Positions 1-64,000 of a stretch of DNA of 64,000 nt are shown here, piece after piece. The notes under the pieces are model-generated. The model was not told the DNA's origin. It did not search any database and worked only from the letters and a program-made list of their open reading frames with translations. A program made the position numbers and the translations under genes. The stretch comes from Sedimentisphaera salicampi (GTDB lineage Bacteria; Planctomycetota; Phycisphaerae; Sedimentisphaerales; Sedimentisphaeraceae): assembly GCF_002117005.1 (NCBI RefSeq), contig NZ_CP021023.1, positions 1,240,001 to 1,304,000 on the forward strand, in the 5' to 3' direction. Within the stretch, counting starts at the first letter, position 1, and the number at the start of each line of letters is the position of its first letter.

Positions 1-330
1 AAAAATCCCTGCATCCAGAAGGCAATGATCTACATCAGGCAAAACTTCAAAAAAGCGATCACCGTTCAGGATGTTGCCGAGCAATGCTGCGTTTCAAGAA
101 GAACGATTGAAAGGCTCTTTAGAAAACATTTGAATAAATCGGTTAAACACGAAATCAGGAAACTCAGAATCGAGCTGATAAAGAAAAAACTTCTCTACAC
201 TGATTTGCCGGTATCTCGGATAGCGGAAGATTTAGAATTCTGCGAGCCGGACCATCTCTCGAGGTATTTCAAGAAGGCAGCAGGAGAAACCCCCGCAAAT
301 TTCCGGAAAAACAACAAACAATTCAGCTGA
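1..330 (+). CDS. AraC/XylR-family transcriptional regulator, C-terminal part
   Basis: The reading frame is open to the left edge of the window, so the gene starts outside it and only the last ~109 residues are visible. They form a complete AraC-type DNA-binding domain with two helix-turn-helix units: the first around VQDVAEQCCVSRRTIERLF, the second around VSRIAEDLEFCEPDHLSRYF, followed by the typical GETPANFRK ending. The lead-in (AMIYIRQNF before the first HTH) resembles XylR-type regulators, which carry a periplasmic-binding-protein-like sugar sensor upstream. That sensor is not visible, so the ligand is unknown. The internal ATG at 25 should not be taken as the start. The next gene is on the same strand about 90 bases downstream and encodes a secreted protein. 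Confidence 0.9.
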   Translation, partial: KNPCIQKAMIYIRQNFKKAITVQDVAEQCCVSRRTIERLFRKHLNKSVKHEIRKLRIELIKKKLLYTDLPVSRIAEDLEFCEPDHLSRYFKKAAGETPANFRKNNKQFS

Positions 331-421
331 AAATTTCAAATATAAAGATTTTGTTCTTGAAATCACAGCCTATTATTTGGTAGGATTGAGTAAAATATTA
401 TTATTTGAAAGGTTTTTGGTT

Positions 422-1348
422 ATGAAAAAAATATTTTTTACAGCATTTCTTCTCATTGCGGCAACACCTTGTTTTTCAGAAATCGTTGGAGGTTCGGTAA
501 CAGTGATAAGCCCCCCTCTTAATACCGGAGAGGATAATCATCAGATTGATGAGCTCCTTGGCTTCAATGAGCGGCAGAATGTTACTCTTCAAAGCGAACT
601 GGCTCTGGATTACCCAAACGCCAACATTCCGGCAGGTGCAACTGTGAGCAGTCATTACATCATCTACGACCCTCAGGACCAGGCCAACATTACAGGCACC
701 GTGGTAACAGATGAGCAGGTGGCCGGTTTGATCTATGAAACAGACAAACTCAACGCAAGCGACTTCCTCGGCCTTCCCGGAACAAACTACCTTAACCCGT
801 CTATGCGCGGGCTTGAAAGCGGGGATTCGGCATCTATCGACGAGAACTATACCGTATCATTCGATCTTGGCGCAAGCACCCCTGGAGATTATGCAAGGAT
901 TATCACTGCCTCCGAGCCGGCAGTTGTGGGGCCTCAGCTTCTGATGAGAAATCCGAAGGCAGCGGTAAACGATGTGCATACAAACGAAAACGGCGTGGGC
1001 TCTGTTCGTCTGCTGTTCAACGAGCCTATCCTCTTCGGGGCTAATGAAGCCTCTGTTACGAACGAAGACGGGCAGGTCGTTTCTTCGCAAACCACGGGCA
1101 GCGGAAGCAGGTTTATGGTAATCACTTTCTCCGATGTCCTTTTGGGCGATAAGTACACGATAACTGTTCCAGACAGCACAACAAGCAAGCAGACAGGCAA
1201 TGCGATAGATGGAGATAATGACGGTTCAGCAGGCGGAGATCTTGTGTTTACAATGGAGCACAGAAAGAGGCAGGATTTCAACAACGATAATGAAGTCGAA
1301 ATGAAGGACTTGGCGGAATTCGCCGAAGAATGGCTTTGGGCTGATTAG
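422..1348 (+). CDS. secreted protein with C-terminal dockerin-like calcium motif
   Basis: I chose the ATG at 422 rather than the in-frame ATG at 377, because it starts a clean signal peptide (MKKIFFTAFLLIAATPCFS) and is preceded by GAAAGG. The mature protein is about 290 residues. A middle part (SVRLLFNEPILF... through ...KYTITVPDSTTSKQTG) resembles a bacterial Ig-like domain. It ends with DFNNDNEVEMKDLAEFAEEW, the D-x-N-x-D repeat plus DL and W typical of the short dockerin-like tails on planctomycete secreted proteins. Catalytic function is not recognisable. It is convergent with the minus-strand gene ending at 1355, with only 6 bases between them and no room for a separate terminator. Confidence 0.75.
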   Translation: MKKIFFTAFLLIAATPCFSEIVGGSVTVISPPLNTGEDNHQIDELLGFNERQNVTLQSELALDYPNANIPAGATVSSHYIIYDPQDQANITGTVVTDEQVAGLIYETDKLNASDFLGLPGTNYLNPSMRGLESGDSASIDENYTVSFDLGASTPGDYARIITASEPAVVGPQLLMRNPKAAVNDVHTNENGVGSVRLLFNEPILFGANEASVTNEDGQVVSSQTTGSGSRFMVITFSDVLLGDKYTITVPDSTTSKQTGNAIDGDNDGSAGGDLVFTMEHRKRQDFNNDNEVEMKDLAEFAEEWLWAD

Positions 1349-1354
1349 ATTTGC

Positions 1355-4300
1355 TCAGTTGCTGCAGGCCTCTGAGGGAAGAAGGGAGCAGTCCAGCCAG
1401 CTGAGGCACAGGCTGGCATAGTCGTATAGATTTACGATACAATCCGGCTCCCCGTTGGGGCCGGACGTATCGAAAAGTAAAGAATCTGGATTGCATACGG
1501 GCTTGCCGCAGGACTGGTAGTATATGGTGGTTATGCTGTTTTGGTCTAACACATCATCATACACCCGCACATCATCAAGCCAGCCGTTAAAGCTTGAGGA
1601 TGCTCTCACAGAGCCCACTCCGAAATCTGCATCTGTTTTTACTCCGAGGGAGGTTTCAGAATAGCTTGTCTTGAGCCCTTCATCTTCGGTGATCATATAG
1701 ATTGAACCAACCGGATCAGCGGCTGTTGAATCAAGCGTAAACGCCACAAACACCCACTCACCCTCGGGCAGAGGCCCTGGCGCAAACACCTTAGCCCCGC
1801 TTGATTTTCCGAGATTGAGGAGAGATTCATCGGGCTTGATTGAAAGCCTGTAGAGCTCGCCGTCTGAATCCTTCTTGCCTGTAACCACCTGCCAGTTGCC
1901 TAAGTTTTCCTTCCACTTGAGCCACATAGTCATTGTCATTTTGCCGGTTGTCTCCAGCGGATTCCAAGGGCCTGCATAAGCGTATCCATCGTTTTTCTGG
2001 ATAAATGCGCTCTGACCGAGCTGTGCGCATGCCCCATCTGCAAAATCAGCACTCCCTTCCACAACGGCATCTCTTTTTTCTCCATAAGAGCTGATATCGA
2101 GATAGCTGCTTCCATCGAACCCGGAAGAATCATTGTCAAGCGTCCAGTGCGCCATCTTATTTGCAAGACGCACACTTACGATATCCGTATAAGCAGAGCC
2201 TTCGGGGTTTTGCAGTTTGCAGTAGTAGAAGCCTTCATTCTGCTGGCTCAGGGCGAGCTCAATTGTGCTTTCGCTGCCGGCCTGCTGGTCGTCTTCTGAG
2301 CGTGCGCTGTCTTGCGAATAATACCACTGATATTCAATCGGCTCGGCTCCAACAGCAGAAACGCTGAGAGTAATCTCTTTTCCGTCGATGCCCGCTGCAT
2401 CTTCAGGCTGCTGGAGGATTGTAATCATATCGGTAATCTCGCCCACAACGCCGTTGCCCTGCTGGTCTAACACAAAGGCCGGCTCGCTGTTATGAGTTAC
2501 CAAATCTCCCGGGCTGCCGGAAAGCCCGGAGGCGCACTGCCATCTTCTGCCCTTTACGAATACCGAACCTGACTTCTGATTGAACAGATCAAAGAGCTTT
2601 TCCATATCAGAGGCATTGTAGCCAAGCGTCTCGCTTTCGGCGCCGGCAAATAGCGATTCAATCTTCCCGTCGCTCAGCTTCGAGCCCCAGATAGCGAATT
2701 CGTCGATACTTCCCTCGAAATATGGCCCGTGATCTCTTGCGGCTTTCCCAACATACAGATTGTTCACGCTGCCGCTTGTCATCAGAATGTCTTCAGAATT
2801 AGTGGCAGCGGGATACTTTTGGCCGTCAACGTAGAATATCAAATCCTTGAATTTGTCTTTTCCTTCAGGCCTTCCGGGGAAAGCCGCTGCAACATGATGC
2901 CACTTTCCGTCTGCAAGGTCCGGGCTGCCCGCTGCTCGAGTTTGAGTGTTTTCGGCAGAGAGCCCGATTTTGCCGTTGTTCAAATCGAAATTGAACTTAC
3001 CTTGAATTCCGCCTTTAGCGCCTCCCCAGCCTCCAATTGTCATATGGTCTGAGCTGGCTGTCTTTATCCAAGCCGAAACAGTTCTCGGCTCAGAGCCGGT
3101 TACAGGGGCAATGCCTTTCTTTGTTGTTAGATGGGCATCTGAATTAAAAACCCCGGCGGTTCCCATAATGCCGGAGCCAAAGCTTACTCCCTGCTTAACT
3201 CCGCCGTACATCTCTGTCTTCATTGAGCCGTGGTTTGTAATCTTAGGCTCTAACTCGTCATCGAAGCTGTAATGAACGAGAAGCCCTTTCTGATCCATCA
3301 GTTCCAATATGCCTGAAGCGGTAAAGCTTGCTTTGCTTCCGGAATAATCAGCGATTATAGAGCCGTTCATAATTTCCGGAGCAGCCTTTTTATTCCAGCT
3401 TTTCACTGCGTTCTTAGACCAGTACTTCTCTGTGTAGCCGGCGCTTGTGTTCTGAAATCTGTAATTTGTAAACTCTACCTTGTCCTCATAAACATCAGCC
3501 TTGAGATAGCCCTTGTGAACTATCTGCAGGATATCGCTTTCGGTATCCTTGGAAGCTGTTTCTGTATGCACCTCGCCTGCGAAATATGCACGAACCTTGC
3601 TGCATCTGCGAAGCGCTGACCAGAAATCCGAATCGCCCCGTTCATCAAACATCATACCGCTTGAAACCCATTTCCTCACGGGCTCAAGTACTGGCGTATG
3701 CCCTAAAACAAACACGTGGTCAATTGAAGACTCATTCTCAGCGGCATCCAGCACATTCTCCAGCCATGTTAGGTGCGACCCGCTCACGTCTGCAGTTACC
3801 GAACCTGAGATTACATTCAGCTGCTTTTCCGGCGAGTCCTGCCGGAATACATCAACCGAAATGAAAAGGGCATTGCGAACCTGCTTGGCATAGGAAGTGT
3901 TCTCGTAGGGCGTGCCTAAAGGCCTTGAGCTCACTGAGCCAATGGGGTCATCAAAACGGAAGTTTCCCGTGGCATCCATATTGAAAGTCTGAGCTAAAGA
4001 GAGCCGGAAATCATCAACAAGATAAGAAATCGGCTGGCCGACATTCCAGTTGTTATCGCCAATTTCATGATCGCCCACAGCTATTAAAACCAGAGGCATC
4101 TGCGAGGCAAAGCGGTAGTACCATTGGCCGTTGTAGATATCAGCAGCGTTCTGTATGGTCTCTTCATATGTTCCGCCGGGCGCGAAGGCAGCCTTTGCCC
4201 AATCTGAATCGAAGCGGTAGCTCGCAAGGTCTCCCGGGATAAGCACGGCTTCGGGATTGTGATCCGCCATCTGCGAGATCCTGTCTGCAATATGCTGCTC

Positions 4301-4504
4301 CACCAAATCAGATGTGCCGTTGTATCCTTGAGTAGCGTCGGGGTAGCCTTCTGCTGCCGGCGTGCCTGCAGGATTGTTTCCCGTAAGGTCTGCTGCTTCA
4401 TAATGCGGATCCGCCCAGCCTACGAATGTCCAACTGCTTTCAGCAGCCATTGCGAATGAACATAAAGCTAAAATCGTAATTATAAAGCCGTAAGTTTTCT
4501 TCAT
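1355..4504 (-). CDS. secreted metallophosphoesterase with two LamG domains, Ig-like domain and dockerin-like tail (copy A)
   Basis: The start at 4504 gives MKKTYGF followed by a signal peptide and has GGAG just upstream; the longer in-frame start at 4567 lies in duplicated fecR debris. Calcineurin-like phosphoesterase motifs appear in order: GWADPHYE (D-x-H), IPGDLAS (GD), AVGDHEIGD (GDHE in place of GNHD), LGHTPV (GHxP) and AGEVHTE (GxxH). A LamG/concanavalin-like domain follows (LLVHYSFDDELE to FEGSIDEFAIWG), then an Ig-like segment (QPEDAAGIDG to GFYYCKLQN), a second LamG (MAHWTLDND to GWLDDVRVYDD) and a dockerin-like end (DCIVNLYDYASLCLSWLDC). About 1,049 residues in the chosen form. Its first ~690 residues are nearly the same as those of the gene at 4612-6708, its tandem duplicate. 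The likely role is an extracellular or periplasmic phosphoesterase; its substrate is unknown. Confidence 0.85.
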   Translation of the reverse strand: MKKTYGFIITILALCSFAMAAESSWTFVGWADPHYEAADLTGNNPAGTPAAEGYPDATQGYNGTSDLVEQHIADRISQMADHNPEAVLIPGDLASYRFDSDWAKAAFAPGGTYEETIQNAADIYNGQWYYRFASQMPLVLIAVGDHEIGDNNWNVGQPISYLVDDFRLSLAQTFNMDATGNFRFDDPIGSVSSRPLGTPYENTSYAKQVRNALFISVDVFRQDSPEKQLNVISGSVTADVSGSHLTWLENVLDAAENESSIDHVFVLGHTPVLEPVRKWVSSGMMFDERGDSDFWSALRRCSKVRAYFAGEVHTETASKDTESDILQIVHKGYLKADVYEDKVEFTNYRFQNTSAGYTEKYWSKNAVKSWNKKAAPEIMNGSIIADYSGSKASFTASGILELMDQKGLLVHYSFDDELEPKITNHGSMKTEMYGGVKQGVSFGSGIMGTAGVFNSDAHLTTKKGIAPVTGSEPRTVSAWIKTASSDHMTIGGWGGAKGGIQGKFNFDLNNGKIGLSAENTQTRAAGSPDLADGKWHHVAAAFPGRPEGKDKFKDLIFYVDGQKYPAATNSEDILMTSGSVNNLYVGKAARDHGPYFEGSIDEFAIWGSKLSDGKIESLFAGAESETLGYNASDMEKLFDLFNQKSGSVFVKGRRWQCASGLSGSPGDLVTHNSEPAFVLDQQGNGVVGEITDMITILQQPEDAAGIDGKEITLSVSAVGAEPIEYQWYYSQDSARSEDDQQAGSESTIELALSQQNEGFYYCKLQNPEGSAYTDIVSVRLANKMAHWTLDNDSSGFDGSSYLDISSYGEKRDAVVEGSADFADGACAQLGQSAFIQKNDGYAYAGPWNPLETTGKMTMTMWLKWKENLGNWQVVTGKKDSDGELYRLSIKPDESLLNLGKSSGAKVFAPGPLPEGEWVFVAFTLDSTAADPVGSIYMITEDEGLKTSYSETSLGVKTDADFGVGSVRASSSFNGWLDDVRVYDDVLDQNSITTIYYQSCGKPVCNPDSLLFDTSGPNGEPDCIVNLYDYASLCLSWLDCSLLPSEACSN

Positions 4505-6810
4505 TTTTTCTCCGTAAAAATTCTCAAAGTTTGCCGTCAATAATATTCCCAAAGATCTATTCAGCAATCAAAACAGGTTCTTCAAATATGCACCTGTCAT
4601 TGCCGGCGGGACTACATGCAAGTCATATCAACAATCTCGCCCACAACGCCATTGCCCTGTTTGTCTAAAACGAAAGCGATCTCGCCGTTATGCAGCTTTA
4701 CAAGCTCTCCGACCTTGCTGCCGGAAAGCCCGGAGACGCTCTGCCATCTCCTGCCCTTTATGAATACTGGGCTGGAACTCTGATTGAACAGATCAAAGAG
4801 CTTTTCCATATCAGAAGCGTTGTAGCTAAGCATTTCGCTTTTTCCGCCATGCCAGAGCGATTGTACCTTTCCATCAGCGAGCTGTGAGCCCCAGATGGCA
4901 AATTCATCTATGCTCCCTTTAAAATATGGCCCGCGATTTCTGGCGGAACTGCCTACATACAGATTGTTCACACTCGAATTTGTTATCAGAATATCTTCCG
5001 AGTTAGAGTCAGCGGAAAACTTTTGGCCGTCAACGTAAAAAATCAAGTCCTTGATTTTGTCTTTGCCAGCTGGCCTTCCGGGGAAAGCCGCAGCAACATG
5101 ATGCCACTTTCCGTCTGCAAGGTTTGGACTGCCTGCTGCGCGGGTTTGTTTGTTTACGGAGGATATTCCGATTTTCCCATCGATCAAGTCGAAATTAAAC
5201 TTTGCTTGAATTCCTTTGATCCATCCTCCCCAGCCTCCAATTGTCATATGGTCTGAGCTGGTTGTCTTTATCCAAGCCGAAACAGTTCTCGGCTCAGAGC
5301 CGGTTACAGGGGCAATGCCCTTCTGCGTTGTTAAATAGCTCTCAGGCTTAAACACTCCGGCACTTCCCATAACAGAAGAGCCAAAGCTCACACCCTTATT
5401 AACTCCGCCGTACATCTCTGTCTTCATTGAGCCGTGATTTGTAATCTTGGATTCTAACTCATCATCGAAGCTGTAATGAACGAGAAGCCCTTTTTGATCC
5501 ATCAATTCCAATATGCCCGAAGAAGTGAAGTTTGCTTTGCTTCCGGAATAGTCAGCGATTATAGAGCCGTTCATAATTTCCGGAGCCGCCTTTTTATCCC
5601 AGCTTTTCACTGCGTTCTTAGACCAGTACTTCTCGGTGGAGCCGGCATCAGTACTCTGGAAGCGGTAGTTTGTAAACTCAATCTTATCTTCGTAAACATC
5701 AGTCTTTACATATCCCGAGTGAACGATTTGCAGGATATCGCTTTCAGTATCCTTGGAAGCTGTTTCTGTATGCACCTCGCCTGCGAAATATGCACGAACC
5801 TTGCTGCATCTGCGAAGCGCTGCCCAGAAATCTGAATCGCCCCGTTCATCAAACATCATACCGCTTGAAACCCATTTTCTCACGGGCTCAAGTACTGGCG
5901 TATGCCCGAAAACAAACACGTGATCAATAGAAGACTCATTCTCAGCGGCATTCAAAATATTCTCCAGCCATGTTAGGTGCGACCCGCTCACGTCTGCAGT
6001 TACCGAACCTGAGATTATATTAAGCTGCTTTTCCGGCGAGTCCTGCCGGAATACATCAACCGAAATGAAAAGGGCATTGCGAACCTGCTTGGCATAGGAA
6101 GTGTTCTCGTAGGGCGTGCCTAAAGGCCTTGAGCTCACTGAACCAATCTTCTCATCAAAGCGGAAATTTCCGGATTCATCCATATTGAACGTCTGCGCAA
6201 GCGAGAGACGAAAATCATCAACAAGATAAGAAATCGGCTGGCCGACATTCCAGTTGTTATCGCCAATTTCATGATCGCCCACAGCTATTAAAACCAGAGG
6301 CATCTGCGAGGCAAAGCGGTAGTACCATTGGCCGTTGTAGATATCAGCAGCGTTCTGTATGGTCTCTTCATATGTTCCGCCGGGCGCGAAGGCAGCCTTT
6401 GCCCAATCTGAATCGAAGCGGTAGCTCGCAAGGTCTCCCGGGATAAGCACGGCTTCGGGATTATGAGCTGCCATCTGCGAGATCCTGTCTGCAATATGCT
6501 GCTCCACCAAATCAGATGTGCCGTTGCAGCCTTGGGTGGCTTCTGGATAGCCTTCTGCTGCCGGCGTGCCTGCGGGATTATTTCCAGTAAGGTCTGCTGC
6601 TTCATAATGCGGATCCGCCCAGCCTACGAATGTCCAACTGCTTTCAGCAGCCATTGCGAATGAACATAAAGCTGACATCATAATTATAAAGCCGTAAGTT
6701 TTCCTCATTTTTTCTCCGTCAAAAAGTCTCAAAGTTTGCCGTCAAGAATATTCACAAAGATCTATTCAGCAATCAAAACAGGTTCTTCAAATATGCACCT
6801 GTCATTGCCG
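2436..6810. repeat. 2.2-kb tandem duplication (copies about 2436-4605 and 4634-6810)
   Basis: Two direct copies of roughly 2.2 kb lie head to tail. Each contains the 5' two thirds of a metallophosphoesterase gene, its start region, and the last bases of the upstream fecR gene. Identity of the fecR-end segment runs to base 4605 in one copy and 6810 in the other (both reach TCATTGCCG) and then stops abruptly. Between the copies only the fecR 3' end survives as a scar of about 50 bases (4556-4605), including its stop codon. The unit offset is 2205 bases at the fecR end and about 2198 near the other end, so there have been small indels since duplication. Confidence 0.85.
4612..6708 (-). CDS. secreted metallophosphoesterase with one LamG domain, truncated tandem duplicate (copy B)
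   Basis: The start at 6708 gives MRKTYGF with a signal peptide, and GGAG lies just upstream (also at 6709-6720). The full motif set is kept: GWADPHYE, IPGDLAS, AVGDHEIGD, FGHTPV and AGEVHTE, so the phosphoesterase domain should be active if the other copy is. One LamG domain follows. The protein stops at VVGEIVDMTCM, at the duplication junction. Compared with its neighbour at 1355-4504 it lacks the Ig-like domain, the second LamG and the dockerin-like tail, so it may be free rather than anchored. It lies 53 bases downstream of fecR on the same strand, probably in the sigma-fecR transcription unit. Confidence 0.85.
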   Translation of the reverse strand: MRKTYGFIIMMSALCSFAMAAESSWTFVGWADPHYEAADLTGNNPAGTPAAEGYPEATQGCNGTSDLVEQHIADRISQMAAHNPEAVLIPGDLASYRFDSDWAKAAFAPGGTYEETIQNAADIYNGQWYYRFASQMPLVLIAVGDHEIGDNNWNVGQPISYLVDDFRLSLAQTFNMDESGNFRFDEKIGSVSSRPLGTPYENTSYAKQVRNALFISVDVFRQDSPEKQLNIISGSVTADVSGSHLTWLENILNAAENESSIDHVFVFGHTPVLEPVRKWVSSGMMFDERGDSDFWAALRRCSKVRAYFAGEVHTETASKDTESDILQIVHSGYVKTDVYEDKIEFTNYRFQSTDAGSTEKYWSKNAVKSWDKKAAPEIMNGSIIADYSGSKANFTSSGILELMDQKGLLVHYSFDDELESKITNHGSMKTEMYGGVNKGVSFGSSVMGSAGVFKPESYLTTQKGIAPVTGSEPRTVSAWIKTTSSDHMTIGGWGGWIKGIQAKFNFDLIDGKIGISSVNKQTRAAGSPNLADGKWHHVAAAFPGRPAGKDKIKDLIFYVDGQKFSADSNSEDILITNSSVNNLYVGSSARNRGPYFKGSIDEFAIWGSQLADGKVQSLWHGGKSEMLSYNASDMEKLFDLFNQSSSPVFIKGRRWQSVSGLSGSKVGELVKLHNGEIAFVLDKQGNGVVGEIVDMTCM

Positions 6811-8435
6811 TTGCCGCTTTCTCCGCCGGTTGTTACGAGCGTAAGAAACTCGGTATTTTCATCGATATAAATCTCTTCGCTTTCAGTTTCCATCTCAGCG
6901 GTAACGTTCTCGCGTTTGTATCTCAGCTCACCGTCTGTGAGCACCCAGAAATCCGCCTCGCCGTTATCGGGGCTGTCAGAGGGTGATACTAATGTGCTGA
7001 ATTTGAACCTGAAAGTTTTCTCCTCAGTTATCTCTCTAAAAGGCTTCAGGTCGAAGGTTATTCCGGCATTTGGATGAATAAAAATTCCGCTGAAACCTGA
7101 AATAATACGGAAATTATCCCGCTGACGCTGTTTTTCCTTTCCCCTGTAATCTACATCAAAAGACTGGGTGTTGCAGATATATGTCCAGAACCTTCCGTCT
7201 GTAGGCGGGCAGTCTTCAAAGATATCGCCCTTGCTGCTCACCTTGCACTCACCTTTACTCCCGTTAGGAACGAATACCCCATCAACAAAGGGACTAGACT
7301 CTACCTGATGAAACTCAAAGTGGCTGTCTTTCATCTCAGCGTTATTGCTGCCGTAATTTCGGAGCAGAAGATGCGAAGCAATCTCACCAGTACCCGGAAT
7401 AATCGAATCGCTTTTTGAGTTTATATCGTTTAATCCGCTCCCGCCGGAAACTGTATTTGCAAGCCTTATCGGCTGGCCTCGCCATATGATGTTCTGCTCA
7501 GAAATAATCCGCCTTGCAAATTTGTCTTCCTGAAATTCAACTTCCAGTATCCTGCCTTCTGAAACATCGAACCGGTTTGCAGTGTTCTCTAAAACCTCAA
7601 CGTTGTTTGTGTTTATGAATCTGCGCGTTATAAATGTTGTTCTGCCCTTTGAAACGTGCACCTCTGTATCTCCGGAAATCTCCTGCGATACGCCGAATTC
7701 TGTGCCCAGATCGATAATCTTCGAGTTCTCCGTGGTTACCTGAAACCCCACGGCCTCCTTTGGCACAGAGGCATAAATGTTTCCGTATTTCAGCTCAATC
7801 TGGTCATCAGAGATCACCTCAAAACTGGCCGGAGATTCAATTGTAAGATGCACACCGCTTCTCAGATCAATCTCTACAAACCCTTCATTCAAAGTTAGCG
7901 GATTTGAGTTTGAGAACACTCCATCGCCCTTCTCGGGGATGTTTTCAGCGTCCTCAGCCCAGCGAACGTCCATAACCTCGCTCAAAACACCCACCTGCTC
8001 AGAAGGCAGGCTGCCCGGAGCAAGGTTCGCCCAAAGCAGAAGAAAGATAAGAGCTGCCGCAGAGCAGGCTGCTAAGATAAGATTCGGGATGCTCACCCTT
8101 CTTCTCTGCTCGCCGCAATCACATTCAGCAGGCTGGTCTTGGTCTTCTTCAGGTTCTTGCCTTCCGAGCCTCAAGAGCTCAGGACTGCCGATTGAATTAT
8201 TCATTATAAATTTCTGCGTAAAATCTTCCGGCCCGGGCCTCTGCTGGAATGCCTCGGCAGCCTTGCCGGATTTCTTGAGCCCTGCTGAAATTCGGAAAAT
8301 CTCAAGCGCATAGCTCCTTGCCGATTCGCTGCCCTCTAAAAGCTCATTGAGCCTGCTTCGCTGTCCTCCGCTGAGCCCGCCTTCCATGCCGCCGGCAAGA
8401 AGGAAGTTTAATTCTATTGCTGTTTTCTTATCCAT
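6762..8435 (-). CDS. FecR-type membrane regulator partner of the adjacent ECF sigma factor
   Basis: 557 residues. The N-terminal ~110 residues are cytoplasmic (MDKKTAIELNFLLAGG..., ending in an acidic stretch and RRR). One membrane span follows at about 118-138 (LAACSAAALIFLLLWANLA), then a FecR domain at about 190-290 (VHLTIESPASFEVISDD, KIIDLGTEFGVSQ, EVHVSKG). The C-terminal half is a long extracytoplasmic region of unknown fold. Its start overlaps the end of the sigma factor gene by 8 bases, so the two are translationally coupled. This arrangement is common in planctomycetes and suggests an anti-sigma or signal-relay role; what it senses is not visible. Its last ~17 codons are duplicated at 4556-4605. 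Confidence 0.85.
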   Translation of the reverse strand: MDKKTAIELNFLLAGGMEGGLSGGQRSRLNELLEGSESARSYALEIFRISAGLKKSGKAAEAFQQRPGPEDFTQKFIMNNSIGSPELLRLGRQEPEEDQDQPAECDCGEQRRRVSIPNLILAACSAAALIFLLLWANLAPGSLPSEQVGVLSEVMDVRWAEDAENIPEKGDGVFSNSNPLTLNEGFVEIDLRSGVHLTIESPASFEVISDDQIELKYGNIYASVPKEAVGFQVTTENSKIIDLGTEFGVSQEISGDTEVHVSKGRTTFITRRFINTNNVEVLENTANRFDVSEGRILEVEFQEDKFARRIISEQNIIWRGQPIRLANTVSGGSGLNDINSKSDSIIPGTGEIASHLLLRNYGSNNAEMKDSHFEFHQVESSPFVDGVFVPNGSKGECKVSSKGDIFEDCPPTDGRFWTYICNTQSFDVDYRGKEKQRQRDNFRIISGFSGIFIHPNAGITFDLKPFREITEEKTFRFKFSTLVSPSDSPDNGEADFWVLTDGELRYKRENVTAEMETESEEIYIDENTEFLTLVTTGGESGNGNDRCIFEEPVLIAE

Positions 8436-8961
8436 CTAACCTGCTCCTCGCCTTCATCCGCCTCTCAACGCAGTCTTTCAGGAATGCATGAAGCCTTGAG
8501 AGTCTTTTGTAAACCGCTGTTTTACCAAGCCCAATTCTTGAAGCTATCTCCCTTACCGGAAGACCGTAAAAATATTTCATTTTCAATATGTCAAAGTGGT
8601 TTTTCTTTAAGTTTGCTACGCACTCGCCAAGACACTCCATCTTTTCATCGTCGCCGCTCTCAGTTTCGGCCTTCTCTGCGAGCAATTCAAAAACATTTTC
8701 CGAAAACAGATTCTCTGCGTGTCGTGCTTTTGTTCGCCTGAAATTCATCACCTGATACTTCGATATCGTAAATGCCCAGGCGATAAAGCTCGTGCCTTTC
8801 TCGAAGCTGTCAAACTTCTGCCACATCACAGAAACCGCCTCCTGCATTATATCCTCAGCATCGTCGTGATTGCCGACAAGGCTGAGGATATAAGCATAGA
8901 TCCTGCCCTGCGAATTTATAAGCAGATTTACGAAGTCTTCTGTTTGCGAATCTTTTTTCAT
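8428..8961 (-). CDS. ECF-type RNA polymerase sigma factor
   Basis: The start at 8961 (MKKDSQTEDFV) is preferred over the in-frame TTG at 8988 because GGGAGA sits just upstream. The protein has about 177 residues. Region 2 includes YILSLVGNHDDAEDIMQEA and the aromatic-rich FIAWAFTISKYQVMNFRR. Region 4 includes LKMKYFYGLPVREIASRIGLGKTAVYKRLSRLH. The length and motifs fit the sigma-70 subfamily often found beside FecR and LamG proteins in planctomycetes and Rhodopirellula relatives. It is followed with an 8-base overlap by the FecR gene and then by the two metallophosphoesterase genes, the likely immediate cargo of the unit. Confidence 0.9.
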   Translation of the reverse strand: MKKDSQTEDFVNLLINSQGRIYAYILSLVGNHDDAEDIMQEAVSVMWQKFDSFEKGTSFIAWAFTISKYQVMNFRRTKARHAENLFSENVFELLAEKAETESGDDEKMECLGECVANLKKNHFDILKMKYFYGLPVREIASRIGLGKTAVYKRLSRLHAFLKDCVERRMKARSRLDG

Positions 8962-9011
8962 AGAACCAATTCTCCCGCAAACCTTCAAAAATGAAAGTTT
9001 ATTTTGCAGTA

Positions 9012-9038
9012 AGAAAAGGGCGGGCAGGCCGCCCGCCC
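9012..9038 (-). terminator. rho-independent terminator after the LamG gene pair
   Basis: A perfect 8-bp stem, GGGCGGGC with GCCCGCCC and a 5-base loop, occupies 9018-9038. Read on the minus strand it is followed by TTTTCTT. It lies after the stop of the LamG gene at 9054 and before the sigma factor gene, separating the two transcription units. Confidence 0.75.
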
Positions 9039-9053
9039 CTGTATTTTTATAGT

Positions 9054-11177
9054 TTACATATCGCCTGCTTCAGCAGGAAGAAGTGAAGAGTCGAGCCAGC
9101 TTTTTGCCATCTGGGCAAAATCATACATATCTACGCGGCAGTCTGGGCCTAAGCCCTCCGGCCCTGCAACATCATTCGGATTTGCGTTTTCAGTGTTGCA
9201 AATCGGAACATTTGAAGCATCGTAGAACTGCTCTGCAACCTCATCTTCGCTGAGGGCATAGTTGAACACCCTCATATCATCTATTCTGCCGAAGACATTT
9301 GAAGGATCTACCGGTTGGGATGTTCTTCCTATTGAGAATACCGGTTCTTCAGCAATATCGCCTAAACCGGCACTGCCAGTATCAGCGGTTATGCTGGACC
9401 CGTCAGTCGGAATCACATAAGCAGAGCACTCAAGCCCGCTTTCTGTGCTGTCATACACAGCGGCAATAAAGCACCATTCCTCCTGCGGCAAAACACCGGT
9501 TCCGTAAACAGAGCCGTTGTCTCCGCCGACAACCAGTATTCTGTCGTCAGGCTGAACAGCTATTCTCCAGTAGTTCTTGTCTTCGTTGTCCTCTTTCTGG
9601 GCTGCAATAACGCCCCAGCCGTTGGTCCTACCTTCATAATATATCCAGGCAGTGATAGTCATATCGCCTTCTTCTTCCAGAGGAGAAAGCTCAGGCACAT
9701 CAGCACCGCCGACAGCACCGTCCCACGTTACAGCCTGATTAGTCTGGCTCGGGATAGCTCCATCAACAAAGCTCAGATAGTCGTTCGGGTCTGCATTGTA
9801 GGCGAACGGGTCTTCCGTGCTCACATCCAGCAGGTAAGTTCCGTCCCAGTTGGCAGCGTCGCTGTCCATCTTCCAGCGGGCGAGCATCCTCTTGATATTG
9901 AGCGTTTTGCTTATCTGTGAGAATCCTGTGATTGAACAGGTGTATTCGCCTGCATCAGCAGAAGAAAAATCTTCAACTGTTATAGAAGTAGTGTATGTTC
10001 CATCCTGATTGTCCGTGAATGTTGATTCACTGATCGGGATGCCGCCAAAGCTCCAGTTTATATCAGAAGCCAGCACAGAGGACGCACTTTCTATAACCGC
10101 CGATACAGTAACATCATCTCCCGCTGCCGGGAAGTCCGGGCTTGAAGATATTGATTCAAATACCGGCTCATCGCTCATAGTGAGAAAGCTCCACTTTTCG
10201 CTCGGGATATAAGCCTCCGGTACAGAAGCGTTCTGAAGCTCGTTTACCCCGTCGCCTATATCAGGCAGCGGGTCAACGGCGGTATCGAGAACCTCGACAA
10301 CCTGCCACTGGTATTCAGTATCGTATCCCAGACCTGTAACCTGATAGGTGCTTTCAGCAACCTGTCCAGGGCCCGCGCCGACAGCGCCGACAAAATTCGG
10401 CTCTGCGCCCGGGGCGTTTGATACATAAACGTACTGATCGACGATTGCAGGATTTACATCATTGCCAGAACCCGGGTTCATATAATCCGTGCCGGCCATC
10501 CAGCTCAGGTCAACATCAATGCCGGTTGTCCCCGGCTGCTGAGTAGATGAACCGCCGTAAGGCTGGCCTGTTAGAGACAATGAAAAATTATCAACCTGGC
10601 AAATACCGCCGATTGCCTGCAGTCTCAGAGTAAGTTCTCCGCCTTCATATTCCTGAGGGAACTGGGTGGTGTCAATCTTGTAAGAGAAAGTCTGCTTATC
10701 AAGCCAGTCCGGTGCATTGGAGACTTTATCATTTGCGCCGTCAAGATTCATTCTCTGGCTCCATAGAGTTCCGTCTCCTGTTACCAGATCGTAGTTTTCT
10801 GTGTCCACGATAAGCGCATCAAACTCATTGCCAAGATTGCCAACTTTCCAGCGGGCTTCAATCCCGTTAAAGCTCAGCACAAGCTGATCTCCATACTGCC
10901 AGGATACGCCTGTGTCTTGGGAGGTAAAGAAATCCGGCTTAAGCCTAAGCACCTGATTGTCGTACTCGGCGCCTGGGATCTTGTCATCGTTAAGCTTGGA
11001 GTCAAGCGGGCCTTTGCCGTTTTTATCATCCCAGCCTACGATATCTACCCATACACCACCGCCATCGACGAATGGCTCCTCAAAACCGCCGTGGGTAATG
11101 AGTTCATTATTTGCTGCAAAGGCAAAAAGTGCTGCGGGCAATGCAGTTAAAATTAATATCAAAACTAATCGTTTCAT
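9054..11177 (-). CDS. secreted LamG-domain protein with dockerin-like tail (paralog 1)
   Basis: The start at 11177 (MKRLVLILILTALPAALFAFA) has AGAGG upstream and gives a clean signal peptide. About 707 residues. The N-terminal part (NNELITHGGFEEPFVDGG...) looks like a carbohydrate-binding jelly-roll of the NPCBM/CBM-like sort seen in planctomycete secreted proteins. A fibronectin-like segment follows (QYVYVSNAPGAEPNF... to TEYQWQVVEV), then an Ig-like segment (DDVTVSAVIES to DAGEYTCSITG), a LamG domain (ARWKMDSDAANWDG to GRIDDMRVFNYALSEDE) and a dockerin-like end (DCRVDMYDFAQMAKSWLD). No catalytic residues are recognised, so it is probably a binding or structural surface protein. It lies 63 bases after its paralog at 11241 and is probably cotranscribed with it. 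Confidence 0.8.
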   Translation of the reverse strand: MKRLVLILILTALPAALFAFAANNELITHGGFEEPFVDGGGVWVDIVGWDDKNGKGPLDSKLNDDKIPGAEYDNQVLRLKPDFFTSQDTGVSWQYGDQLVLSFNGIEARWKVGNLGNEFDALIVDTENYDLVTGDGTLWSQRMNLDGANDKVSNAPDWLDKQTFSYKIDTTQFPQEYEGGELTLRLQAIGGICQVDNFSLSLTGQPYGGSSTQQPGTTGIDVDLSWMAGTDYMNPGSGNDVNPAIVDQYVYVSNAPGAEPNFVGAVGAGPGQVAESTYQVTGLGYDTEYQWQVVEVLDTAVDPLPDIGDGVNELQNASVPEAYIPSEKWSFLTMSDEPVFESISSSPDFPAAGDDVTVSAVIESASSVLASDINWSFGGIPISESTFTDNQDGTYTTSITVEDFSSADAGEYTCSITGFSQISKTLNIKRMLARWKMDSDAANWDGTYLLDVSTEDPFAYNADPNDYLSFVDGAIPSQTNQAVTWDGAVGGADVPELSPLEEEGDMTITAWIYYEGRTNGWGVIAAQKEDNEDKNYWRIAVQPDDRILVVGGDNGSVYGTGVLPQEEWCFIAAVYDSTESGLECSAYVIPTDGSSITADTGSAGLGDIAEEPVFSIGRTSQPVDPSNVFGRIDDMRVFNYALSEDEVAEQFYDASNVPICNTENANPNDVAGPEGLGPDCRVDMYDFAQMAKSWLDSSLLPAEAGDM

Positions 11178-11240
11178 AGTTAAACCTCTTATCAAAATTA
11201 AAAAAGTAATTTCAAACTAAGCTGTCTTTCAGCTGAGTTA

Positions 11241-13370
11241 TTACATATCGCAGACTTCTGCCGGAACAAGAGAGCAGCTCAGCCAGCTATCTGCCATTGC
11301 TGCAAAATCATACATATCCACGCTGCAGTCTGGCCCGAGCCCTTCGGGGCCGGCAACATCATTTGGATTTGCGCTGTCAGGGTCGCAGATAGTATTATTT
11401 GATGCATCGTAGAACTGCTGGGCAATCTCTTCTTCACTGAGAGCATAATTGAACACCCTCATATCATCTATCTTGCCGAACATATTAGCAGGCGCTTCAT
11501 CAGCATTGGAAGTTCTTCCAATAGAGAAAACAGGAGTTTCTTCAACATCGCCTACACCGGCACTGTCTGTAACTGCGCTCATTTCAGACCCGTCAGTGGA
11601 GATAATATAAGCTGAACACTCCATACCGCTTTCGGTGCTGTCGTAAACAGCAGCTATAAAGCACCAATCATCCAGCGGCAATGTTCCGCTGCTGACTGCA
11701 GACCCGCCGGCTCCGCCGACACTCAATTCTCTTGTTGGTTGTACTGCGATTCTCCAGTAGTTTCCTACATCATTACTTATTTTCTGGGCTGCAATAACGC
11801 CCCAGCCATTTGTATTTCCTTCGTAGTGAACCCATCCGGTAATAGTCATATCGCCTTCTTCTGAGAGCGGATTAAGCCCGGGTACATCAGCACCGCCAAC
11901 TTGTCCGTTCCACGTAATGCCCTGATTAGTCTGGGCAGGGATTGCCCCGTCAACAAAGCTGAAATAGTCGTTCGGGTCTGCATTGTATGCGACAGGGTCT
12001 TCCGTGCATACGTCGAGCAGGTAAGTTCCGTCCCAGTTTGCAGCGTCGCTGTCCATCTTCCAGTGGGCGAGCATCCTCTTGATATTGAGCGTTTTGCTTA
12101 TCTGTGAGAATCCTGTTATTGAGCAGGTGTATTCGCCTGAGTCGGCAAGAGAAACATCTTCAACTGTTATAGAAGTGGTGTATGTGCCGTCCTGATTGTC
12201 TGTAAAGGTATGTTCGGAAATCGGAATACCGCCAAAGCTCCAGTTTATATCAGAAGCCAGCACAGAAGATGCGCTTTCTATAACTGCCGAGACAGTAACA
12301 TCATCACCCGGTTCAGGGAAATCTGGGCTTGAAGATATAGATTCAAATACCGGCTCATCGCTCATAGTAACAAAGCTCCACTTTTCGCTCGGGATGTAAG
12401 CCTCCGGTACAGAAGCATTCTGAAGCTCGTTTACCCCGTCGCCTATATCAGGGATCGGGTCAACGGCGGTATCGAGAACCTCAACAACCTGCCACTGGTA
12501 TTCAGTGTCGTATCCCAGGCCGGTAACCTGATAGGTGCTTTCAGCTACCTGTCCAGGGTCCGCACCGACAGCGCCTACAAAATTCGGCTCTGCGCCCGGG
12601 GCGTTTGATACATAAACGTACTGATCAGCAATTGCCGGATTTACATCATTGGCTGAGCCCGGATTCATATAATCCTTGCCCGCCATCCAGCTCAGGTCAA
12701 CATCAATTCCGCTAACGCCCGGCTGCTGCTGAAATGATGCCCCGTAGGCAGCGCCTGAGAAGCCTAATGATATGTTATCAGCCCAGGCAACACCGTTGAG
12801 TGCATCTAATCTAAGAGTAAGATTGCCGCCTTCATATTCCTGCGGGAACTGAGATGTATCGATGAGATAGGAAAAGGTCTGATTTTCTTTCCAGTCAGGA
12901 GCAGAAGATACGCCCTGCTCTCTTGTACCGTCAACATTGACCGTCTCGCTCCATAAAATCCCGTCGCCAGTTACATCATCGTAGTTTTCTGTATCTACGA
13001 TAAGAACTTCAAACTCGTCAACTTTGCCCTCGTCAGATCTCCAATGAGCCTCGTGGCCGTTGAGAGTTAATACCAAAAGATCTCCAGCCTGCCAAGGAGC
13101 GCCGGTGGGTTGGGATAAATGAAAATTCGGCTTGAGCCTCAATACCTGATTATCCGGCTCTGCACCCGGAATCCTGTCGTTGCCGAGCTTGGAATCAAGC
13201 GGGCCGTTCGCATTCTTTTCTTCCCAGCCGACAATATCCACCCAAACGCCTGTTCCGGTAACTGCCGGTTCCTCAAAACCGCCGTGAGTGATCACCTCAT
13301 TTATGCCCGCAAAGGCAAAAGCTGCCGCCGGCAAAGCAGCTAACGCTAAAACTAATAACAATTTTCTCAT
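11241..13370 (-). CDS. secreted LamG-domain protein with dockerin-like tail (paralog 2)
   Basis: 709 residues, with the signal peptide MRKLLLVLALAALPAAAFAFA. It has the same domain order as the gene at 9054-11177: N-terminal jelly-roll-like region, fibronectin-like segment, Ig-like segment, LamG (AHWKMDSDAANWDG to GKIDDMRVFNYALSEEE) and dockerin-like end (DCSVDMYDFAAMADSWLSC). The middle section of the two genes is almost identical at DNA level (about 12050-12650 against 9870-10470), while the N-terminal parts differ clearly. That pattern suggests an old duplication with later gene conversion. It is probably the first gene of a two-gene unit. Confidence 0.8.
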   Translation of the reverse strand: MRKLLLVLALAALPAAAFAFAGINEVITHGGFEEPAVTGTGVWVDIVGWEEKNANGPLDSKLGNDRIPGAEPDNQVLRLKPNFHLSQPTGAPWQAGDLLVLTLNGHEAHWRSDEGKVDEFEVLIVDTENYDDVTGDGILWSETVNVDGTREQGVSSAPDWKENQTFSYLIDTSQFPQEYEGGNLTLRLDALNGVAWADNISLGFSGAAYGASFQQQPGVSGIDVDLSWMAGKDYMNPGSANDVNPAIADQYVYVSNAPGAEPNFVGAVGADPGQVAESTYQVTGLGYDTEYQWQVVEVLDTAVDPIPDIGDGVNELQNASVPEAYIPSEKWSFVTMSDEPVFESISSSPDFPEPGDDVTVSAVIESASSVLASDINWSFGGIPISEHTFTDNQDGTYTTSITVEDVSLADSGEYTCSITGFSQISKTLNIKRMLAHWKMDSDAANWDGTYLLDVCTEDPVAYNADPNDYFSFVDGAIPAQTNQGITWNGQVGGADVPGLNPLSEEGDMTITGWVHYEGNTNGWGVIAAQKISNDVGNYWRIAVQPTRELSVGGAGGSAVSSGTLPLDDWCFIAAVYDSTESGMECSAYIISTDGSEMSAVTDSAGVGDVEETPVFSIGRTSNADEAPANMFGKIDDMRVFNYALSEEEIAQQFYDASNNTICDPDSANPNDVAGPEGLGPDCSVDMYDFAAMADSWLSCSLVPAEVCDM

Positions 13371-13557
13371 AATTAAACCTCGTTAAAGAATAAAATTTTA
13401 CAACCAAGCGATAACCTCTCGCAGGGTATTCTAATAGGTTAATGTTTCTGAAAGTCTGGCTTTTGACAACTTTTTCACAAAAAAAGCTTTAAATCGGCTT
13501 CTAAATATGATAGAGTTAAAGTTGGTATTCTTAATAATTAACTAAGGAGTTTCTAAA

Positions 13558-14367
13558 ATGAAAAGCATTATGTTTAAGGTTTGGAGTTTGGTTTTTGCTG
13601 CTGCCTGCTCTGTGTCTTTCGCTGCATATCAGCAGATAGATTTAGACCAGTTCGCCAATGGACAGGAACTTACAAACCAGATTTCAGGCATCACTTTCTC
13701 CGCTGATAATACCGGCGGCGGCCCTGATTCTGTGGCCATCTTTGACACAACACTTACAGACACTGCCGACCCAGATCTGGAAGGCCCTCCAAATACCAAC
13801 TGGCAGGGAGGAAACTTATCCGATCCCCAGACAGGCGTTGGCAACATCATCATCATTCAGGAGAACACAACAGGCTATGACCCTCCAGGAGACACGATTT
13901 TTGACACTCCCGACGATGAAGGCGGCGGAGGCTCCATATTTATAGATTACGGCAGCACACTGATGAAGGGCTTCAAATTCGCATTTGCAGATTCGGAGGA
14001 ATACAGCTCGGGCGACAGCGTTTGCGTAGGAATTTCCTTCTACAGGGATTCTTTTGATGAAACTGACCTCGTTGCAAAGGTTCCATTGGCAGATTACCTG
14101 GAAGCAGGAAACTACTTCAAAACAACATACAACTCAGATGGTTCAATCGAATTCGAAGACCACTATGCGAATGATTTTGAAATAACCAGCGGAGACCTTG
14201 AAGCCGCTTTCCAAGGTGTTGCAGACGGAACATTCAACAAGATTAAGATTTGTCTGGACAATTCCTCAGGCGGTTTTGGACTGTTAGAATATGAGCAGGT
14301 TCCAGAGCCTCTAACGCTTGCTCTTCTCGGCGGCGGTTTTATACTCGCGAGAAAACGCAGAGCCTGA
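13558..14367 (+). CDS. PEP-CTERM sorted secreted protein
   Basis: 269 residues, preceded by AAGGAG at good spacing. It has an N-terminal signal peptide (MKSIMFKVWSLVFAAACSVSFA). The C-terminal sorting signal is VPEPLTLALLGGGFILARKRRA: the VPEP motif, a hydrophobic stretch and a basic end. Such proteins are processed by an exosortase, which is not in this window. The body is acidic and glycine-rich with no known catalytic motif. A sorted extracellular protein of unknown function. Confidence 0.8.
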   Translation: MKSIMFKVWSLVFAAACSVSFAAYQQIDLDQFANGQELTNQISGITFSADNTGGGPDSVAIFDTTLTDTADPDLEGPPNTNWQGGNLSDPQTGVGNIIIIQENTTGYDPPGDTIFDTPDDEGGGGSIFIDYGSTLMKGFKFAFADSEEYSSGDSVCVGISFYRDSFDETDLVAKVPLADYLEAGNYFKTTYNSDGSIEFEDHYANDFEITSGDLEAAFQGVADGTFNKIKICLDNSSGGFGLLEYEQVPEPLTLALLGGGFILARKRRA

Positions 14368-14932
14368 TTGCATAAAGTGCAAATCCATCTGATTACGAAA
14401 AGTTAGAAATAACGATTAACTTAAGCGGAGTTTCGCCACAGCAAAACTCTTCTACCCGCTCGTGGGCTCAAAGCAGTAATTAAATATAATATATCAAACT
14501 CCCTCTCCGCTGTCTCCGATTCCTCCCCGCCTCCGGCGGACAGGCTCGGTTTAACTCTCTTTTACATCAGAGAAAACATTTTCATAAATGAGGGGAAAGC
14601 TCTCTGCCGGCAAGTACGCTGCCACCGCAATACATAGTTTTTCTCTGATGCGGAAAATGTTTTTTTGACACGGAGATAACGGAGGAAGCGGAGGGGATAT
14701 TTTTTTAACCACTAATCAGCACTAATTTTTCACTAATGATTTAAGATAAGTTTTTTTTGATGGAGAAAGCCAATTTAAAATTAATATGAAATCTTTATCT
14801 CATCCTGTAAATCTTGTTAATCCTGTCTAATTTATCACATCCTCTCCGTTATCTCCGCTTACTCCCCGCCTCCGGCGGACAGGCTCGGTTTAACTCTCTT
14901 TTACAACTCGCCACGCATCAATAAATAGGTAA
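14368..14932. repeat. gene-free repeat stretch with palindromic TCCG-rich elements
   Basis: I see no gene here. At 14499-14700 is an imperfect palindromic element. Its outer arms are rich in CTCCG on the left and CGGAG on the right, and its inner arms are a perfect 12-bp inverted repeat, CATCAGAGAAAA at 14565-14576 and TTTTCTCTGATG at 14639-14650. A partial second copy of the left arm lies at about 14840-14905 and shares the string CGGCGGACAGGCTCGGTTTA. Related sequences recur at 15770, 48662 and 49149. They look like small non-coding interspersed elements of the MITE or REP kind. Confidence 0.6.
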
Positions 14933-15420
14933 CTGTCCCTATTTAAACTTGCTGGACTTCTGGAGGTTAATCGAACGGGCAGAGGCAAATCTAACACATA
15001 TAAAACCGGTACAAAAATGAGACCGGTTCAAAAACCAGACTGGTCTAAAAACTGTACCGGTAGTGGTCTAAAAAATAGACCGGTTCAAAAACCAGACTGG
15101 TCTAAAAACTGTACCGGCAGTGGTCTAAAAATGAGACCGGTTCAAAAACCAGACTGGTCTAAAAACTGCACCAGTAGTGGTCTAAAAATAGACCGGTTCA
15201 AACTTCGGACTGGTCTAGAAACTGCACCGGCAGTGGTCTAAAAATTAGACCGAAACCGGTTCAAAAATTAGACCATAAAAGAATAAGAAAAGAAAAGAGT
15301 AATGTGGACGAGCCTTCCGGATATGCTTTTGTGCTGAAGGGAGGGAAAGATTACTCACTACCAAAAGCCAAACTCGAAGAGCATCAAAAAACGTTCACAG
15401 CAGTGCGGGAGAAACTCCCA
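14933..15420 (+). pseudogene. decayed helix-turn-helix replication-type gene, fragment 1, with 57-bp repeats
   Basis: An open frame from 14933 reads LAGLLEVNRTGRGKSNTY, which resembles the end of a winged helix domain in phage-type replication initiators. It continues into three to four copies of a 57-bp unit (15017-15245) encoding RPVQKPDWSKNCTGSGLKN. One A is missing from the A-run near 15186, which shifts the frame. In the corrected frame the sequence goes on as RIRKEKSNVDEPSGYAFVL and SLPKAKLEEHQKTF, a plausible C-terminal region, then breaks off. There is no N-terminal part. The replication-protein assignment is from recalled family character and is tentative; the frameshift and repeats are directly visible. 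Confidence 0.5.
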
Positions 15421-15740
15421 CACTTCCAACGTCTGACTGTGGGAAAAACTTCCAAGGCAGTGTGGGAAAAACGTACACAGCAATGTGGGAGAAACTCCTA
15501 CACCCCCAGCGTCTGACTGTGGGAAAAACTTCCAAGGGGTGTGGGAAAAACGTACACAAAAGTGTGGGAGAAATTCCCACGTAAAAGAAAAGAACTATTA
15601 AAAGAGTAATGTGGACGAGCCTTCCGGATATGCTTTTGTGTTGAAGAGCGGGAAAGATTACTCACTACCAAAAGCCAAACTCGAAGAGTATCAAAACACT
15701 TTCACAACTGTGGATACATATAATCCACAGATTACGCAGA
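15421..15740 (+). pseudogene. decayed helix-turn-helix replication-type gene, fragment 2, with a different linker repeat
   Basis: The segment holds two copies of an ~80-bp unit (for example CGTCTGACTGTGGG at 15430 and 15510) rich in GTGGGAAAAA. It then holds a second near-identical copy of the NVDEPSGYAFVLK...SLPKAKLEEYQ coding stretch (15608-15710), which first occurs at 15301-15400. A TAA interrupts the frame just before it. After TFTTV the homology stops and the sequence runs into a REP-like repeat. The two fragments thus have the same C-terminal region but different repetitive linkers, as if two alleles or paralogs had been stacked and then decayed. Confidence 0.45.
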
Positions 15741-15742
15741 GG

Positions 15743-15955
15743 TTTTTTAAATATAATATATTAACATCCTCTCCGTTATCTCCGCTTCCGGCGGACTCCA
15801 CGCACGGCTCTGATTGTCGTTAGTAATACGCAGCAACTTAACAAAACGAGATATTTAAACCGAGCCACGCATGAAGACCCGCCGCAGGCGGGACGAAATA
15901 AGTGGACAGCAGTACGGAGAGAAAAGATATATATTAACCACAGAGGCACACAGAG
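15743..15955. repeat. left part of an interspersed repeat interrupted by the IS110-family element
   Basis: This stretch contains ACTCCACGCACGGCTCTGAT, a GTTAGTAATACGCAGC string, CCCGCCGCAGGCGGGACG and TATATATTAACCACAGAGGC. It matches, in the opposite orientation, the uninterrupted copy at about 21860-22160. It stops at CACACAGAG (15955), where the insertion element begins, and resumes at 17204 with GGGCACAGAGGGGAG. Confidence 0.75.
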
Positions 15956-15978
15956 TGACTGTGTTAAAAGTCAAGTAT

Positions 15979-17201
<1,223 letters not shown>

Positions 17202-17203
17202 AG

Positions 17204-17305
17204 GGGCACAGAGGGGAGATATTTTTTTTACCACTAATCAGCACTGATTTTTCACTAATGATTCTGCTACTCGCAATCCGCCGCAGGCGGACTTGCAGCT
17301 TGCTA
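17204..17305. repeat. right part of the interrupted interspersed repeat
   Basis: The sequence resumes with GGGCACAGAGGGGAGATA, then ACCACTAATCAGCACTGA, TTTTTCACTAATGATTC and CCGCCGCAGGCGGACTTGCA. The same parts occur in the same order, in reverse complement, at 21860-21955. No gene is present. Confidence 0.75.
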
Positions 17306-17350
17306 AAAGCCACTTACCACTCCTGTGCTCTGTGGATTAGATTTGGCTCA

Positions 17351-18241
17351 TTATCTTCTTCTAATCAGGCCAGCTCCGCCTAAGAAGAGCAGGCTGAATG
17401 TTGCAGGCTCGGGAACGAAAAGTACGCCGTCTTCAACCTTGTAATCTGCGTTCTCTGTAAGACTTGAGTAATCCGCATACGAACCGTCATTCCAAATTTT
17501 CAGATCATAGCTGCCACCGCCAGTAAAGCCGTTTGCAAGAAAATCGGAGATCGTTTGTGTGGATGAAGCCGAGCCAAGTTCAAGTGAGCCTTTTAGGCCT
17601 ATGTTTATATTAATTACTGCCGAAGAATTAACAAATATCTCATTGGCATACATGCTGCCATCTTCAACATTGAGAGCGGCGGAATTGTATCGAATATCTA
17701 TCAATCCTTGAGCTGAGGCAGTGCCGCCTCCGGTTACTGTAAGAGAGCTGTTATCAGCATCGCTGCTGTATTTATTCAGATAAAGATAACTATCAATTTC
17801 AAATGTTGCATTGTCAACTACCACTGTTCCCTGATTTGAATTTCCTATAATGGTACTGGTTAGGCTCGTATAAGCTGCTCCGTCCAGAACGTTAAGCGTA
17901 CCCTTCCCTAACCCACCTATTGCGTCATCATTGTAACCGGAATTCCATTCTGTACCTTGGCCGGATAATGTCAGTGTACCTTCATTATCAGAGTCGTAGC
18001 CGATATATAAACCTTCAACATCAACGCTGGAACCGCTGTCTATGGTGGCAGAAGAAGTGCCCGAAAAACCATAATAGCCGATATACACTGAACCACTCGA
18101 ATTGATGTTCTCCCAGTCGATCTGCCCGCTGCTCCCGTCAATGCTTTGTGATACCCCGCCGGTATCTGAATAGCCCGCAAAACACGCACTTGCGGCTGTT
18201 AGCAATGCAAGAATTACTGCTGGTAACAATCTGCCATACAT
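17351..18241 (-). CDS. PEP-CTERM protein with autotransporter-like beta-strand repeats
   Basis: The start at 18241 (MYGRLLPAVILALLTAASACFA) has AAGG upstream and gives a proper signal peptide; the longer in-frame start at 18301 does not. 296 residues. The middle part is built of short glycine, serine and threonine-rich beta repeats (GTLTLSGQGTEWNSG, GTLNVLDGAAYTS, STIIGNSNQGTVVVDN, SSLTVTGGGTA), like planctomycete passenger-type beta helices. It ends in the sorting signal VPEPATFSLLFLGGAGLIRRR. Probably a surface or matrix protein of structural type. It lies 83 bases after the sensor kinase gene on the same strand. Confidence 0.8.
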   Translation of the reverse strand: MYGRLLPAVILALLTAASACFAGYSDTGGVSQSIDGSSGQIDWENINSSGSVYIGYYGFSGTSSATIDSGSSVDVEGLYIGYDSDNEGTLTLSGQGTEWNSGYNDDAIGGLGKGTLNVLDGAAYTSLTSTIIGNSNQGTVVVDNATFEIDSYLYLNKYSSDADNSSLTVTGGGTASAQGLIDIRYNSAALNVEDGSMYANEIFVNSSAVININIGLKGSLELGSASSTQTISDFLANGFTGGGSYDLKIWNDGSYADYSSLTENADYKVEDGVLFVPEPATFSLLFLGGAGLIRRR

Positions 18242-18323
18242 AATTAAAAACCTTTCAGTTAAATTGAATATTTCTGTATTAAATGTTTTTTTGAAATTCA
18301 ATCCGTTCTTAGCCCCTCAAGGT

Positions 18324-21300
18324 TTATTCCTGCGGGATTTTCAGCTTTACAGTAAACCAGAAAACCGAGCCCTTGCCCTCTTCGCTTTCAGCTTCGATTT
18401 GTCCTCCCATGAGCTCAACAAGCTCTTTGGAAAGGGCGAGGCCGAGGCCAGTGCCTTCGTATTTCCTTGAATCAGACGCATCTGCCTGAGTGAATTTATC
18501 GAAAAGCTCTTCAAGCCTGCCTTTCGGTATTCCGATTCCCGTATCCTCAACAGTAAATTTCACTCTGGCCTGATGACCGTTTATCTCTTCAAGGGCGGCC
18601 TTGATTTTCACCCCTCCCTCATGCGTGAATTTCACGGCATTGCCGGTTAAGTTCGCCAGCACCTGCCTGAGCAGCTGAGTATCTCCGAGCATCTTATCAG
18701 GGAGCTGTTCATCAATCGACATATCAGCAGAAATCTGCTTCTGCCAGGCTCTTTCCGCTGCCATCTCATATATTCCGCCCATAAACTCCCGAAGGCTGAA
18801 TTCATTTTCCTGAACCTCCAGCCCCTTGGCCTCCGCCTTGGAGTATTCCAGGATGTCGTTAATCAGGTTAGTGAGCTTCCGGCCTGATTTCACAATAAGC
18901 TGCACACCCTCGCGTTTTTTCTCGTCGAGCTGGTCGTCATCGATTACCTGCCCCATACCGATAATTGCATTCAGAGGGGTTCTCAGCTCGTGGCTCATAG
19001 ATGCGAGGAATCGGGCTTTAGCTACATTCGCCGCTTCTGCGGCAATAGTAAGCCGGTTTGCACTTTCCACCTGCTGCCCCAGCACTTCGTTGAGCTTTTC
19101 GGAATGCCGCAAAGAGTCCTTGAGCTTTTGCTCGATTTTCGTTCTGTTAACCGCTGCCCCGAAAGACCCTGCCAGCGAAGAAAGTATTGACCGCTCTGCC
19201 TCGCTCCACTCCTGCTCAAAGCGGCAGTTGTCGAATCCAACAAACCCCCAAAATTCATTTTTAATCTTTATCGGCACAACAATCAGAGAAATAATTTTCT
19301 GAGGACGAAGCAATTCCTGCTCATTTACAGGGAAATCCTTAACGTTTCCGGCAATAATCCTGCCTTGCGTTAAATTCTCATACCAGCGGGGGATATTTTC
19401 TTCTAAAGGTATGTTCTGCAAATCCGGATTCGATAACTGGGAGCCCACTTCGGCTTTCGTCCATTCATATCGCTGGCTTGTTAGCATTTTTCCCGTTTCG
19501 CTGTCTTTATGGCATTCGAATATGTATGTTCTGTCCTGATTGGCCGCCTTGCCGATTAACTCCAGAGCTTTCGGAGCAGCCTTATCCAGCTCGTTTTCTT
19601 CAAGCAGCAAAACTGTTGATGACTCCGCAGCGCTGAGAAGATAGGCCTGATTCTTGAGTGCGAGCCTGGAATTCATGCTCTCTGTTATATCTTTGTCAGT
19701 GCCCCTGTATCCCAAAAGCTCGCCGGAATCGGAAAGAACGGGAAACCCGCTGGTTGAAAGCCAGATCTCCTGCCCGTTTTTGGTAATCGTTTTATCTTGG
19801 AAATCCCGGAAGCTTTCCTTCTTTCTTATAATTTCAAACGCACTTGACATAAGCCTTGCTTTTTCATCTTCCGGCCAGAGATCGTAAAAATGCTTTTTAC
19901 CTACCAATTCCTCCGGTGCATACCCGATAACTTCTTTCGATATATCGCTTACAAAAGTGTAAAGGCCTTCAGGATCAATCTCCCATGCAAAGGTTTTGCT
20001 GTGCATTGAGAGCTGACGGTATCTTTCATTGTTCAGCTCAATCTGCTTTTCGTATTCTTTGAGCTCGGTTATATCCTCAAGCCTTTGGAGAATCTTTTCT
20101 ATTTCTCCAGAACTATTTAAAATTGGTACGCTTGCCTCTGAAACCCAAACGTTCAAGGGGGCAATATAACGCACTGCCGAGACAGGTTTCTTTTTTTCCA
20201 CAGCTTCGTGGAATGCGCACTGGCCGCAGGGCTCATCCCTGCAGAGAAGGCTGAAGCACTTCTTCCCGATTGTTTCTTCGGCATTCCGGCCGACTATTTT
20301 CGCCGCTGCTTTATTGCAGTATTCGATTGTCATATCAGGCTTTATCAGGGCTACCATATCCGGCAAACCGTCCATAACAGTTTTGAGCTGATTGTATTTT
20401 GCCTCTTCAACTTTCGCCTTTTCCCTTTTAAGGAGCTTAAGAATCAGGACTAAAATGACCAGAGCCTGAGCAGCTATAACAGCCATTACAAGAATAATCT
20501 TGCCCTTGTGCCTTTCAGCCCAGTTGTAAGGCTTGTTTATGATCTGATAATTTTCTAAGGCGGGCGAATCTTCAAACCCGAATCTCTCAAGGGCAGCGTA
20601 GTCCAAGATCACTTCTTCGCTCTCCCGCACCACTGGAATCTCCGAAGGGGCTTTTCCCGAGAGCACTTTCAAAGCCAGCTCGCCTGCCAGCTTCCCCTCG
20701 CCTGAGCCGCTGCCTACCTTCCCGCCGACAACTCCCGAGCCGATATTCACCTTGTTCATGCAGAAGATCGGGGCAGGAGAGGCCTCTGCCAGAATCCCCG
20801 CAGATTCCTTGTATGTGTAGTATTCCCCGTCCGGCGTGCGGTTTACGAGAGTGAGAAGAGCCGCATCTGTTTCGGGGCTCAGAGCGGAGAGCTCTTTTGT
20901 GAATTCATCCATATTAAGGCCGGTAAGGTATCTGATTTCGACATCTCTAACCTTCCCGTTCAGGGCTTTATGAACGTTGTTTACAGCTCCAATGCCGGTT
21001 TTTGTCCCATCACCTACCACTGCCACGCTCTTAAGATTAGGATTGAGCTTCTTTATCAGCTCGATGGAAGCGAGAGGATCGTTTATATCATCCACGCCGG
21101 TGTACCAGTCGGGATTATCAAGCATATCTTCTGAGTAGTCATTGATGCCGCAGAAGACGATTGGGGTTTGCGGGAAGAGCTCTTTTCTGCGGCGGACGGT
21201 AAATTCGAGGGCATTATTGTCTGCCGCTATAACCAGATCGAGCTTTCTGCTCTTAAATTTTTCCCTGAACAGAGCGATGAAGGCCTGCTCTGTCTCTGGG

Positions 21301-21575
21301 AGCGGATGCCTTTTTGCATCAAGGTATTCGATGTGAAGCTTTATCTGCGGGTATTCCCTGAACTGCTCCTCCACAGCCTCAGTGATTCGGTCTTCCCAGA
21401 GGTTGCCCTTATGATAGGAATTGAGCATTAATACGTTGGATTTCGGGATTTGGTAGCTGCCGGCATTTTCTGAATTTGAAATTGCGGACGTGCTGAAGCA
21501 TAGAATTGCAATTAAAACCACCAATCTGCGGCAGTCTAATGGGAAACAACTGTTATCCTGACTGCAGTATTTCAT
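18324..21575 (-). CDS. membrane sensor histidine kinase with ABC-type ligand-binding sensor, PAS and GAF domains
   Basis: 1,083 residues. After an N-terminal signal/anchor comes a periplasmic domain of the ABC-substrate-binding-like kind (SNVLMLNSYHKGNLWEDRI to about residue 345, with DLVIAADNNALEF and PIVFCGINDY). A membrane span follows at about 357-385 (IILVMAVIAAQALVILVLIL). The cytoplasmic part has two PAS domains (MDGLPDMVALIKPDMTIEYC; FVSDISKEVIGYAPEELVGK), a GAF domain (about 640-800), HisKA with the phosphoacceptor box SMSHELRTPLNAI, and a HATPase domain (VLANLTGNAVKFTH, VEDTGIGIP, GTGLGLALSKELVE). No receiver domain is attached and no response regulator is adjacent. The ligand is unknown. 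Confidence 0.9.
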   Translation of the reverse strand: MKYCSQDNSCFPLDCRRLVVLIAILCFSTSAISNSENAGSYQIPKSNVLMLNSYHKGNLWEDRITEAVEEQFREYPQIKLHIEYLDAKRHPLPETEQAFIALFREKFKSRKLDLVIAADNNALEFTVRRRKELFPQTPIVFCGINDYSEDMLDNPDWYTGVDDINDPLASIELIKKLNPNLKSVAVVGDGTKTGIGAVNNVHKALNGKVRDVEIRYLTGLNMDEFTKELSALSPETDAALLTLVNRTPDGEYYTYKESAGILAEASPAPIFCMNKVNIGSGVVGGKVGSGSGEGKLAGELALKVLSGKAPSEIPVVRESEEVILDYAALERFGFEDSPALENYQIINKPYNWAERHKGKIILVMAVIAAQALVILVLILKLLKREKAKVEEAKYNQLKTVMDGLPDMVALIKPDMTIEYCNKAAAKIVGRNAEETIGKKCFSLLCRDEPCGQCAFHEAVEKKKPVSAVRYIAPLNVWVSEASVPILNSSGEIEKILQRLEDITELKEYEKQIELNNERYRQLSMHSKTFAWEIDPEGLYTFVSDISKEVIGYAPEELVGKKHFYDLWPEDEKARLMSSAFEIIRKKESFRDFQDKTITKNGQEIWLSTSGFPVLSDSGELLGYRGTDKDITESMNSRLALKNQAYLLSAAESSTVLLLEENELDKAAPKALELIGKAANQDRTYIFECHKDSETGKMLTSQRYEWTKAEVGSQLSNPDLQNIPLEENIPRWYENLTQGRIIAGNVKDFPVNEQELLRPQKIISLIVVPIKIKNEFWGFVGFDNCRFEQEWSEAERSILSSLAGSFGAAVNRTKIEQKLKDSLRHSEKLNEVLGQQVESANRLTIAAEAANVAKARFLASMSHELRTPLNAIIGMGQVIDDDQLDEKKREGVQLIVKSGRKLTNLINDILEYSKAEAKGLEVQENEFSLREFMGGIYEMAAERAWQKQISADMSIDEQLPDKMLGDTQLLRQVLANLTGNAVKFTHEGGVKIKAALEEINGHQARVKFTVEDTGIGIPKGRLEELFDKFTQADASDSRKYEGTGLGLALSKELVELMGGQIEAESEEGKGSVFWFTVKLKIPQE

Positions 21576-22355
21576 AAATTTTCAGTACCCACGCTTAGAC
21601 AGAAATACAAAACAAAGACTCGCAAGAAAACGCTTCGTGCTTTTATATAGAAACAAGTATAGCTCCGATATTAACAAGTAATTTAACTTAATTCAAGTTA
21701 GATTTGAAAAAACTTTGTTTTTTGCTTGTTTTTTTCAGGATTTATCAGGAAGGACATCGTGGACAAGACCCGCAGAGAGGGCTCAGTGAGGGAAGGCTTT
21801 ACAAAAAAAAACAGCAGGCTGACTCAGAAAAATCAAATTAAATCCGTGCAGCCTGTGGCAGAGCTGCAAGTCCGCCTGCGGCGGATGGCGAGTGGCAAAA
21901 TCATTAGTGAAAAATTAGCGTTGATTAGCGGTTAAAAAAATATCTCCCCTCTGTGCCCCTCTGTGTGCCTCTGTGGTTAATATATATCTTTTCTCTCCGT
22001 ACTGCTGTCCACTTATTTTCCGCCTTCGGCGGACAGGCTCTCCGCCTGCGGCGGGTCTTCATGCGTGGCTCGGTTTAAATATCTCGTTTTGTGAAGTCGC
22101 TGCGATATACTAACGACATTCAGAGCCGCACGTGGAGTCCGCCGGAGGCGGACGAAACAAGCGGATAGATTCGTGGCTCGTGGCAAAATCATTAGTGAAA
22201 AATTAGCGCAGATTAGCGGCTGACTATCATATTCAAAAATCCTGTCAAAAATATTGCCGCACAGGTTCGGGCGGCTTGAATAGATAAAATGAACAATCAG
22301 TCAGGGCTGGGTGTACAGTTTTTAAAAAGATAATTGTTATTGAAAGGGTAATGAA
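21576..22355. repeat. intergenic region with intact interspersed repeat (empty IS110 target site)
   Basis: The first ~150 bases are AT-rich and hold the upstream region of the sensor kinase. From about 21860 to 22225 lies an intact copy of the repeat that is split by the IS110-family element at 15955/17203, in the opposite orientation. It contains CCGCCTGCGGCGGATGGCGA, TTAGTGAAAAATTAGCGTTG, the pre-insertion sequence gtgcccctctgtgtg (21953-21967), CGATATACTAACGACATTCA and TCCGCCGGAGGCGGACGAAA. No gene is supported here. Confidence 0.7.
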
Positions 22356-22826
22356 ATGAGAAAAAAGATTTTATTTGTACTTCCGGCTTTGGCGGCGGCG
22401 CTTATGTTTTATTCTCCGGCAGGTGCGCACTGCCAGATTCCCTGCGGGATCTACGACGATGATATGCGTATGAAAATGATGGCTGAGCATATCACTACAA
22501 TCGAAAAATCAATGCGGCTGATTAAAGAGCTCTCTGAGGAAGAGGAAAAAGACTACAATCAGATTGTAAGGTGGGTGAATAACAAGGAAGAACACGCCCA
22601 GCAGCTCTCGGATATTATCACCTACTACTATATGGCGCAGCGCATCAAGCCCGCTGAAGAGAGCGACAAGAAGGCCTTTGAGAAATACCAGACCCAGCTT
22701 ACCCTGCTTCACAAGATGCTGGTTGAGACGATGAAAACCAAGCAGACTACAGACTTCAAGCATATTGAAAACTTAAGAGAGCTGCTTCACGAATTCGGCC
22801 ACGCCTACGGCGGACACGAGCACTGA
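22356..22826 (+). CDS. sodN: secreted nickel superoxide dismutase
   Basis: 156 residues with GAAAGGG upstream of the start. The N-terminus is a Sec signal peptide (MRKKILFVLPALAAALMFYS, then PAGA) whose AxA site is followed immediately by HCQIPCGIY. This is the full nickel-hook motif H-C-x-x-P-C-G-x-Y, with His at position 25. Cleavage there would free the His1 amino group needed to bind nickel. The rest is the helical bundle typical of the family. It would convert superoxide to peroxide and oxygen outside the cytoplasm. Many family members instead rely on a dedicated SodX peptidase; no such gene is beside it. It is a single-gene unit with a terminator directly downstream. Confidence 0.93.
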   Translation: MRKKILFVLPALAAALMFYSPAGAHCQIPCGIYDDDMRMKMMAEHITTIEKSMRLIKELSEEEEKDYNQIVRWVNNKEEHAQQLSDIITYYYMAQRIKPAEESDKKAFEKYQTQLTLLHKMLVETMKTKQTTDFKHIENLRELLHEFGHAYGGHEH

Positions 22827-22913
22827 CAGACTTAGCCCCGATTCAAAGCGAGCTTCAGAAGATTATTCTGTCTGCTGTGTAATGAAGAGGCGGAAACTGA
22901 ATATTTTTGGCTA

Positions 22914-22945
22914 AAAGAGGCTCTCATTTTCGAGAGCCTCTTTCT
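22914..22945. terminator. bidirectional terminator between sodN and the sialate O-acetylesterase gene
   Basis: A perfect 12-bp stem, AAAGAGGCTCTC and GAGAGCCTCTTT with a 6-base loop, spans 22914-22943, with A-rich and T-rich flanks on either side. It can stop transcription from sodN (plus) and from the convergent gene ending at 23007 (minus). Confidence 0.85.
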
Positions 22946-23006
22946 TATCAACGCACGAGGCAAATATAAAGCTGCAAGATTACACACTGTAAATCAGGAC
23001 ACAAAT

Positions 23007-25001
23007 TTACTCAGCGGGCGTGCCCCAAACTTCCAGTTCACTTACGAAAATAAAATTCTCGTCGTATCCTGCTTTCTTCTTGTAGTTATCCGTAAAAACG
23101 AGCTTAACGAAGCGGATTTCTTCTCCGCCCGCTTGTATTGTTCTTCTGCCGGCCTGCTTAAAGCTGAATGTTTCAGAGGAGAGCTTACGAAGACTGCTCT
23201 TTGATTTGCCGGCATAAACATCCACATCTTTCGTTGAACCGAAATCCGGCGCGCCGAAAATAATTTTGTCCACTTGGCAAACATCTTCAAGGTCAAGCAA
23301 AATGTGCTTGGGGAAATTTTCTGATTTACCCGATGCCATACATTCCCCCCTTTTGCCCCGCCAGCTTCCGTCTGTAAGGCCGGAGTTCCAGCCCCATGGG
23401 TTTGGATCTGAGCATTTCCAGCTTCCGTGAGGGGCGAGATTAACGCCCTCAGGCGGGATAAGCTCTTCGAGATTAGTGGTAAACGGCCCTGCAGGCAGTC
23501 CCGCAGCGTTCTCGAGATTGGGCTCGGCAGTTTTATGCCATGCAAAGCGTACCGCCTCGGGCTTTGAGACTTTTCCGCAGGATACGATCACCTCATCACC
23601 ATCTATAACCGCCTCTGCCTTATGGAAATGTCCGTCTTTGCCGGCCATCTCGAAGTGAGTAAGCGGTTTGCCGTTGCGGGATTTCAGTTTGCCGTAGGTA
23701 TGGGTAAAGCTTAAAACGGCCTTGCCGTTCTCTACTTCCATTGACTCATAGCTCGGGCTGTAAGGCTGCACTTCTTCAAAGCCGTAGTCTCTGCGGAGAG
23801 CGAGGCCTGCGAGCCTCTGGCCTACAGGTCTTTTCTGAGGGGGATGTATATCGTTTATCGTTGTAAAATCGTTGACAATCACCATTGCAGTGTTATCCGT
23901 GATTTCCTGAGCGTATTCCTGCCCCGCCTGCAGGCGAGGAAGCATTGAAGGATCTTCGCTGCCGTATTTGAATGGAGCAATCTGAACGTAATAGAAAGGG
24001 AGGGTATAATCATCCCAGACCTCCCGCCAGCCTTCTACAAGGGCCTTCTTTTTCCAAGCATAAAGCATTCCGTCTCTGCGGTTTGCCTCGCCCTGATACC
24101 AGATAAAGCCTTTTATCGCAAGCCCTTCTATTGGGTGAATCATTGCGTTGTAGGTTCCAATCTCGCCTTTATGCCCAACATCCGGCATCTCGGGGAACAC
24201 CGGCCCGGGCGAAACGAACCCGCCTTCTGCGAGCGTTTCTTCAGCGCTTCTCAGCCAAGTTTTACGTTTGGCGAGGTAATTCTGCATTCTTTCTTTATAT
24301 TCAGCAGTTCCGGGCGTACCTTCTTTTATGAACTTTTCGAGCATTGACAGCCTGTCTATTCCTTCGTATCCGCAAAGCGGAGTCCAAGGCTCTATGCGTG
24401 AACCGCCCCATGCGGAGTGTATAAGTCCTATCGGAACGTTGAGCTGTTCGTAAAGTTTTTTGCCGAAGAAATAGCCGGCTGCGCTGAAATTAGCTGTTCT
24501 GGGATCAGAAGATACCGCCTTGAACCATTCAGCTTCCACGTCTTCCTGAGCCGTTCGGGAGGCTCGGTGCGGGATATGGAACATCTTCACCCTCGGAAGG
24601 TCGATCTTTTTGGCGAGGTTGTATTTATCGGGATAGCTGTTGGAGCTTGTGTCCATATTGGACTGCCCCGAGCACACCCAAACCTCGCCGCAGGAGACAT
24701 TATTGACAGCCCTTTTATCGCTGGGAGTTTTGATTGTTAATGAATAGCCCTCACCGGCCTGCGGCGGGAGAAATCTGAACTCCCATCTGCCCTGCCGGTC
24801 AGCTTTTTTTACCATCTTTCCGGAAATCCAGCTGGAGCTGAATTCAACCTCACTGGCTTTATCACAAGTTCCCCAAATAACATTCTCCTTGCCGCGCTGG
24901 AGAATCATACCATCTGAAAACACCGCAGGCAGCCAGATATCGGAGAACGCTGCGGAAACACAAATAAAGAAAAATAATACAAAAATTTTGCCTGTCTTCA
25001 T
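23007..25001 (-). CDS. secreted sialate O-acetylesterase (SGNH/SASA family)
   Basis: 664 residues with the signal peptide MKTGKIFVLFFFICVSAAFS. The SASA family signature is complete: an N-terminal beta domain (LPAVFSDGMILQRG), the nucleophile block VWVCSGQSNM, the IWYQGEAN block and a C-terminal catalytic His region INDIHPPQKRPVG. The last ~150 residues (GVNLAPHGSWKCSDPNPWGW to FVSELEVWG) look like a discoidin-type sugar-binding domain. It removes acetyl groups from sialic acids or from acetylated polysaccharides such as xylan; the substrate cannot be fixed from sequence. It fits with the beta-galactosidase and sulfatase genes further along. Confidence 0.88.
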   Translation of the reverse strand: MKTGKIFVLFFFICVSAAFSDIWLPAVFSDGMILQRGKENVIWGTCDKASEVEFSSSWISGKMVKKADRQGRWEFRFLPPQAGEGYSLTIKTPSDKRAVNNVSCGEVWVCSGQSNMDTSSNSYPDKYNLAKKIDLPRVKMFHIPHRASRTAQEDVEAEWFKAVSSDPRTANFSAAGYFFGKKLYEQLNVPIGLIHSAWGGSRIEPWTPLCGYEGIDRLSMLEKFIKEGTPGTAEYKERMQNYLAKRKTWLRSAEETLAEGGFVSPGPVFPEMPDVGHKGEIGTYNAMIHPIEGLAIKGFIWYQGEANRRDGMLYAWKKKALVEGWREVWDDYTLPFYYVQIAPFKYGSEDPSMLPRLQAGQEYAQEITDNTAMVIVNDFTTINDIHPPQKRPVGQRLAGLALRRDYGFEEVQPYSPSYESMEVENGKAVLSFTHTYGKLKSRNGKPLTHFEMAGKDGHFHKAEAVIDGDEVIVSCGKVSKPEAVRFAWHKTAEPNLENAAGLPAGPFTTNLEELIPPEGVNLAPHGSWKCSDPNPWGWNSGLTDGSWRGKRGECMASGKSENFPKHILLDLEDVCQVDKIIFGAPDFGSTKDVDVYAGKSKSSLRKLSSETFSFKQAGRRTIQAGGEEIRFVKLVFTDNYKKKAGYDENFIFVSELEVWGTPAE

Positions 25002-25328
25002 AAAAGCCTCCGAATTTTAATTAATTTCAGTTCTTTTGATAATATAATAATCCTCAGCACAAAAGGAAAGTTAAAAATCAGCGGGCTTACTGAAAATTAC
25101 AACTCCTCTAATACTTTTGCTAACATTATACTAATTTTTCGCTCACTTTATTTTAATATTTTCTTAGTAAAATTTAATTTTATATATGTATCTTTTGCAT
25201 AAAATAGCTTTCGAAAAATAATACAAGCAGGAAAATGCCCGGCATTAAATACAGTGATTCTTTTCAGAGCGTGTAAGAGAGCTTTTAAGTCATAATCCTG
25301 CTTCTTTTATGATTCTTTTGGGATAAAC
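25002..25328. promoter_or_regulatory. divergent promoter region of the esterase gene and the pst operon
   Basis: 327 AT-rich bases without a gene, upstream of both divergent genes. Closest to pstC is a dyad, TCATAA at 25290-25295 and TTATGA at 25307-25312, which could be an operator. It does not match the Escherichia coli Pho box well, so this is only a candidate. Confidence 0.3.
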
Positions 25329-26291
25329 GTGCAGAATAAAAAGAAAAACAAAAATGAATTCGACCTGCCCCTGCTTCTCACGCCCGGGCAGGACATCGCA
25401 GGCTATGCCGGAAGGCATATAGGCAGAGCCGTTCTTTTCTGCATCACGGCTTTTTCTGTGATCGCTGTTCTTCTAATCCTGTTTTTCGTAATGAAACAGG
25501 CTTGGCCTTTCATTGCCAGCGGGAAGTGGACAGAATTCCTTTCAAGCGATCAGTGGTATCCGCAGGCCGAAGATGCGGAGTTCGGCGCTCTTGCTATTGT
25601 TACCGGCTCGTTCTACGTAACGCTGATTGCAATGCTTATAGCCTCACCTATCGGGCTTTTGAGCGCAGTTTTTCTAAGCGATATGGCGCCGTTCCGGCTC
25701 CGCCAGATAGTAAAACCTGTTATTGAAATTCTTGCTGCAATCCCCTCAGTTGCCTACGGCTTCTTTGCAGTTCTTGTGCTGGCCCCTTGGCTGCAGGATC
25801 ATTTCGGTTTCTCTACAGGCACAAACGCCCTCAATGCGGGAATCATACTGGCTGTTATGGCTCTGCCCACGATAATCAGCGTTGCAGAAGACGCCCTTTC
25901 TTCTATAGGCAGGGATATCAGGGAAGCCTCGTACGGGCTCGGGGCAACCAGAGCTGAAACTATGATGAAGGTGGTTCTCCCGGCAGCGCACAGCGGTATC
26001 ATCGCTGCATTTATTCTGGGAGTGATGAGGGCTGTCGGCGAGACAATGGTAGTATGGATGGCTTCGGGGAATGCCAATCAGTTCCCGAGTCCGTGGTGGG
26101 ACGTATCCTCGAGCGTTCGAACGATGACTGCAACAATCGCAGGGGAAATGGGCGAAACGCCGGAAGGCTCAGAGCACAGATTCGCACTGTTTGCACTCGG
26201 AGTTCTTCTGCTTATATTCACTATGCTGCTCAATCTTCTCAGCGAAATTTTCACCTCAAGCTTCAAGAGAACTATGGGAGGTAAACGCTGA
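25329..26291 (+). CDS. pstC: phosphate ABC transporter permease PstC
   Basis: 320 residues, starting at GTG. Six membrane spans can be traced, from AVLFCITAFSVIAVLLILFF to ALGVLLLIFTMLLNLLSEIF. The cytoplasmic coupling loop (SSIGRDIREASYGLGATRAETMMKVVLP) is typical of binding-protein-dependent permeases, as is the segment GVMRAVGETMVVWMASGN. It forms the membrane channel of high-affinity phosphate uptake with PstA. The stop overlaps the pstA start (TGATG). No pstS gene for the phosphate-binding protein lies nearby, so that part must be encoded elsewhere. Confidence 0.93.
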   Translation: MQNKKKNKNEFDLPLLLTPGQDIAGYAGRHIGRAVLFCITAFSVIAVLLILFFVMKQAWPFIASGKWTEFLSSDQWYPQAEDAEFGALAIVTGSFYVTLIAMLIASPIGLLSAVFLSDMAPFRLRQIVKPVIEILAAIPSVAYGFFAVLVLAPWLQDHFGFSTGTNALNAGIILAVMALPTIISVAEDALSSIGRDIREASYGLGATRAETMMKVVLPAAHSGIIAAFILGVMRAVGETMVVWMASGNANQFPSPWWDVSSSVRTMTATIAGEMGETPEGSEHRFALFALGVLLLIFTMLLNLLSEIFTSSFKRTMGGKR

Positions 26292-27919
26292 TGAGAGAAA
26301 AGCTAAGACATATCAAAGATAAGCTCTTCACGTTTTCTGCGCACTTCTCTATAGTGCTGCTTGTGGCTGCTTTGATTATTGTTTTAGGGCCTATGCTTGC
26401 CAAAGGCTTCACGGCAGTGGTATTCCAAGGCACAAGCGAATTCCGAAGGCTTCAGCTTGAAGAGCATTCAAGGGGCAGCAAAGAAGATGTGCTTGCTGAG
26501 GTAGAGCAGGGCCGGAAAGAAAGGCAGAATCTCCATGATATGATCGAAGATTTCAATGTGGGGATTGATACCTCCGAGATGTACGATAAAGCCAGAGATA
26601 TATACCGTGAATACAGCAGAAATCTCAGGAGTATGGATCTGCCTTATGACGAATACAGCGGCAAGAGAAGAAAGGCAAGGGAAGTTCGGGATTATCTGCT
26701 TGATGCGATTGAGAGCGAAGACGAAGAGAAGGTAAACAGCTTTTTAGAGAAAGTTTTTGCGGAGCAGACGAATAAAGACTTCAAGGACACTGAGTTTCAA
26801 AAAATCTTTACGCTTGCCGAGCAGTTTAGAGAAACAAGCAAAAAAATAGACTTCTCCAAGAGAGATAAGTATAAAGAAGATCTTGTGCGTATTAAGGAGC
26901 TTATGAAAGAGCTCTTCGGGCCTGCTCCGGGCGAAGAAAAACCCGCCCTCATTATGGAGCAGTACGGGGCTACACGCTGGGATATGGCTCAGAGAGTAAT
27001 CAATGAGATAATGCACAAGACCGAATGGGTGGAACAGGAAGGCACAGCCGCACTTGCGAAGAAGAAAGTGGAGCGGAGAAAGACATTCAAAGGCACAGGA
27101 TTTGAGGCCTTCTTTGATATACTTCCGCAGAAGGCCAGAGAAATCCTCAAACCGAGAACCACCTTCTACTGGCAGTATTTCATAGACGACAGCACTCCCG
27201 GACATTATTTCGGGGGCGTTGGGCCGGAGATAATCGGTACTCTAATGCTCACGCTTCTTGCAATGGCTATGGCTATCCCGCTTGGAATTACAGCAGCGGC
27301 ATATCTTGTAGAATGTGCGGGCGAGAATATGATTGTAAAAATCATCAGGGGCTTTATCAACACCCTTGCAGGCGTTCCGAGCATCGTGTTTGGTCTTTTC
27401 GGGATGGCTTTTTTCGTGATGTTTCTTCTTCCAGCATTCGGCAAGCAGCCTCAGGCCTGCGTTTTGACAGCCTCAATGACACTCGCTGTGCTTGTGCTTC
27501 CTGTAATAATCAGATCGAGCGAAGAGGCTATAAGGGCAGTGCCCAGAACTTATAAAGAGGCCTCGCTGGCTCTTGGAGCGGGCAACTTTTCTACCTTTAT
27601 CTTCGTTACCATGCCCGCAGCGATGCCGGGAATACTCACTGGGATCATTCTGAGCTTATCAAGGGCCGCAGGCGAAACAGCCCCAATTCTTTTCACAGGA
27701 GCAGTGGCTCTGGGGCCTATACCAGACAGCATTTTCTCACCGACAAGAACACTATCATACGGCAGCTACGACATCGCCGTTGGAGACAGGCTCGCAATGC
27801 AGGTACCCCACAAACAGTACGGTATGGTGGCAACGCTTATCCTGCTTGTGCTGATACTAAACATCATAGCAATATGCATTCGTTCAAGAATGAGCGCCAA
27901 GCTTAAAGGACAAAATTAG
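26291..27919 (+). CDS. pstA: phosphate ABC transporter permease PstA with long inserted coiled-coil region
   Basis: 542 residues, nearly twice the usual length of about 290. The first span ([19 protein letters not shown]) is followed by an inserted region of about 240 charged residues (about 50-290) rich in E, K and R and predicted to be helical or coiled (for example [21 protein letters not shown], in two halves). The normal permease part follows: [20 protein letters not shown], the coupling loop [18 protein letters not shown] and [20 protein letters not shown]. The insert lies between the first span and the core, probably on the outside. Translation is coupled to pstC by a one-base overlap. 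Confidence 0.92.
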
Positions 27920-27929
27920 CAGGTTATAT

Positions 27930-28697
27930 ATGGCAAATCAAAAGGAAAGCATAATACGGGCGAAAAACTTCTACTTCTACTACGGAAGCCACGCAGGAGT
28001 GAAGGATATTACTCTCGATATATATCCAAGGAGAGTAACAGCGATAATCGGCCCCAGCGGCTGCGGGAAAAGCACATTCCTGCGAAGCATCAACCGTATG
28101 AACGACCTTATACCGAACTGCTCTACAAAGGGCGAGCTTACAGTAAACGGGCAGGATATCTACGACAACAAGATTAACCTTGTGAACCTCAGAAGGCAGG
28201 TTGGGATGGTTTTCCAAACGCCAAACCCGTTTGCCAAGAGCATATACGACAATATCGCATACGGGCCGAGACTGAAAGGCGTGCAGAAAAAAAGCAGCCT
28301 TGATGAGATAGTTGAAACATCACTTAAGCAGGCAGCTTTATGGGGTGAGGTTAAAGACGATCTGGCCAAAAGTGCGCTTGCTCTCTCCGGAGGCCAGCAG
28401 CAGAGGCTTTGTATTGCCAGAACGATCGCAAACAAGCCGAAGGTGATTCTTATGGATGAGCCGTGCTCGGCTTTAGACCCGATTGCAACGGGGAAAATAG
28501 AAGACCTTGTAGAAGAGCTCAAAGACTACTACTCTATAATTATCGTTACCCACAGTATGCAGCAGGCGGCGAGGGTAAGCCAGCTTACGGCATTTTTCTG
28601 CATGGGAGATTTGATTGAATACGACGACACCAACAAGATCTTTACTAACCCGAGGGAAAAATCAACTGAGGATTATATCACAGGCCGGTTTGGATAA
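27930..28697 (+). CDS. pstB: phosphate ABC transporter ATP-binding protein PstB
   Basis: 255 residues, the usual length. Walker A is GPSGCGKST, the signature is LSGGQQQR, Walker B is [12 protein letters not shown] and the switch His is in [13 protein letters not shown]. The sequence after Walker A ([20 protein letters not shown]) is diagnostic of PstB rather than other ABC ATPases. It powers phosphate import through PstCA. It begins 10 bases after pstA. Confidence 0.95.
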
Positions 28698-28768
28698 TGA
28701 TTGAATATCGGCTTATTTAAGATTATAATAGATTGGGAAGTTCAGTATTTAGGTAAAAGGATTTGAAA

Positions 28769-29116
28769 ATGAATGCCAAAGAATGCGTATGGAAAGTACG
28801 TTCGGTAAAAAGCTACCCTGAAGCCAAAAATCATATATTCGTCGGAAGGCCCTCGGAGATTAACAGCACTTATGTTCTGCTTAAATGCAGGACTTTTCAT
28901 TTCGGGAAAAATGTAAATACCGTGCGGGATATTCAGGTAGGCAAGGTGGAATACCGCATAATCCCGTGGAGCAGGATTGAGATAGTAAACGTGCTGGATA
29001 AAGACTTCGACTACAAATCCTCTCAGCTTTCGATGGGGGAAAAAGGCCAGATCAACCTCACAGACGGCTCGCGTGAAGTGCTTATTTACATATCCAACGA
29101 CAGCAGGGTATTTTAA
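28769..29116 (+). CDS. conserved-looking small protein of unknown function inside the pst operon
   Basis: I prefer the ATG at 28769 over the in-frame TTG at 28763. 115 residues, no signal peptide or membrane span. The sequence is rich in beta-strand character (IFVGRPSEINSTYVLLKCRT, YRIIPWSRIEIVNVL, INLTDGSREVLIYIS). I do not recognise a family. Its position between pstB and phoU suggests a role in phosphate transport control. It could be a small adaptor or a sensor of the transporter state, but this is inference from position only. Confidence 0.7.
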   Translation: MNAKECVWKVRSVKSYPEAKNHIFVGRPSEINSTYVLLKCRTFHFGKNVNTVRDIQVGKVEYRIIPWSRIEIVNVLDKDFDYKSSQLSMGEKGQINLTDGSREVLIYISNDSRVF

Positions 29117-29169
29117 TTTTCGCTGAAACGTCAGTTTCACCGATTCAGCAGGCAGCATAGGAGAGCAAG

Positions 29170-29838
29170 ATGTCTTTACATCTGAAAAGAGAAATTGAAA
29201 AATTGAAAACCAAGGTTTTGAAGCTCGGGTCTCTGGTAGAAGAAGCCGTTCAGCAGGCTACTATCGCAATGAAAAACAGGGATTTGAAGCTTGCAAAGAT
29301 GGTGATCAGAAAAGATATAATGATCGATGAGATGGAGGTTGATGTTGAAGAGGAATGTTTGAAGGTCCTCGCCCTTCATCAGCCCGTAGCGATAGACCTG
29401 AGATTCATTGTCTCAGTTCTGAAGATAAACAACGACCTTGAGAGAATTGGCGATCTTGCTGTTAAAATCGCCGAGCGGGTTCCATGCATTGCTGAAAATT
29501 TTCAGGTAAGCGTTGAACCGGATTATGTCGATATGGCTCAGAAGGTGCAGCTTATGCTGCAAAAGAGCCTTGATGCACTCGTTGAGATGGACCAAGGACT
29601 CGCAGAGCAGGTTCGCGGAATGGATGATGAAATTGACAGGCTCAATATCGAAATCTCCGAACAAATCCGTAAAGGCATCACAGAAATCGACAACGATTTT
29701 GAAAATTATATGCAGCTTCTGAATATCCCAAAAAGCCTTGAGAGGATTGCAGACCATGCCGCCAACATCTCAGAAGACGTTATTTATATGATAGAAGGCA
29801 AGATAGTCCGCCATACAACAGGCCAGGAAGATGAGTAG
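29170..29838 (+). CDS. phoU: phosphate signalling regulator PhoU
   Basis: 222 residues, the usual length. Two PhoU three-helix repeats are visible. The first includes MVIRKDIMIDEMEVDVEEEC and ALHQPVAIDLRFIVSVLKIN with NDLERIGDLAVKIAER. The second includes VRGMDDEIDRLNIEISEQIR and LLNIPKSLERIADHAANISE. The E/D-x-x-x-D metal-binding clusters (ERIGD, ERIAD) are intact. It restrains the phosphate kinase pathway and the Pst transporter when phosphate is ample. Last gene of the pst unit. Confidence 0.94.
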   Translation: MSLHLKREIEKLKTKVLKLGSLVEEAVQQATIAMKNRDLKLAKMVIRKDIMIDEMEVDVEEECLKVLALHQPVAIDLRFIVSVLKINNDLERIGDLAVKIAERVPCIAENFQVSVEPDYVDMAQKVQLMLQKSLDALVEMDQGLAEQVRGMDDEIDRLNIEISEQIRKGITEIDNDFENYMQLLNIPKSLERIADHAANISEDVIYMIEGKIVRHTTGQEDE

Positions 29839-30284
29839 CCGAAAGGCATAATTTTTTCCGCCGAAAACAAAGCCTGCTTCAGCAGCCTCGCGTTAATAAG
29901 AGCCCGCAATGGTTCTATCAAAAGGCCGATTAACGCAGGAAACAAAGGTTCGCCCCTTCAATTCATAAATATCCTTCGTAGATGGCGTAATCTGCCATAA
30001 AGCGGCAAATTCAGCTGGCTATATCGCTTTTTAGATATGGCTTCTGCCCATTCTTCCCGCAGAATTCTTCAGCAGTGCGGCCAGAGATGAGTGCTGAGGT
30101 TTCGTGAGTTTTTTTGCATTTAAAATGCAAAAAAGTTCAGATTAAAATTCTTTCAGGGGTAACAATAAACTTGACTAATTAAACAGTTCATATTAAATAT
30201 TAGCCTAACACTACTCGGAAAAAGTGTTGCGCACTAAGCAGAGGTGCTGTGCGTGTTCGTGTAATTTTAATGATCGAGGTTGTT
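29839..30284. promoter_or_regulatory. intergenic region upstream of the symporter gene
   Basis: 446 bases without a gene. At about 30109-30134 is a near-perfect AT-rich palindrome, TTTTTTGCATTT, A, AAATGCAAAAAA. It could serve as a weak terminator after phoU or as an operator for the downstream symporter. I see nothing else that can be named. Confidence 0.35.
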
Positions 30285-32294
30285 ATGACATTTTCAGTAT
30301 TAGATTACATTGTGTTTTTCGGATTTATAGCTGCGGTGCTGCTGATAGGTACGCTTAAGAGCCGCGGTGAAAAAGGCGGCGAAGACTTCTTCCTCGCCGG
30401 CAGAGGTTTGAAATGGTGGCTGATCGGTTTCTCGCTGATCGCTGCAAACATTTCTACCGAGCAGTTCGTTGGTATGAGCGGCAACGCCGCCAGCCATATT
30501 GGACTGGCGATAGCGAGCTATGAATGGATGGCAGCTATTGTACTTGTAATTGTAGCATTCTTTTTGCTGCCCTTCTTCCTTCGGGCTGGTATATACACTA
30601 TGCCGGAATTCCTCGAACATCGTTACAACCAAGGGGCTCGTTTTGTAATGGCTCTTGCAACACTTGCTATATACTGCCTTCTGCTTGGTGCTGTAACTTA
30701 TTCTGGAGCCTTGACGATCAAGTCTCTGGGCGGCAATATGGGCATGGACATAAGCCTGTTTAAGGGCTCTGTGGCCATAGGCCTTATTGCAATGTTTTAT
30801 GTGGCCTCGGGCGGGCTGAAGGCCTGCGCGTGGGCGGATCTGCTTCAGGGATCTGCTCTGATTCTCGGCGGAGCTATTATTCTTTTCTTCGCTATGGACA
30901 AAATGGGCAACGCTGATGAGCTTACAAAGGTTGTAGATGCTACATCAGGAAAGGTTGTCGAAGAGACCTTCAGTGCGGACAAATCCGCTCTTGAACGTTT
31001 CTGGTCTCTCAATAAGGAACGTATGAATATGTTCCTGCCTGCTAGCGATATGACACTTCCGTGGACAGCTCTTATAATCGGGCTTTGGATTCCCAACTTC
31101 TACTACTGGGGGCTTAACCAGTACATTACACAGAGAACGCTCGGGTCTGCCTCGCTGGCAGAAGGGCAAAAGGGAATTGTGTTTGCGGCAGCTATGAAGG
31201 TGGTTGTACCGTTTGTGATTGTTGTGCCGGGTATTATGGCGTTTAACCTGTTTGCGGGCAATATGCAGGTTGAAGCGATAGACGGAAACACCCCCGTTTT
31301 TGCCCAGTACTACAAAACAAATTCTGATACCGAGGCTATCGTAGTGGATAAATCCCCCACAAAAGAGGAGATTAAATCCTGGCCGAAAGAAGATCAGGTT
31401 ATGCTAGCTGTTTTCGAGAATGAAGAAGCTATCAACGAGACCTACGTTGACCACGCCTATGTATATCCTATAACGCAGCAGGAATATCAGGGGATAGAGG
31501 CAAATGAAAATGTTAAGTTTATATGCCACGATTCCTCTGTTAAAAGCGCCTTCCCCACACTCAGCAGAGAGCTGAAAAAATACAACGCTTCTGTAGGCGA
31601 TAAGGCCGAGAAGAAGTTTTTCCTCGCATACAAGTATGACACCGCGCTTGCCCAGCTCCTCGGAGGGGTTCTCCCGCAGAATACAGGGCTTACTGGATTT
31701 GTGCTCGCTGCACTGCTTGGTGCTGTTGTGAGCTCGCTTGCAGCTCTTCTGAACGCCGCTTCTACGATCTTCTCTATGGATATTTTCAAGAAATACCTCA
31801 ATCCGGAGATATCTCAGGACGGCATCCTAAAGCTTGGAAGAGTGAGTGTTTTTGTATTCTCTGCGATTGCGATATTCCTCGCTCCTCAGCTTGGCAACCC
31901 GAAATTCAGCAGTATCTTTACTGTGATTCAGGAAGGACAGGGGATCCTCAGCCCGGGCGTGCTGGCAGTATTTGCATTCGGGCTTATCTCTAAGAAGGCC
32001 CCGAGATATGCCGGACTTGTAGGGCTTGTGCTAAATGCCGTTGTTTATATCGGTCTTATGCTTTGGGTACCTGAGCTGAACTTCCTCAACAGAATGGCAA
32101 TCTGCCTCGGGCTTTGCCTTGTAGCTCTGACAATAATGAGAATTGCTACCCCTCTGAAAGAGCCTGTTCAGATCAAAAAGAATACCACAATTGAGCTGGA
32201 TGTGCATACAGGTGCAAGGCTCGCAGGTGTTGCGGTTATTGTCGTAGTTCTGCTGCTTTACTTCCTGTTCAGTCCAATCGGGCTCATCAGATAA
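30285..32294 (+). CDS. sodium/solute symporter (SSS family, SGLT-like) with large loop insertion
   Basis: The start at 30285 (MTFSVLDYIVFFGFIAAVLL) has GAGG five bases upstream. About 669 residues. The N-terminal part carries FFLAGRGLKWWLIGFSLIAA and AGIYTMPEFLEHRYNQGAR, signatures of the SGLT-like branch. Twelve or more spans follow. Between the middle spans is an unusual hydrophilic stretch of about 120 residues (from DGNTPVFAQYYKTNSD to KKFFLAYKYDT), probably an extracellular domain. The core resumes with AALLNAASTIFSMDIFKKYL. The substrate is likely a sugar or related polyol, but this is not fixed. A terminator follows directly. Confidence 0.9.
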   Translation: MTFSVLDYIVFFGFIAAVLLIGTLKSRGEKGGEDFFLAGRGLKWWLIGFSLIAANISTEQFVGMSGNAASHIGLAIASYEWMAAIVLVIVAFFLLPFFLRAGIYTMPEFLEHRYNQGARFVMALATLAIYCLLLGAVTYSGALTIKSLGGNMGMDISLFKGSVAIGLIAMFYVASGGLKACAWADLLQGSALILGGAIILFFAMDKMGNADELTKVVDATSGKVVEETFSADKSALERFWSLNKERMNMFLPASDMTLPWTALIIGLWIPNFYYWGLNQYITQRTLGSASLAEGQKGIVFAAAMKVVVPFVIVVPGIMAFNLFAGNMQVEAIDGNTPVFAQYYKTNSDTEAIVVDKSPTKEEIKSWPKEDQVMLAVFENEEAINETYVDHAYVYPITQQEYQGIEANENVKFICHDSSVKSAFPTLSRELKKYNASVGDKAEKKFFLAYKYDTALAQLLGGVLPQNTGLTGFVLAALLGAVVSSLAALLNAASTIFSMDIFKKYLNPEISQDGILKLGRVSVFVFSAIAIFLAPQLGNPKFSSIFTVIQEGQGILSPGVLAVFAFGLISKKAPRYAGLVGLVLNAVVYIGLMLWVPELNFLNRMAICLGLCLVALTIMRIATPLKEPVQIKKNTTIELDVHTGARLAGVAVIVVVLLLYFLFSPIGLIR

Positions 32295-32315
32295 CAAATT
32301 ACATCTAAACCAGAT

Positions 32316-32354
32316 AAAAGGCTCTTCCAACAAAATGGAAGGGCCTTTTTTTTT
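32316..32354 (+). terminator. rho-independent terminator after the symporter gene
   Basis: A stem from AAAAGGC and CTTCC pairs with GGAAG and GGCCTTTT across a short loop, with one G-T pair, followed by a run of nine T. It starts 22 bases after the stop codon. Confidence 0.85.
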
Positions 32355-32503
32355 GCAGAACAAAACTATAACACCAAAAAACAACCACGAGAAACAAATA
32401 AGTTGAAAAATTTGCAATGGTTTATAGAATCACTTACAGATATATGTTTTATTCTGAAGTACTGTTTTATAGAAATTATTAATATTATTTGCAGAGATTG
32501 TTT

Positions 32504-33883
32504 ATGCCGCCTCAAATAGTATCAAGTATCTTTGATTCAAGAAACGGGCACAGGTGGATTTTCTGGGATCTTTTGGCCTGTTTTTTTTCGCTCTTCCTTG
32601 CAATGACAATAACTCCCGTTAAAACGCTAACCTTTGTAGGCCTGAAAGTTTCAATATCAATAGTTTATGCCGTGCTTACTACAGTTTTAATAAGGCTTTG
32701 CGGTGTTAGTGTGCCGGGTAAGGATTTTTCATATTCCCGGATGGAGCTTTTCTTCGCCACCGCAATCGGAACGGGCCTTTCATTCCTGTGTTTGCAGTTT
32801 CTCGGCAGCCTTTGCTACTATCAATTTGCCAGGACCGTAACCGCTACAATACTTGTTTTCACTTTTGTTTCGATATTCCTGCCCCGCCTTTTAGCCATGG
32901 AATTTATGATGGTGAAGGCCGTTAATATAGCTCTTTATCCAAGCGGCCCTAACGCAGCAGCTCTTCAGGAAAGACTGAAAGATGCTACCAACTTCAATGT
33001 AGAAGCTGTTTTGTGCGATTCGCGTTATTCCGGCGAACTGAAGGACGATGGGATTATAAACCTGCAGGATAATTCAAAAGAAGATGTTATAAAACAGCTC
33101 AAAGACAGAGGTGTGGAGATGGTGGTTCTTTGCGAAATAAAAGACCTGCCAAAGAAAACGGAAAAAGTTCTGATGGACTTGCCTCTGCATGGGATAGATA
33201 TTTTGAGCAAAGGGGCTTTTGTTGAGAATTACTTCCGTGAGATTTCACTAAACTACGCCAACCTGCACTGGATGGCCTCCCACCGTTCACTGCCCGGAAA
33301 CACGGCAATATTCTCAGCCAAGAGGATATTCGATTTCATAGTTGCAAGTGTTGTCTTGCTCTTATCCCTGCCTTTCTGGCCTTTAATTTGTTTAATTATT
33401 ATTTTTGACAGTAAAGGTCATCCTATTTTCAAACAGAAAAGAGTCGGGTTATATGGCAAAGAATTTACTGTGTATAAATTCAGAACTATGCGAAACGATG
33501 CAGAATCAACTGGAGCTAAATGGGCAAGTAAAAATGATTCAAGGATAACAAAAGTAGGTGCCTTCCTTCGGAAAACTAGAATAGATGAGTTGCCGCAGTT
33601 GTGGAATGTAGTAAAGGGGAATATGTCGATTGTAGGCCCTAGACCCGAAGTTCCGCAATTTGTTAATGAATTAACTAAGCAAATTCCTTATTATGAAAGA
33701 AGGCATATGGTTCCGCCAGGACTCACAGGCTGGGCGCAGATATGCTATAGATACGGTGCGAGCGTGGAGGATTCAAGGCGTAAGCTCGAATACGACCTCT
33801 ATTATATTCGACATCTCTCGCTTCTGTTTGATATACAGATAATAATCAAAACGATCCCATCGATAATGAAGGGCAGCAGGTAG
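32504..33883 (+). CDS. polyprenyl-phosphate sugar-1-phosphate transferase (exopolysaccharide initiation)
   Basis: The ATG at 32504 is preferred over the upstream in-frame TTG at 32489. About 459 residues. Four N-terminal membrane spans come first, then a nucleotide-binding-like cytoplasmic domain (MVKAVNIALYPSGPN to HGIDILSKGAFVENYF). A fifth span (FIVASVVLLLSLPFWPLICL) leads into the C-terminal bacterial sugar transferase domain: FKQKRVGLYGKEFTVYKFRT, LRKTRIDELPQLWNV, GNMSIVGPRPEVPQ and PGLTGWAQ. It would place the first sugar on the lipid carrier. The layout resembles sugar transferases found with PEP-CTERM/exosortase systems, consistent with the two PEP-CTERM proteins in the window. No other polysaccharide genes are adjacent. 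Confidence 0.9.
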   Translation: MPPQIVSSIFDSRNGHRWIFWDLLACFFSLFLAMTITPVKTLTFVGLKVSISIVYAVLTTVLIRLCGVSVPGKDFSYSRMELFFATAIGTGLSFLCLQFLGSLCYYQFARTVTATILVFTFVSIFLPRLLAMEFMMVKAVNIALYPSGPNAAALQERLKDATNFNVEAVLCDSRYSGELKDDGIINLQDNSKEDVIKQLKDRGVEMVVLCEIKDLPKKTEKVLMDLPLHGIDILSKGAFVENYFREISLNYANLHWMASHRSLPGNTAIFSAKRIFDFIVASVVLLLSLPFWPLICLIIIFDSKGHPIFKQKRVGLYGKEFTVYKFRTMRNDAESTGAKWASKNDSRITKVGAFLRKTRIDELPQLWNVVKGNMSIVGPRPEVPQFVNELTKQIPYYERRHMVPPGLTGWAQICYRYGASVEDSRRKLEYDLYYIRHLSLLFDIQIIIKTIPSIMKGSR

Positions 33884-33885
33884 GG

Positions 33886-34299
33886 TTATTCCTCCATTTT
33901 TATTTCGAGGGTAAAGTCTTTGATGTTTTCTTCCGGCGGCATAATCTTGAGATCTGTTTTATCGCCCGCTTCTACTTCAACCGGCGTCCAAGTATGCGGG
34001 AATGCCCCGCCCTCTTTTGAGAAAGAGCTTTTCCATACAGGCCTGCAGTAGAACATCTGCCTTACCTCGCTCTTATTAGCAAAGGTAATATAAAAAGCTG
34101 CTTTTTCTCCGCCGCTGCCGGCATTGAAATCCTCAATATACACCCCGTTTTCTTTGAGTTCATCGTAGCCGCTGCTGTTTAGATGTACGCCTTCCTCATA
34201 AAGCCGGCCGCCTGAAAACAGCTTAAAGCTATCAAACGAGCCGCAGCCGGCCAATCCAACAAATGCCCCAAGGGCTGCTGTTATAAAAACGCTTCTCAT
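33886..34299 (-). CDS. small lipoprotein resembling YcfL/DUF1425
   Basis: 137 residues. The N-terminus MRSVFITAALGAFVGLAGCG has a lipobox LAGC at residues 16-19. The C-terminal half (AAFYITFANKSEVRQMFYCR, then WTPVEVEAGDKTDL and KDFTLEIK) has the beta pattern of the YcfL-type lipoproteins. I make this assignment from pattern only, with moderate trust. It lies 13 bases downstream of leuS on the same strand and convergent with the sugar transferase gene. Confidence 0.65.
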   Translation of the reverse strand: MRSVFITAALGAFVGLAGCGSFDSFKLFSGGRLYEEGVHLNSSGYDELKENGVYIEDFNAGSGGEKAAFYITFANKSEVRQMFYCRPVWKSSFSKEGGAFPHTWTPVEVEAGDKTDLKIMPPEENIKDFTLEIKMEE

Positions 34300-34312
34300 A
34301 AATTCAGCCTTA

Positions 34313-36874
34313 TCAAGTGATAATATTCACCAGCCTGCCCTTAACAGCAATCACCTTGCGGATCTGTTTGCCTTCAACAGCCTTAGACACCTTCTCACTG
34401 CTTAGGACGGCTTCTTTCATCTCTTCTTCGCTCGCCTCGGGGTTAATCATAATCCTGTCTTTTATCTTCCCCTTAACCTGCACAGCAATTTCCACTTCCT
34501 TCTCTTTTGCAAGCTCCTCGCTGTACTCCGGCCAGCTGTGATATGCGAGCGTATCGCCTTCGCCGCCGCATATCTGCCAAAGCTCTTCGGCCATATGCGG
34601 AGCAAATGGGTAAAGCAGAATTACAGCATTTTTCACAGCAGAAAGCGGCTTAAATTTGAGCTTTGCCAGGTGGTTTACAAAAATCATCATCTGGCTTATG
34701 GCCGTATTAAATGCGAAATTGTCTATATCATTGCTCACCTTGCGTATTGTCTGGTGCATAAGCCTTTCGGTCTGCTCATCAGGCTTAAAATCAGAAACAG
34801 TTTCGCAGAGCTTGCCCGTGCTCTCATTCACTGCCACCCGCCAAAACTTCTGCAGGAATCTGTGCACGCCTTCAAGCCCACTCATACTCCACGGCTTTGC
34901 CGCCTCAAGCGGCCCCATAAACATCTCATAAAGCCGCATTGAATCCGCCCCATAATCCTTAACTACCGCATCAGGATTGATAACATTCCCGCGGCTCTTG
35001 CTCATTTTCTGGCCGTCTTCGCCGAGAATCATACCCTGATTAACGAGCTTCTGGAACGGCTCGGGATAATCCAAATAGCCCAAATCGTAAAGCAGATTAT
35101 GCCAGAATCTCGAATAAAGCAAATGCAGCACGGCATGCTCTGCCCCGCCGATATACAGATCCACAGGCAGCCAGTATTTCTGTTTATCCTTTGCGACAGG
35201 CTCCTCACTGTTTTTTGGATCAAGGTATCTCAGGTAGTACCAGCAGCTCCCCGCCCACTGCGGCATAGTGTTGAGCTCACGCCGTGCTTTTCTTCCGTCC
35301 GGAAGGGTAACCTCTATCCAGTCTTTGGCGTTGCCCAGAGGGGGCGCGCCGTCTGGAGTAGGTTTATAATCCTCAACCTCAGGGAGCATCAGCGGCAGCT
35401 CTGATTCATCCAGAGCGATTCTCTCGCCGTCTTCTGCGTGCAGGATCGGGAAAGGCTCGCCCCAATACCTCTGCCGGCTGAAGAGCCAGTCGCGAAGTTT
35501 GTAGTTCACTGCCCTTTTCCCCTGCTCCTGTTTCTCGAGCCAAGCGATTATCTCTTCCTTCACCTGCGGCGTTTTCTTGCCGTTGAATTGGCCTGAATTA
35601 ACTGCAATCCCCTCGCCGTCGAAGCAGATCTCCTCAGCCTCTGCCTTTGCTGCAAGCTCCGGGTCTTCCGGCTTTACCACCTGAATAATCTTAATCCCAA
35701 ACTGCTTTGCAAATTCGAAGTCTCTGCTGTCGTGCGCAGGTACTGCCATAATCGCTCCAGTACCATAGCTCAGCAGGACATAATCGCTTATCCAAACAGG
35801 AATATTCTCGCCGTTTACCGGATTTACTGCATAAGCCCCTGTAAACTGGCCTGTCTTTTCCTTGGCAAGGTCTGTACGGTCTAAGTCGCTTTTCTTTGAG
35901 GCCTGCTGCTTATATTCGGCAACTGCTTTCTTATGCTCTTTGCTGGTAATCTTATCCACCAGCGGGTGTTCAGGTGCAAGCACCATATACGTTGCCCCGA
36001 AGAGCGTATCAGGACGCGTGGTAAACACGCTTATTACATCATCAAATCCATCAAGCAGGAAATCCACCTCAGCACCGATGCTCTTGCCTATCCAGTCCTG
36101 CTGGAGCTTTTTGATTGAATGAGACCAGTCCAGCCCCTCCAGCCCATTCAGGAGCCTCTCGGCATACTCTGTAATGCGAAGCATCCACTGCCGCATTGGC
36201 TTTCTGATTACAGGATGGCCGCCCCGCTCGCTCACTCCGTTTACAACCTCCTCGTTGGCCAAAACTGTCCCCAGCTCGGGGCACCAGTTCACAGGAGCCT
36301 CATGCTCGTATGCGAGCCTGCGTGAATCAACATACTCACGCACCGCATCTTTGCCCGCCTCTTTTACAGTCTCGGGGACTTCAAGCTCCTCAATTGGGCG
36401 TGCCTTCTGCTGGTCTCTGTCGAAGAAGCTGTTGTAGAATTTCAGGAAAATCCACTGCGTCCATTTGTAGTAGTTCGGATCGGTTGTGTTGACCTCGCGG
36501 TCCCAGTCGTAGCTGAAGCCCAGCCCCTTTATCTGCCTTCGCATATTCTCAACGTTGGCCTTTGTGGTTTCGGCGGGGTGAGTGCCGGTTTGTACAGCAT
36601 ACTGCTCTGCCGGCAGACCGAAAGCATCCCAGCCCATCGGATGCAAAACGTTGAACCCGTTCATGCGTTTGTAGCGGGAGAAGATATCGCTCGCGGTGTA
36701 GCCCTCTGGATGGCCTACATGCAACCCCTGCCCGCTGGGATAGGGAAACATATCAAGCACATAATACTTTGGCTTCTCTGGCTTCATCTCTGCCTTGAAC
36801 GTTTTGTTCTTATCCCAAAAATCCTGCCACTTCTTTTCGATCTGGTTGAAATTGTATCTGCCGGGCTTTTCCAT
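34313..36874 (-). CDS. leuS: leucyl-tRNA synthetase
   Basis: 853 residues, the normal length. Class I motifs are present: the HIGH-type box in [20 protein letters not shown] near residue 45, and KMSKS in [19 protein letters not shown] near residue 620. The editing domain ([20 protein letters not shown]) and the tRNA-binding end are intact. It charges leucine onto its tRNA. It is followed closely by the small lipoprotein gene. No leader or T-box is visible upstream. Confidence 0.97.
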
Positions 36875-37270
36875 ATTGCTTTGCCTGTATCTTAGTATTT
36901 TAATCCTGTTTTCAAAACTGCGGTAAAGGAATGTAATATACGCAACAGGGCTTTTTTTTCAACCTGAAAGATTTATCTCCGGCCGCTAATTCCCGATAAT
37001 TAGCGGTTTGGCGAGGTGGACAATGCGGACTCAGTTAGAGGTGCGATATACTAACGACATTCAGAGCCGTGCGCGGATGTCCGCCGAAGGCGGGGAGCTC
37101 GTGGCAAAACCCTTGCCCATGTCCTGAACCATTCCACTTTTGCCTATTACCTTTTCCTTGCCTTCCCAGCCTGCAATTCACCCAAATTGGTGATTTTTGG
37201 AAATTTTGGGGAATCTGGAAATTATCCTTGCTTTTCTCTTCGTTTACGATAAGAATAGCTCTTATGGAGA
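36875..37270. repeat. repeat-bearing left border of the Rhs island
   Basis: No gene is supported in these 396 bases. At 36982-37016 is a dyad-bearing string containing AATTCCCGATAATTAGCGGT, then TTGGCGAG. A close match occurs at 41127-41157 (AATTCCCGCTGATTAGCGGT, then TTGGCAAG), on the other side of the Rhs island. At 37044-37106 lies a part of the interspersed repeat also seen at 22080-22160 (CGATATACTAACGACATTCA, then a GCCGAAGGCGG palindrome). Confidence 0.6.
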
Positions 37271-37993
37271 TTGAAACGTCAATACATATATGGTCCTGGG
37301 GTGGATAATCCGGTTGCTATGCTAACGTACTCAAACGATGCGATATCCGGCCTGTACTTCTATCATACCGATGCTCTGGGCAGTGTGGCTGCGATGAGCA
37401 GCTCTAACGGGCATATCGCCGAGACGTACAGATACACCCCTTACGGCAGGCCGACAATATACGATGCCGGCGGCCAGCAGATTACGCAGTCTTCCATCGG
37501 GAATCCGTATATGTTCACCGGCCGGCGGTATGATGCCGGCACGGGGCTGTACTACTACAGAGCGAGAATGTACAGCCCGAAAATCGGCCGCTTCCTCCAA
37601 ACCGACCCGCTCGGCTACTTCGACACAATCAATCCATACGCCTACTGCGGTAATAATCCTGTAAACTGGATTGATCCTTGGGGGCTATGTCGAGGGGATA
37701 GAGAAAAAGGTATATTTGAGAAAATTATCGATTTCCTTACTGTAGTATTACCATATGGGAATCCTGATGTTTCTTCTCCGATAGCGCAAGGAATGGCTGG
37801 AGCTTCGACTTTTTGCAACGCGAGAGCTAAGCAAAGAGCCAGAAATAATAAATTGGCCAGAGACGATTATAGAGAAGATGAGCCTTATAGACCTCCTATT
37901 GAGTCAACACCATATATATACTTAGGCATGAACCCAAAAACAGGAAAAGAAGAGTATATTTTTGTAGGCAATAAAAAGGCTAATAAAAAGTGA
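37271..37993 (+). CDS. 5'-truncated Rhs C-terminal end with unique tip 1 (candidate toxin)
   Basis: 240 residues from a TTG with GGAG just upstream. The first ~140 residues are the Rhs repeat-associated core: YIYGPGVDNPVAMLTY, YHTDALGSVAAMS, YRYTPYGRPTIYD, GNPYMFTGRRYDAGTGLYYY, FLQTDPLGYFDTINPYAY and the closing DPWGL. The remaining ~100 residues (CRGDREKGIFEKIIDFL... to ...EYIFVGNKKANKK) are unlike the core, more AT-rich, and of no recognised family. That is the expected place of a polymorphic toxin tip. A full-length Rhs would have many repeats upstream; none are here, so this is an orphan end. Its stop overlaps the next gene by four bases. Confidence 0.8.
   Translation: MKRQYIYGPGVDNPVAMLTYSNDAISGLYFYHTDALGSVAAMSSSNGHIAETYRYTPYGRPTIYDAGGQQITQSSIGNPYMFTGRRYDAGTGLYYYRARMYSPKIGRFLQTDPLGYFDTINPYAYCGNNPVNWIDPWGLCRGDREKGIFEKIIDFLTVVLPYGNPDVSSPIAQGMAGASTFCNARAKQRARNNKLARDDYREDEPYRPPIESTPYIYLGMNPKTGKEEYIFVGNKKANKK
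37496..37687 (+). repeat. Rhs core direct repeat, copy 1 (other copy 39563-39754)
   Basis: These 192 bases, from ATCGGGAATCCGTATATG to GATCCTTGGGGGCT, recur almost unchanged at 39563-39754; I see only a few single-base differences. It is the conserved DNA next to the variable tips and thus the natural site for recombination that swaps them. Confidence 0.85.
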
Positions 37994-38457
37994 AAATAAT
38001 TGACAAATACGCTATTTTGGGAATTCTTGCTGCTATTGCGGTGGTTTTTGCTATTGCTTTTGCGAATATGAAAAGCCTTGATTATCCAGCCAGCAAGTTA
38101 TGGGATGATGTTCGTATATTTGAAGTTAATAACAATGAATTAGGTCATGTTGTTTTTATTGTGAAGGCTCACGAAAAAGACAAGCCAAAGACATTGTTTA
38201 GCTTAAACTTCAAAGACAACAAACTCTGGACAATAGATTTTAATGTCACATCAGATATTGAAGATCTTCCTGGCACGCTGACATTACAACATCGAAGCGG
38301 AAGTTTTTATACATTCATTGATGGAAAAAAGGCCTATACAGATATTGATATTGATGGTATATTCGACAGAAAGATGTTAATACGGAAGAAACAGCAAAAT
38401 TTAATATATTTCTGGAATGATAGCAGGAGGGAATGGGAAATTGAAGCTGATAAGTAA
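37990..38457 (+). CDS. small membrane-anchored protein, candidate immunity protein for tip 1
   Basis: 155 residues starting at a GTG that overlaps the stop of the Rhs fragment (GTGA), so the two are translationally coupled. One N-terminal membrane span (YAILGILAAIAVVFAIAFA) is followed by a beta-rich soluble domain (HVVFIVKAHEKDK, TLTLQHRSGSFYTFIDG). No family recognised. Position directly after a variable Rhs tip is the usual place for the cognate immunity gene. The region is clearly AT-richer than the Rhs core. Confidence 0.65.
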   Translation: MKIIDKYAILGILAAIAVVFAIAFANMKSLDYPASKLWDDVRIFEVNNNELGHVVFIVKAHEKDKPKTLFSLNFKDNKLWTIDFNVTSDIEDLPGTLTLQHRSGSFYTFIDGKKAYTDIDIDGIFDRKMLIRKKQQNLIYFWNDSRREWEIEADK

Positions 38458-38839
38458 TATTCTGAAATTTGCAGCCGGGTTTGCCGCTGCTTTTGTGCTT
38501 CTTACCGCAGTTTCCTTTGTTCTTCGCATAGTTCAAGGAACTGAGATGGTATATCCGAAACAGTATGAAGATACACTTTTTGTTCCGCTCGAACAGGAAG
38601 AGGAACTGCATGAAGATACACTTTTCCTCCCGCTTGAGAAGAAAGAAGGTTTTGCAGTGAAATTGGAAAATGAAAGACTGCTGAAAATTTCTCGAGATGG
38701 GGAGGATGTTGTTGTGGATATATGTAAAGACCAGAAGAAGGCAATTTCTTATTGCTTCAAAGAAATCGGGGAAGTGATTATTGAAGGCCGCAACTGGCGA
38801 TACGACGAAAGCGGAAGCCTTGAAATAACGGATGAGTGA
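38441..38839 (+). CDS. small membrane protein of unknown function with internal repeat
   Basis: The TTG at 38441 has AGGAGG ten bases upstream; an in-frame ATG at 38417 has no good ribosome site. About 132 residues. One N-terminal span (FAAGFAAAFVLLTAVSFVL) is followed by two copies of a 12-residue repeat, EDTLFVPLEQEE and EDTLFLPLEKKE, then a small beta domain (LLKISRDGEDVVVDICKD). It overlaps the previous gene by 17 bases. No family recognised. It may be a second immunity or accessory gene of tip 1. Confidence 0.55.
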   Translation: MKLISNILKFAAGFAAAFVLLTAVSFVLRIVQGTEMVYPKQYEDTLFVPLEQEEELHEDTLFLPLEKKEGFAVKLENERLLKISRDGEDVVVDICKDQKKAISYCFKEIGEVIIEGRNWRYDESGSLEITDE

Positions 38840-38887
38840 GTGCGGATTTGCTGGGGCCGGTTTCAAATATGTTTGGTGAGATGAATA

Positions 38888-39538
38888 ATGAAAAAGAAAT
38901 TTACTGAACTCCTTGATGATGCCAATAAAGGCGAAAAAGTTTTTAATATGCTATTTTTTCCATGTTTTTTAGTTTTTGTGTTTATTCCGCAATCATATTC
39001 TGTTTTGAATAATGCTGACAAACATAGTAAATACGAGAATTTAATAAGAGATGCAGCAGCAGATATTCTTCCGGAGTTTAAAGAAGCCAAAATCGTGGAT
39101 CTTCCATTCGAAGATTACGGTTTCTTTGATTCTAGTAAAGATTGCTGCTACTTTGATACTGGTAAGAATCAAGGTATATTGTGTGTTTCAGGCAGGAAAG
39201 AATCTATAAAGCTTGAATCACAGATTAAGGACGGATTGCACATAAAAAGTGTTCCTTTGAAAGAATTATCCAAGAACCCTGATATAGCCTCTTTGAATTT
39301 CGGGAATCGAATATTTGCTATTCTTGTCTGGTCATTTTTTGGTTGGCTTTTTCTTTACAGACCTTTTAAGCCTATACAAAAAATTCAGCAATTTCTCATG
39401 ACAATTCGTAAGGGGTATGTCCCTAAGAAATTTTCTTTATTCCCAGGAATAACTTTGTTGTCTGTTTGTGTCTGGATTGGAATTTCTGTTTTAGGCCGGA
39501 TTACTGCGATTCTGCTTCTTATTTTACTGAGTATGTAA
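38888..39538 (+). CDS. multi-span membrane protein of unknown function in the Rhs island
   Basis: 216 residues. One membrane span near the N-terminus (VFNMLFFPCFLVFVFIP), a soluble middle of about 110 residues (NNADKHSKYENLIRDAAADI to SKNPDIASLNFG), then two or three C-terminal spans (IFAILVWSFFGWLFLYRPF; ITLLSVCVWIGISVLGRITA). AT-rich. No family recognised. The stop is followed immediately by the ATG of the second Rhs fragment (39539). Confidence 0.6.
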   Translation: MKKKFTELLDDANKGEKVFNMLFFPCFLVFVFIPQSYSVLNNADKHSKYENLIRDAAADILPEFKEAKIVDLPFEDYGFFDSSKDCCYFDTGKNQGILCVSGRKESIKLESQIKDGLHIKSVPLKELSKNPDIASLNFGNRIFAILVWSFFGWLFLYRPFKPIQKIQQFLMTIRKGYVPKKFSLFPGITLLSVCVWIGISVLGRITAILLLILLSM

Positions 39539-40063
39539 ATGTCAAGATTCGCCAAAAATGCTATCGGGAATCCGTATATGTTCACCGGCCGGCGGTATGA
39601 TGCCGGCACGGGGCTGTACTACTACAGAGCGAGAATGTACAGCCCGAAAATCGCCCGCTTCCTCCAAACCGACCCGCTCGGCTACTTCGACACAATTAAT
39701 CCATACGCCTACTGCGGCAATAATCCTGTAAACTACATTGATCCTTGGGGGCTGTATCCAGATGAATATAATCCTGGAGGAATTGGATTTCCTGGAGGAA
39801 GGGGAATTCCAGGAGGACCTCCCCACGAGATATCTCCAAACGAAAAAAAGTGGATTGAGACTCAAATAGCTAAACAGCCTTTAAAATTTTTGCCTGATTT
39901 GGCAAATCCAGCAATTTTGCTTTTAACTCATCCTAAAAAAATGGGAGACGGTTCATATCAGGATCCAAATTTGTCTGGATATTATTTGGATCCGAATTCT
40001 CCTTCTTGCCCATATCCTCGTATCTATATTCCTAAATCTGATAATAATCAATGCGAAATATAA
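39539..40063 (+). CDS. 5'-truncated Rhs C-terminal end with unique tip 2 (candidate toxin)
   Basis: 174 residues. The first ~75 (GNPYMFTGRRYDAGTGLYYY... to NPVNYIDPWGL) repeat the core of the fragment at 37271 almost exactly. The tip then differs completely: a proline- and glycine-rich start (YNPGGIGFPGGRGIPGGPPH) and ISPNEKKWIETQIAKQPLKF, ending in YPRIYIPKSDNNQCEI. No toxin family recognised. Only the last part of the core is kept, so this is a shorter orphan than the first. The signal-peptidase-like gene follows 21 bases downstream. Confidence 0.75.
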   Translation: MSRFAKNAIGNPYMFTGRRYDAGTGLYYYRARMYSPKIARFLQTDPLGYFDTINPYAYCGNNPVNYIDPWGLYPDEYNPGGIGFPGGRGIPGGPPHEISPNEKKWIETQIAKQPLKFLPDLANPAILLLTHPKKMGDGSYQDPNLSGYYLDPNSPSCPYPRIYIPKSDNNQCEI

Positions 40064-40084
40064 AAATGAATGTGGGGAGCAGAA

Positions 40085-41113
40085 GTGAGCGACAGGCTTA
40101 GTGCAGAGGTTTTGCAAAAGGGATTGCTGGCGTGGGCAGTGCCCGGTCTTGAATCTGAAAGAAAAGGTCGCGCAGCAGTTTTATGGATCAGCGGGATTTT
40201 GGTTTTCAACATCCTAATTGGCATGCTTTGTTTATATGATGTATTGAGCCCTCTGGTTGTTTTTCTGGTTTTTTCTCAATTATTCCTTTTATTTATAATA
40301 AGAGTGATATATTTTCTTCTTTGGCGTAAGAGGTTCTCCGCTGAATACGGCTCCGATTACCGCAAACCGCTAACCGGCATCTTTATGAATTTGATTATCC
40401 CCGGGGCAGGATTAATGAGATATGACAGATGGTTGTCCGGTTTCATATTGCTGGTTATTTGGCTGTTAATACCAGATCATTTGAACGTTCTGTATTTAAT
40501 AAGTACGGCAGGAAATATATTTTTATTCAGGCACCTTAATTATGAGAGTTACAGAAATTCGAAGAAAAGATTGCTCAAGATTGCAATTCAATACCCATTG
40601 CTGATTCTTTGCCTGAATTTTCTGTTTTCTTCCAATTTATTCTTTGCTGTAGATAATTGCATTAACAGAACGGACATAATGGCTCCGCAAGTTGAATCTG
40701 GAGAGCAGTGTTTAGTGAATTTGATCGCTTATGCCAAAAATGTCCCTGAAGCTGGTGATCTTGTAGTTTATTCTGAAGAGTTATATCTGGGGCAGGCAGC
40801 CGGTCTGCCGGGAGATACTATTGTTGTTAGGGACAACAAATTGCTTATAAACGGCAAGCCGGCAGAGTTTGCAAATATTCCATCGAAGAATCTGGGCAGG
40901 CTCGAAAGTTGGGCTGCATCAGCTGGCGGAAAAGAGTTTTTCGGGGTTGGGGAGAAATACACTGTTCCTGAAGGATGTGTTTTTTTGGTATGCAATAAGC
41001 CCGATAAAAATATAAGCAGCTTCACAATGGGGGCGGTGAGAATTGACAGCCTCTACGGCAAGGTAATTTACATTATGAATTGGCCGTGGTTAAATAGCTA
41101 TGGGATTCACTGA
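40085..41113 (+). CDS. S26 signal-peptidase-like membrane protein lacking catalytic residues
   Basis: The GTG at 40085 has GGGGAG upstream and is preferred over the in-frame ATG at 40070. About 342 residues. Several N-terminal spans (AAVLWISGILVFNILIGMLC; LLVIWLLIPDHLNVLYLIS and others) are followed by a C-terminal domain with the S26 pattern. The serine box reads DIMAPQVESGEQCLVN where active enzymes have SM-x-P-T-L-x-x-G-D, so the catalytic Ser is replaced. The lysine box reads LGQAAGLPGDTIVV where active enzymes have KR-x-x-G-x-P-G-D, so the Lys and Arg are gone. The later box (VFLVCNKPDK... SLYGKVIYI) is kept. A pseudo-peptidase, perhaps a partner of the adjacent tip 2. Confidence 0.65.
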   Translation: MSDRLSAEVLQKGLLAWAVPGLESERKGRAAVLWISGILVFNILIGMLCLYDVLSPLVVFLVFSQLFLLFIIRVIYFLLWRKRFSAEYGSDYRKPLTGIFMNLIIPGAGLMRYDRWLSGFILLVIWLLIPDHLNVLYLISTAGNIFLFRHLNYESYRNSKKRLLKIAIQYPLLILCLNFLFSSNLFFAVDNCINRTDIMAPQVESGEQCLVNLIAYAKNVPEAGDLVVYSEELYLGQAAGLPGDTIVVRDNKLLINGKPAEFANIPSKNLGRLESWAASAGGKEFFGVGEKYTVPEGCVFLVCNKPDKNISSFTMGAVRIDSLYGKVIYIMNWPWLNSYGIH

Positions 41114-41123
41114 AAATTATTGG

Positions 41124-41160
41124 GGCGTTAATTCCCGCTGATTAGCGGTTTGGCAAGTTT
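41124..41160. repeat. right border repeat of the Rhs island
   Basis: AATTCCCGCTGATTAGCGGT followed by TTGGCAAG is a close direct match of 36982-37016 at the left border. Together they enclose the 4-kb Rhs tip island. Confidence 0.6.
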
Positions 41161-41227
41161 GAAAGGCAGGCTTTGAGGTGAACCAGCAAAGCATTCAGAC
41201 AATAAAAAACTTTAAAACCCGTCGCAG

Positions 41228-41253
41228 CCAGCCCGCGCGGGACGGGCTGGTTC
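41228..41253 (-). terminator. probable terminator after the SpoIIE-type phosphatase gene
   Basis: CCAGCCCG and CGGGCTGG form an 8-bp stem around a 7-base loop. On the minus strand it is followed, after about ten bases, by TTTTAAAGTTTTTT. It lies 27 bases beyond the stop at 41280. Confidence 0.5.
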
Positions 41254-41279
41254 AGTGAAGAAACCGTGCAATCTGCGTA

Positions 41280-42584
41280 TTAGATAGTGTACTCCGGCTG
41301 GGAGTTCTCGGTATTGAGCTTATTTACCTTAAACGTTACCAAGCTCGTATCATCCTGCTGCTGTGAGAGGCCTGTAAATCTGCGGCGGTAGTTCAGCACA
41401 GTTTTCGTTATCGTTTCGGCATCCATTTTATGCGTGCATCTCTTTGCGGTTTGGTAGAGATTTCCCTTGCCCCAGAAATGGCCGTCGAAATTAACCGCAT
41501 CCACAAGCCCGTCTGTGTAGAACATATAAATGTCGTTTTTCTTGAGGTCTATCGTGCCGCTTTCAAAGCGAGACTTAATATCAAGGCCGAGAACCGGCCC
41601 GCCTTTATCCAGTTCGATAATATCATTGTTTCTCAGCAGAAGCCCGGGTTCGTGGCCGCAGTTGGTATAGTGCAGAAGCCCTTTTTTGAATTCAAACACC
41701 CCGATAAACGTCGTGATGAATTCGCCCTTAGTGCAGTGTTTGCAGGCGAAATTGTTCAAAACATCTGCGAAATTGAATATGCTGTATCGCCGGCAGCCCC
41801 TCCCGCATTCAATAAGAGCCTTAAATCCGCCCCTGAACATAGACATAATCATAGCAGCGGGGATACCTTTGCCAATCACGTCTGCCATAAGGAAAACGAG
41901 CGTCTTATCGTCGATTAGGGTGAAGTCGTAGAAATCTCCGCCCACGCTGAAACATGGCCTGTATGAAGCGGCAATATCAAGCCCTTCAATTGCAGGAAGG
42001 ATTTTGGGCATCATTCTTCGCTGAATAATGCCGGCAAGGTCCATCTGTCCCTGCATCTGATTCATCTTTATTGCTGTTCCGTAGAGGCGGGCGTTTGTAA
42101 TCGCCACAGCGCACTGAGATGCCACTAACCTTGCTATGGAGATATCGTTTTCGCCGAAGAAGTGTTTCCTTGAGGCATAAAGCCTGAGCACTCCCACCGG
42201 CCTCTGGCGGAATTCCATAGACACAGTAAGCTGACTCACAAGCCCCTCCTTCTGGCTGGCAATCGGATACTGCACCCGTTTATCGGTTTGCATATCGTTA
42301 ATCACAACTGCATTCCCGCGGAAGGCCTCTTTTATCACGGGATCATCTTTTGTTACAGCACCCTTATTCTTGTATGCCTCGCTGAGCCCGTAGGTGCTTC
42401 TCATCTCGAGGTCCATTGTTTCCGAAGATAGAAGCCTCATCGAGCAGGCCTTTGCTCCGGAGATCTCAACTGCCGCTTTGGCGAGTTTGTCGAGCACCTC
42501 CTGGAGGCTGAATGCTCCTGCTGCAAGGGTTGTGATATTGTATATCTCTTCGTGTATTTCTTTTTTCTTCAGCTTCTTTGCCAT
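41280..42584 (-). CDS. GAF-domain PP2C/SpoIIE-family serine phosphatase
   Basis: 434 residues. A GAF domain occupies about residues 15-165 (ITTLAAGAFSLQEVLDKLAK to ASQCAVAITNARLYG). A short linker leads to the SpoIIE-type phosphatase domain (about 190-420), with metal-binding motifs VGGDFYDFTLIDD, MADVIGKGIPAAMIMSMFRG and YTDGLVDAVN. No membrane span, so it is cytoplasmic. Such proteins act as phosphatases of anti-sigma-antagonist proteins or as output units in partner-switching pathways. No anti-sigma or STAS gene is adjacent. Confidence 0.9.
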   Translation of the reverse strand: MAKKLKKKEIHEEIYNITTLAAGAFSLQEVLDKLAKAAVEISGAKACSMRLLSSETMDLEMRSTYGLSEAYKNKGAVTKDDPVIKEAFRGNAVVINDMQTDKRVQYPIASQKEGLVSQLTVSMEFRQRPVGVLRLYASRKHFFGENDISIARLVASQCAVAITNARLYGTAIKMNQMQGQMDLAGIIQRRMMPKILPAIEGLDIAASYRPCFSVGGDFYDFTLIDDKTLVFLMADVIGKGIPAAMIMSMFRGGFKALIECGRGCRRYSIFNFADVLNNFACKHCTKGEFITTFIGVFEFKKGLLHYTNCGHEPGLLLRNNDIIELDKGGPVLGLDIKSRFESGTIDLKKNDIYMFYTDGLVDAVNFDGHFWGKGNLYQTAKRCTHKMDAETITKTVLNYRRRFTGLSQQQDDTSLVTFKVNKLNTENSQPEYTI

Positions 42585-42615
42585 ATTTATCTTTCTCTAA
42601 AGCCGTCAGATAGCT

Positions 42616-43281
42616 TCAGTATTCTTCTTCCAAACTGCGCGGCAGATGCCCCAGCGGGCATTTATCGCACAAAGGTCTGCGTTTTTTGCAGTAATCTTTC
42701 CCCAGCTGCACTATCAGAGCGTGATACTCATTGTAAAGTTTGCTCTCTTCCGGAAGAGCGCTTTCGAAAAGCTCTTTGATTTGTTCGTAATCCGCCGTTT
42801 CGTCTATAAACTGATGGCGGATAAATATCCTTGCTGTGTATGCATCCACAACGAAACACGGCTTATCGAGGCAGTAGAGGATGATAGAATCTGCGGTTTC
42901 CCTTCCGATGCCCTTGATGCTCAGAAGCTCCTCCCGCAAATCGCCTGCATAAATGTTTTCGAGCGAGTCTATATCTGCGCCGTGATCTTCAATGAGCCAT
43001 TTCAGGAAAGCTTTCAGCCTCTTTGCCTTAACATTGAAATACCCTGCTGGGCGTATAAGCTCGGTGAGCTTATCGTCCGGGCAGCTGTAAAGGCTTTCGG
43101 GGGCAAGCATATTTTCAGCCTTTATATTGTTTATCGCTTTCTCAACGTTGTTCCAGTTTGTATTTTGAGTGAGAATCGCCCCAACTGCTATTTCAAATCG
43201 GCTGTCCCCGGGCCACCAGTCCTGCCTGCCGAATCTGTTAAGCAGGATTTCGTAAATTTCAATAAGTCTTTCCTGAATCAT
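42616..43281 (-). CDS. endonuclease III-like DNA glycosylase
   Basis: 221 residues with the HhH-GPD fold: VGAILTQNTNWNNVEKAI, the helix-hairpin-helix LLSIKGIGRETADSIILYCL and the catalytic Asp in FVVDAYTARIF. It resembles the endonuclease III-related proteins that act on alkylated or oxidised bases. The C-terminal cluster reads YCKKRRPLCDKCPLGHLPRS: three Cys in the C-x6-C-x2-C spacing of the iron-sulfur loop, but the fourth is missing, so the 4Fe-4S cluster may be absent or incomplete. It lies between the phosphatase gene and the histidine kinase gene on the same strand. Confidence 0.88.
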   Translation of the reverse strand: MIQERLIEIYEILLNRFGRQDWWPGDSRFEIAVGAILTQNTNWNNVEKAINNIKAENMLAPESLYSCPDDKLTELIRPAGYFNVKAKRLKAFLKWLIEDHGADIDSLENIYAGDLREELLSIKGIGRETADSIILYCLDKPCFVVDAYTARIFIRHQFIDETADYEQIKELFESALPEESKLYNEYHALIVQLGKDYCKKRRPLCDKCPLGHLPRSLEEEY

Positions 43282-43330
43282 AAGATAATTATACTCTCGA
43301 AAAATATGGTTGCAATTCCAGTTAGCTTTT

Positions 43331-44032
43331 TTACGGCATAATTGTAAAAATTATATCTGTGCCTTTCTGCGGAGCTGAATTTATTTTCAGCTCACCGCCA
43401 TGCCTTTGAACAATCCTCTTGACCACTGCAAGCCCCATCCCGCAGCCGGGATACTCCTCGCGGGGATTAAGCTTTGTGAAAAATCCCGCAGCTTTGTGCG
43501 TCTTATCAGGCTCCATCCCTATTCCGTTATCGCTTACGGTAAATTCTATGAGTCCGTCTTTTTCTGCTGCTTTTATATGGATTTTAGGGGCCGACTCGGT
43601 TCGAAACTTTATTGAATTGTCAATAATATGACGGAAGAGCTGGAGGATCTGCGTTTCATCCACCCTTGCCTCGGGCATATCCGAAGCAGTTACCTCGGCT
43701 CCGCTTTCTGAGATCTCATTTCGCATATCCAGCTTCACATCCTCAATTGTTTCATTCAGGTCGGTAAGCTCAAATTTATGCGCATCTGTTGTTACCCTCG
43801 AAAATTCCACGAGACCGTCGATAAATCCGTTTAAATCTCTCGCCCCTTTAAGGGCATTATCCATATAGGCTCTCGTATCTTCTGTGAATTTATTTTCAAG
43901 CTCCATCTCAATAAGCTGAAGGTAGCTTGCAATCATCCTGAGCGGCTCCCGCATATCATGAGATACAGCGTAAGCGAGCTGCTGAAGGTCTTCTTCCGCT
44001 GCGTTGTTTTGATTTTTGTTGTTTTCTTTCAT
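43331..44032 (-). CDS. soluble histidine kinase without sensor domain
   Basis: The start at 44032 (MKENNKNQNNAAEEDLQQ) has AAGGA upstream and is preferred over the in-frame ATG at 44050. About 233 residues. The dimerisation domain has the phosphoacceptor box LAYAVSHDMREPLRMIASYL. The ATPase domain has FRHIIDNSIKF (N box), VSDNGIGM and YPGCGMGLAVVKRIVQRHGG. This is the compact type related to phytochrome-associated kinases. It has no input domain or membrane span, so its signal must come from a partner. Confidence 0.88.
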   Translation of the reverse strand: MKENNKNQNNAAEEDLQQLAYAVSHDMREPLRMIASYLQLIEMELENKFTEDTRAYMDNALKGARDLNGFIDGLVEFSRVTTDAHKFELTDLNETIEDVKLDMRNEISESGAEVTASDMPEARVDETQILQLFRHIIDNSIKFRTESAPKIHIKAAEKDGLIEFTVSDNGIGMEPDKTHKAAGFFTKLNPREEYPGCGMGLAVVKRIVQRHGGELKINSAPQKGTDIIFTIMP

Positions 44033-44145
44033 TACCGATTCCTTTATCATATTCTATGGTGATTTATTTTATTGTTCATTGTCTTGCTATAAAGGCAAAT
44101 TTCAGTAACATTTTTACAAATGTTTCTAATATCGGAGATTATTTT

Positions 44146-45324
44146 ATGAAAAGACTGGCTATACTCGCCTGCGCAGCAGGAATAATGCTCTTATTCACGG
44201 GCTGTAAGACGGTAGAAAAAGAAGAAATCGATTATAACGCCCCTCTGCTTCCCGGGGAGGATGCGCTTGTAAAGATTACTGATCCGGCCAAGCTTCCGGA
44301 TTTCAGAAGGGCATGCAGGAATCTATACAGCCTTGAAAAGGCTATAGACAACAGCCTCAATTATCTTGCCAAGCCCTCCTCCGAGAACCATTTCCCTATG
44401 CAGGGAATAACACACAGCGAGGTGAAAGAAAGCTTGAATCTTTTCAAGGATATTATTCATTCCGGGCTGAATCCCGCCCAGATGTCGGACAGGATAAAAA
44501 GCGAGTTTGATGTCTATATGTCTGTAGGCTGCGATAAGCGGGGTACAGTGCTTTTCACCGGCTACTACACGCCGATATTCAGCGGCTCATTCGAGAAAAC
44601 AGAAAGATTTAAGTATCCGCTGTACAAATCTCCGGATGATTTGGTTAAGGCAGACAACGGCCAGATCCTCGGCAGAGAAAACGCATCTGGAGAGATTGTG
44701 CCCTATCCGCCAAGGAGAGAGCTGGTTGATTCAGGGATGCTTGATGGGCTCGAACTGATCTACCTTGAAGACCCTTTCGAGGTTTATATAGCACACGTGC
44801 AGGGCTCAGCTAAGATAAAGCTCCCCGACGGCAGGCTCATTACCGTAGGCTATGACGCCACAAACGGGCATGAGTATAAATCCATCTCGGAAAAGGTAAG
44901 CAGCGTTTCCGGGATACCAATGGACGAGATGAGCCTTCGTGCTATGATAGATTATTTCAGCGCAAACACCGGGCAGGTGGAGGATATTGTGGCTCAAAAC
45001 CCAAGATTCGTTTTCTTCCGCAAATCAGAAGGCCCGCCTCACGGGAGCATAAACGAACCGGTAACAAGAATGCGCACTATCGCAACAGACAAGAGCATTT
45101 TCCCGAGAGCAGCCCTTACGTTCCTCGATACTTCTCTGCCGCGACTTGTGGGGGAGAATGTGGTCATATATCCGTATCAGGGCTTTATGCTTGATCAGGA
45201 CACCGGCGGAGCGATCAGGGCTCCGGGCAGGTGTGATGTGTATATGGGGCAGGGAGCCAAGGCCGGCGAAGTAGCCGGGAAGACCTACGAAGAAGGCAAA
45301 CTCTACTATCTGATTGCGAAATAA
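44146..45324 (+). CDS. mltA: membrane-bound lytic murein transglycosylase A
   Basis: The start at 44146 (MKRLAILACAAGIMLLFTGC) has GGAG upstream and places a lipobox FTGC at the signal end; the longer frame from 44056 is unlikely. About 392 residues. The MltA core includes LFTGYYTPIFSGS, EDPFEVYIAHVQGSAKIKL and VFFRKSEGPPHGS. The C-terminal 3D domain has DQDTGGAIRAPGRCDVYMG with conserved acidic residues. It cleaves peptidoglycan glycan strands with formation of anhydro-muramic ends. The next gene begins 6 bases downstream. Confidence 0.92.
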   Translation: MKRLAILACAAGIMLLFTGCKTVEKEEIDYNAPLLPGEDALVKITDPAKLPDFRRACRNLYSLEKAIDNSLNYLAKPSSENHFPMQGITHSEVKESLNLFKDIIHSGLNPAQMSDRIKSEFDVYMSVGCDKRGTVLFTGYYTPIFSGSFEKTERFKYPLYKSPDDLVKADNGQILGRENASGEIVPYPPRRELVDSGMLDGLELIYLEDPFEVYIAHVQGSAKIKLPDGRLITVGYDATNGHEYKSISEKVSSVSGIPMDEMSLRAMIDYFSANTGQVEDIVAQNPRFVFFRKSEGPPHGSINEPVTRMRTIATDKSIFPRAALTFLDTSLPRLVGENVVIYPYQGFMLDQDTGGAIRAPGRCDVYMGQGAKAGEVAGKTYEEGKLYYLIAK

Positions 45325-45330
45325 TAATCA

Positions 45331-46050
45331 ATGGGTAAAACAGCAGTAATAACCGGCGCTGCCGGCAAGCTCGGCGTTGATATCACTTCATCGCTCGCAA
45401 GAAACGGCTTCAACTGCCTCTGCCTCTACAACCGCAGTGAAGCCAAGGCGTTTTCAATTGCAGAGCACATCAGGAAGGGATGGAACGTTTCTGCAGCTGC
45501 CGTTCAGGCAGACCTTGCAGGCGAGGATACAGAGCAGGTGTATGAAAAGATAAAGCAGAGCCTTGCGAGCCTCAATACTGACAGAACAGTGCTGATTAAC
45601 TCGGCGAGTATATTCAAAAAAGACAGCGAGCTTGCTGAAGATGAGGATATTATCAGGCTGAACGCAATAGTTCCAGAGAAGCTTTCTCGGTGCCTCTTCG
45701 AAGACGAGAAGGCGGGGCTTGAGAGTGTTGTGAATATTTCAGACGCCGCAGCGGGTCTCAGCTGGCCTTCATACAACAAATACTGCCGCTCGAAGGCGGA
45801 GCTGAATAATTCCACTCTGCTGCTTGCCAGAGAGTTTGCACCAAGGGTTCGAGTTAATGCGGTCTCTCCAGGGCTTATAAACACTGAAGGCCTTACTGAC
45901 AAGGAAGTTAAATGGCTTATTGGCAAGATTCCGCTAAAACGCAGGGGAAGCGGAAGAGATGTATCAAACGCTATTGTTTTTCTAATCAAAAACAGCTACA
46001 TAACCGGCCAGATCATCAATATCGACGGCGGCAGAACACTCAACGACTGA
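45331..46050 (+). CDS. short-chain dehydrogenase/reductase (FabG/pteridine-reductase-like)
   Basis: 239 residues. Cofactor motif TGAAGKLG near the N-terminus, INSASIF in place of the NAG motif, and the catalytic Tyr and Lys in YCRSK (the tetrad Ser lies in NISDAA). The C-terminal VRVNAVSPGLINTEG and ITGQIINIDGG are typical of the classical SDR family. An Arg shortly after the Rossmann beta2 (LYNRSEAKAF) favours NADPH. Folate or pteridine reductase-like members have this pattern, but the substrate is not fixed. It starts 6 bases after mltA and is probably cotranscribed. Confidence 0.85.
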   Translation: MGKTAVITGAAGKLGVDITSSLARNGFNCLCLYNRSEAKAFSIAEHIRKGWNVSAAAVQADLAGEDTEQVYEKIKQSLASLNTDRTVLINSASIFKKDSELAEDEDIIRLNAIVPEKLSRCLFEDEKAGLESVVNISDAAAGLSWPSYNKYCRSKAELNNSTLLLAREFAPRVRVNAVSPGLINTEGLTDKEVKWLIGKIPLKRRGSGRDVSNAIVFLIKNSYITGQIINIDGGRTLND

Positions 46051-46060
46051 CCAACCCCGC

Positions 46061-46831
46061 TTAAACCTCCGGCATACATGCAGCCTCCCTCTGGCTTGCG
46101 GTAAAAAGCGAAATATTCTTTCCTGAAGGCTGCATAGCCTTTTGAAAGGCCTCAAGTGCTTTTTGGGGGGTGTTGTTGTTCTCTGAGATATGCGAAAGAC
46201 AAGCCCAGCTGAGATTGTCGTTTGCGTTTTCCATAAGGAGAGCAGCTGCCTGCTGGTTTGAGATGTGCCCGCCGTCGCCTTTGATCCTGCTGCGCACGCT
46301 GTAGGGATATGGGCCGTTATCGAGCATATAGGGGTCGAAATTGCTCTCGAGCATCACAGCATCAAGCCCGCTTATTATCTCCGAGAGCTCAGGAAATGCA
46401 AAGCCCAGATCGGTGAGTATCCCGAGACGCTTGCCCTCTGCCTCTATCACAAATGCACAAGGATTAACCCCGTCGTGAGGCGTTGGGTGAGTTTCCACAC
46501 ATATCCCGCCAAGCTGGATTTTCTCGCCACTATGGAAATGATGAAGGATTTCAACATCTCCAAGCCCGCCGCTTCTGGATTGGTATGTTTTTTCTGAGAC
46601 TAAAAGCTTATGCCCGAACTTTCGGCTGAATACGCCTGCGTTTTTGATATGGTCGCTGTGATCGTGCGAGATGAAAAGCCCGCTTACATCCCTGATGTCT
46701 TTCCCGAAGGCTGCGAGCCTTGCCTTGGCGGCCTTTCCGCTTATTCCTGCATCGAATAGCAGACTCGTCTCACTGGTTTCAACGTATATGCAGTTGCCTC
46801 TGCTGCCGGACTGAAGCGATATTACTTTCAA
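46061..46831 (-). CDS. MBL-fold metallo-hydrolase (YycJ/WalJ-like)
   Basis: 256 residues. The metal-binding signature HDHSDH appears in LFISHDHSDHIKNAG, with later metal ligands in THPTPHDGVNP, GILTDLGFAFPE and the ACLSHISENNNTPQ region. The start MKVISLQSGSRGNCIYVETS is typical of the YycJ branch, thought to act on DNA ends or nucleic acids. It is convergent with the SDR gene. Confidence 0.9.
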   Translation of the reverse strand: MKVISLQSGSRGNCIYVETSETSLLFDAGISGKAAKARLAAFGKDIRDVSGLFISHDHSDHIKNAGVFSRKFGHKLLVSEKTYQSRSGGLGDVEILHHFHSGEKIQLGGICVETHPTPHDGVNPCAFVIEAEGKRLGILTDLGFAFPELSEIISGLDAVMLESNFDPYMLDNGPYPYSVRSRIKGDGGHISNQQAAALLMENANDNLSWACLSHISENNNTPQKALEAFQKAMQPSGKNISLFTASQREAACMPEV

Positions 46832-47453
46832 AGCTCTTTCCTTATTGTTTAACGGTTTTTCAAAATTCTAACAAAATCCCGGCAATTGGCAATCCTCACT
46901 CTAAAATTAATCCTTACGAGACTGTGAAGTTTGCGACAATTTTTTTGGGCAAAATGCAAATCATAATGCTGCAATGCTTTCAGAATTTTTTGCTGTCTAT
47001 TTACTGAGCCTGCCCGGCGAAGAAGGAGAACTCGCTAAGAATTTTTTGTCTGCGGGTTTTGTTGGCGAGCAGGGGCGAACCAGCGCGAGCGCCCCGCCTG
47101 CGAAGCGTGAAAATCCTGCCAAAAAAAACTTTTGCCTATTCCCTTCTCATTGTCTTTTGTCCACTTATTTCGTCCCGCCTGCGGCGGGCCTTCTTGCGTG
47201 GCTCTGATTGTCATTAGTATTCCGTAGCGATTTTACGAGGCGAACATTTAAACAGAGCCGCACGTGGAGGCCCGTTCTTGGCGGAGAGCCTGTCCGCCGA
47301 AGGCGGAGAACACGCGGATAAATTCGGCTTTAAAAAGCTTTGCCAAAAAATATTGTCGCACACGAAAATACTTTTTTTTTATATTTTTTGTTTGACATCC
47401 GGATTTGAAAGTGTTAGAAGCGGTTAAAGCAAGTTAAATATTAGGAGTTTATT
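46832..47453. repeat. intergenic region with a copy of the interspersed repeat
   Basis: No gene is supported in these 622 bases. About 47150-47310 is a degenerate copy of the interspersed repeat: CACTTATTTCGTCCCGCCTG, CGGCGGGCCTTCTTGCGTGG, GATTGTCATTAGTATTCCGT, CAGAGCCGCACGTGGAG and a TCCGCCGAAGGCGGA palindrome. The last ~100 bases are AT-rich and form the upstream region of the gene at 47454. Confidence 0.6.
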
Positions 47454-48509
47454 ATGAAAAATTTAGCAGTTATTTGTGTATTGTTGTACTCAAGCATTCT
47501 TTTTGCCAATTCTGCGCCGGAAGTTACTAACGTACAAGCCAATCAGAGAACCGATGGCTCGGGGATTGTTGAGATCTCTTACACGCTATCCGATGCCGAC
47601 GGAGACGCCTGCCAAATCTCAGCGGCCGTAAGCGACGACGGCGGAGAGACATATTCAATCACCCCAACCGACCTCTCAGGCGATACAGGGGGAAATATCA
47701 CTCCGGGCAGCAGAACTATATACTGGAACAGCAAAGCTGATCTCCCGGGAGAATACGGAGAGAACTACAGGGTGAAAATTACTGCCGATGACGGGCAGTC
47801 TCCCGAAGGGCCTGCGGGGATGGTCTGGGTTTATATTGATGATCCCGGAGTAAGCGGTCATGAAGGCTTTACCGGTTATATGAGCAAGTATGAGACGACA
47901 AACGCCCAGTACTGCCAATACCTCAATGACGCCCTTGCCTCGGGCGATATTGAAATGAATAACTACAACATTTACGGCAGCAGCGGGGATTATTCAGGCC
48001 AGATTTACTACGATATGGATGATACACATGCCCAGATATCCTACTCAGACGGCTCTTTCTATGTTAAAACCCGAGACGGGTATGACATGAGCGACCATCC
48101 TGTAGTGGAGGTAAGCTGGTATGGAGCGATTGGCTTCTGCGAATACTACGGCTACAGGCTCCCCACAGAGTGGGAGTGGCAGGCTGCGGCAGACTACGAC
48201 GGCTCATATACCTACGGCTGCGGAACCAGCATAGACCACAGCAAGGCCAATTATGATGATGACAACCCGCTCGGCCTATCAGGCTGGCCATATACAACCC
48301 CGGTCGGCTATTACCCAGCCTTCGGCTACGGCCTGTGCGATATGGCGGGAAATGCTTGGGAATGGACAAACTCTATCTACAGTGATAACTATCGTGTTCT
48401 CCGCGGCGGCAGCTGGTACTACTACGACTACAACTGCTCCGTCTCGTACCGGTTCAGCTACGTCCCGTACTATGCCAGCTATGGCGGGATCCGTGCTGTG
48501 CGTCCGTAG
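47454..48509 (+). CDS. secreted formylglycine-enzyme-fold (SUMF1-like) protein with a diversified C-terminus
   Basis: 351 residues with the signal peptide MKNLAVICVLLYSSILFANS. Residues ~20-115 form an Ig/fibronectin-like domain (PEVTNVQANQRTDGSGIVEI, YWNSKADLPGEYGENY). The rest is the formylglycine-generating-enzyme fold: GFTGYMSKYETTNAQYCQYL, HPVVEVSWYGAIGFCEYYG, YRLPTEWEWQAAADYDGSY, GLCDMAGNAWEWTNS and VLRGGSW. These proteins share the C-type lectin-like fold used by diversity-generating retroelement targets. The final ~30 residues are full of Tyr, Ser, Val and Ala at positions that are Asn in ordinary relatives (see the variable region entry). Probably a surface ligand-binding protein, not a sulfatase-activating enzyme. 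Confidence 0.88.
   Translation: MKNLAVICVLLYSSILFANSAPEVTNVQANQRTDGSGIVEISYTLSDADGDACQISAAVSDDGGETYSITPTDLSGDTGGNITPGSRTIYWNSKADLPGEYGENYRVKITADDGQSPEGPAGMVWVYIDDPGVSGHEGFTGYMSKYETTNAQYCQYLNDALASGDIEMNNYNIYGSSGDYSGQIYYDMDDTHAQISYSDGSFYVKTRDGYDMSDHPVVEVSWYGAIGFCEYYGYRLPTEWEWQAAADYDGSYTYGCGTSIDHSKANYDDDNPLGLSGWPYTTPVGYYPAFGYGLCDMAGNAWEWTNSIYSDNYRVLRGGSWYYYDYNCSVSYRFSYVPYYASYGGIRAVRP
48411..48506 (+). other. putative diversity-generating retroelement variable region (VR)
   Basis: After the constant RGGSW (48402-48416) the codons are TAC, TAC, TAC, GAC, TAC, AAC, TGC, TCC, GTC, TCG, TAC, CGG, TTC, AGC, TAC, GTC, CCG, TAC, TAT, GCC, AGC, TAT, GGC, then GGG ATC CGT. Nearly all the odd codons end in C or T and differ only at the first two bases from AAC or AAT. 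Undiversified relatives typically have an Asn-rich stretch at this place. Change at adenines with the third base kept is the mark of adenine-directed mutagenic homing. The template repeat is not in the window. Confidence 0.7.
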
Positions 48510-48572
48510 TCTCTGGATTTTCTTTTTCTGTTTTACGGTTTGCAGTTTTACATTTTTAATGGGGGTGCAGGG

Positions 48573-48592
48573 GGCTTGCCCCCTGCCGAAGT
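48573..48592. other. GC hairpin downstream of the VR (possible IMH-type cruciform)
   Basis: GCAGGGGG, loop CTTG, CCCCCTGC: an 8-bp GC stem with a 4-base loop, 63 bases after the stop codon. Retroelement targets often have a stem of about this size just downstream of the variable region. No T-run follows, so it is not an ordinary terminator. It could also be an unrelated repeat. Confidence 0.4.
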
Positions 48593-48603
48593 CTTCTAAA
48601 AAT

Positions 48604-48663
48604 ATGAAACAAAATAATGAATTAAAAGTTATTCAAGATTTTTACGACGTGGATGTAAAATAA
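48604..48663 (+). pseudogene. 19-codon remnant resembling the start of an Avd accessory protein
   Basis: The frame MKQNNELKVIQDFYDVDVK ends in TAA. ELKVIQDFYD resembles the start of four-helix-bundle Avd proteins that assist retroelement reverse transcriptases and usually sit right after the variable protein gene. The resemblance stops at DFYD, and a palindromic repeat begins at the stop codon. The match is short, so this is tentative. Confidence 0.4.
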
Positions 48664-48757
48664 AACTCCGTTTCCTCCGCTACCTCTCCGCCGCAGGCGG
48701 ACAGGCTCGGTAAAAAAACATTTTAAACATCGGAGCAATCGGAATTAACGGAGAGAG
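48662..48757. repeat. palindromic repeat, left flank of the GxxExxY gene
   Basis: The element starts with CTCCGTTTCCTCCGC, contains a CCGCCGCAGGCGGACAGG palindrome and ends with ATCGGAATTAACGGAGAG. Its ends are inverted (CCGTT and AACGG). A second copy lies at 49149-49231. Confidence 0.65.
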
Positions 48758-48763
48758 ACAAAG

Positions 48764-49150
48764 ATGGAAGAAAAGATATTATATAAAGAGCTTTCGGATA
48801 GGATTATTGGATGTGCCGTGGAAGTGCACCGAGTATTGGGTCCGGGTTTGCTTGAATCTGCTTACAATCAATGTCTTTGCCGTGAGCTGGATTTGAATGG
48901 GATAAAATTTGAGCGTGAAAAGCCTTTGCCTGTGGTCTATAAAGATACCAATCTCGACTGCGGCTACAGATTAGATATTCTTGTGGAAGGGAAGGTTATC
49001 GTTGAGCTTAAAAGCGTTGAGGCTATAAAAGGCATCCATGAAGCTCAGATTATTTCTTATATGAAGCTTGCTGATGTGAAAAAGGGGTTTCTGATTAATT
49101 TTAATGTGGAAATGTTAAAGAACGGATTGAAAAGCTTTGCTATTAAATAA
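48764..49150 (+). CDS. GxxExxY-family protein (PD-(D/E)XK-like)
   Basis: 128 residues. The family name motif is visible in HRVLGPGLLESAYNQCLCRE (G-L-L-E-S-A-Y). The PD-(D/E)XK-type core follows: YRLDILVEGKVIVELKSVEA, with D, E and K in the usual order. Function is unknown in the family; a nuclease-like fold is expected from the motif. GAGAG upstream serves as the ribosome site and lies within the flanking repeat. The gene sits alone between two direct copies of a palindromic repeat, so it looks like an inserted cassette. Confidence 0.88.
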   Translation: MEEKILYKELSDRIIGCAVEVHRVLGPGLLESAYNQCLCRELDLNGIKFEREKPLPVVYKDTNLDCGYRLDILVEGKVIVELKSVEAIKGIHEAQIISYMKLADVKKGFLINFNVEMLKNGLKSFAIK

Positions 49151-49231
49151 AAATTCCGTTTCCTCTCCGCCTCAGGCGGATAGGCTCAGTAATAAAACTT
49201 TAACAGCGGAGAAATCGGAGTAAACGGAGAA
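49149..49231. repeat. palindromic repeat, right flank of the GxxExxY gene
   Basis: A second copy of the element at 48662-48757: TTCCGTTTCCTCTCCGCC, then AGGCGGATAGGCTCAGTAAT and CGGAGAAATCGGAGTAAACG. The ends are inverted repeats of each other (TCCGTTT and AAACGGA). Confidence 0.65.
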
Positions 49232-49309
49232 TATAATTAAATAATAACTTCGTGTTGGGATAAAGCACGGAAAATGAAAGTAAGAAAATTAAATTTAATG
49301 GAGCTGATT

Positions 49310-52192
49310 ATGAAGTCAGGTAAGTTGTATTTTTGTTTGTTTATATCGGCCTGCTTCGCCAGCAATGTATTTGCTTTAATGGGTTATGGCGACTCAAATA
49401 TTTTCACTATAGATAACCGAAATTTAACTCAAGTTGGTTACGGTGATTCAAATATTTTCACAATCAACAATCGAAATGCGATAACGGTTTCGGCAACCAA
49501 CAATTGGGATGGCACTGTTACTGTTGAGAGTCTGTCTTGCGTTAATTCTGAACTGTTCAGGAAAGATATAAGAGCTGGAACAAAAGTTTCGTTAGGCGAA
49601 TTTGATGGCGGAACCTATGAAGATAAATTGGAATTATCACAACTCAATAAACCTTACAAGTATGTTTTACAGGAGGATGTATTCAATGGTGATACAATTG
49701 CTGCTTCGAAGGAAGTTACACCTGAAATTATAATGGTTCTCGTTAGAGGCTATGCTGGGAATCCAGTCAGCGACGGGATTGATGAAAGCTATTGGGAATC
49801 CGAAGAAGATGAACAGGAAAAGGGTCTTGTCGCTTCTGTTAAAGAATGGTTTGATGAGGAGGATAAGAGGATAACCTGCTGGGATGCAAGTAAAGTTCTT
49901 CATGGAAAGAAAACTATTGATTGGAATTACAAAAAGCTGAAAGATTTTATAGAGCAGAAAATAAGCGATTCCGGCCTTTCGGAAGATGTTAAGATTCATC
50001 TTTTCGGGCACAGCATGGGCGGATTGATCTCAAGAAAATACGCATGCAAAAATGAATCTCAGGTATTGAAAATATTCTGTGCTCAAACGCCGCATACAGG
50101 TTCTCCACTGGGAGACATAGCCAGTATCGCAGAAGTTTCTTCGGCAGCAACATACAGTAATTTTGGTATATTTTGGGATATCAATGAAGCATCATTATGT
50201 TTGACTACAAGCTATTTGAACGGGTTTAACGATGAATATAAATCAGAAACTCCGATATACAGCACGTACAGCAGTAATTACAAATCTGTACAAAACTCTT
50301 TTTTTCTTAAATGCGGTCATTCACTCATTGAAACATTAAAAGAAACGTCAAAAGCATCGCTTTACTCTGGTTTTTATCCGTATTCATCTGATAGTGACGG
50401 GTGCGTGCCTGAGAATTCAGCAAAAGGAAATATATTCTCTTATAGCTACATAACTTTTAACTTAAAGAAAAAAGAAGTTGATATCTCAGACTTTTTTAAC
50501 TCTGGACTTGACCACAAATCCTGCCATAAACACCCTAAAGTTCTAAATCAGGTAATCAGATGGCTTGGTTATGACGCCCCTTATGTTACTTTGGAAGCTG
50601 AATCTCTTAAGCCTATGGAAGAGCAGACTCCGCAATATTATGTTAAAGGATTTAATGGTACTTTCAGTTCGTCTCAGCCTGTCTCTGAAAGCTTTGTCTT
50701 AAGCGGTTCTTCAAAAGCAATGATCCAAGGTTTCGGAACAGATCCAAATGCAGTATATGATTTATCTCTTCAGACTCCTGCGGGTCAAACGATAACAAAA
50801 GACAACACAAATTCAGACGTTTCCTATACAACCGATAACGGTAACATCTTTTACGAAATTGCAAACCCTGAACCCGGGCAGTGGACAGTTAATCTTTCTA
50901 CCAGCACTTCCGAAACACAGAAGTATGGAATAAATATCTTTGAGAATGAATTTTTAAGCTTAAATCTCTTTGTTCAGAACTGGTGCAATACAGGTGAGAC
51001 GGTTGATATAATTGCCGAGTTGAGAGATAATTCAGGAAATATAACAGGAGCAAGCCTTGAAACAGAAGTAATACTCCCTGACGGCAGCTTAGAATCGGTT
51101 GCGCTGCTGGATGATGGAAGCGGAGCAGATGAAACTTCAAACGATGGTGTTTTCAGCGGAGCTTATACCGTTGGATCGCAAACTGGAGAATATAATGTAT
51201 TGTGTAAAGCTTCTGATGGGACTGCGTACGAACGTACTTCTTACGCCAGCTTCAATGTTTCAGAGCCTTCAGTTAGCATTGATGGAGATATTACAGATTC
51301 CGGCATTGATAAAGACGCAAATGGATTCTTTGATTGCCTGCGGTTTGATGTGCCGGTAGAGGTTTATAAAAGCGGAGAATACAGACTGACAGGAAATGTT
51401 AAAGATTGCAACGATGTAATTATCGCAGAAATAAATTCTGGAGCGATTTCTCTTGACAATGGTCAAGGAATAATTTCCGCGGAAGTAAGTTCTGAGAGGA
51501 TTACGGATGCAGGAATTAACGGGCCTTATAAGTTTATGTTTGGTGAAATAATCTCTGTCTCTGACGGTCTAACAGTGGCAGATTTTGATTCTTACATAAC
51601 TGCAAAGTATCTGCTGAGCGATTTTGAACCAAAGGATACTGATGAAGATGGCGTGCCGGACAGTGTCGAGCTTTCTGTAGGGACAGAAATAAATGATCCG
51701 GACAGTGATAATGATGGTGCAACAGATCTGGAAGAAATCGGCTATGGCGGTGAGCGGTTAGCTTATGAACCTGAGCAGGATTCTAACCCACTTGAAAAGG
51801 ATACAGATGAAGACCAAATGGCTGATGGATATGAAATCAGATATGGCTTGAACCCGCTGGTTGATGACACAGAAGGAGACATAGACGTAGATGGATTGAC
51901 GAATATTGAAGAATATCAACTTCATACAAGACCTGATAAGATCGATACAGATGATGATGGTAGAAATGACAAATGGGAAACGGACAATGGAGCAGATCCG
52001 CTGGTATTTGAAGAATATAGCATTATTGAATGTGATATAAATTTGGATGGTAAAGTTGATATCACTGACCTAACTATTCTGATGGAAGAATGGCTCTGCG
52101 AATCGGAAGAGTCTATTTCAGATGTGGCTCCTGAAAACGGAGACGGACAAGTTAATATTCTCGATTTCGCCAGTTTTGCAAATTATTGGTAA
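49310..52192 (+). CDS. large secreted lipase-like alpha/beta hydrolase with calcium repeats and dockerin-like tail
   Basis: The start at 49310 (MKSGKLYFCLFISACFASNV) has GGAG upstream; the in-frame ATG at 49274 lacks a signal. 960 residues. After the signal are two copies of GYGDSNIFTIDNRN, a short repeat. Residues ~140-440 form a PGAP1/lipase-like alpha/beta hydrolase with the nucleophile elbow HLFGHSMGGLISRK and an Asp-rich later part (YSSDSDGCVPENS). Ig-like and beta domains follow. The C-terminal ~190 residues have thrombospondin-type-3 or EF-hand-like repeats (DTDEDGVPDS, DPDSDNDGATDLEE) and a dockerin-like end (CDINLDGKVDITDLTILMEE). Probably a secreted, surface-held esterase or lipase. 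Confidence 0.82.
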   Translation: MKSGKLYFCLFISACFASNVFALMGYGDSNIFTIDNRNLTQVGYGDSNIFTINNRNAITVSATNNWDGTVTVESLSCVNSELFRKDIRAGTKVSLGEFDGGTYEDKLELSQLNKPYKYVLQEDVFNGDTIAASKEVTPEIIMVLVRGYAGNPVSDGIDESYWESEEDEQEKGLVASVKEWFDEEDKRITCWDASKVLHGKKTIDWNYKKLKDFIEQKISDSGLSEDVKIHLFGHSMGGLISRKYACKNESQVLKIFCAQTPHTGSPLGDIASIAEVSSAATYSNFGIFWDINEASLCLTTSYLNGFNDEYKSETPIYSTYSSNYKSVQNSFFLKCGHSLIETLKETSKASLYSGFYPYSSDSDGCVPENSAKGNIFSYSYITFNLKKKEVDISDFFNSGLDHKSCHKHPKVLNQVIRWLGYDAPYVTLEAESLKPMEEQTPQYYVKGFNGTFSSSQPVSESFVLSGSSKAMIQGFGTDPNAVYDLSLQTPAGQTITKDNTNSDVSYTTDNGNIFYEIANPEPGQWTVNLSTSTSETQKYGINIFENEFLSLNLFVQNWCNTGETVDIIAELRDNSGNITGASLETEVILPDGSLESVALLDDGSGADETSNDGVFSGAYTVGSQTGEYNVLCKASDGTAYERTSYASFNVSEPSVSIDGDITDSGIDKDANGFFDCLRFDVPVEVYKSGEYRLTGNVKDCNDVIIAEINSGAISLDNGQGIISAEVSSERITDAGINGPYKFMFGEIISVSDGLTVADFDSYITAKYLLSDFEPKDTDEDGVPDSVELSVGTEINDPDSDNDGATDLEEIGYGGERLAYEPEQDSNPLEKDTDEDQMADGYEIRYGLNPLVDDTEGDIDVDGLTNIEEYQLHTRPDKIDTDDDGRNDKWETDNGADPLVFEEYSIIECDINLDGKVDITDLTILMEEWLCESEESISDVAPENGDGQVNILDFASFANYW

Positions 52193-52281
52193 TTAGAAAT
52201 TCAGAGGAATAGCCCATTAAAAACGCGATAACAGCTTATTTTACACTGCGAAGGAAACTTTAAGCTCGGCCTAAAAAAAGT

Positions 52282-52308
52282 AAGCTCCCCGAGTGTGGGG
52301 AGCTTTTT
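52282..52308. terminator. bidirectional terminator between the lipase-like gene and hcp
   Basis: AAGCTCCCC and GGGGAGCTT form a perfect 9-bp stem around a 6-base loop (52282-52305), followed by TTT. It lies between two convergent genes and has T-runs or A-runs on both sides. Confidence 0.8.
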
Positions 52309-52326
52309 GTACATATAGCTGCGGTT

Positions 52327-53940
52327 TTAGCCGACAAGCTTTTTCATATCTTCTTCCACGGTGCTGATTGGTGAGATGTCGAATTTCTCCACGAGCACGT
52401 TCGCCACGTTCTCGGAGAGGAATGCCGGCAGGGTTGGGCCGAGGTGTATGTTCTTCACGCCCAGCGCCAGCAGAGCCAGCAGCACTGTAACCGCCTTCTG
52501 CTCATACCATGCTACGTTGTACACGATCGGCAGGTCGTTGATGTCTTCTAGCTCGAACACTTCCTTGAGCTTCAGGGCGATCAGGGCGAGTGAGTAGCTG
52601 TCGTTGCACTGCCCTGCATCGAGAACGCGCGGTATTCCGCCGATATCGCCGAGGTCGAGTTTGTTGTAGCGGTATTTAGCGCAGCCGGCAGTGAGGATTA
52701 TCGTATCGCTTGGGAGCTGCTTTGCGAATTCGGTATAGTAGTTTCTTGTATCGTGCCTGCCGTCGCAGCCTGCCATCACTACAAACTTTCTCACAGCGCC
52801 TGATTTAACCGCATCTACAACTTTATCTGCAAGCTGCATTACCTGATTATGAGCGAATCCTCCCACAAGCTTGCCGGTTTCGAGCTCTTTCGGGGGCCCG
52901 CACTGCTTGGCCATCTCAATAATCTTGGAGAAGTCTTTGCTTCCGCCTTCCGGTCTGTCTGGAATATGCTTCATCCCGGGGAACGCCACAACGCTCGTTG
53001 TAAACACCTTGTCTTTGTATGAGTCTTTCGGAGGGACAAGGCAGTTTGTTGTCATAAGTATCGGGCCGTTGAACGCCTCGAATTCGCTGTCCTGAGCCCA
53101 CCATGAATTACCGTAGTTGCCGATGAAATGGTCGAATTTCTTGAAGGCGGGGTAGTAGTTGGCTGGGAGCATCTCGCCGTGGGTGTAAACATCCACGCCG
53201 GTGTTCTCGGTCTGCTCAAGCAGCTCCTGCATATCCTTCATATCGTGGCCTGAGATCAGAATTCCCGGTCTCTGGCCTACTCCAAGATTCACTTCAGAGA
53301 TCTCAGGGCTGCCGTAAGTTTCGGTATGCGCCTTATCAAGCAATGCCATCACTGAAACGGCATTATTCCCAGCCGCCAGAACCATACTGGTGAGCTCATC
53401 AGCAGAGATGTCTTTAGTTGTAGCGGCCAGAGCTTTGATCATAAATTCATTCACTGCCGGGTCTGAGTATCCCAGCACAGCCGCATGGTCTGCGTAGGCA
53501 GCAATACCCTTCACGCCGTAGGTGAGCAGTTCACGCAGAGAACGCACATCTTCATTCTCCGTGTTCAAAACGCCGACCTTATCGGCCTTGTCGCGGAATT
53601 CATCCTCGCTGCCGCAGTTCCAAGTAAGCACGTCTGAAGAGCCGCAGTCGAGGCCGGCTTCGCTGATGATTCTGTCTCTCAGGGCTAACCCCTTCTTTAC
53701 TGTTTCGAGGATCCTCTCGTCATCGAAACTCACGTTTGTAACAGTGGTGAAAAGGGCCTTTCGTACAAAATCAACCACTTCTTCATCATAGCGGCCTGCC
53801 TTTTCCGCTGCAACTGAAACGCCTTTAACCGTATAGATAAGCAGATCCTGCATATCCGCGGTAGGCCCCTTTTTGCCGCACATTCCGTTCCTGTTACAGC
53901 CCTTGTTTCCGAGGGCTTCCTGACATTGATAACAAAACAT
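52327..53940 (-). CDS. hcp: hybrid-cluster protein (hydroxylamine reductase)
   Basis: 537 residues, the usual length. The N-terminal cluster ligands are Cys 3, 6, 15 and 21 in [20 protein letters not shown] (C-x2-C-x8-C-x5-C), the pattern of the anaerobe type. Hybrid-cluster regions include [39 protein letters not shown] and [14 protein letters not shown]. It reduces nitric oxide or hydroxylamine and protects against nitrosative stress. It is the last gene of an Rrf2-cupin-hcp unit on the minus strand. Confidence 0.95.
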
Positions 53941-54001
53941 AATGCAATCCTTTCAAATATAACTGAAATTTATATGAGCTTGTAATTTTCAGCCCCTGAG
54001 A

Positions 54002-54340
54002 TCACAGGATTCTGGTTGCGCTTGTTGGGGCGGGGGCTTTTATAACGAGTATTCGCAGTTTTCCTTCGGTGTTGTTTATCCAGCGGTGCGGTATGTTTTT
54101 GGGGCTTTCTATAAGATCATCCTTTTCTGTCTGAAAGCTTTCTTCGCCTATCTCCACTAAACCATTGCCTTCCAGTACATAAAATGCTACGTCAACTGGC
54201 GTTATGTGTTTTCGAAGAGACTCTCCTTCCTCAAGGGTGAGCTGTATTATCTGGGCTGTGGTTTTATCATAAAGTTTTTGAGCCTTAACATTGTGCGGGT
54301 TTTCGGTGAGCGGAGTATCTTTTGTTTTTGTAATTATCAT
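54002..54340 (-). CDS. small cupin-domain protein
   Basis: 112 residues with one cupin barrel: LRKHITPVDVAFYVLEGNGL, then the second motif DDLIESPKNIPHRWINNTEG. Only one His of the first metal motif is obvious (KHITP), so metal binding is uncertain. It lies between the Rrf2 regulator gene and hcp, 10 bases from the former and 61 from the latter, and is probably part of the nitrosative stress unit. Role not known. Confidence 0.8.
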   Translation of the reverse strand: MIITKTKDTPLTENPHNVKAQKLYDKTTAQIIQLTLEEGESLRKHITPVDVAFYVLEGNGLVEIGEESFQTEKDDLIESPKNIPHRWINNTEGKLRILVIKAPAPTSATRIL

Positions 54341-54350
54341 TTTCAGTCCT

Positions 54351-54767
54351 TTAATTTTCTATCACAAGTTCGGCAAGATCTTCCATCGATACATCTCTAA
54401 GGCTTGCCTCAATTGTTTGCTGGAGCGAATTTAGCTTTGCTGTCATGGGACAGCTCCCCTGCCTCGGGCATTTATCCTTCCCGAGAACGCATCTGTTCAG
54501 CGTAATCTGCCCCTGAACAGCAGCCACAACCTCAAGCATCGCAATCTCGGAAGGCGGCTTGGCCAGCTCAAAGCCGCCTTTTGCTCCCATAGTGCTCTTC
54601 ACAAATCCCGCACGCTTGAGAGTTTGAAGCAGTTTGCTTGTTAGCTGGCCGGAAACCTCTTCCTCTTGAGAAAGCTGACGGGAGGTTTTAGACCCTTTCA
54701 TATAATTTGAGGCCAGGTTTACCATTATCCTGAGAGCGTAGTCTGTGTTTCTTCTTATTACATCCAT
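54351..54767 (-). CDS. Rrf2-family redox-sensing transcriptional regulator
   Basis: 138 residues. The winged helix reads RRNTDYALRIMVNLASNYM, VSGQLTSKLLQTLKRAGFVK and GAKGGFELAKPPSE. The Cys set is RCVLGKDKCPRQGSCPM, three Cys in the C-x5-C-x5-C spacing that binds an iron-sulfur cluster in this family. Together with hcp downstream it is probably a nitric-oxide or redox sensor of NsrR type that controls its own operon, but the family alone does not prove it. Start ATG has AGGGAAG upstream. Confidence 0.9.
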   Translation of the reverse strand: MDVIRRNTDYALRIMVNLASNYMKGSKTSRQLSQEEEVSGQLTSKLLQTLKRAGFVKSTMGAKGGFELAKPPSEIAMLEVVAAVQGQITLNRCVLGKDKCPRQGSCPMTAKLNSLQQTIEASLRDVSMEDLAELVIEN

Positions 54768-54785
54768 ATCTTCTTCCCTTAATAT

Positions 54786-54814
54786 ATAATACTATTTTAG
54801 TCCTACTTTGGCAA
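54786..54814 (-). promoter_or_regulatory. sigma70-type promoter of the Rrf2-cupin-hcp operon with candidate operator
   Basis: Read on the minus strand, TTGCCA is followed by exactly 17 bases and TATTAT, which fits a good promoter. Within and next to the spacer is ACTAAAATAGT (54791-54801), a dyad of ACTA and TAGT, placed where a repressor could block polymerase. The -10 is about 20 bases from the Rrf2 start. Confidence 0.6.
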
Positions 54815-58332
<3,518 letters not shown>

Positions 58333-58374
58333 GTTTAAGATGCCAAATAAGTTTTGTATAAAAAGGAGACTGTT

Positions 58375-59820
58375 TTGAAAAGAAGAACGTTTTTGAGGAA
58401 TCTGGGATTTCAGGCGGCAGCCCTTACATTCGGGGCAGGCCTCGCCATCGGGGCTGAGAAGAAAAAGCCGAATTTCGTTTTCTTCATCACAGACGACATC
58501 TCACCGCACGATTTAGGCTTCTACGGCAATCAGCACGTTAAAACGCCGAATCTCGACAGAGCGGCAAAGCAGAGCCTCGTGTTTGATAATGCGTATCTTA
58601 CGATAAGCTCCTGCTCGCCGAGCAGGTGTTCGATTATTACCGGCCGCTATCCGCACAACACCGGCGCCCCTGAGCTGCACACACCACTGCCAAAGCAGCA
58701 GCATACGTTTATGCAGGAATTCCACAACGCCGGCTACTACACAGCCCTTGCAGGCAAAAATCACATGGGCAGAAAGGAATCGCTCGGCTTTGATCTTGTG
58801 GTTGATTCCCGCCCCTCCGGCTCTGAGAAGTGGATGGATGTGCTCAAGGGAAGGCCGAAGGATAAGCCTTTCTTTATGTGGTTCGCATCGCACGATGCCC
58901 ACAGGGCTTGGCAGATAAATGATAAGGCGCCGAAGTATGAGCGGGAAGATGTGAATATCCCGCCGATGATGTACGATGGGCCTGCGGCAAGGGGTAATCT
59001 TGCCGGCTACTACCACGAGGTTAGCCGTACAGATCATTATGCGGGAAAGGTGCTTGAAGAGCTGAAAAGGCAGGGCGAACTTGAGAATACGTACTTTATC
59101 TACACAGCAGATAACGGCCGGCCGTTCATTCGCTGCAAGAATTATATGTATGACAGCGGGATTAAAACGCCGCTGCTGATAAAAGGCCCTGGCGTTAAGC
59201 AGGGAAGGACAGATTCGCTGGTAAGCTCTGTTGACTATGCGGCAACCTTCCTCGAACTTGCCGGATTGAAAAAGCCGGAAACTGTGCAGGGAGTGAGCTT
59301 TGCTCGAACGCTCAGCAACCATCAGCACCAGAGCAGGGATGTTGCATTTGCCGAGAGGAACTGGCACGTATATAAACTTCACGAACGGATGGTTCGCACG
59401 GGAGACTGGCTCTACATCTGGAACGCATACCCGGGAGAATACAACGTATGCGGGGAGAGCGCCAGCTACGGTTTTGATGATGTGAAGGAATTCTGGAAGG
59501 CGGCCGAAGAGGGCAAGCTCACTGTAAATCAAATGAAGGTTACAAAGAAGGAACAGCCCGAAGAGCAGCTTTTCAACGTCCGTGAAGACCCGCACCAGTT
59601 CTGCGACCGCTCCAAAGACCCTGCCTGCAAAGAGATTATGAATAAGATGCGAAGCCTGCTGGATAGATGGAAAAAGCAGACCGGCGACAGCGTGCCGAAA
59701 AACCCCACTCCGGACAGAGGCACTCTTCACCACAATGGTAAAATGGGCAAAAGAGGGGATTTTCCCGGGGCGGCAAACAACGCCACTGAGATAAATCATC
59801 CCGGCCCAATAAAGCTTTAG
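58375..59820 (+). CDS. formylglycine-dependent sulfatase, Tat exported
   Basis: I choose the TTG at 58375 because AAGGAG lies just upstream and it gives a twin-arginine signal (KRRTFLRNLGFQAAALTFG). About 481 residues. The start of the domain (KPNFVFFITDDISPHDLG) supplies metal-binding Asp. The modified Cys at residue 80 lies in CSPSRCSIITGR, a classical C-x-P-S-R site. Later motifs are GKNHMGRKESLGFD, YTADNGRPFI and the C-terminal EQPEEQLFNVREDPHQ. It would remove sulfate groups from a polysaccharide, probably galactan given the neighbouring beta-galactosidase. Activation needs a formylglycine-generating enzyme; the SUMF1-fold protein at 47454 is unlikely to be it. Confidence 0.93.
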   Translation: MKRRTFLRNLGFQAAALTFGAGLAIGAEKKKPNFVFFITDDISPHDLGFYGNQHVKTPNLDRAAKQSLVFDNAYLTISSCSPSRCSIITGRYPHNTGAPELHTPLPKQQHTFMQEFHNAGYYTALAGKNHMGRKESLGFDLVVDSRPSGSEKWMDVLKGRPKDKPFFMWFASHDAHRAWQINDKAPKYEREDVNIPPMMYDGPAARGNLAGYYHEVSRTDHYAGKVLEELKRQGELENTYFIYTADNGRPFIRCKNYMYDSGIKTPLLIKGPGVKQGRTDSLVSSVDYAATFLELAGLKKPETVQGVSFARTLSNHQHQSRDVAFAERNWHVYKLHERMVRTGDWLYIWNAYPGEYNVCGESASYGFDDVKEFWKAAEEGKLTVNQMKVTKKEQPEEQLFNVREDPHQFCDRSKDPACKEIMNKMRSLLDRWKKQTGDSVPKNPTPDRGTLHHNGKMGKRGDFPGAANNATEINHPGPIKL

Positions 59821-59834
59821 CATCAGCGCATAAG

Positions 59835-59864
59835 AAAGGCCGGCTATACAAACCGGCCTTTTAA
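59835..59864. terminator. bidirectional terminator between the sulfatase and aldolase genes
   Basis: AAAGGCCGG and CCGGCCTTT form a perfect 9-bp stem around a 9-base loop at 59835-59861, then TTAA. It lies between two convergent genes. Confidence 0.85.
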
Positions 59865-59885
59865 ATTCATATTGCTGAGGTCAGC

Positions 59886-60836
59886 TTATTTGCATTCAGC
59901 AGCTTTGCCTGAGCAGCCGAGAACTTCAAGCTTATGGAGAACCATATTCTCGATAGCATCACGGCCTGGTCCGAGGTATTTACGCGGATCGAATTCGCTT
60001 GGGTTTGTTGCGAAAACTTCACGAATCTTCGCTGTAAGAGCCATACGGAGGTCTGTATCGATATTAACCTTGCAGATAGCCATCTTTGAAGCCTCTGTAA
60101 TAGCTTCCTCCGGCACACCCATAGCGTCCGGCATATCGCCGCCGTATTTATTGATCAGATCCTTGAATTCCGGGAGCACTGAGCTTGAACCGTGCATAAC
60201 CAGCGGGAATTCCGGAATCTTCTCTGAGATCTTCTCGATCACGTCGTATGCGAGCTTTGGAGCTTCCTTAAACTTGTAAGCGCCGTGGCTTGTTCCGCAG
60301 GCGATAGCGAGCGAGTCAACGCCGGTTTTCTCTACAAATTCAACAGCCTGATCGGGATCAGTAAGGTGTTTCATTACGTCATCAGAAGAAACGCCTACAA
60401 CATCCTCTTCAATGCCTCCGAGCTGCCCGAGCTCTGCCTCTACTACTACGCCGTGGTCGTGAGCGTATTCAACAACCTTCTTTGTAATCGCGATATTTTC
60501 TTCGAGTTCGTGGTGAGACCCGTCAATCATTACTGATGTGAAGCCGTCATCAACACACTGCTTGCAGGTTTCGAAGCTGTCGCCGTGGTCGAGGTGCATG
60601 GCAATCGGGATATCAGGATTCTGCTCCACTGCCACATCAATAATCGCCTTGAGGTAATTCATATCCGCATACTTCCTTGCACCTTTGGATACCTGAAGTA
60701 TCAGCGGAGACTTGGTTTTAGCGATTGCATTAACAATACCCTGAGTGATCTCCATGTTGTTCACGTTGAAAGCACCAATCGCATAGCCGCCCTTATATGC
60801 GGCATCGAACATCTTTTTGGTTGTTACAAGAGGCAT
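59886..60836 (-). CDS. fba: class II fructose-bisphosphate aldolase
   Basis: 316 residues. Zinc ligands lie in AMHLDHGDSFETC and later in the region LAIACGTSHGAYKF. DGSHHELEEN is the usual phosphate and metal loop. The N-terminal VTTKKMFDAAYKGGYAIGAF is typical of the class II A/B family. It splits fructose 1,6-bisphosphate in glycolysis or makes it in gluconeogenesis. Single gene flanked by a terminator. Confidence 0.95.
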   Translation of the reverse strand: MPLVTTKKMFDAAYKGGYAIGAFNVNNMEITQGIVNAIAKTKSPLILQVSKGARKYADMNYLKAIIDVAVEQNPDIPIAMHLDHGDSFETCKQCVDDGFTSVMIDGSHHELEENIAITKKVVEYAHDHGVVVEAELGQLGGIEEDVVGVSSDDVMKHLTDPDQAVEFVEKTGVDSLAIACGTSHGAYKFKEAPKLAYDVIEKISEKIPEFPLVMHGSSSVLPEFKDLINKYGGDMPDAMGVPEEAITEASKMAICKVNIDTDLRMALTAKIREVFATNPSEFDPRKYLGPGRDAIENMVLHKLEVLGCSGKAAECK

Positions 60837-61013
60837 TACACGCTCCTTTATCTTAAAAGATTCTTAAATTTATCAATTGCGTTAAAAAAGCGCAGACTCC
60901 CTGCGCTCAAACAAAGGAGATATGTTATTCAATCGGGGTTTATTGTCAAGCAGGCAATATTTTGGACTCTTGCAAATATTTATTTTCGTGCTGGGCAAGT
61001 TATTACATCGCAA

Positions 61014-62084
61014 TTATTCAGCCTGCTTATTTTTTATGCCGGCAGCGAGGTCTCTGAATGTGCCTATAAGCAAAACTGCAAGCAGAATTACAGCAGAAGA
61101 GTTCCTCAGCCATGCCGGGGGCATAGCCATTGCTGCCTCTGCCACATTCATACCCACCTCAAAGGTGAAGTAGTCTAAAATGATGCCCGCAGCAAGCGCA
61201 CAAACCACCACTGAACCGAAATACAGCAGAGCGCACCGGCCTCCAAAATGCTTCCAGAGCACGGCATAAGATGCGGCGTTGGTTGCAGGGCCTGTCATCA
61301 AAAATACAAGCGCCGCTCCGGGTGAAAGCCCTTTCATTATCAGAGCCGCCGCAATCGGCACAGAAGCCGAGGAGCATACGTAAATCGGAATACCCAGAAC
61401 AACCATCAATGCAAGAGTCCAAAAGCCGGGCTGAATCTGCTCAACAAAGAAATCATCGGGCACAATAACTGTAATCAGGGCAGCTATTATAAGCCCTATA
61501 AGCATAGCCCTGCCTGTTTTTAGGGGCAGATGCGCAAAGCCGAACGAGAAAGTTTCCTTCAGCACCCCTCCGGCCCCAAGCCTTTTGAGCTGCTGACTGT
61601 AAGTTTCGGTGTTTTCATTCTTGCTTTTATCTTGCTGCTGCGCAGGCTGCTGGTCTGCGGAAGTGGCAAGTTCCTTATCGAATATGCTCACTGCCATCCC
61701 CCCGAAAATACCGGAGATGAAGGCTGCAACCGGACGCACAATTGCGAATACAGGGCCTAAAAGCGAATATGTAACTGCAACGCTGTCTATCCCCGTCTGG
61801 GGGGTAGATATAAGAAACGAAACCGCAGACCCCTTGCCCGCTCCTGCCTCCTTGAGCGAAAGCGTTACCGGCATAACTCCGCACGAACAAAGCGGCAGCG
61901 GCACCCCGAACAGGGAAGCCTTAAACACAGCCGGCAAACTCCCTCCGCCCAAATGCCTTCTAACGAATGAAGCAGATAGAAAAACAGACACAAGACCTGC
62001 TATAAAAAAACCAAGGATAAGATATGGCGACATTTCACCAAGAATATCCCAGAAATCTTTCAAAAATGTTTTCAAAAAGCCCAT
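61014..62084 (-). CDS. SO_0444-family Cu/Zn-type permease
   Basis: 356 residues with eight or more spans. The family box is PLPLCSCGVMPVTLSLKEAG, with the CSC pair in the membrane, followed by GSAVSFLISTPQTGIDSVAV. A soluble loop of about 50 residues (DKELATSADQQPAQQQDKSK) separates the two halves, and the second half repeats the fold. Related permeases export arsenicals, copper or zinc; the metal here is unknown. It has no metal-sensing regulator next to it. Confidence 0.85.
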   Translation of the reverse strand: MGFLKTFLKDFWDILGEMSPYLILGFFIAGLVSVFLSASFVRRHLGGGSLPAVFKASLFGVPLPLCSCGVMPVTLSLKEAGAGKGSAVSFLISTPQTGIDSVAVTYSLLGPVFAIVRPVAAFISGIFGGMAVSIFDKELATSADQQPAQQQDKSKNENTETYSQQLKRLGAGGVLKETFSFGFAHLPLKTGRAMLIGLIIAALITVIVPDDFFVEQIQPGFWTLALMVVLGIPIYVCSSASVPIAAALIMKGLSPGAALVFLMTGPATNAASYAVLWKHFGGRCALLYFGSVVVCALAAGIILDYFTFEVGMNVAEAAMAMPPAWLRNSSAVILLAVLLIGTFRDLAAGIKNKQAE

Positions 62085-62201
62085 AGATGCACCTCTTTCG
62101 TTTTTTTGAGATTAAAACTTTAAACTTTTTTCGAGGAGTTAGTACGTAAATGAGTTTTGTTTGTGCATTTTTATCTAAAGGCGGTAAAAATAGGCAGGGA
62201 T

Positions 62202-62882
62202 CTATTCATCGAGTTTTTCAGGATTTTCTAAAAATTCAGCAAATTTTGCGAGATATTTTGCCGCATAAAAGGGCGAAACTGTTTTAGCGTTTACAGAAAG
62301 GCAAAAATTCATCCTCTTCTGGCTAACCACCCTTCCTCCCTTCATCACCAGCTCCGCTTCAGGCCTGCCCACGGAAATAATAGCGTTGGAGTCTGCCGGA
62401 GGGATTGCTACGAAAGAATTTATGCCATACATCCCAAGACTGCTCAGAGCAATAGAAGCATTGTTCATCTCCTCGGGCGAGAGCTTGTCTTCTCGGGCAC
62501 GGCGGGTAAGATCTTCGCTCGTCTCGGCAATCTGGGCAAGGGAAAGAAGCTCAACCGCTCGTATTACGGGCACGAATAATATCCCAGACCTGCTTGCAAC
62601 AGCAAAGCTTACATCTATCGTATCGGCTATTCTTATTTTTTCAGCCTCTACGCGTGAAAGCATAAACGGGAACTTCTCAGCACCCCGGGCAGCAGCAGCA
62701 AAAAAGATGTCATTGGTAGAAACACGCACCCCGGATGCCTTTGCGTAATCACGCCTGAAACGATTCAGGGAATCTGTGCAAACGCTTTTGTTGATATAAT
62801 GCGAAGGAATAGTGCGTTTTGAATGCAGCATCCGCTGGCCGATAAGATTCTGTATTCTCGTTAAAGGTGCCCTTTTCTCCAT
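62202..62882 (-). CDS. stand-alone E2-type acyltransferase domain lacking the catalytic motif
   Basis: The start at 62882 (MEKRAPLTRIQNLIGQRMLH) has GGAAAG upstream and begins where E2 catalytic domains start (R-x-x-I-x-x-R-M). 226 residues. The fold is clear: STNDIFFAAAARGAEKFPF, VSFAVASRSGILFVPVIRAV and ASIALSSLGMYGINSFVAII-like ends. But the active-site box, normally D-H-R-x-x-D-G, reads VNAKTVSPFYAAKYLA here, so the catalytic His and Asp are missing. No lipoyl or peripheral-subunit-binding domain, and no E1 or E3 gene nearby. Probably a structural or new-function relative rather than a working transferase. Confidence 0.75.
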   Translation of the reverse strand: MEKRAPLTRIQNLIGQRMLHSKRTIPSHYINKSVCTDSLNRFRRDYAKASGVRVSTNDIFFAAAARGAEKFPFMLSRVEAEKIRIADTIDVSFAVASRSGILFVPVIRAVELLSLAQIAETSEDLTRRAREDKLSPEEMNNASIALSSLGMYGINSFVAIPPADSNAIISVGRPEAELVMKGGRVVSQKRMNFCLSVNAKTVSPFYAAKYLAKFAEFLENPEKLDE

Positions 62883-63056
62883 ATGCTTTCCGTGTAAATA
62901 AAAGAGTTGAACAATTAGTAAAGATTGTACATAAAGGCCGATATATTGCAAACTGATTAAACGGTTCGGAATTTGCATTTCTGTAAACGCTCATTTAAAA
63001 AGCGCCAGAAATAAATATAATAATATGCAATTCTTAAGAAATTTATAAGGAGAAAT

Positions 63057-64000
63057 ATGATTTACAAAACATTCGGCAAGACAGGTTACAAGGTTTCTTC
63101 AGTAGGCTTCGGAGGAATGCGATTCGATTTGAACTACAGCAACTCTGATAATTCCTACCTCCTCGACTATGCTTGGGATAAAGGTATTAACTTTTTCGAC
63201 TCAGCTCCGGGTTACTGCGAAGACAAAAGCCTTGATATATTCGGCCACTTCTGCAAGAGGACTAAATCAATACGTGATCAGTATTATGTATCTTCAAAGC
63301 TTATGCCGCAGATGGTGAGCTCTGCAAAGGATACAATCGAGCAGGTTGACAAGGCCCTTAAAAGGCTAAACACAGATTATATCGATTTCTTCTATGTATG
63401 GTGCATAAGGAATCTGAATCAATACGACGAGGCTGCTAAGGCCGACGGGCTGATTGAAGGCCTTGAGAGATGCAGAGAACAGGGCAAAATCAGGCATATA
63501 AATGTCTCCTCACATCTCAGGGGCAAAAGGCTGAATAAAGTGCTTGAGAAGCGTGATTTCGCTGGGATTCTCGTGGGCGTAAACATCCTGAACTTTATGT
63601 TCCGCTGGGATGCAGTGGAAACAGCTTACAACAGCGGAGCAGGGGTAGTTGCGATGAATCCGCTTGCAGGCGGTATGATACCGCAGCACGAAGAGAGATT
63701 CAGCTTCATTTCAAGCGGAAGCGAATCTCCCACAGATGCTGCTCTTAAATTCTGCATAGGAAGCCCTGAAATCACCGTTACGCTAAACGGCTTTACAACG
63801 AAAGAGCATATCGATCAGGCGTGCCGGTGCGCAGATGAAAGCAAACCGCTCAGCAAGGAACAGAAAGAGCAGATAGCTAATATGCTCAGCGACAACTTCA
63901 ACGACCTCTGCACAGCCTGCGGCTACTGCGACAGCGAATGTCCCAAGGGCATACCCGTATCCTCATATATGCAGTTTTACAACAGAAAACTGATTGAAAA
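63057..64000 (+). CDS. aldo/keto reductase with C-terminal 4Fe-4S motif, cut by the right edge
   Basis: The gene runs off the window after about 314 codons. The start has AAGGAGA upstream. The TIM barrel reads KTFGKTGYKVSSVGFGGMR, then GINFFDSAPGYCEDKSLDIF (catalytic Asp and Tyr of the family) and KLMPQMVSSAKDTIEQVDKA; the catalytic Lys region is SSKLM. The end has CTACGYCDSECPKG, a C-x2-C-x2-C-x3-C ferredoxin-like cluster, as in the iron-sulfur aldo/keto reductases of anaerobes. Substrate not known. It faces away from the E2-like gene. Confidence 0.9.
   Translation, partial: MIYKTFGKTGYKVSSVGFGGMRFDLNYSNSDNSYLLDYAWDKGINFFDSAPGYCEDKSLDIFGHFCKRTKSIRDQYYVSSKLMPQMVSSAKDTIEQVDKALKRLNTDYIDFFYVWCIRNLNQYDEAAKADGLIEGLERCREQGKIRHINVSSHLRGKRLNKVLEKRDFAGILVGVNILNFMFRWDAVETAYNSGAGVVAMNPLAGGMIPQHEERFSFISSGSESPTDAALKFCIGSPEITVTLNGFTTKEHIDQACRCADESKPLSKEQKEQIANMLSDNFNDLCTACGYCDSECPKGIPVSSYMQFYNRKLIE

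Follow-up and report, generated by a model that had tools for sequence, protein, structure and literature searches.

The window, the stretch of 64,000 nucleotides (64 kb) of the Sedimentisphaera salicampi genome that was analysed, contains a gene of the FGE (formylglycine-generating enzyme) type. The features recognised in this gene and behind it were the following.

47454-48509, plus strand: the window gene, an open reading frame for a secreted protein of 351 aa
48399-48506, plus strand: the variable region (VR) of the window gene, recognised by codon statistics, a codon-position test and synonymous codon identity
48510-48522, plus strand: TCTCTGGATTTTC, an IMH-like counterpart of the VR 3' end, the motif found after the stop in VR-type genes
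48523-48560, plus strand: degenerate remnant of a 26-nt T-rich element, recognised by alignment to the flank of L029, a homolog in a sister species
48567-48586, plus strand: GC-rich hairpin GCAGGGGG-CTTG-CCCCCTGC (DNA fold z=-2.45)

An earlier, sequence-only reading had let the feature end at 48509; the VR does lie there, but the target-site sequence continues to 48522 and the hairpin follows at 48567-48586.

The N-terminus of the window protein is hydrophobic and its C-terminal domain is an FGE-sulfatase domain (SUMF1/C-type-lectin-like; Pfam PF03781, E=1.1e-30). The predicted structure of the FGE domain (pTM 0.84) matched formylglycine-generating enzymes, the model being weak (low confidence) at residues 201-206, inside the variable stretch. 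The assignment to FGE concerns the fold, not enzyme activity on sulfatases. Among its weak sequence matches was TvpA (2y3c, E=1.8e-5), a variable protein of a diversity-generating retroelement (DGR) of Treponema denticola. TvpA and TaqVP of Thermus aquaticus are both FGE-type C-type-lectin DGR variable proteins (PMC6328139); they share the FGE-subtype C-type-lectin fold and the C-terminal VR with the window protein, whereas their VRs, unlike that of the window, belong to complete DGRs. DGR targets have a C-type-lectin (FGE) or Ig-like fold with the VR at the C-terminus, and by Pfam match and model the window gene has the FGE fold, which the earlier reading had named as known for such targets. 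Directly 3' of the gene, positions 48764-49150 encode a protein that by eye resembles the GxxExxY family.

The VR opens with the conserved codons CTC CGC GGC GGC AGC TGG. After RGGSW, positions 48417-48485 read TAC TAC TAC GAC TAC AAC TGC TCC GTC TCG TAC CGG TTC AGC TAC GTC CCG TAC TAT GCC AGC TAT GGC. Five of these codons (TGC, GTC, TCG, CGG and CCG) are constant across the family, and the remaining 18 are variable and without exception NNY (18/18, P=1.5e-5 against the genomic NNY fraction of 0.54), so the claim that nearly all codons after RGGSW keep C or T as third base was correct. The third base is C in 16 of the 18, while C and T are equally common there genome-wide. This is the codon pattern of a DGR target, in which differences are confined to template adenines. 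At the 3' end of the VR, GGG ATC CGT GCT GTG CGT CCG represents a decayed GFRV: the copy has GIRA instead, is one codon short, carries a few non-adenine changes and is followed by an eroded T-rich element. The claim that differences occur only at adenines thus stood for the codon-position signature, which was significant (see below), but not for this end of the copy. Against the nearest template, that at L135 in another genome of the order, there was an adenine excess (p=1.1e-4), yet 23 of 99 non-adenine sites differed too, the copy's own template being missing. A length change by a single codon was also seen in L139b and L162, which are targets of living DGRs.

Living DGRs were found in relatives. 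Genome G234, of the same order, has a complete DGR at L135 (avd, reverse transcriptase (RT) and template repeat (TR)) with the targets L147, L150 and L152; some of its targets lie on contigs other than the template's. The G234 template is of the same type as the window VR (RGGSWNNNANNCRVANRNNNNPNNTNNNIGFRVCR, then stop) and reads CGC GGC GGC AGC TGG AAC AAC AAC GCC AAC AAC TGC CGG GTT GCC AAT CGC AAC AAC AAC AAC CCG AAC AAC ACC AAC AAC AAC ATA GGG TTC CGG GTG TGT CGG TGA. Asn had been expected at the variable positions of ordinary relatives; it is found instead in the template repeats of related DGRs. VR L147 was changed at 19 of the 34 template adenines and VR L152 at 26 of them, and neither at any of the 71 other sites. 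The G234 DGR resembles the window in target fold, in the template layout RGGSW-NNN-x-NN-C-x-V-x-x-R-NNNN-P-NN-x-NNN-x-GFRV and in having CTGGATTTTCT after the stop; it differs in being complete and evidently recently active, and its template has CRVANR where the window VR has CSVSYR. On contig 78 of G234 (L159), one DGR lies between two FGE targets that share a template; the first is changed at adenines only, and the second is one codon shorter.

The sister species G001 also has a complete DGR (L024: target, avd, RT and template), whose VR differs from its template at 19/37 adenines and 0/68 other sites. It is like the window in its FGE-fold target, here beside an avd-RT-TR cassette and with adenine-only differences, but its template is of the type RGGSYNNNDNNLRSSNRNNNNPNNENNNIGFRVAS and its target has a PEP-CTERM-like tail. 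A fourth orphan-like VR of the S. salicampi genome (L013 / L161:4650-5615; G000:2175183) belongs to a PEP-CTERM-type FGE protein, and its C-terminus resembles the G001 template, with differences at 18/37 adenines and 13/68 other sites (p=0.0018). As an empty-site comparison for the G001 DGR this gene was uninformative, the two loci not being syntenic.

The sequence behind the window VR was compared with these systems. In G234, the identity of template and targets runs past the stop, as far as CTGCATTTTCT on the template side and CTGGATTTTCT on the target side. In DGRs studied earlier, IMH* and IMH are told apart by a difference of this kind (PMC4891356). Exactly where this identity runs past the stop, the window reads TAG TCTCTGGATTTTC, the 3' counterparts of which are CTGGATTTTCT in active VRs and CTGCATTTTCT in their TR; the window VR is thus followed by an IMH-like sequence of the sort that DGR targets have at the VR end, near-identical there to the 3' end of the template. 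CTCTGGATTTT occurs once in the 64 kb, at 48510-48522. The motif also stands directly after the stop in L008, L029, L036, L051, L059, L064, L065, L066, L073, L074 and the active VRs L147 and L152. In other genomes of the order, roughly a dozen VR-type genes have it in this place, and no ordinary FGE paralog does. Further downstream, the window and L029 flanks aligned with a score of 55 (best of 2,118 background segments, 30), and the best match of the 26-nt element in the window had 10 mismatches. The hairpin at 48567-48586, one of seven such hairpins in the 64 kb, sits where L162, which holds a complete DGR, and the G001 DGR target also have a hairpin after their VR; its role can only be inferred. 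In phage DGRs the VR is followed, after 4-34 bp, by a GC-rich hairpin with a stem of 7-10 bp and a GRNA loop (PMC3240598); that of the window has an 8-bp stem, the loop CTTG instead of GRNA and a distance of >34 bp. The hairpin was rejected as a mark of targets throughout the order, since it was inconsistent and not found after every VR.

Two more FGE paralogs of the same genome, L007 and L008, show the codon pattern (NNY 19/19 each), which is absent from the corresponding stretches of its ordinary FGE paralogs (L009, 12/19; L010, 12/20; L011, 15/19). G001 has two VR-type homologs, L036 and L029. When these were paired by N-terminal domains, L036 was the counterpart of the window gene, the two proteins having this domain in common (54% over 123 aa), and L029 that of L008 (55% over 207 aa). 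The VRs of L008 and L029 differ at codon positions 1, 2 and 3 in 13, 9 and 1 of 24 codons, whereas upstream of the VR the differences number 34, 34 and 74 of 179 (p=6.5e-6 for the shift). For the window gene and L036, compared in a codon alignment, the values were 38, 35 and 81 of 173 upstream and 14, 11 and 4 of 23 in the VR (p=8.7e-5). Three ordinary ortholog pairs, used as a control, gave no codon-position shift (p=0.15-0.78). In addition, synonymous codon identity at conserved residues of 18 VR-type loci was 0.65 in the VR and 0.36 upstream (p=2.8e-4). The between-species comparison thus had the outcome that a DGR predicts: conservation of third bases and synonymous codons is not produced by selection at the protein level, whereas it does result when a DNA template is copied and mutated at its adenines. 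The low third-position difference between L008 and L029 means that at least one of the pair was rewritten well after their divergence began, or that the VR backbone is constrained at the DNA level, or that it spread horizontally, three possibilities that the data do not tell apart. L008 is intact, with VR, 3' motif and T-rich element all kept, and L007 has lost the 3' sequence entirely. Copies that decay once the machinery is gone would be expected to look like L007 and the window copy.

The conserved 26-nt T-rich element (consensus CTTTGCTCTTTNTTCTTTTACCCTTT, its other strand purine-rich) was found 30-135 nt behind the VR of many DGR targets, in several phyla. A scan of the 1.42 Mb of fetched sequence, allowing at most 4 mismatches, gave 15 distinct matches, and all 14 with enough upstream sequence lay directly behind a VR-like FGE gene, in a set that is enriched in FGE genes and in which stretches directly behind such genes make up only about 1% of the total; the reversed pattern gave 0 matches in the same sequence. 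In the order, the element accompanies targets of three template types, and it is present at Nitrospira and Methylococcaceae loci too (L008, L024, L030, L056, L064, L073, L074, L078, L092, L106, L139, L147 and L162 among all of these), and at some loci a hairpin with a GAA loop comes next. When 2.9 million viral contigs were scanned for exact matches, two were returned, in near-identical contigs with a complete DGR; the element there has the VR on one side and a GC-rich hairpin with a GAA loop on the other. The element is not part of the template and so is not delivered by homing. It may serve in target recognition, its place corresponding to that of the hairpin that the Bordetella phage DGR needs (PMC3240598). 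No description of it was found in the literature searched, which is no proof of absence.

The sequence-only reading had suspected that the source of the variation lay elsewhere in the genome or was lost. The whole-genome search that it called for, for a template repeat beside a retroelement RT, was performed on the assembly (one contig, 99.89% complete) and neither was found. The genome has five RTs: a group II maturase and three identical group II-type RTs (L001-L004, TIGR04416 above cut-off), and a different RT with a nitrilase-like fusion (L005). None of the five has the DGR motif (I/V/L)GxxxSQ (PMC3521204), their motifs being QGSPLSP, QGSILSP and LGMNFSP, and a bona fide DGR RT used as query matched only the group II RTs. 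They were therefore rejected as DGR RTs, being of the group II intron type or fused to a nitrilase-like partner (judged by eye). L005 (G000:1682152), a 966-aa open frame, resembles RTs associated with defence, Drt3a being a weak match. The VR backbone pattern matched only the three VR copies and one chance site in the genome, and the A-rich template pattern was absent. The genome's only PF05635 protein (G000:2182283) was rejected as Avd, since it lies between gatA- and gatC-like genes with no RT or repeat nearby. The genome thus has no DGR-clade RT, no template repeat and no Avd, and of the two suspected fates loss is favoured.

The search was extended to relatives labelled Sedimentisphaerales/Phycisphaerae. 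No template matching the window VR was present in 397 genomes of the class, where the matches were other DGR templates (G006, G143, G235), a VR (G310) and a probable chance match (G063); for this reason, an exact TR-to-VR adenine correspondence is not demonstrable for the window copy. Viral contigs gave no match to such a template and no confirmed relatives of the FGE protein, and phage and plasmid records gave distant FGE proteins only. In the order, a DGR RT is present in only 6 of 161 genomes, and orphan VR-type targets are widespread.

The identification of the region as a DGR variable region was supported by the codon-position signature against internal controls, by a DGR with a homologous template in the order and by the target-site sequence kept directly downstream. 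A VR signature in a genome without DGR RT or template marks an orphan variable region, here partly decayed, and we consider it very probable that the C-terminus was written by a DGR whose RT and template have since been lost or were on a transient element. The RT would have copied a template repeat with many AAC codons, putting random bases in place of adenines, and the mutated copy would have taken over the 3' end of the FGE/C-type-lectin-fold gene. In this way 18 residues, on what is presumed to be the ligand-binding face, would have changed, with the non-adenine bases and the 3' target sequence left unaltered. The missing template would have had the backbone CGCGGCGGCAGCTGG...TGCxCCGTCTCGxACCGG...CCG...GGGTTT, with AAC at the variable codons. 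RT and template would then have disappeared from the genome, or have come on a transient element, and the gene, as an orphan target, would now evolve by ordinary mutation. That the variable residues are surface-exposed and bind a ligand is presumed by analogy with solved DGR variable proteins (PMC6328139).

We infer loss of the DGR rather than its supply in trans by an unsequenced replicon. Continued diversification by a DGR that the strain or its population carries outside the assembly, be it on a plasmid, a phage or another element, seems unlikely to us. It would suit the single third-position difference in 24 codons between L008 and L029 (74 of 179 upstream), with at least one of the two rewritten after the species diverged, as well as the intact VR, 3' motif and T-rich element of L008 and the G234 VRs on other contigs, which indicate action on remote targets, as has been reported for Thiohalocapsa (PMC10907252). 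The nearly complete one-contig genome without RT or template, the decay of the window copy (GIRA) and of L007 (3' motif lost) and the viral contigs without a template match all speak against it. We give a similarly low chance to the idea that this lineage never held a DGR and received the VR in diversified form from a relative that had one, through horizontal transfer or gene conversion. The VR backbone is unusually conserved across families at the DNA level, and the window gene and L008 are close in their FGE domains and unlike in their N-termini, as such an origin would have it; however, this genome has three copies, each diversified in its own way, the sister species has two, and with N-termini matched between species (window gene and L036, L008 and L029) repeated transfers would be needed. 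Ordinary paralog divergence, with positive selection for a ligand-binding surface and no retroelement, is very improbable. Surfaces rich in Tyr, Ser, Gly and Asp are common in binding sites, and amino-acid replacement is indeed concentrated in the loop here, but this leaves unexplained the conserved third bases and synonymous codons, the conserved noncoding DNA after the stop and the match to the G234 template and targets.

Orphan targets as such are already known. In T. denticola, target genes occur in strains without the core DGR and were described as leftovers of DGR loss (PMC4891356); like the window gene, they are VR-bearing genes that remain without RT or template. In that species, however, the template survives in sister strains, whereas the window VR had no matching template in the 397 genomes of the class, and orphans of the window type are spread over an order. 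What is new is this order-wide spread and the 3' sequence that marks the orphans. Since DGR surveys begin with an RT or with template/variable repeat pairs, targets that have neither are missed, and the codon signature together with the 3' landmark recovers them in a genome without a DGR. A more tentative idea, which we regard as possible but doubtful, is that the 26-nt element is an undescribed target-recognition site outside the template homology, which would let transient mobile DGRs rewrite remote targets, vanish and leave fields of orphan VRs behind; if the element is needed for homing, remote and orphan targets would be findable by sequence alone. The many VR-type genes and few DGR RTs in the order suggest that DGRs turn over fast while the receptors persist, and that DGR activity has been underestimated.
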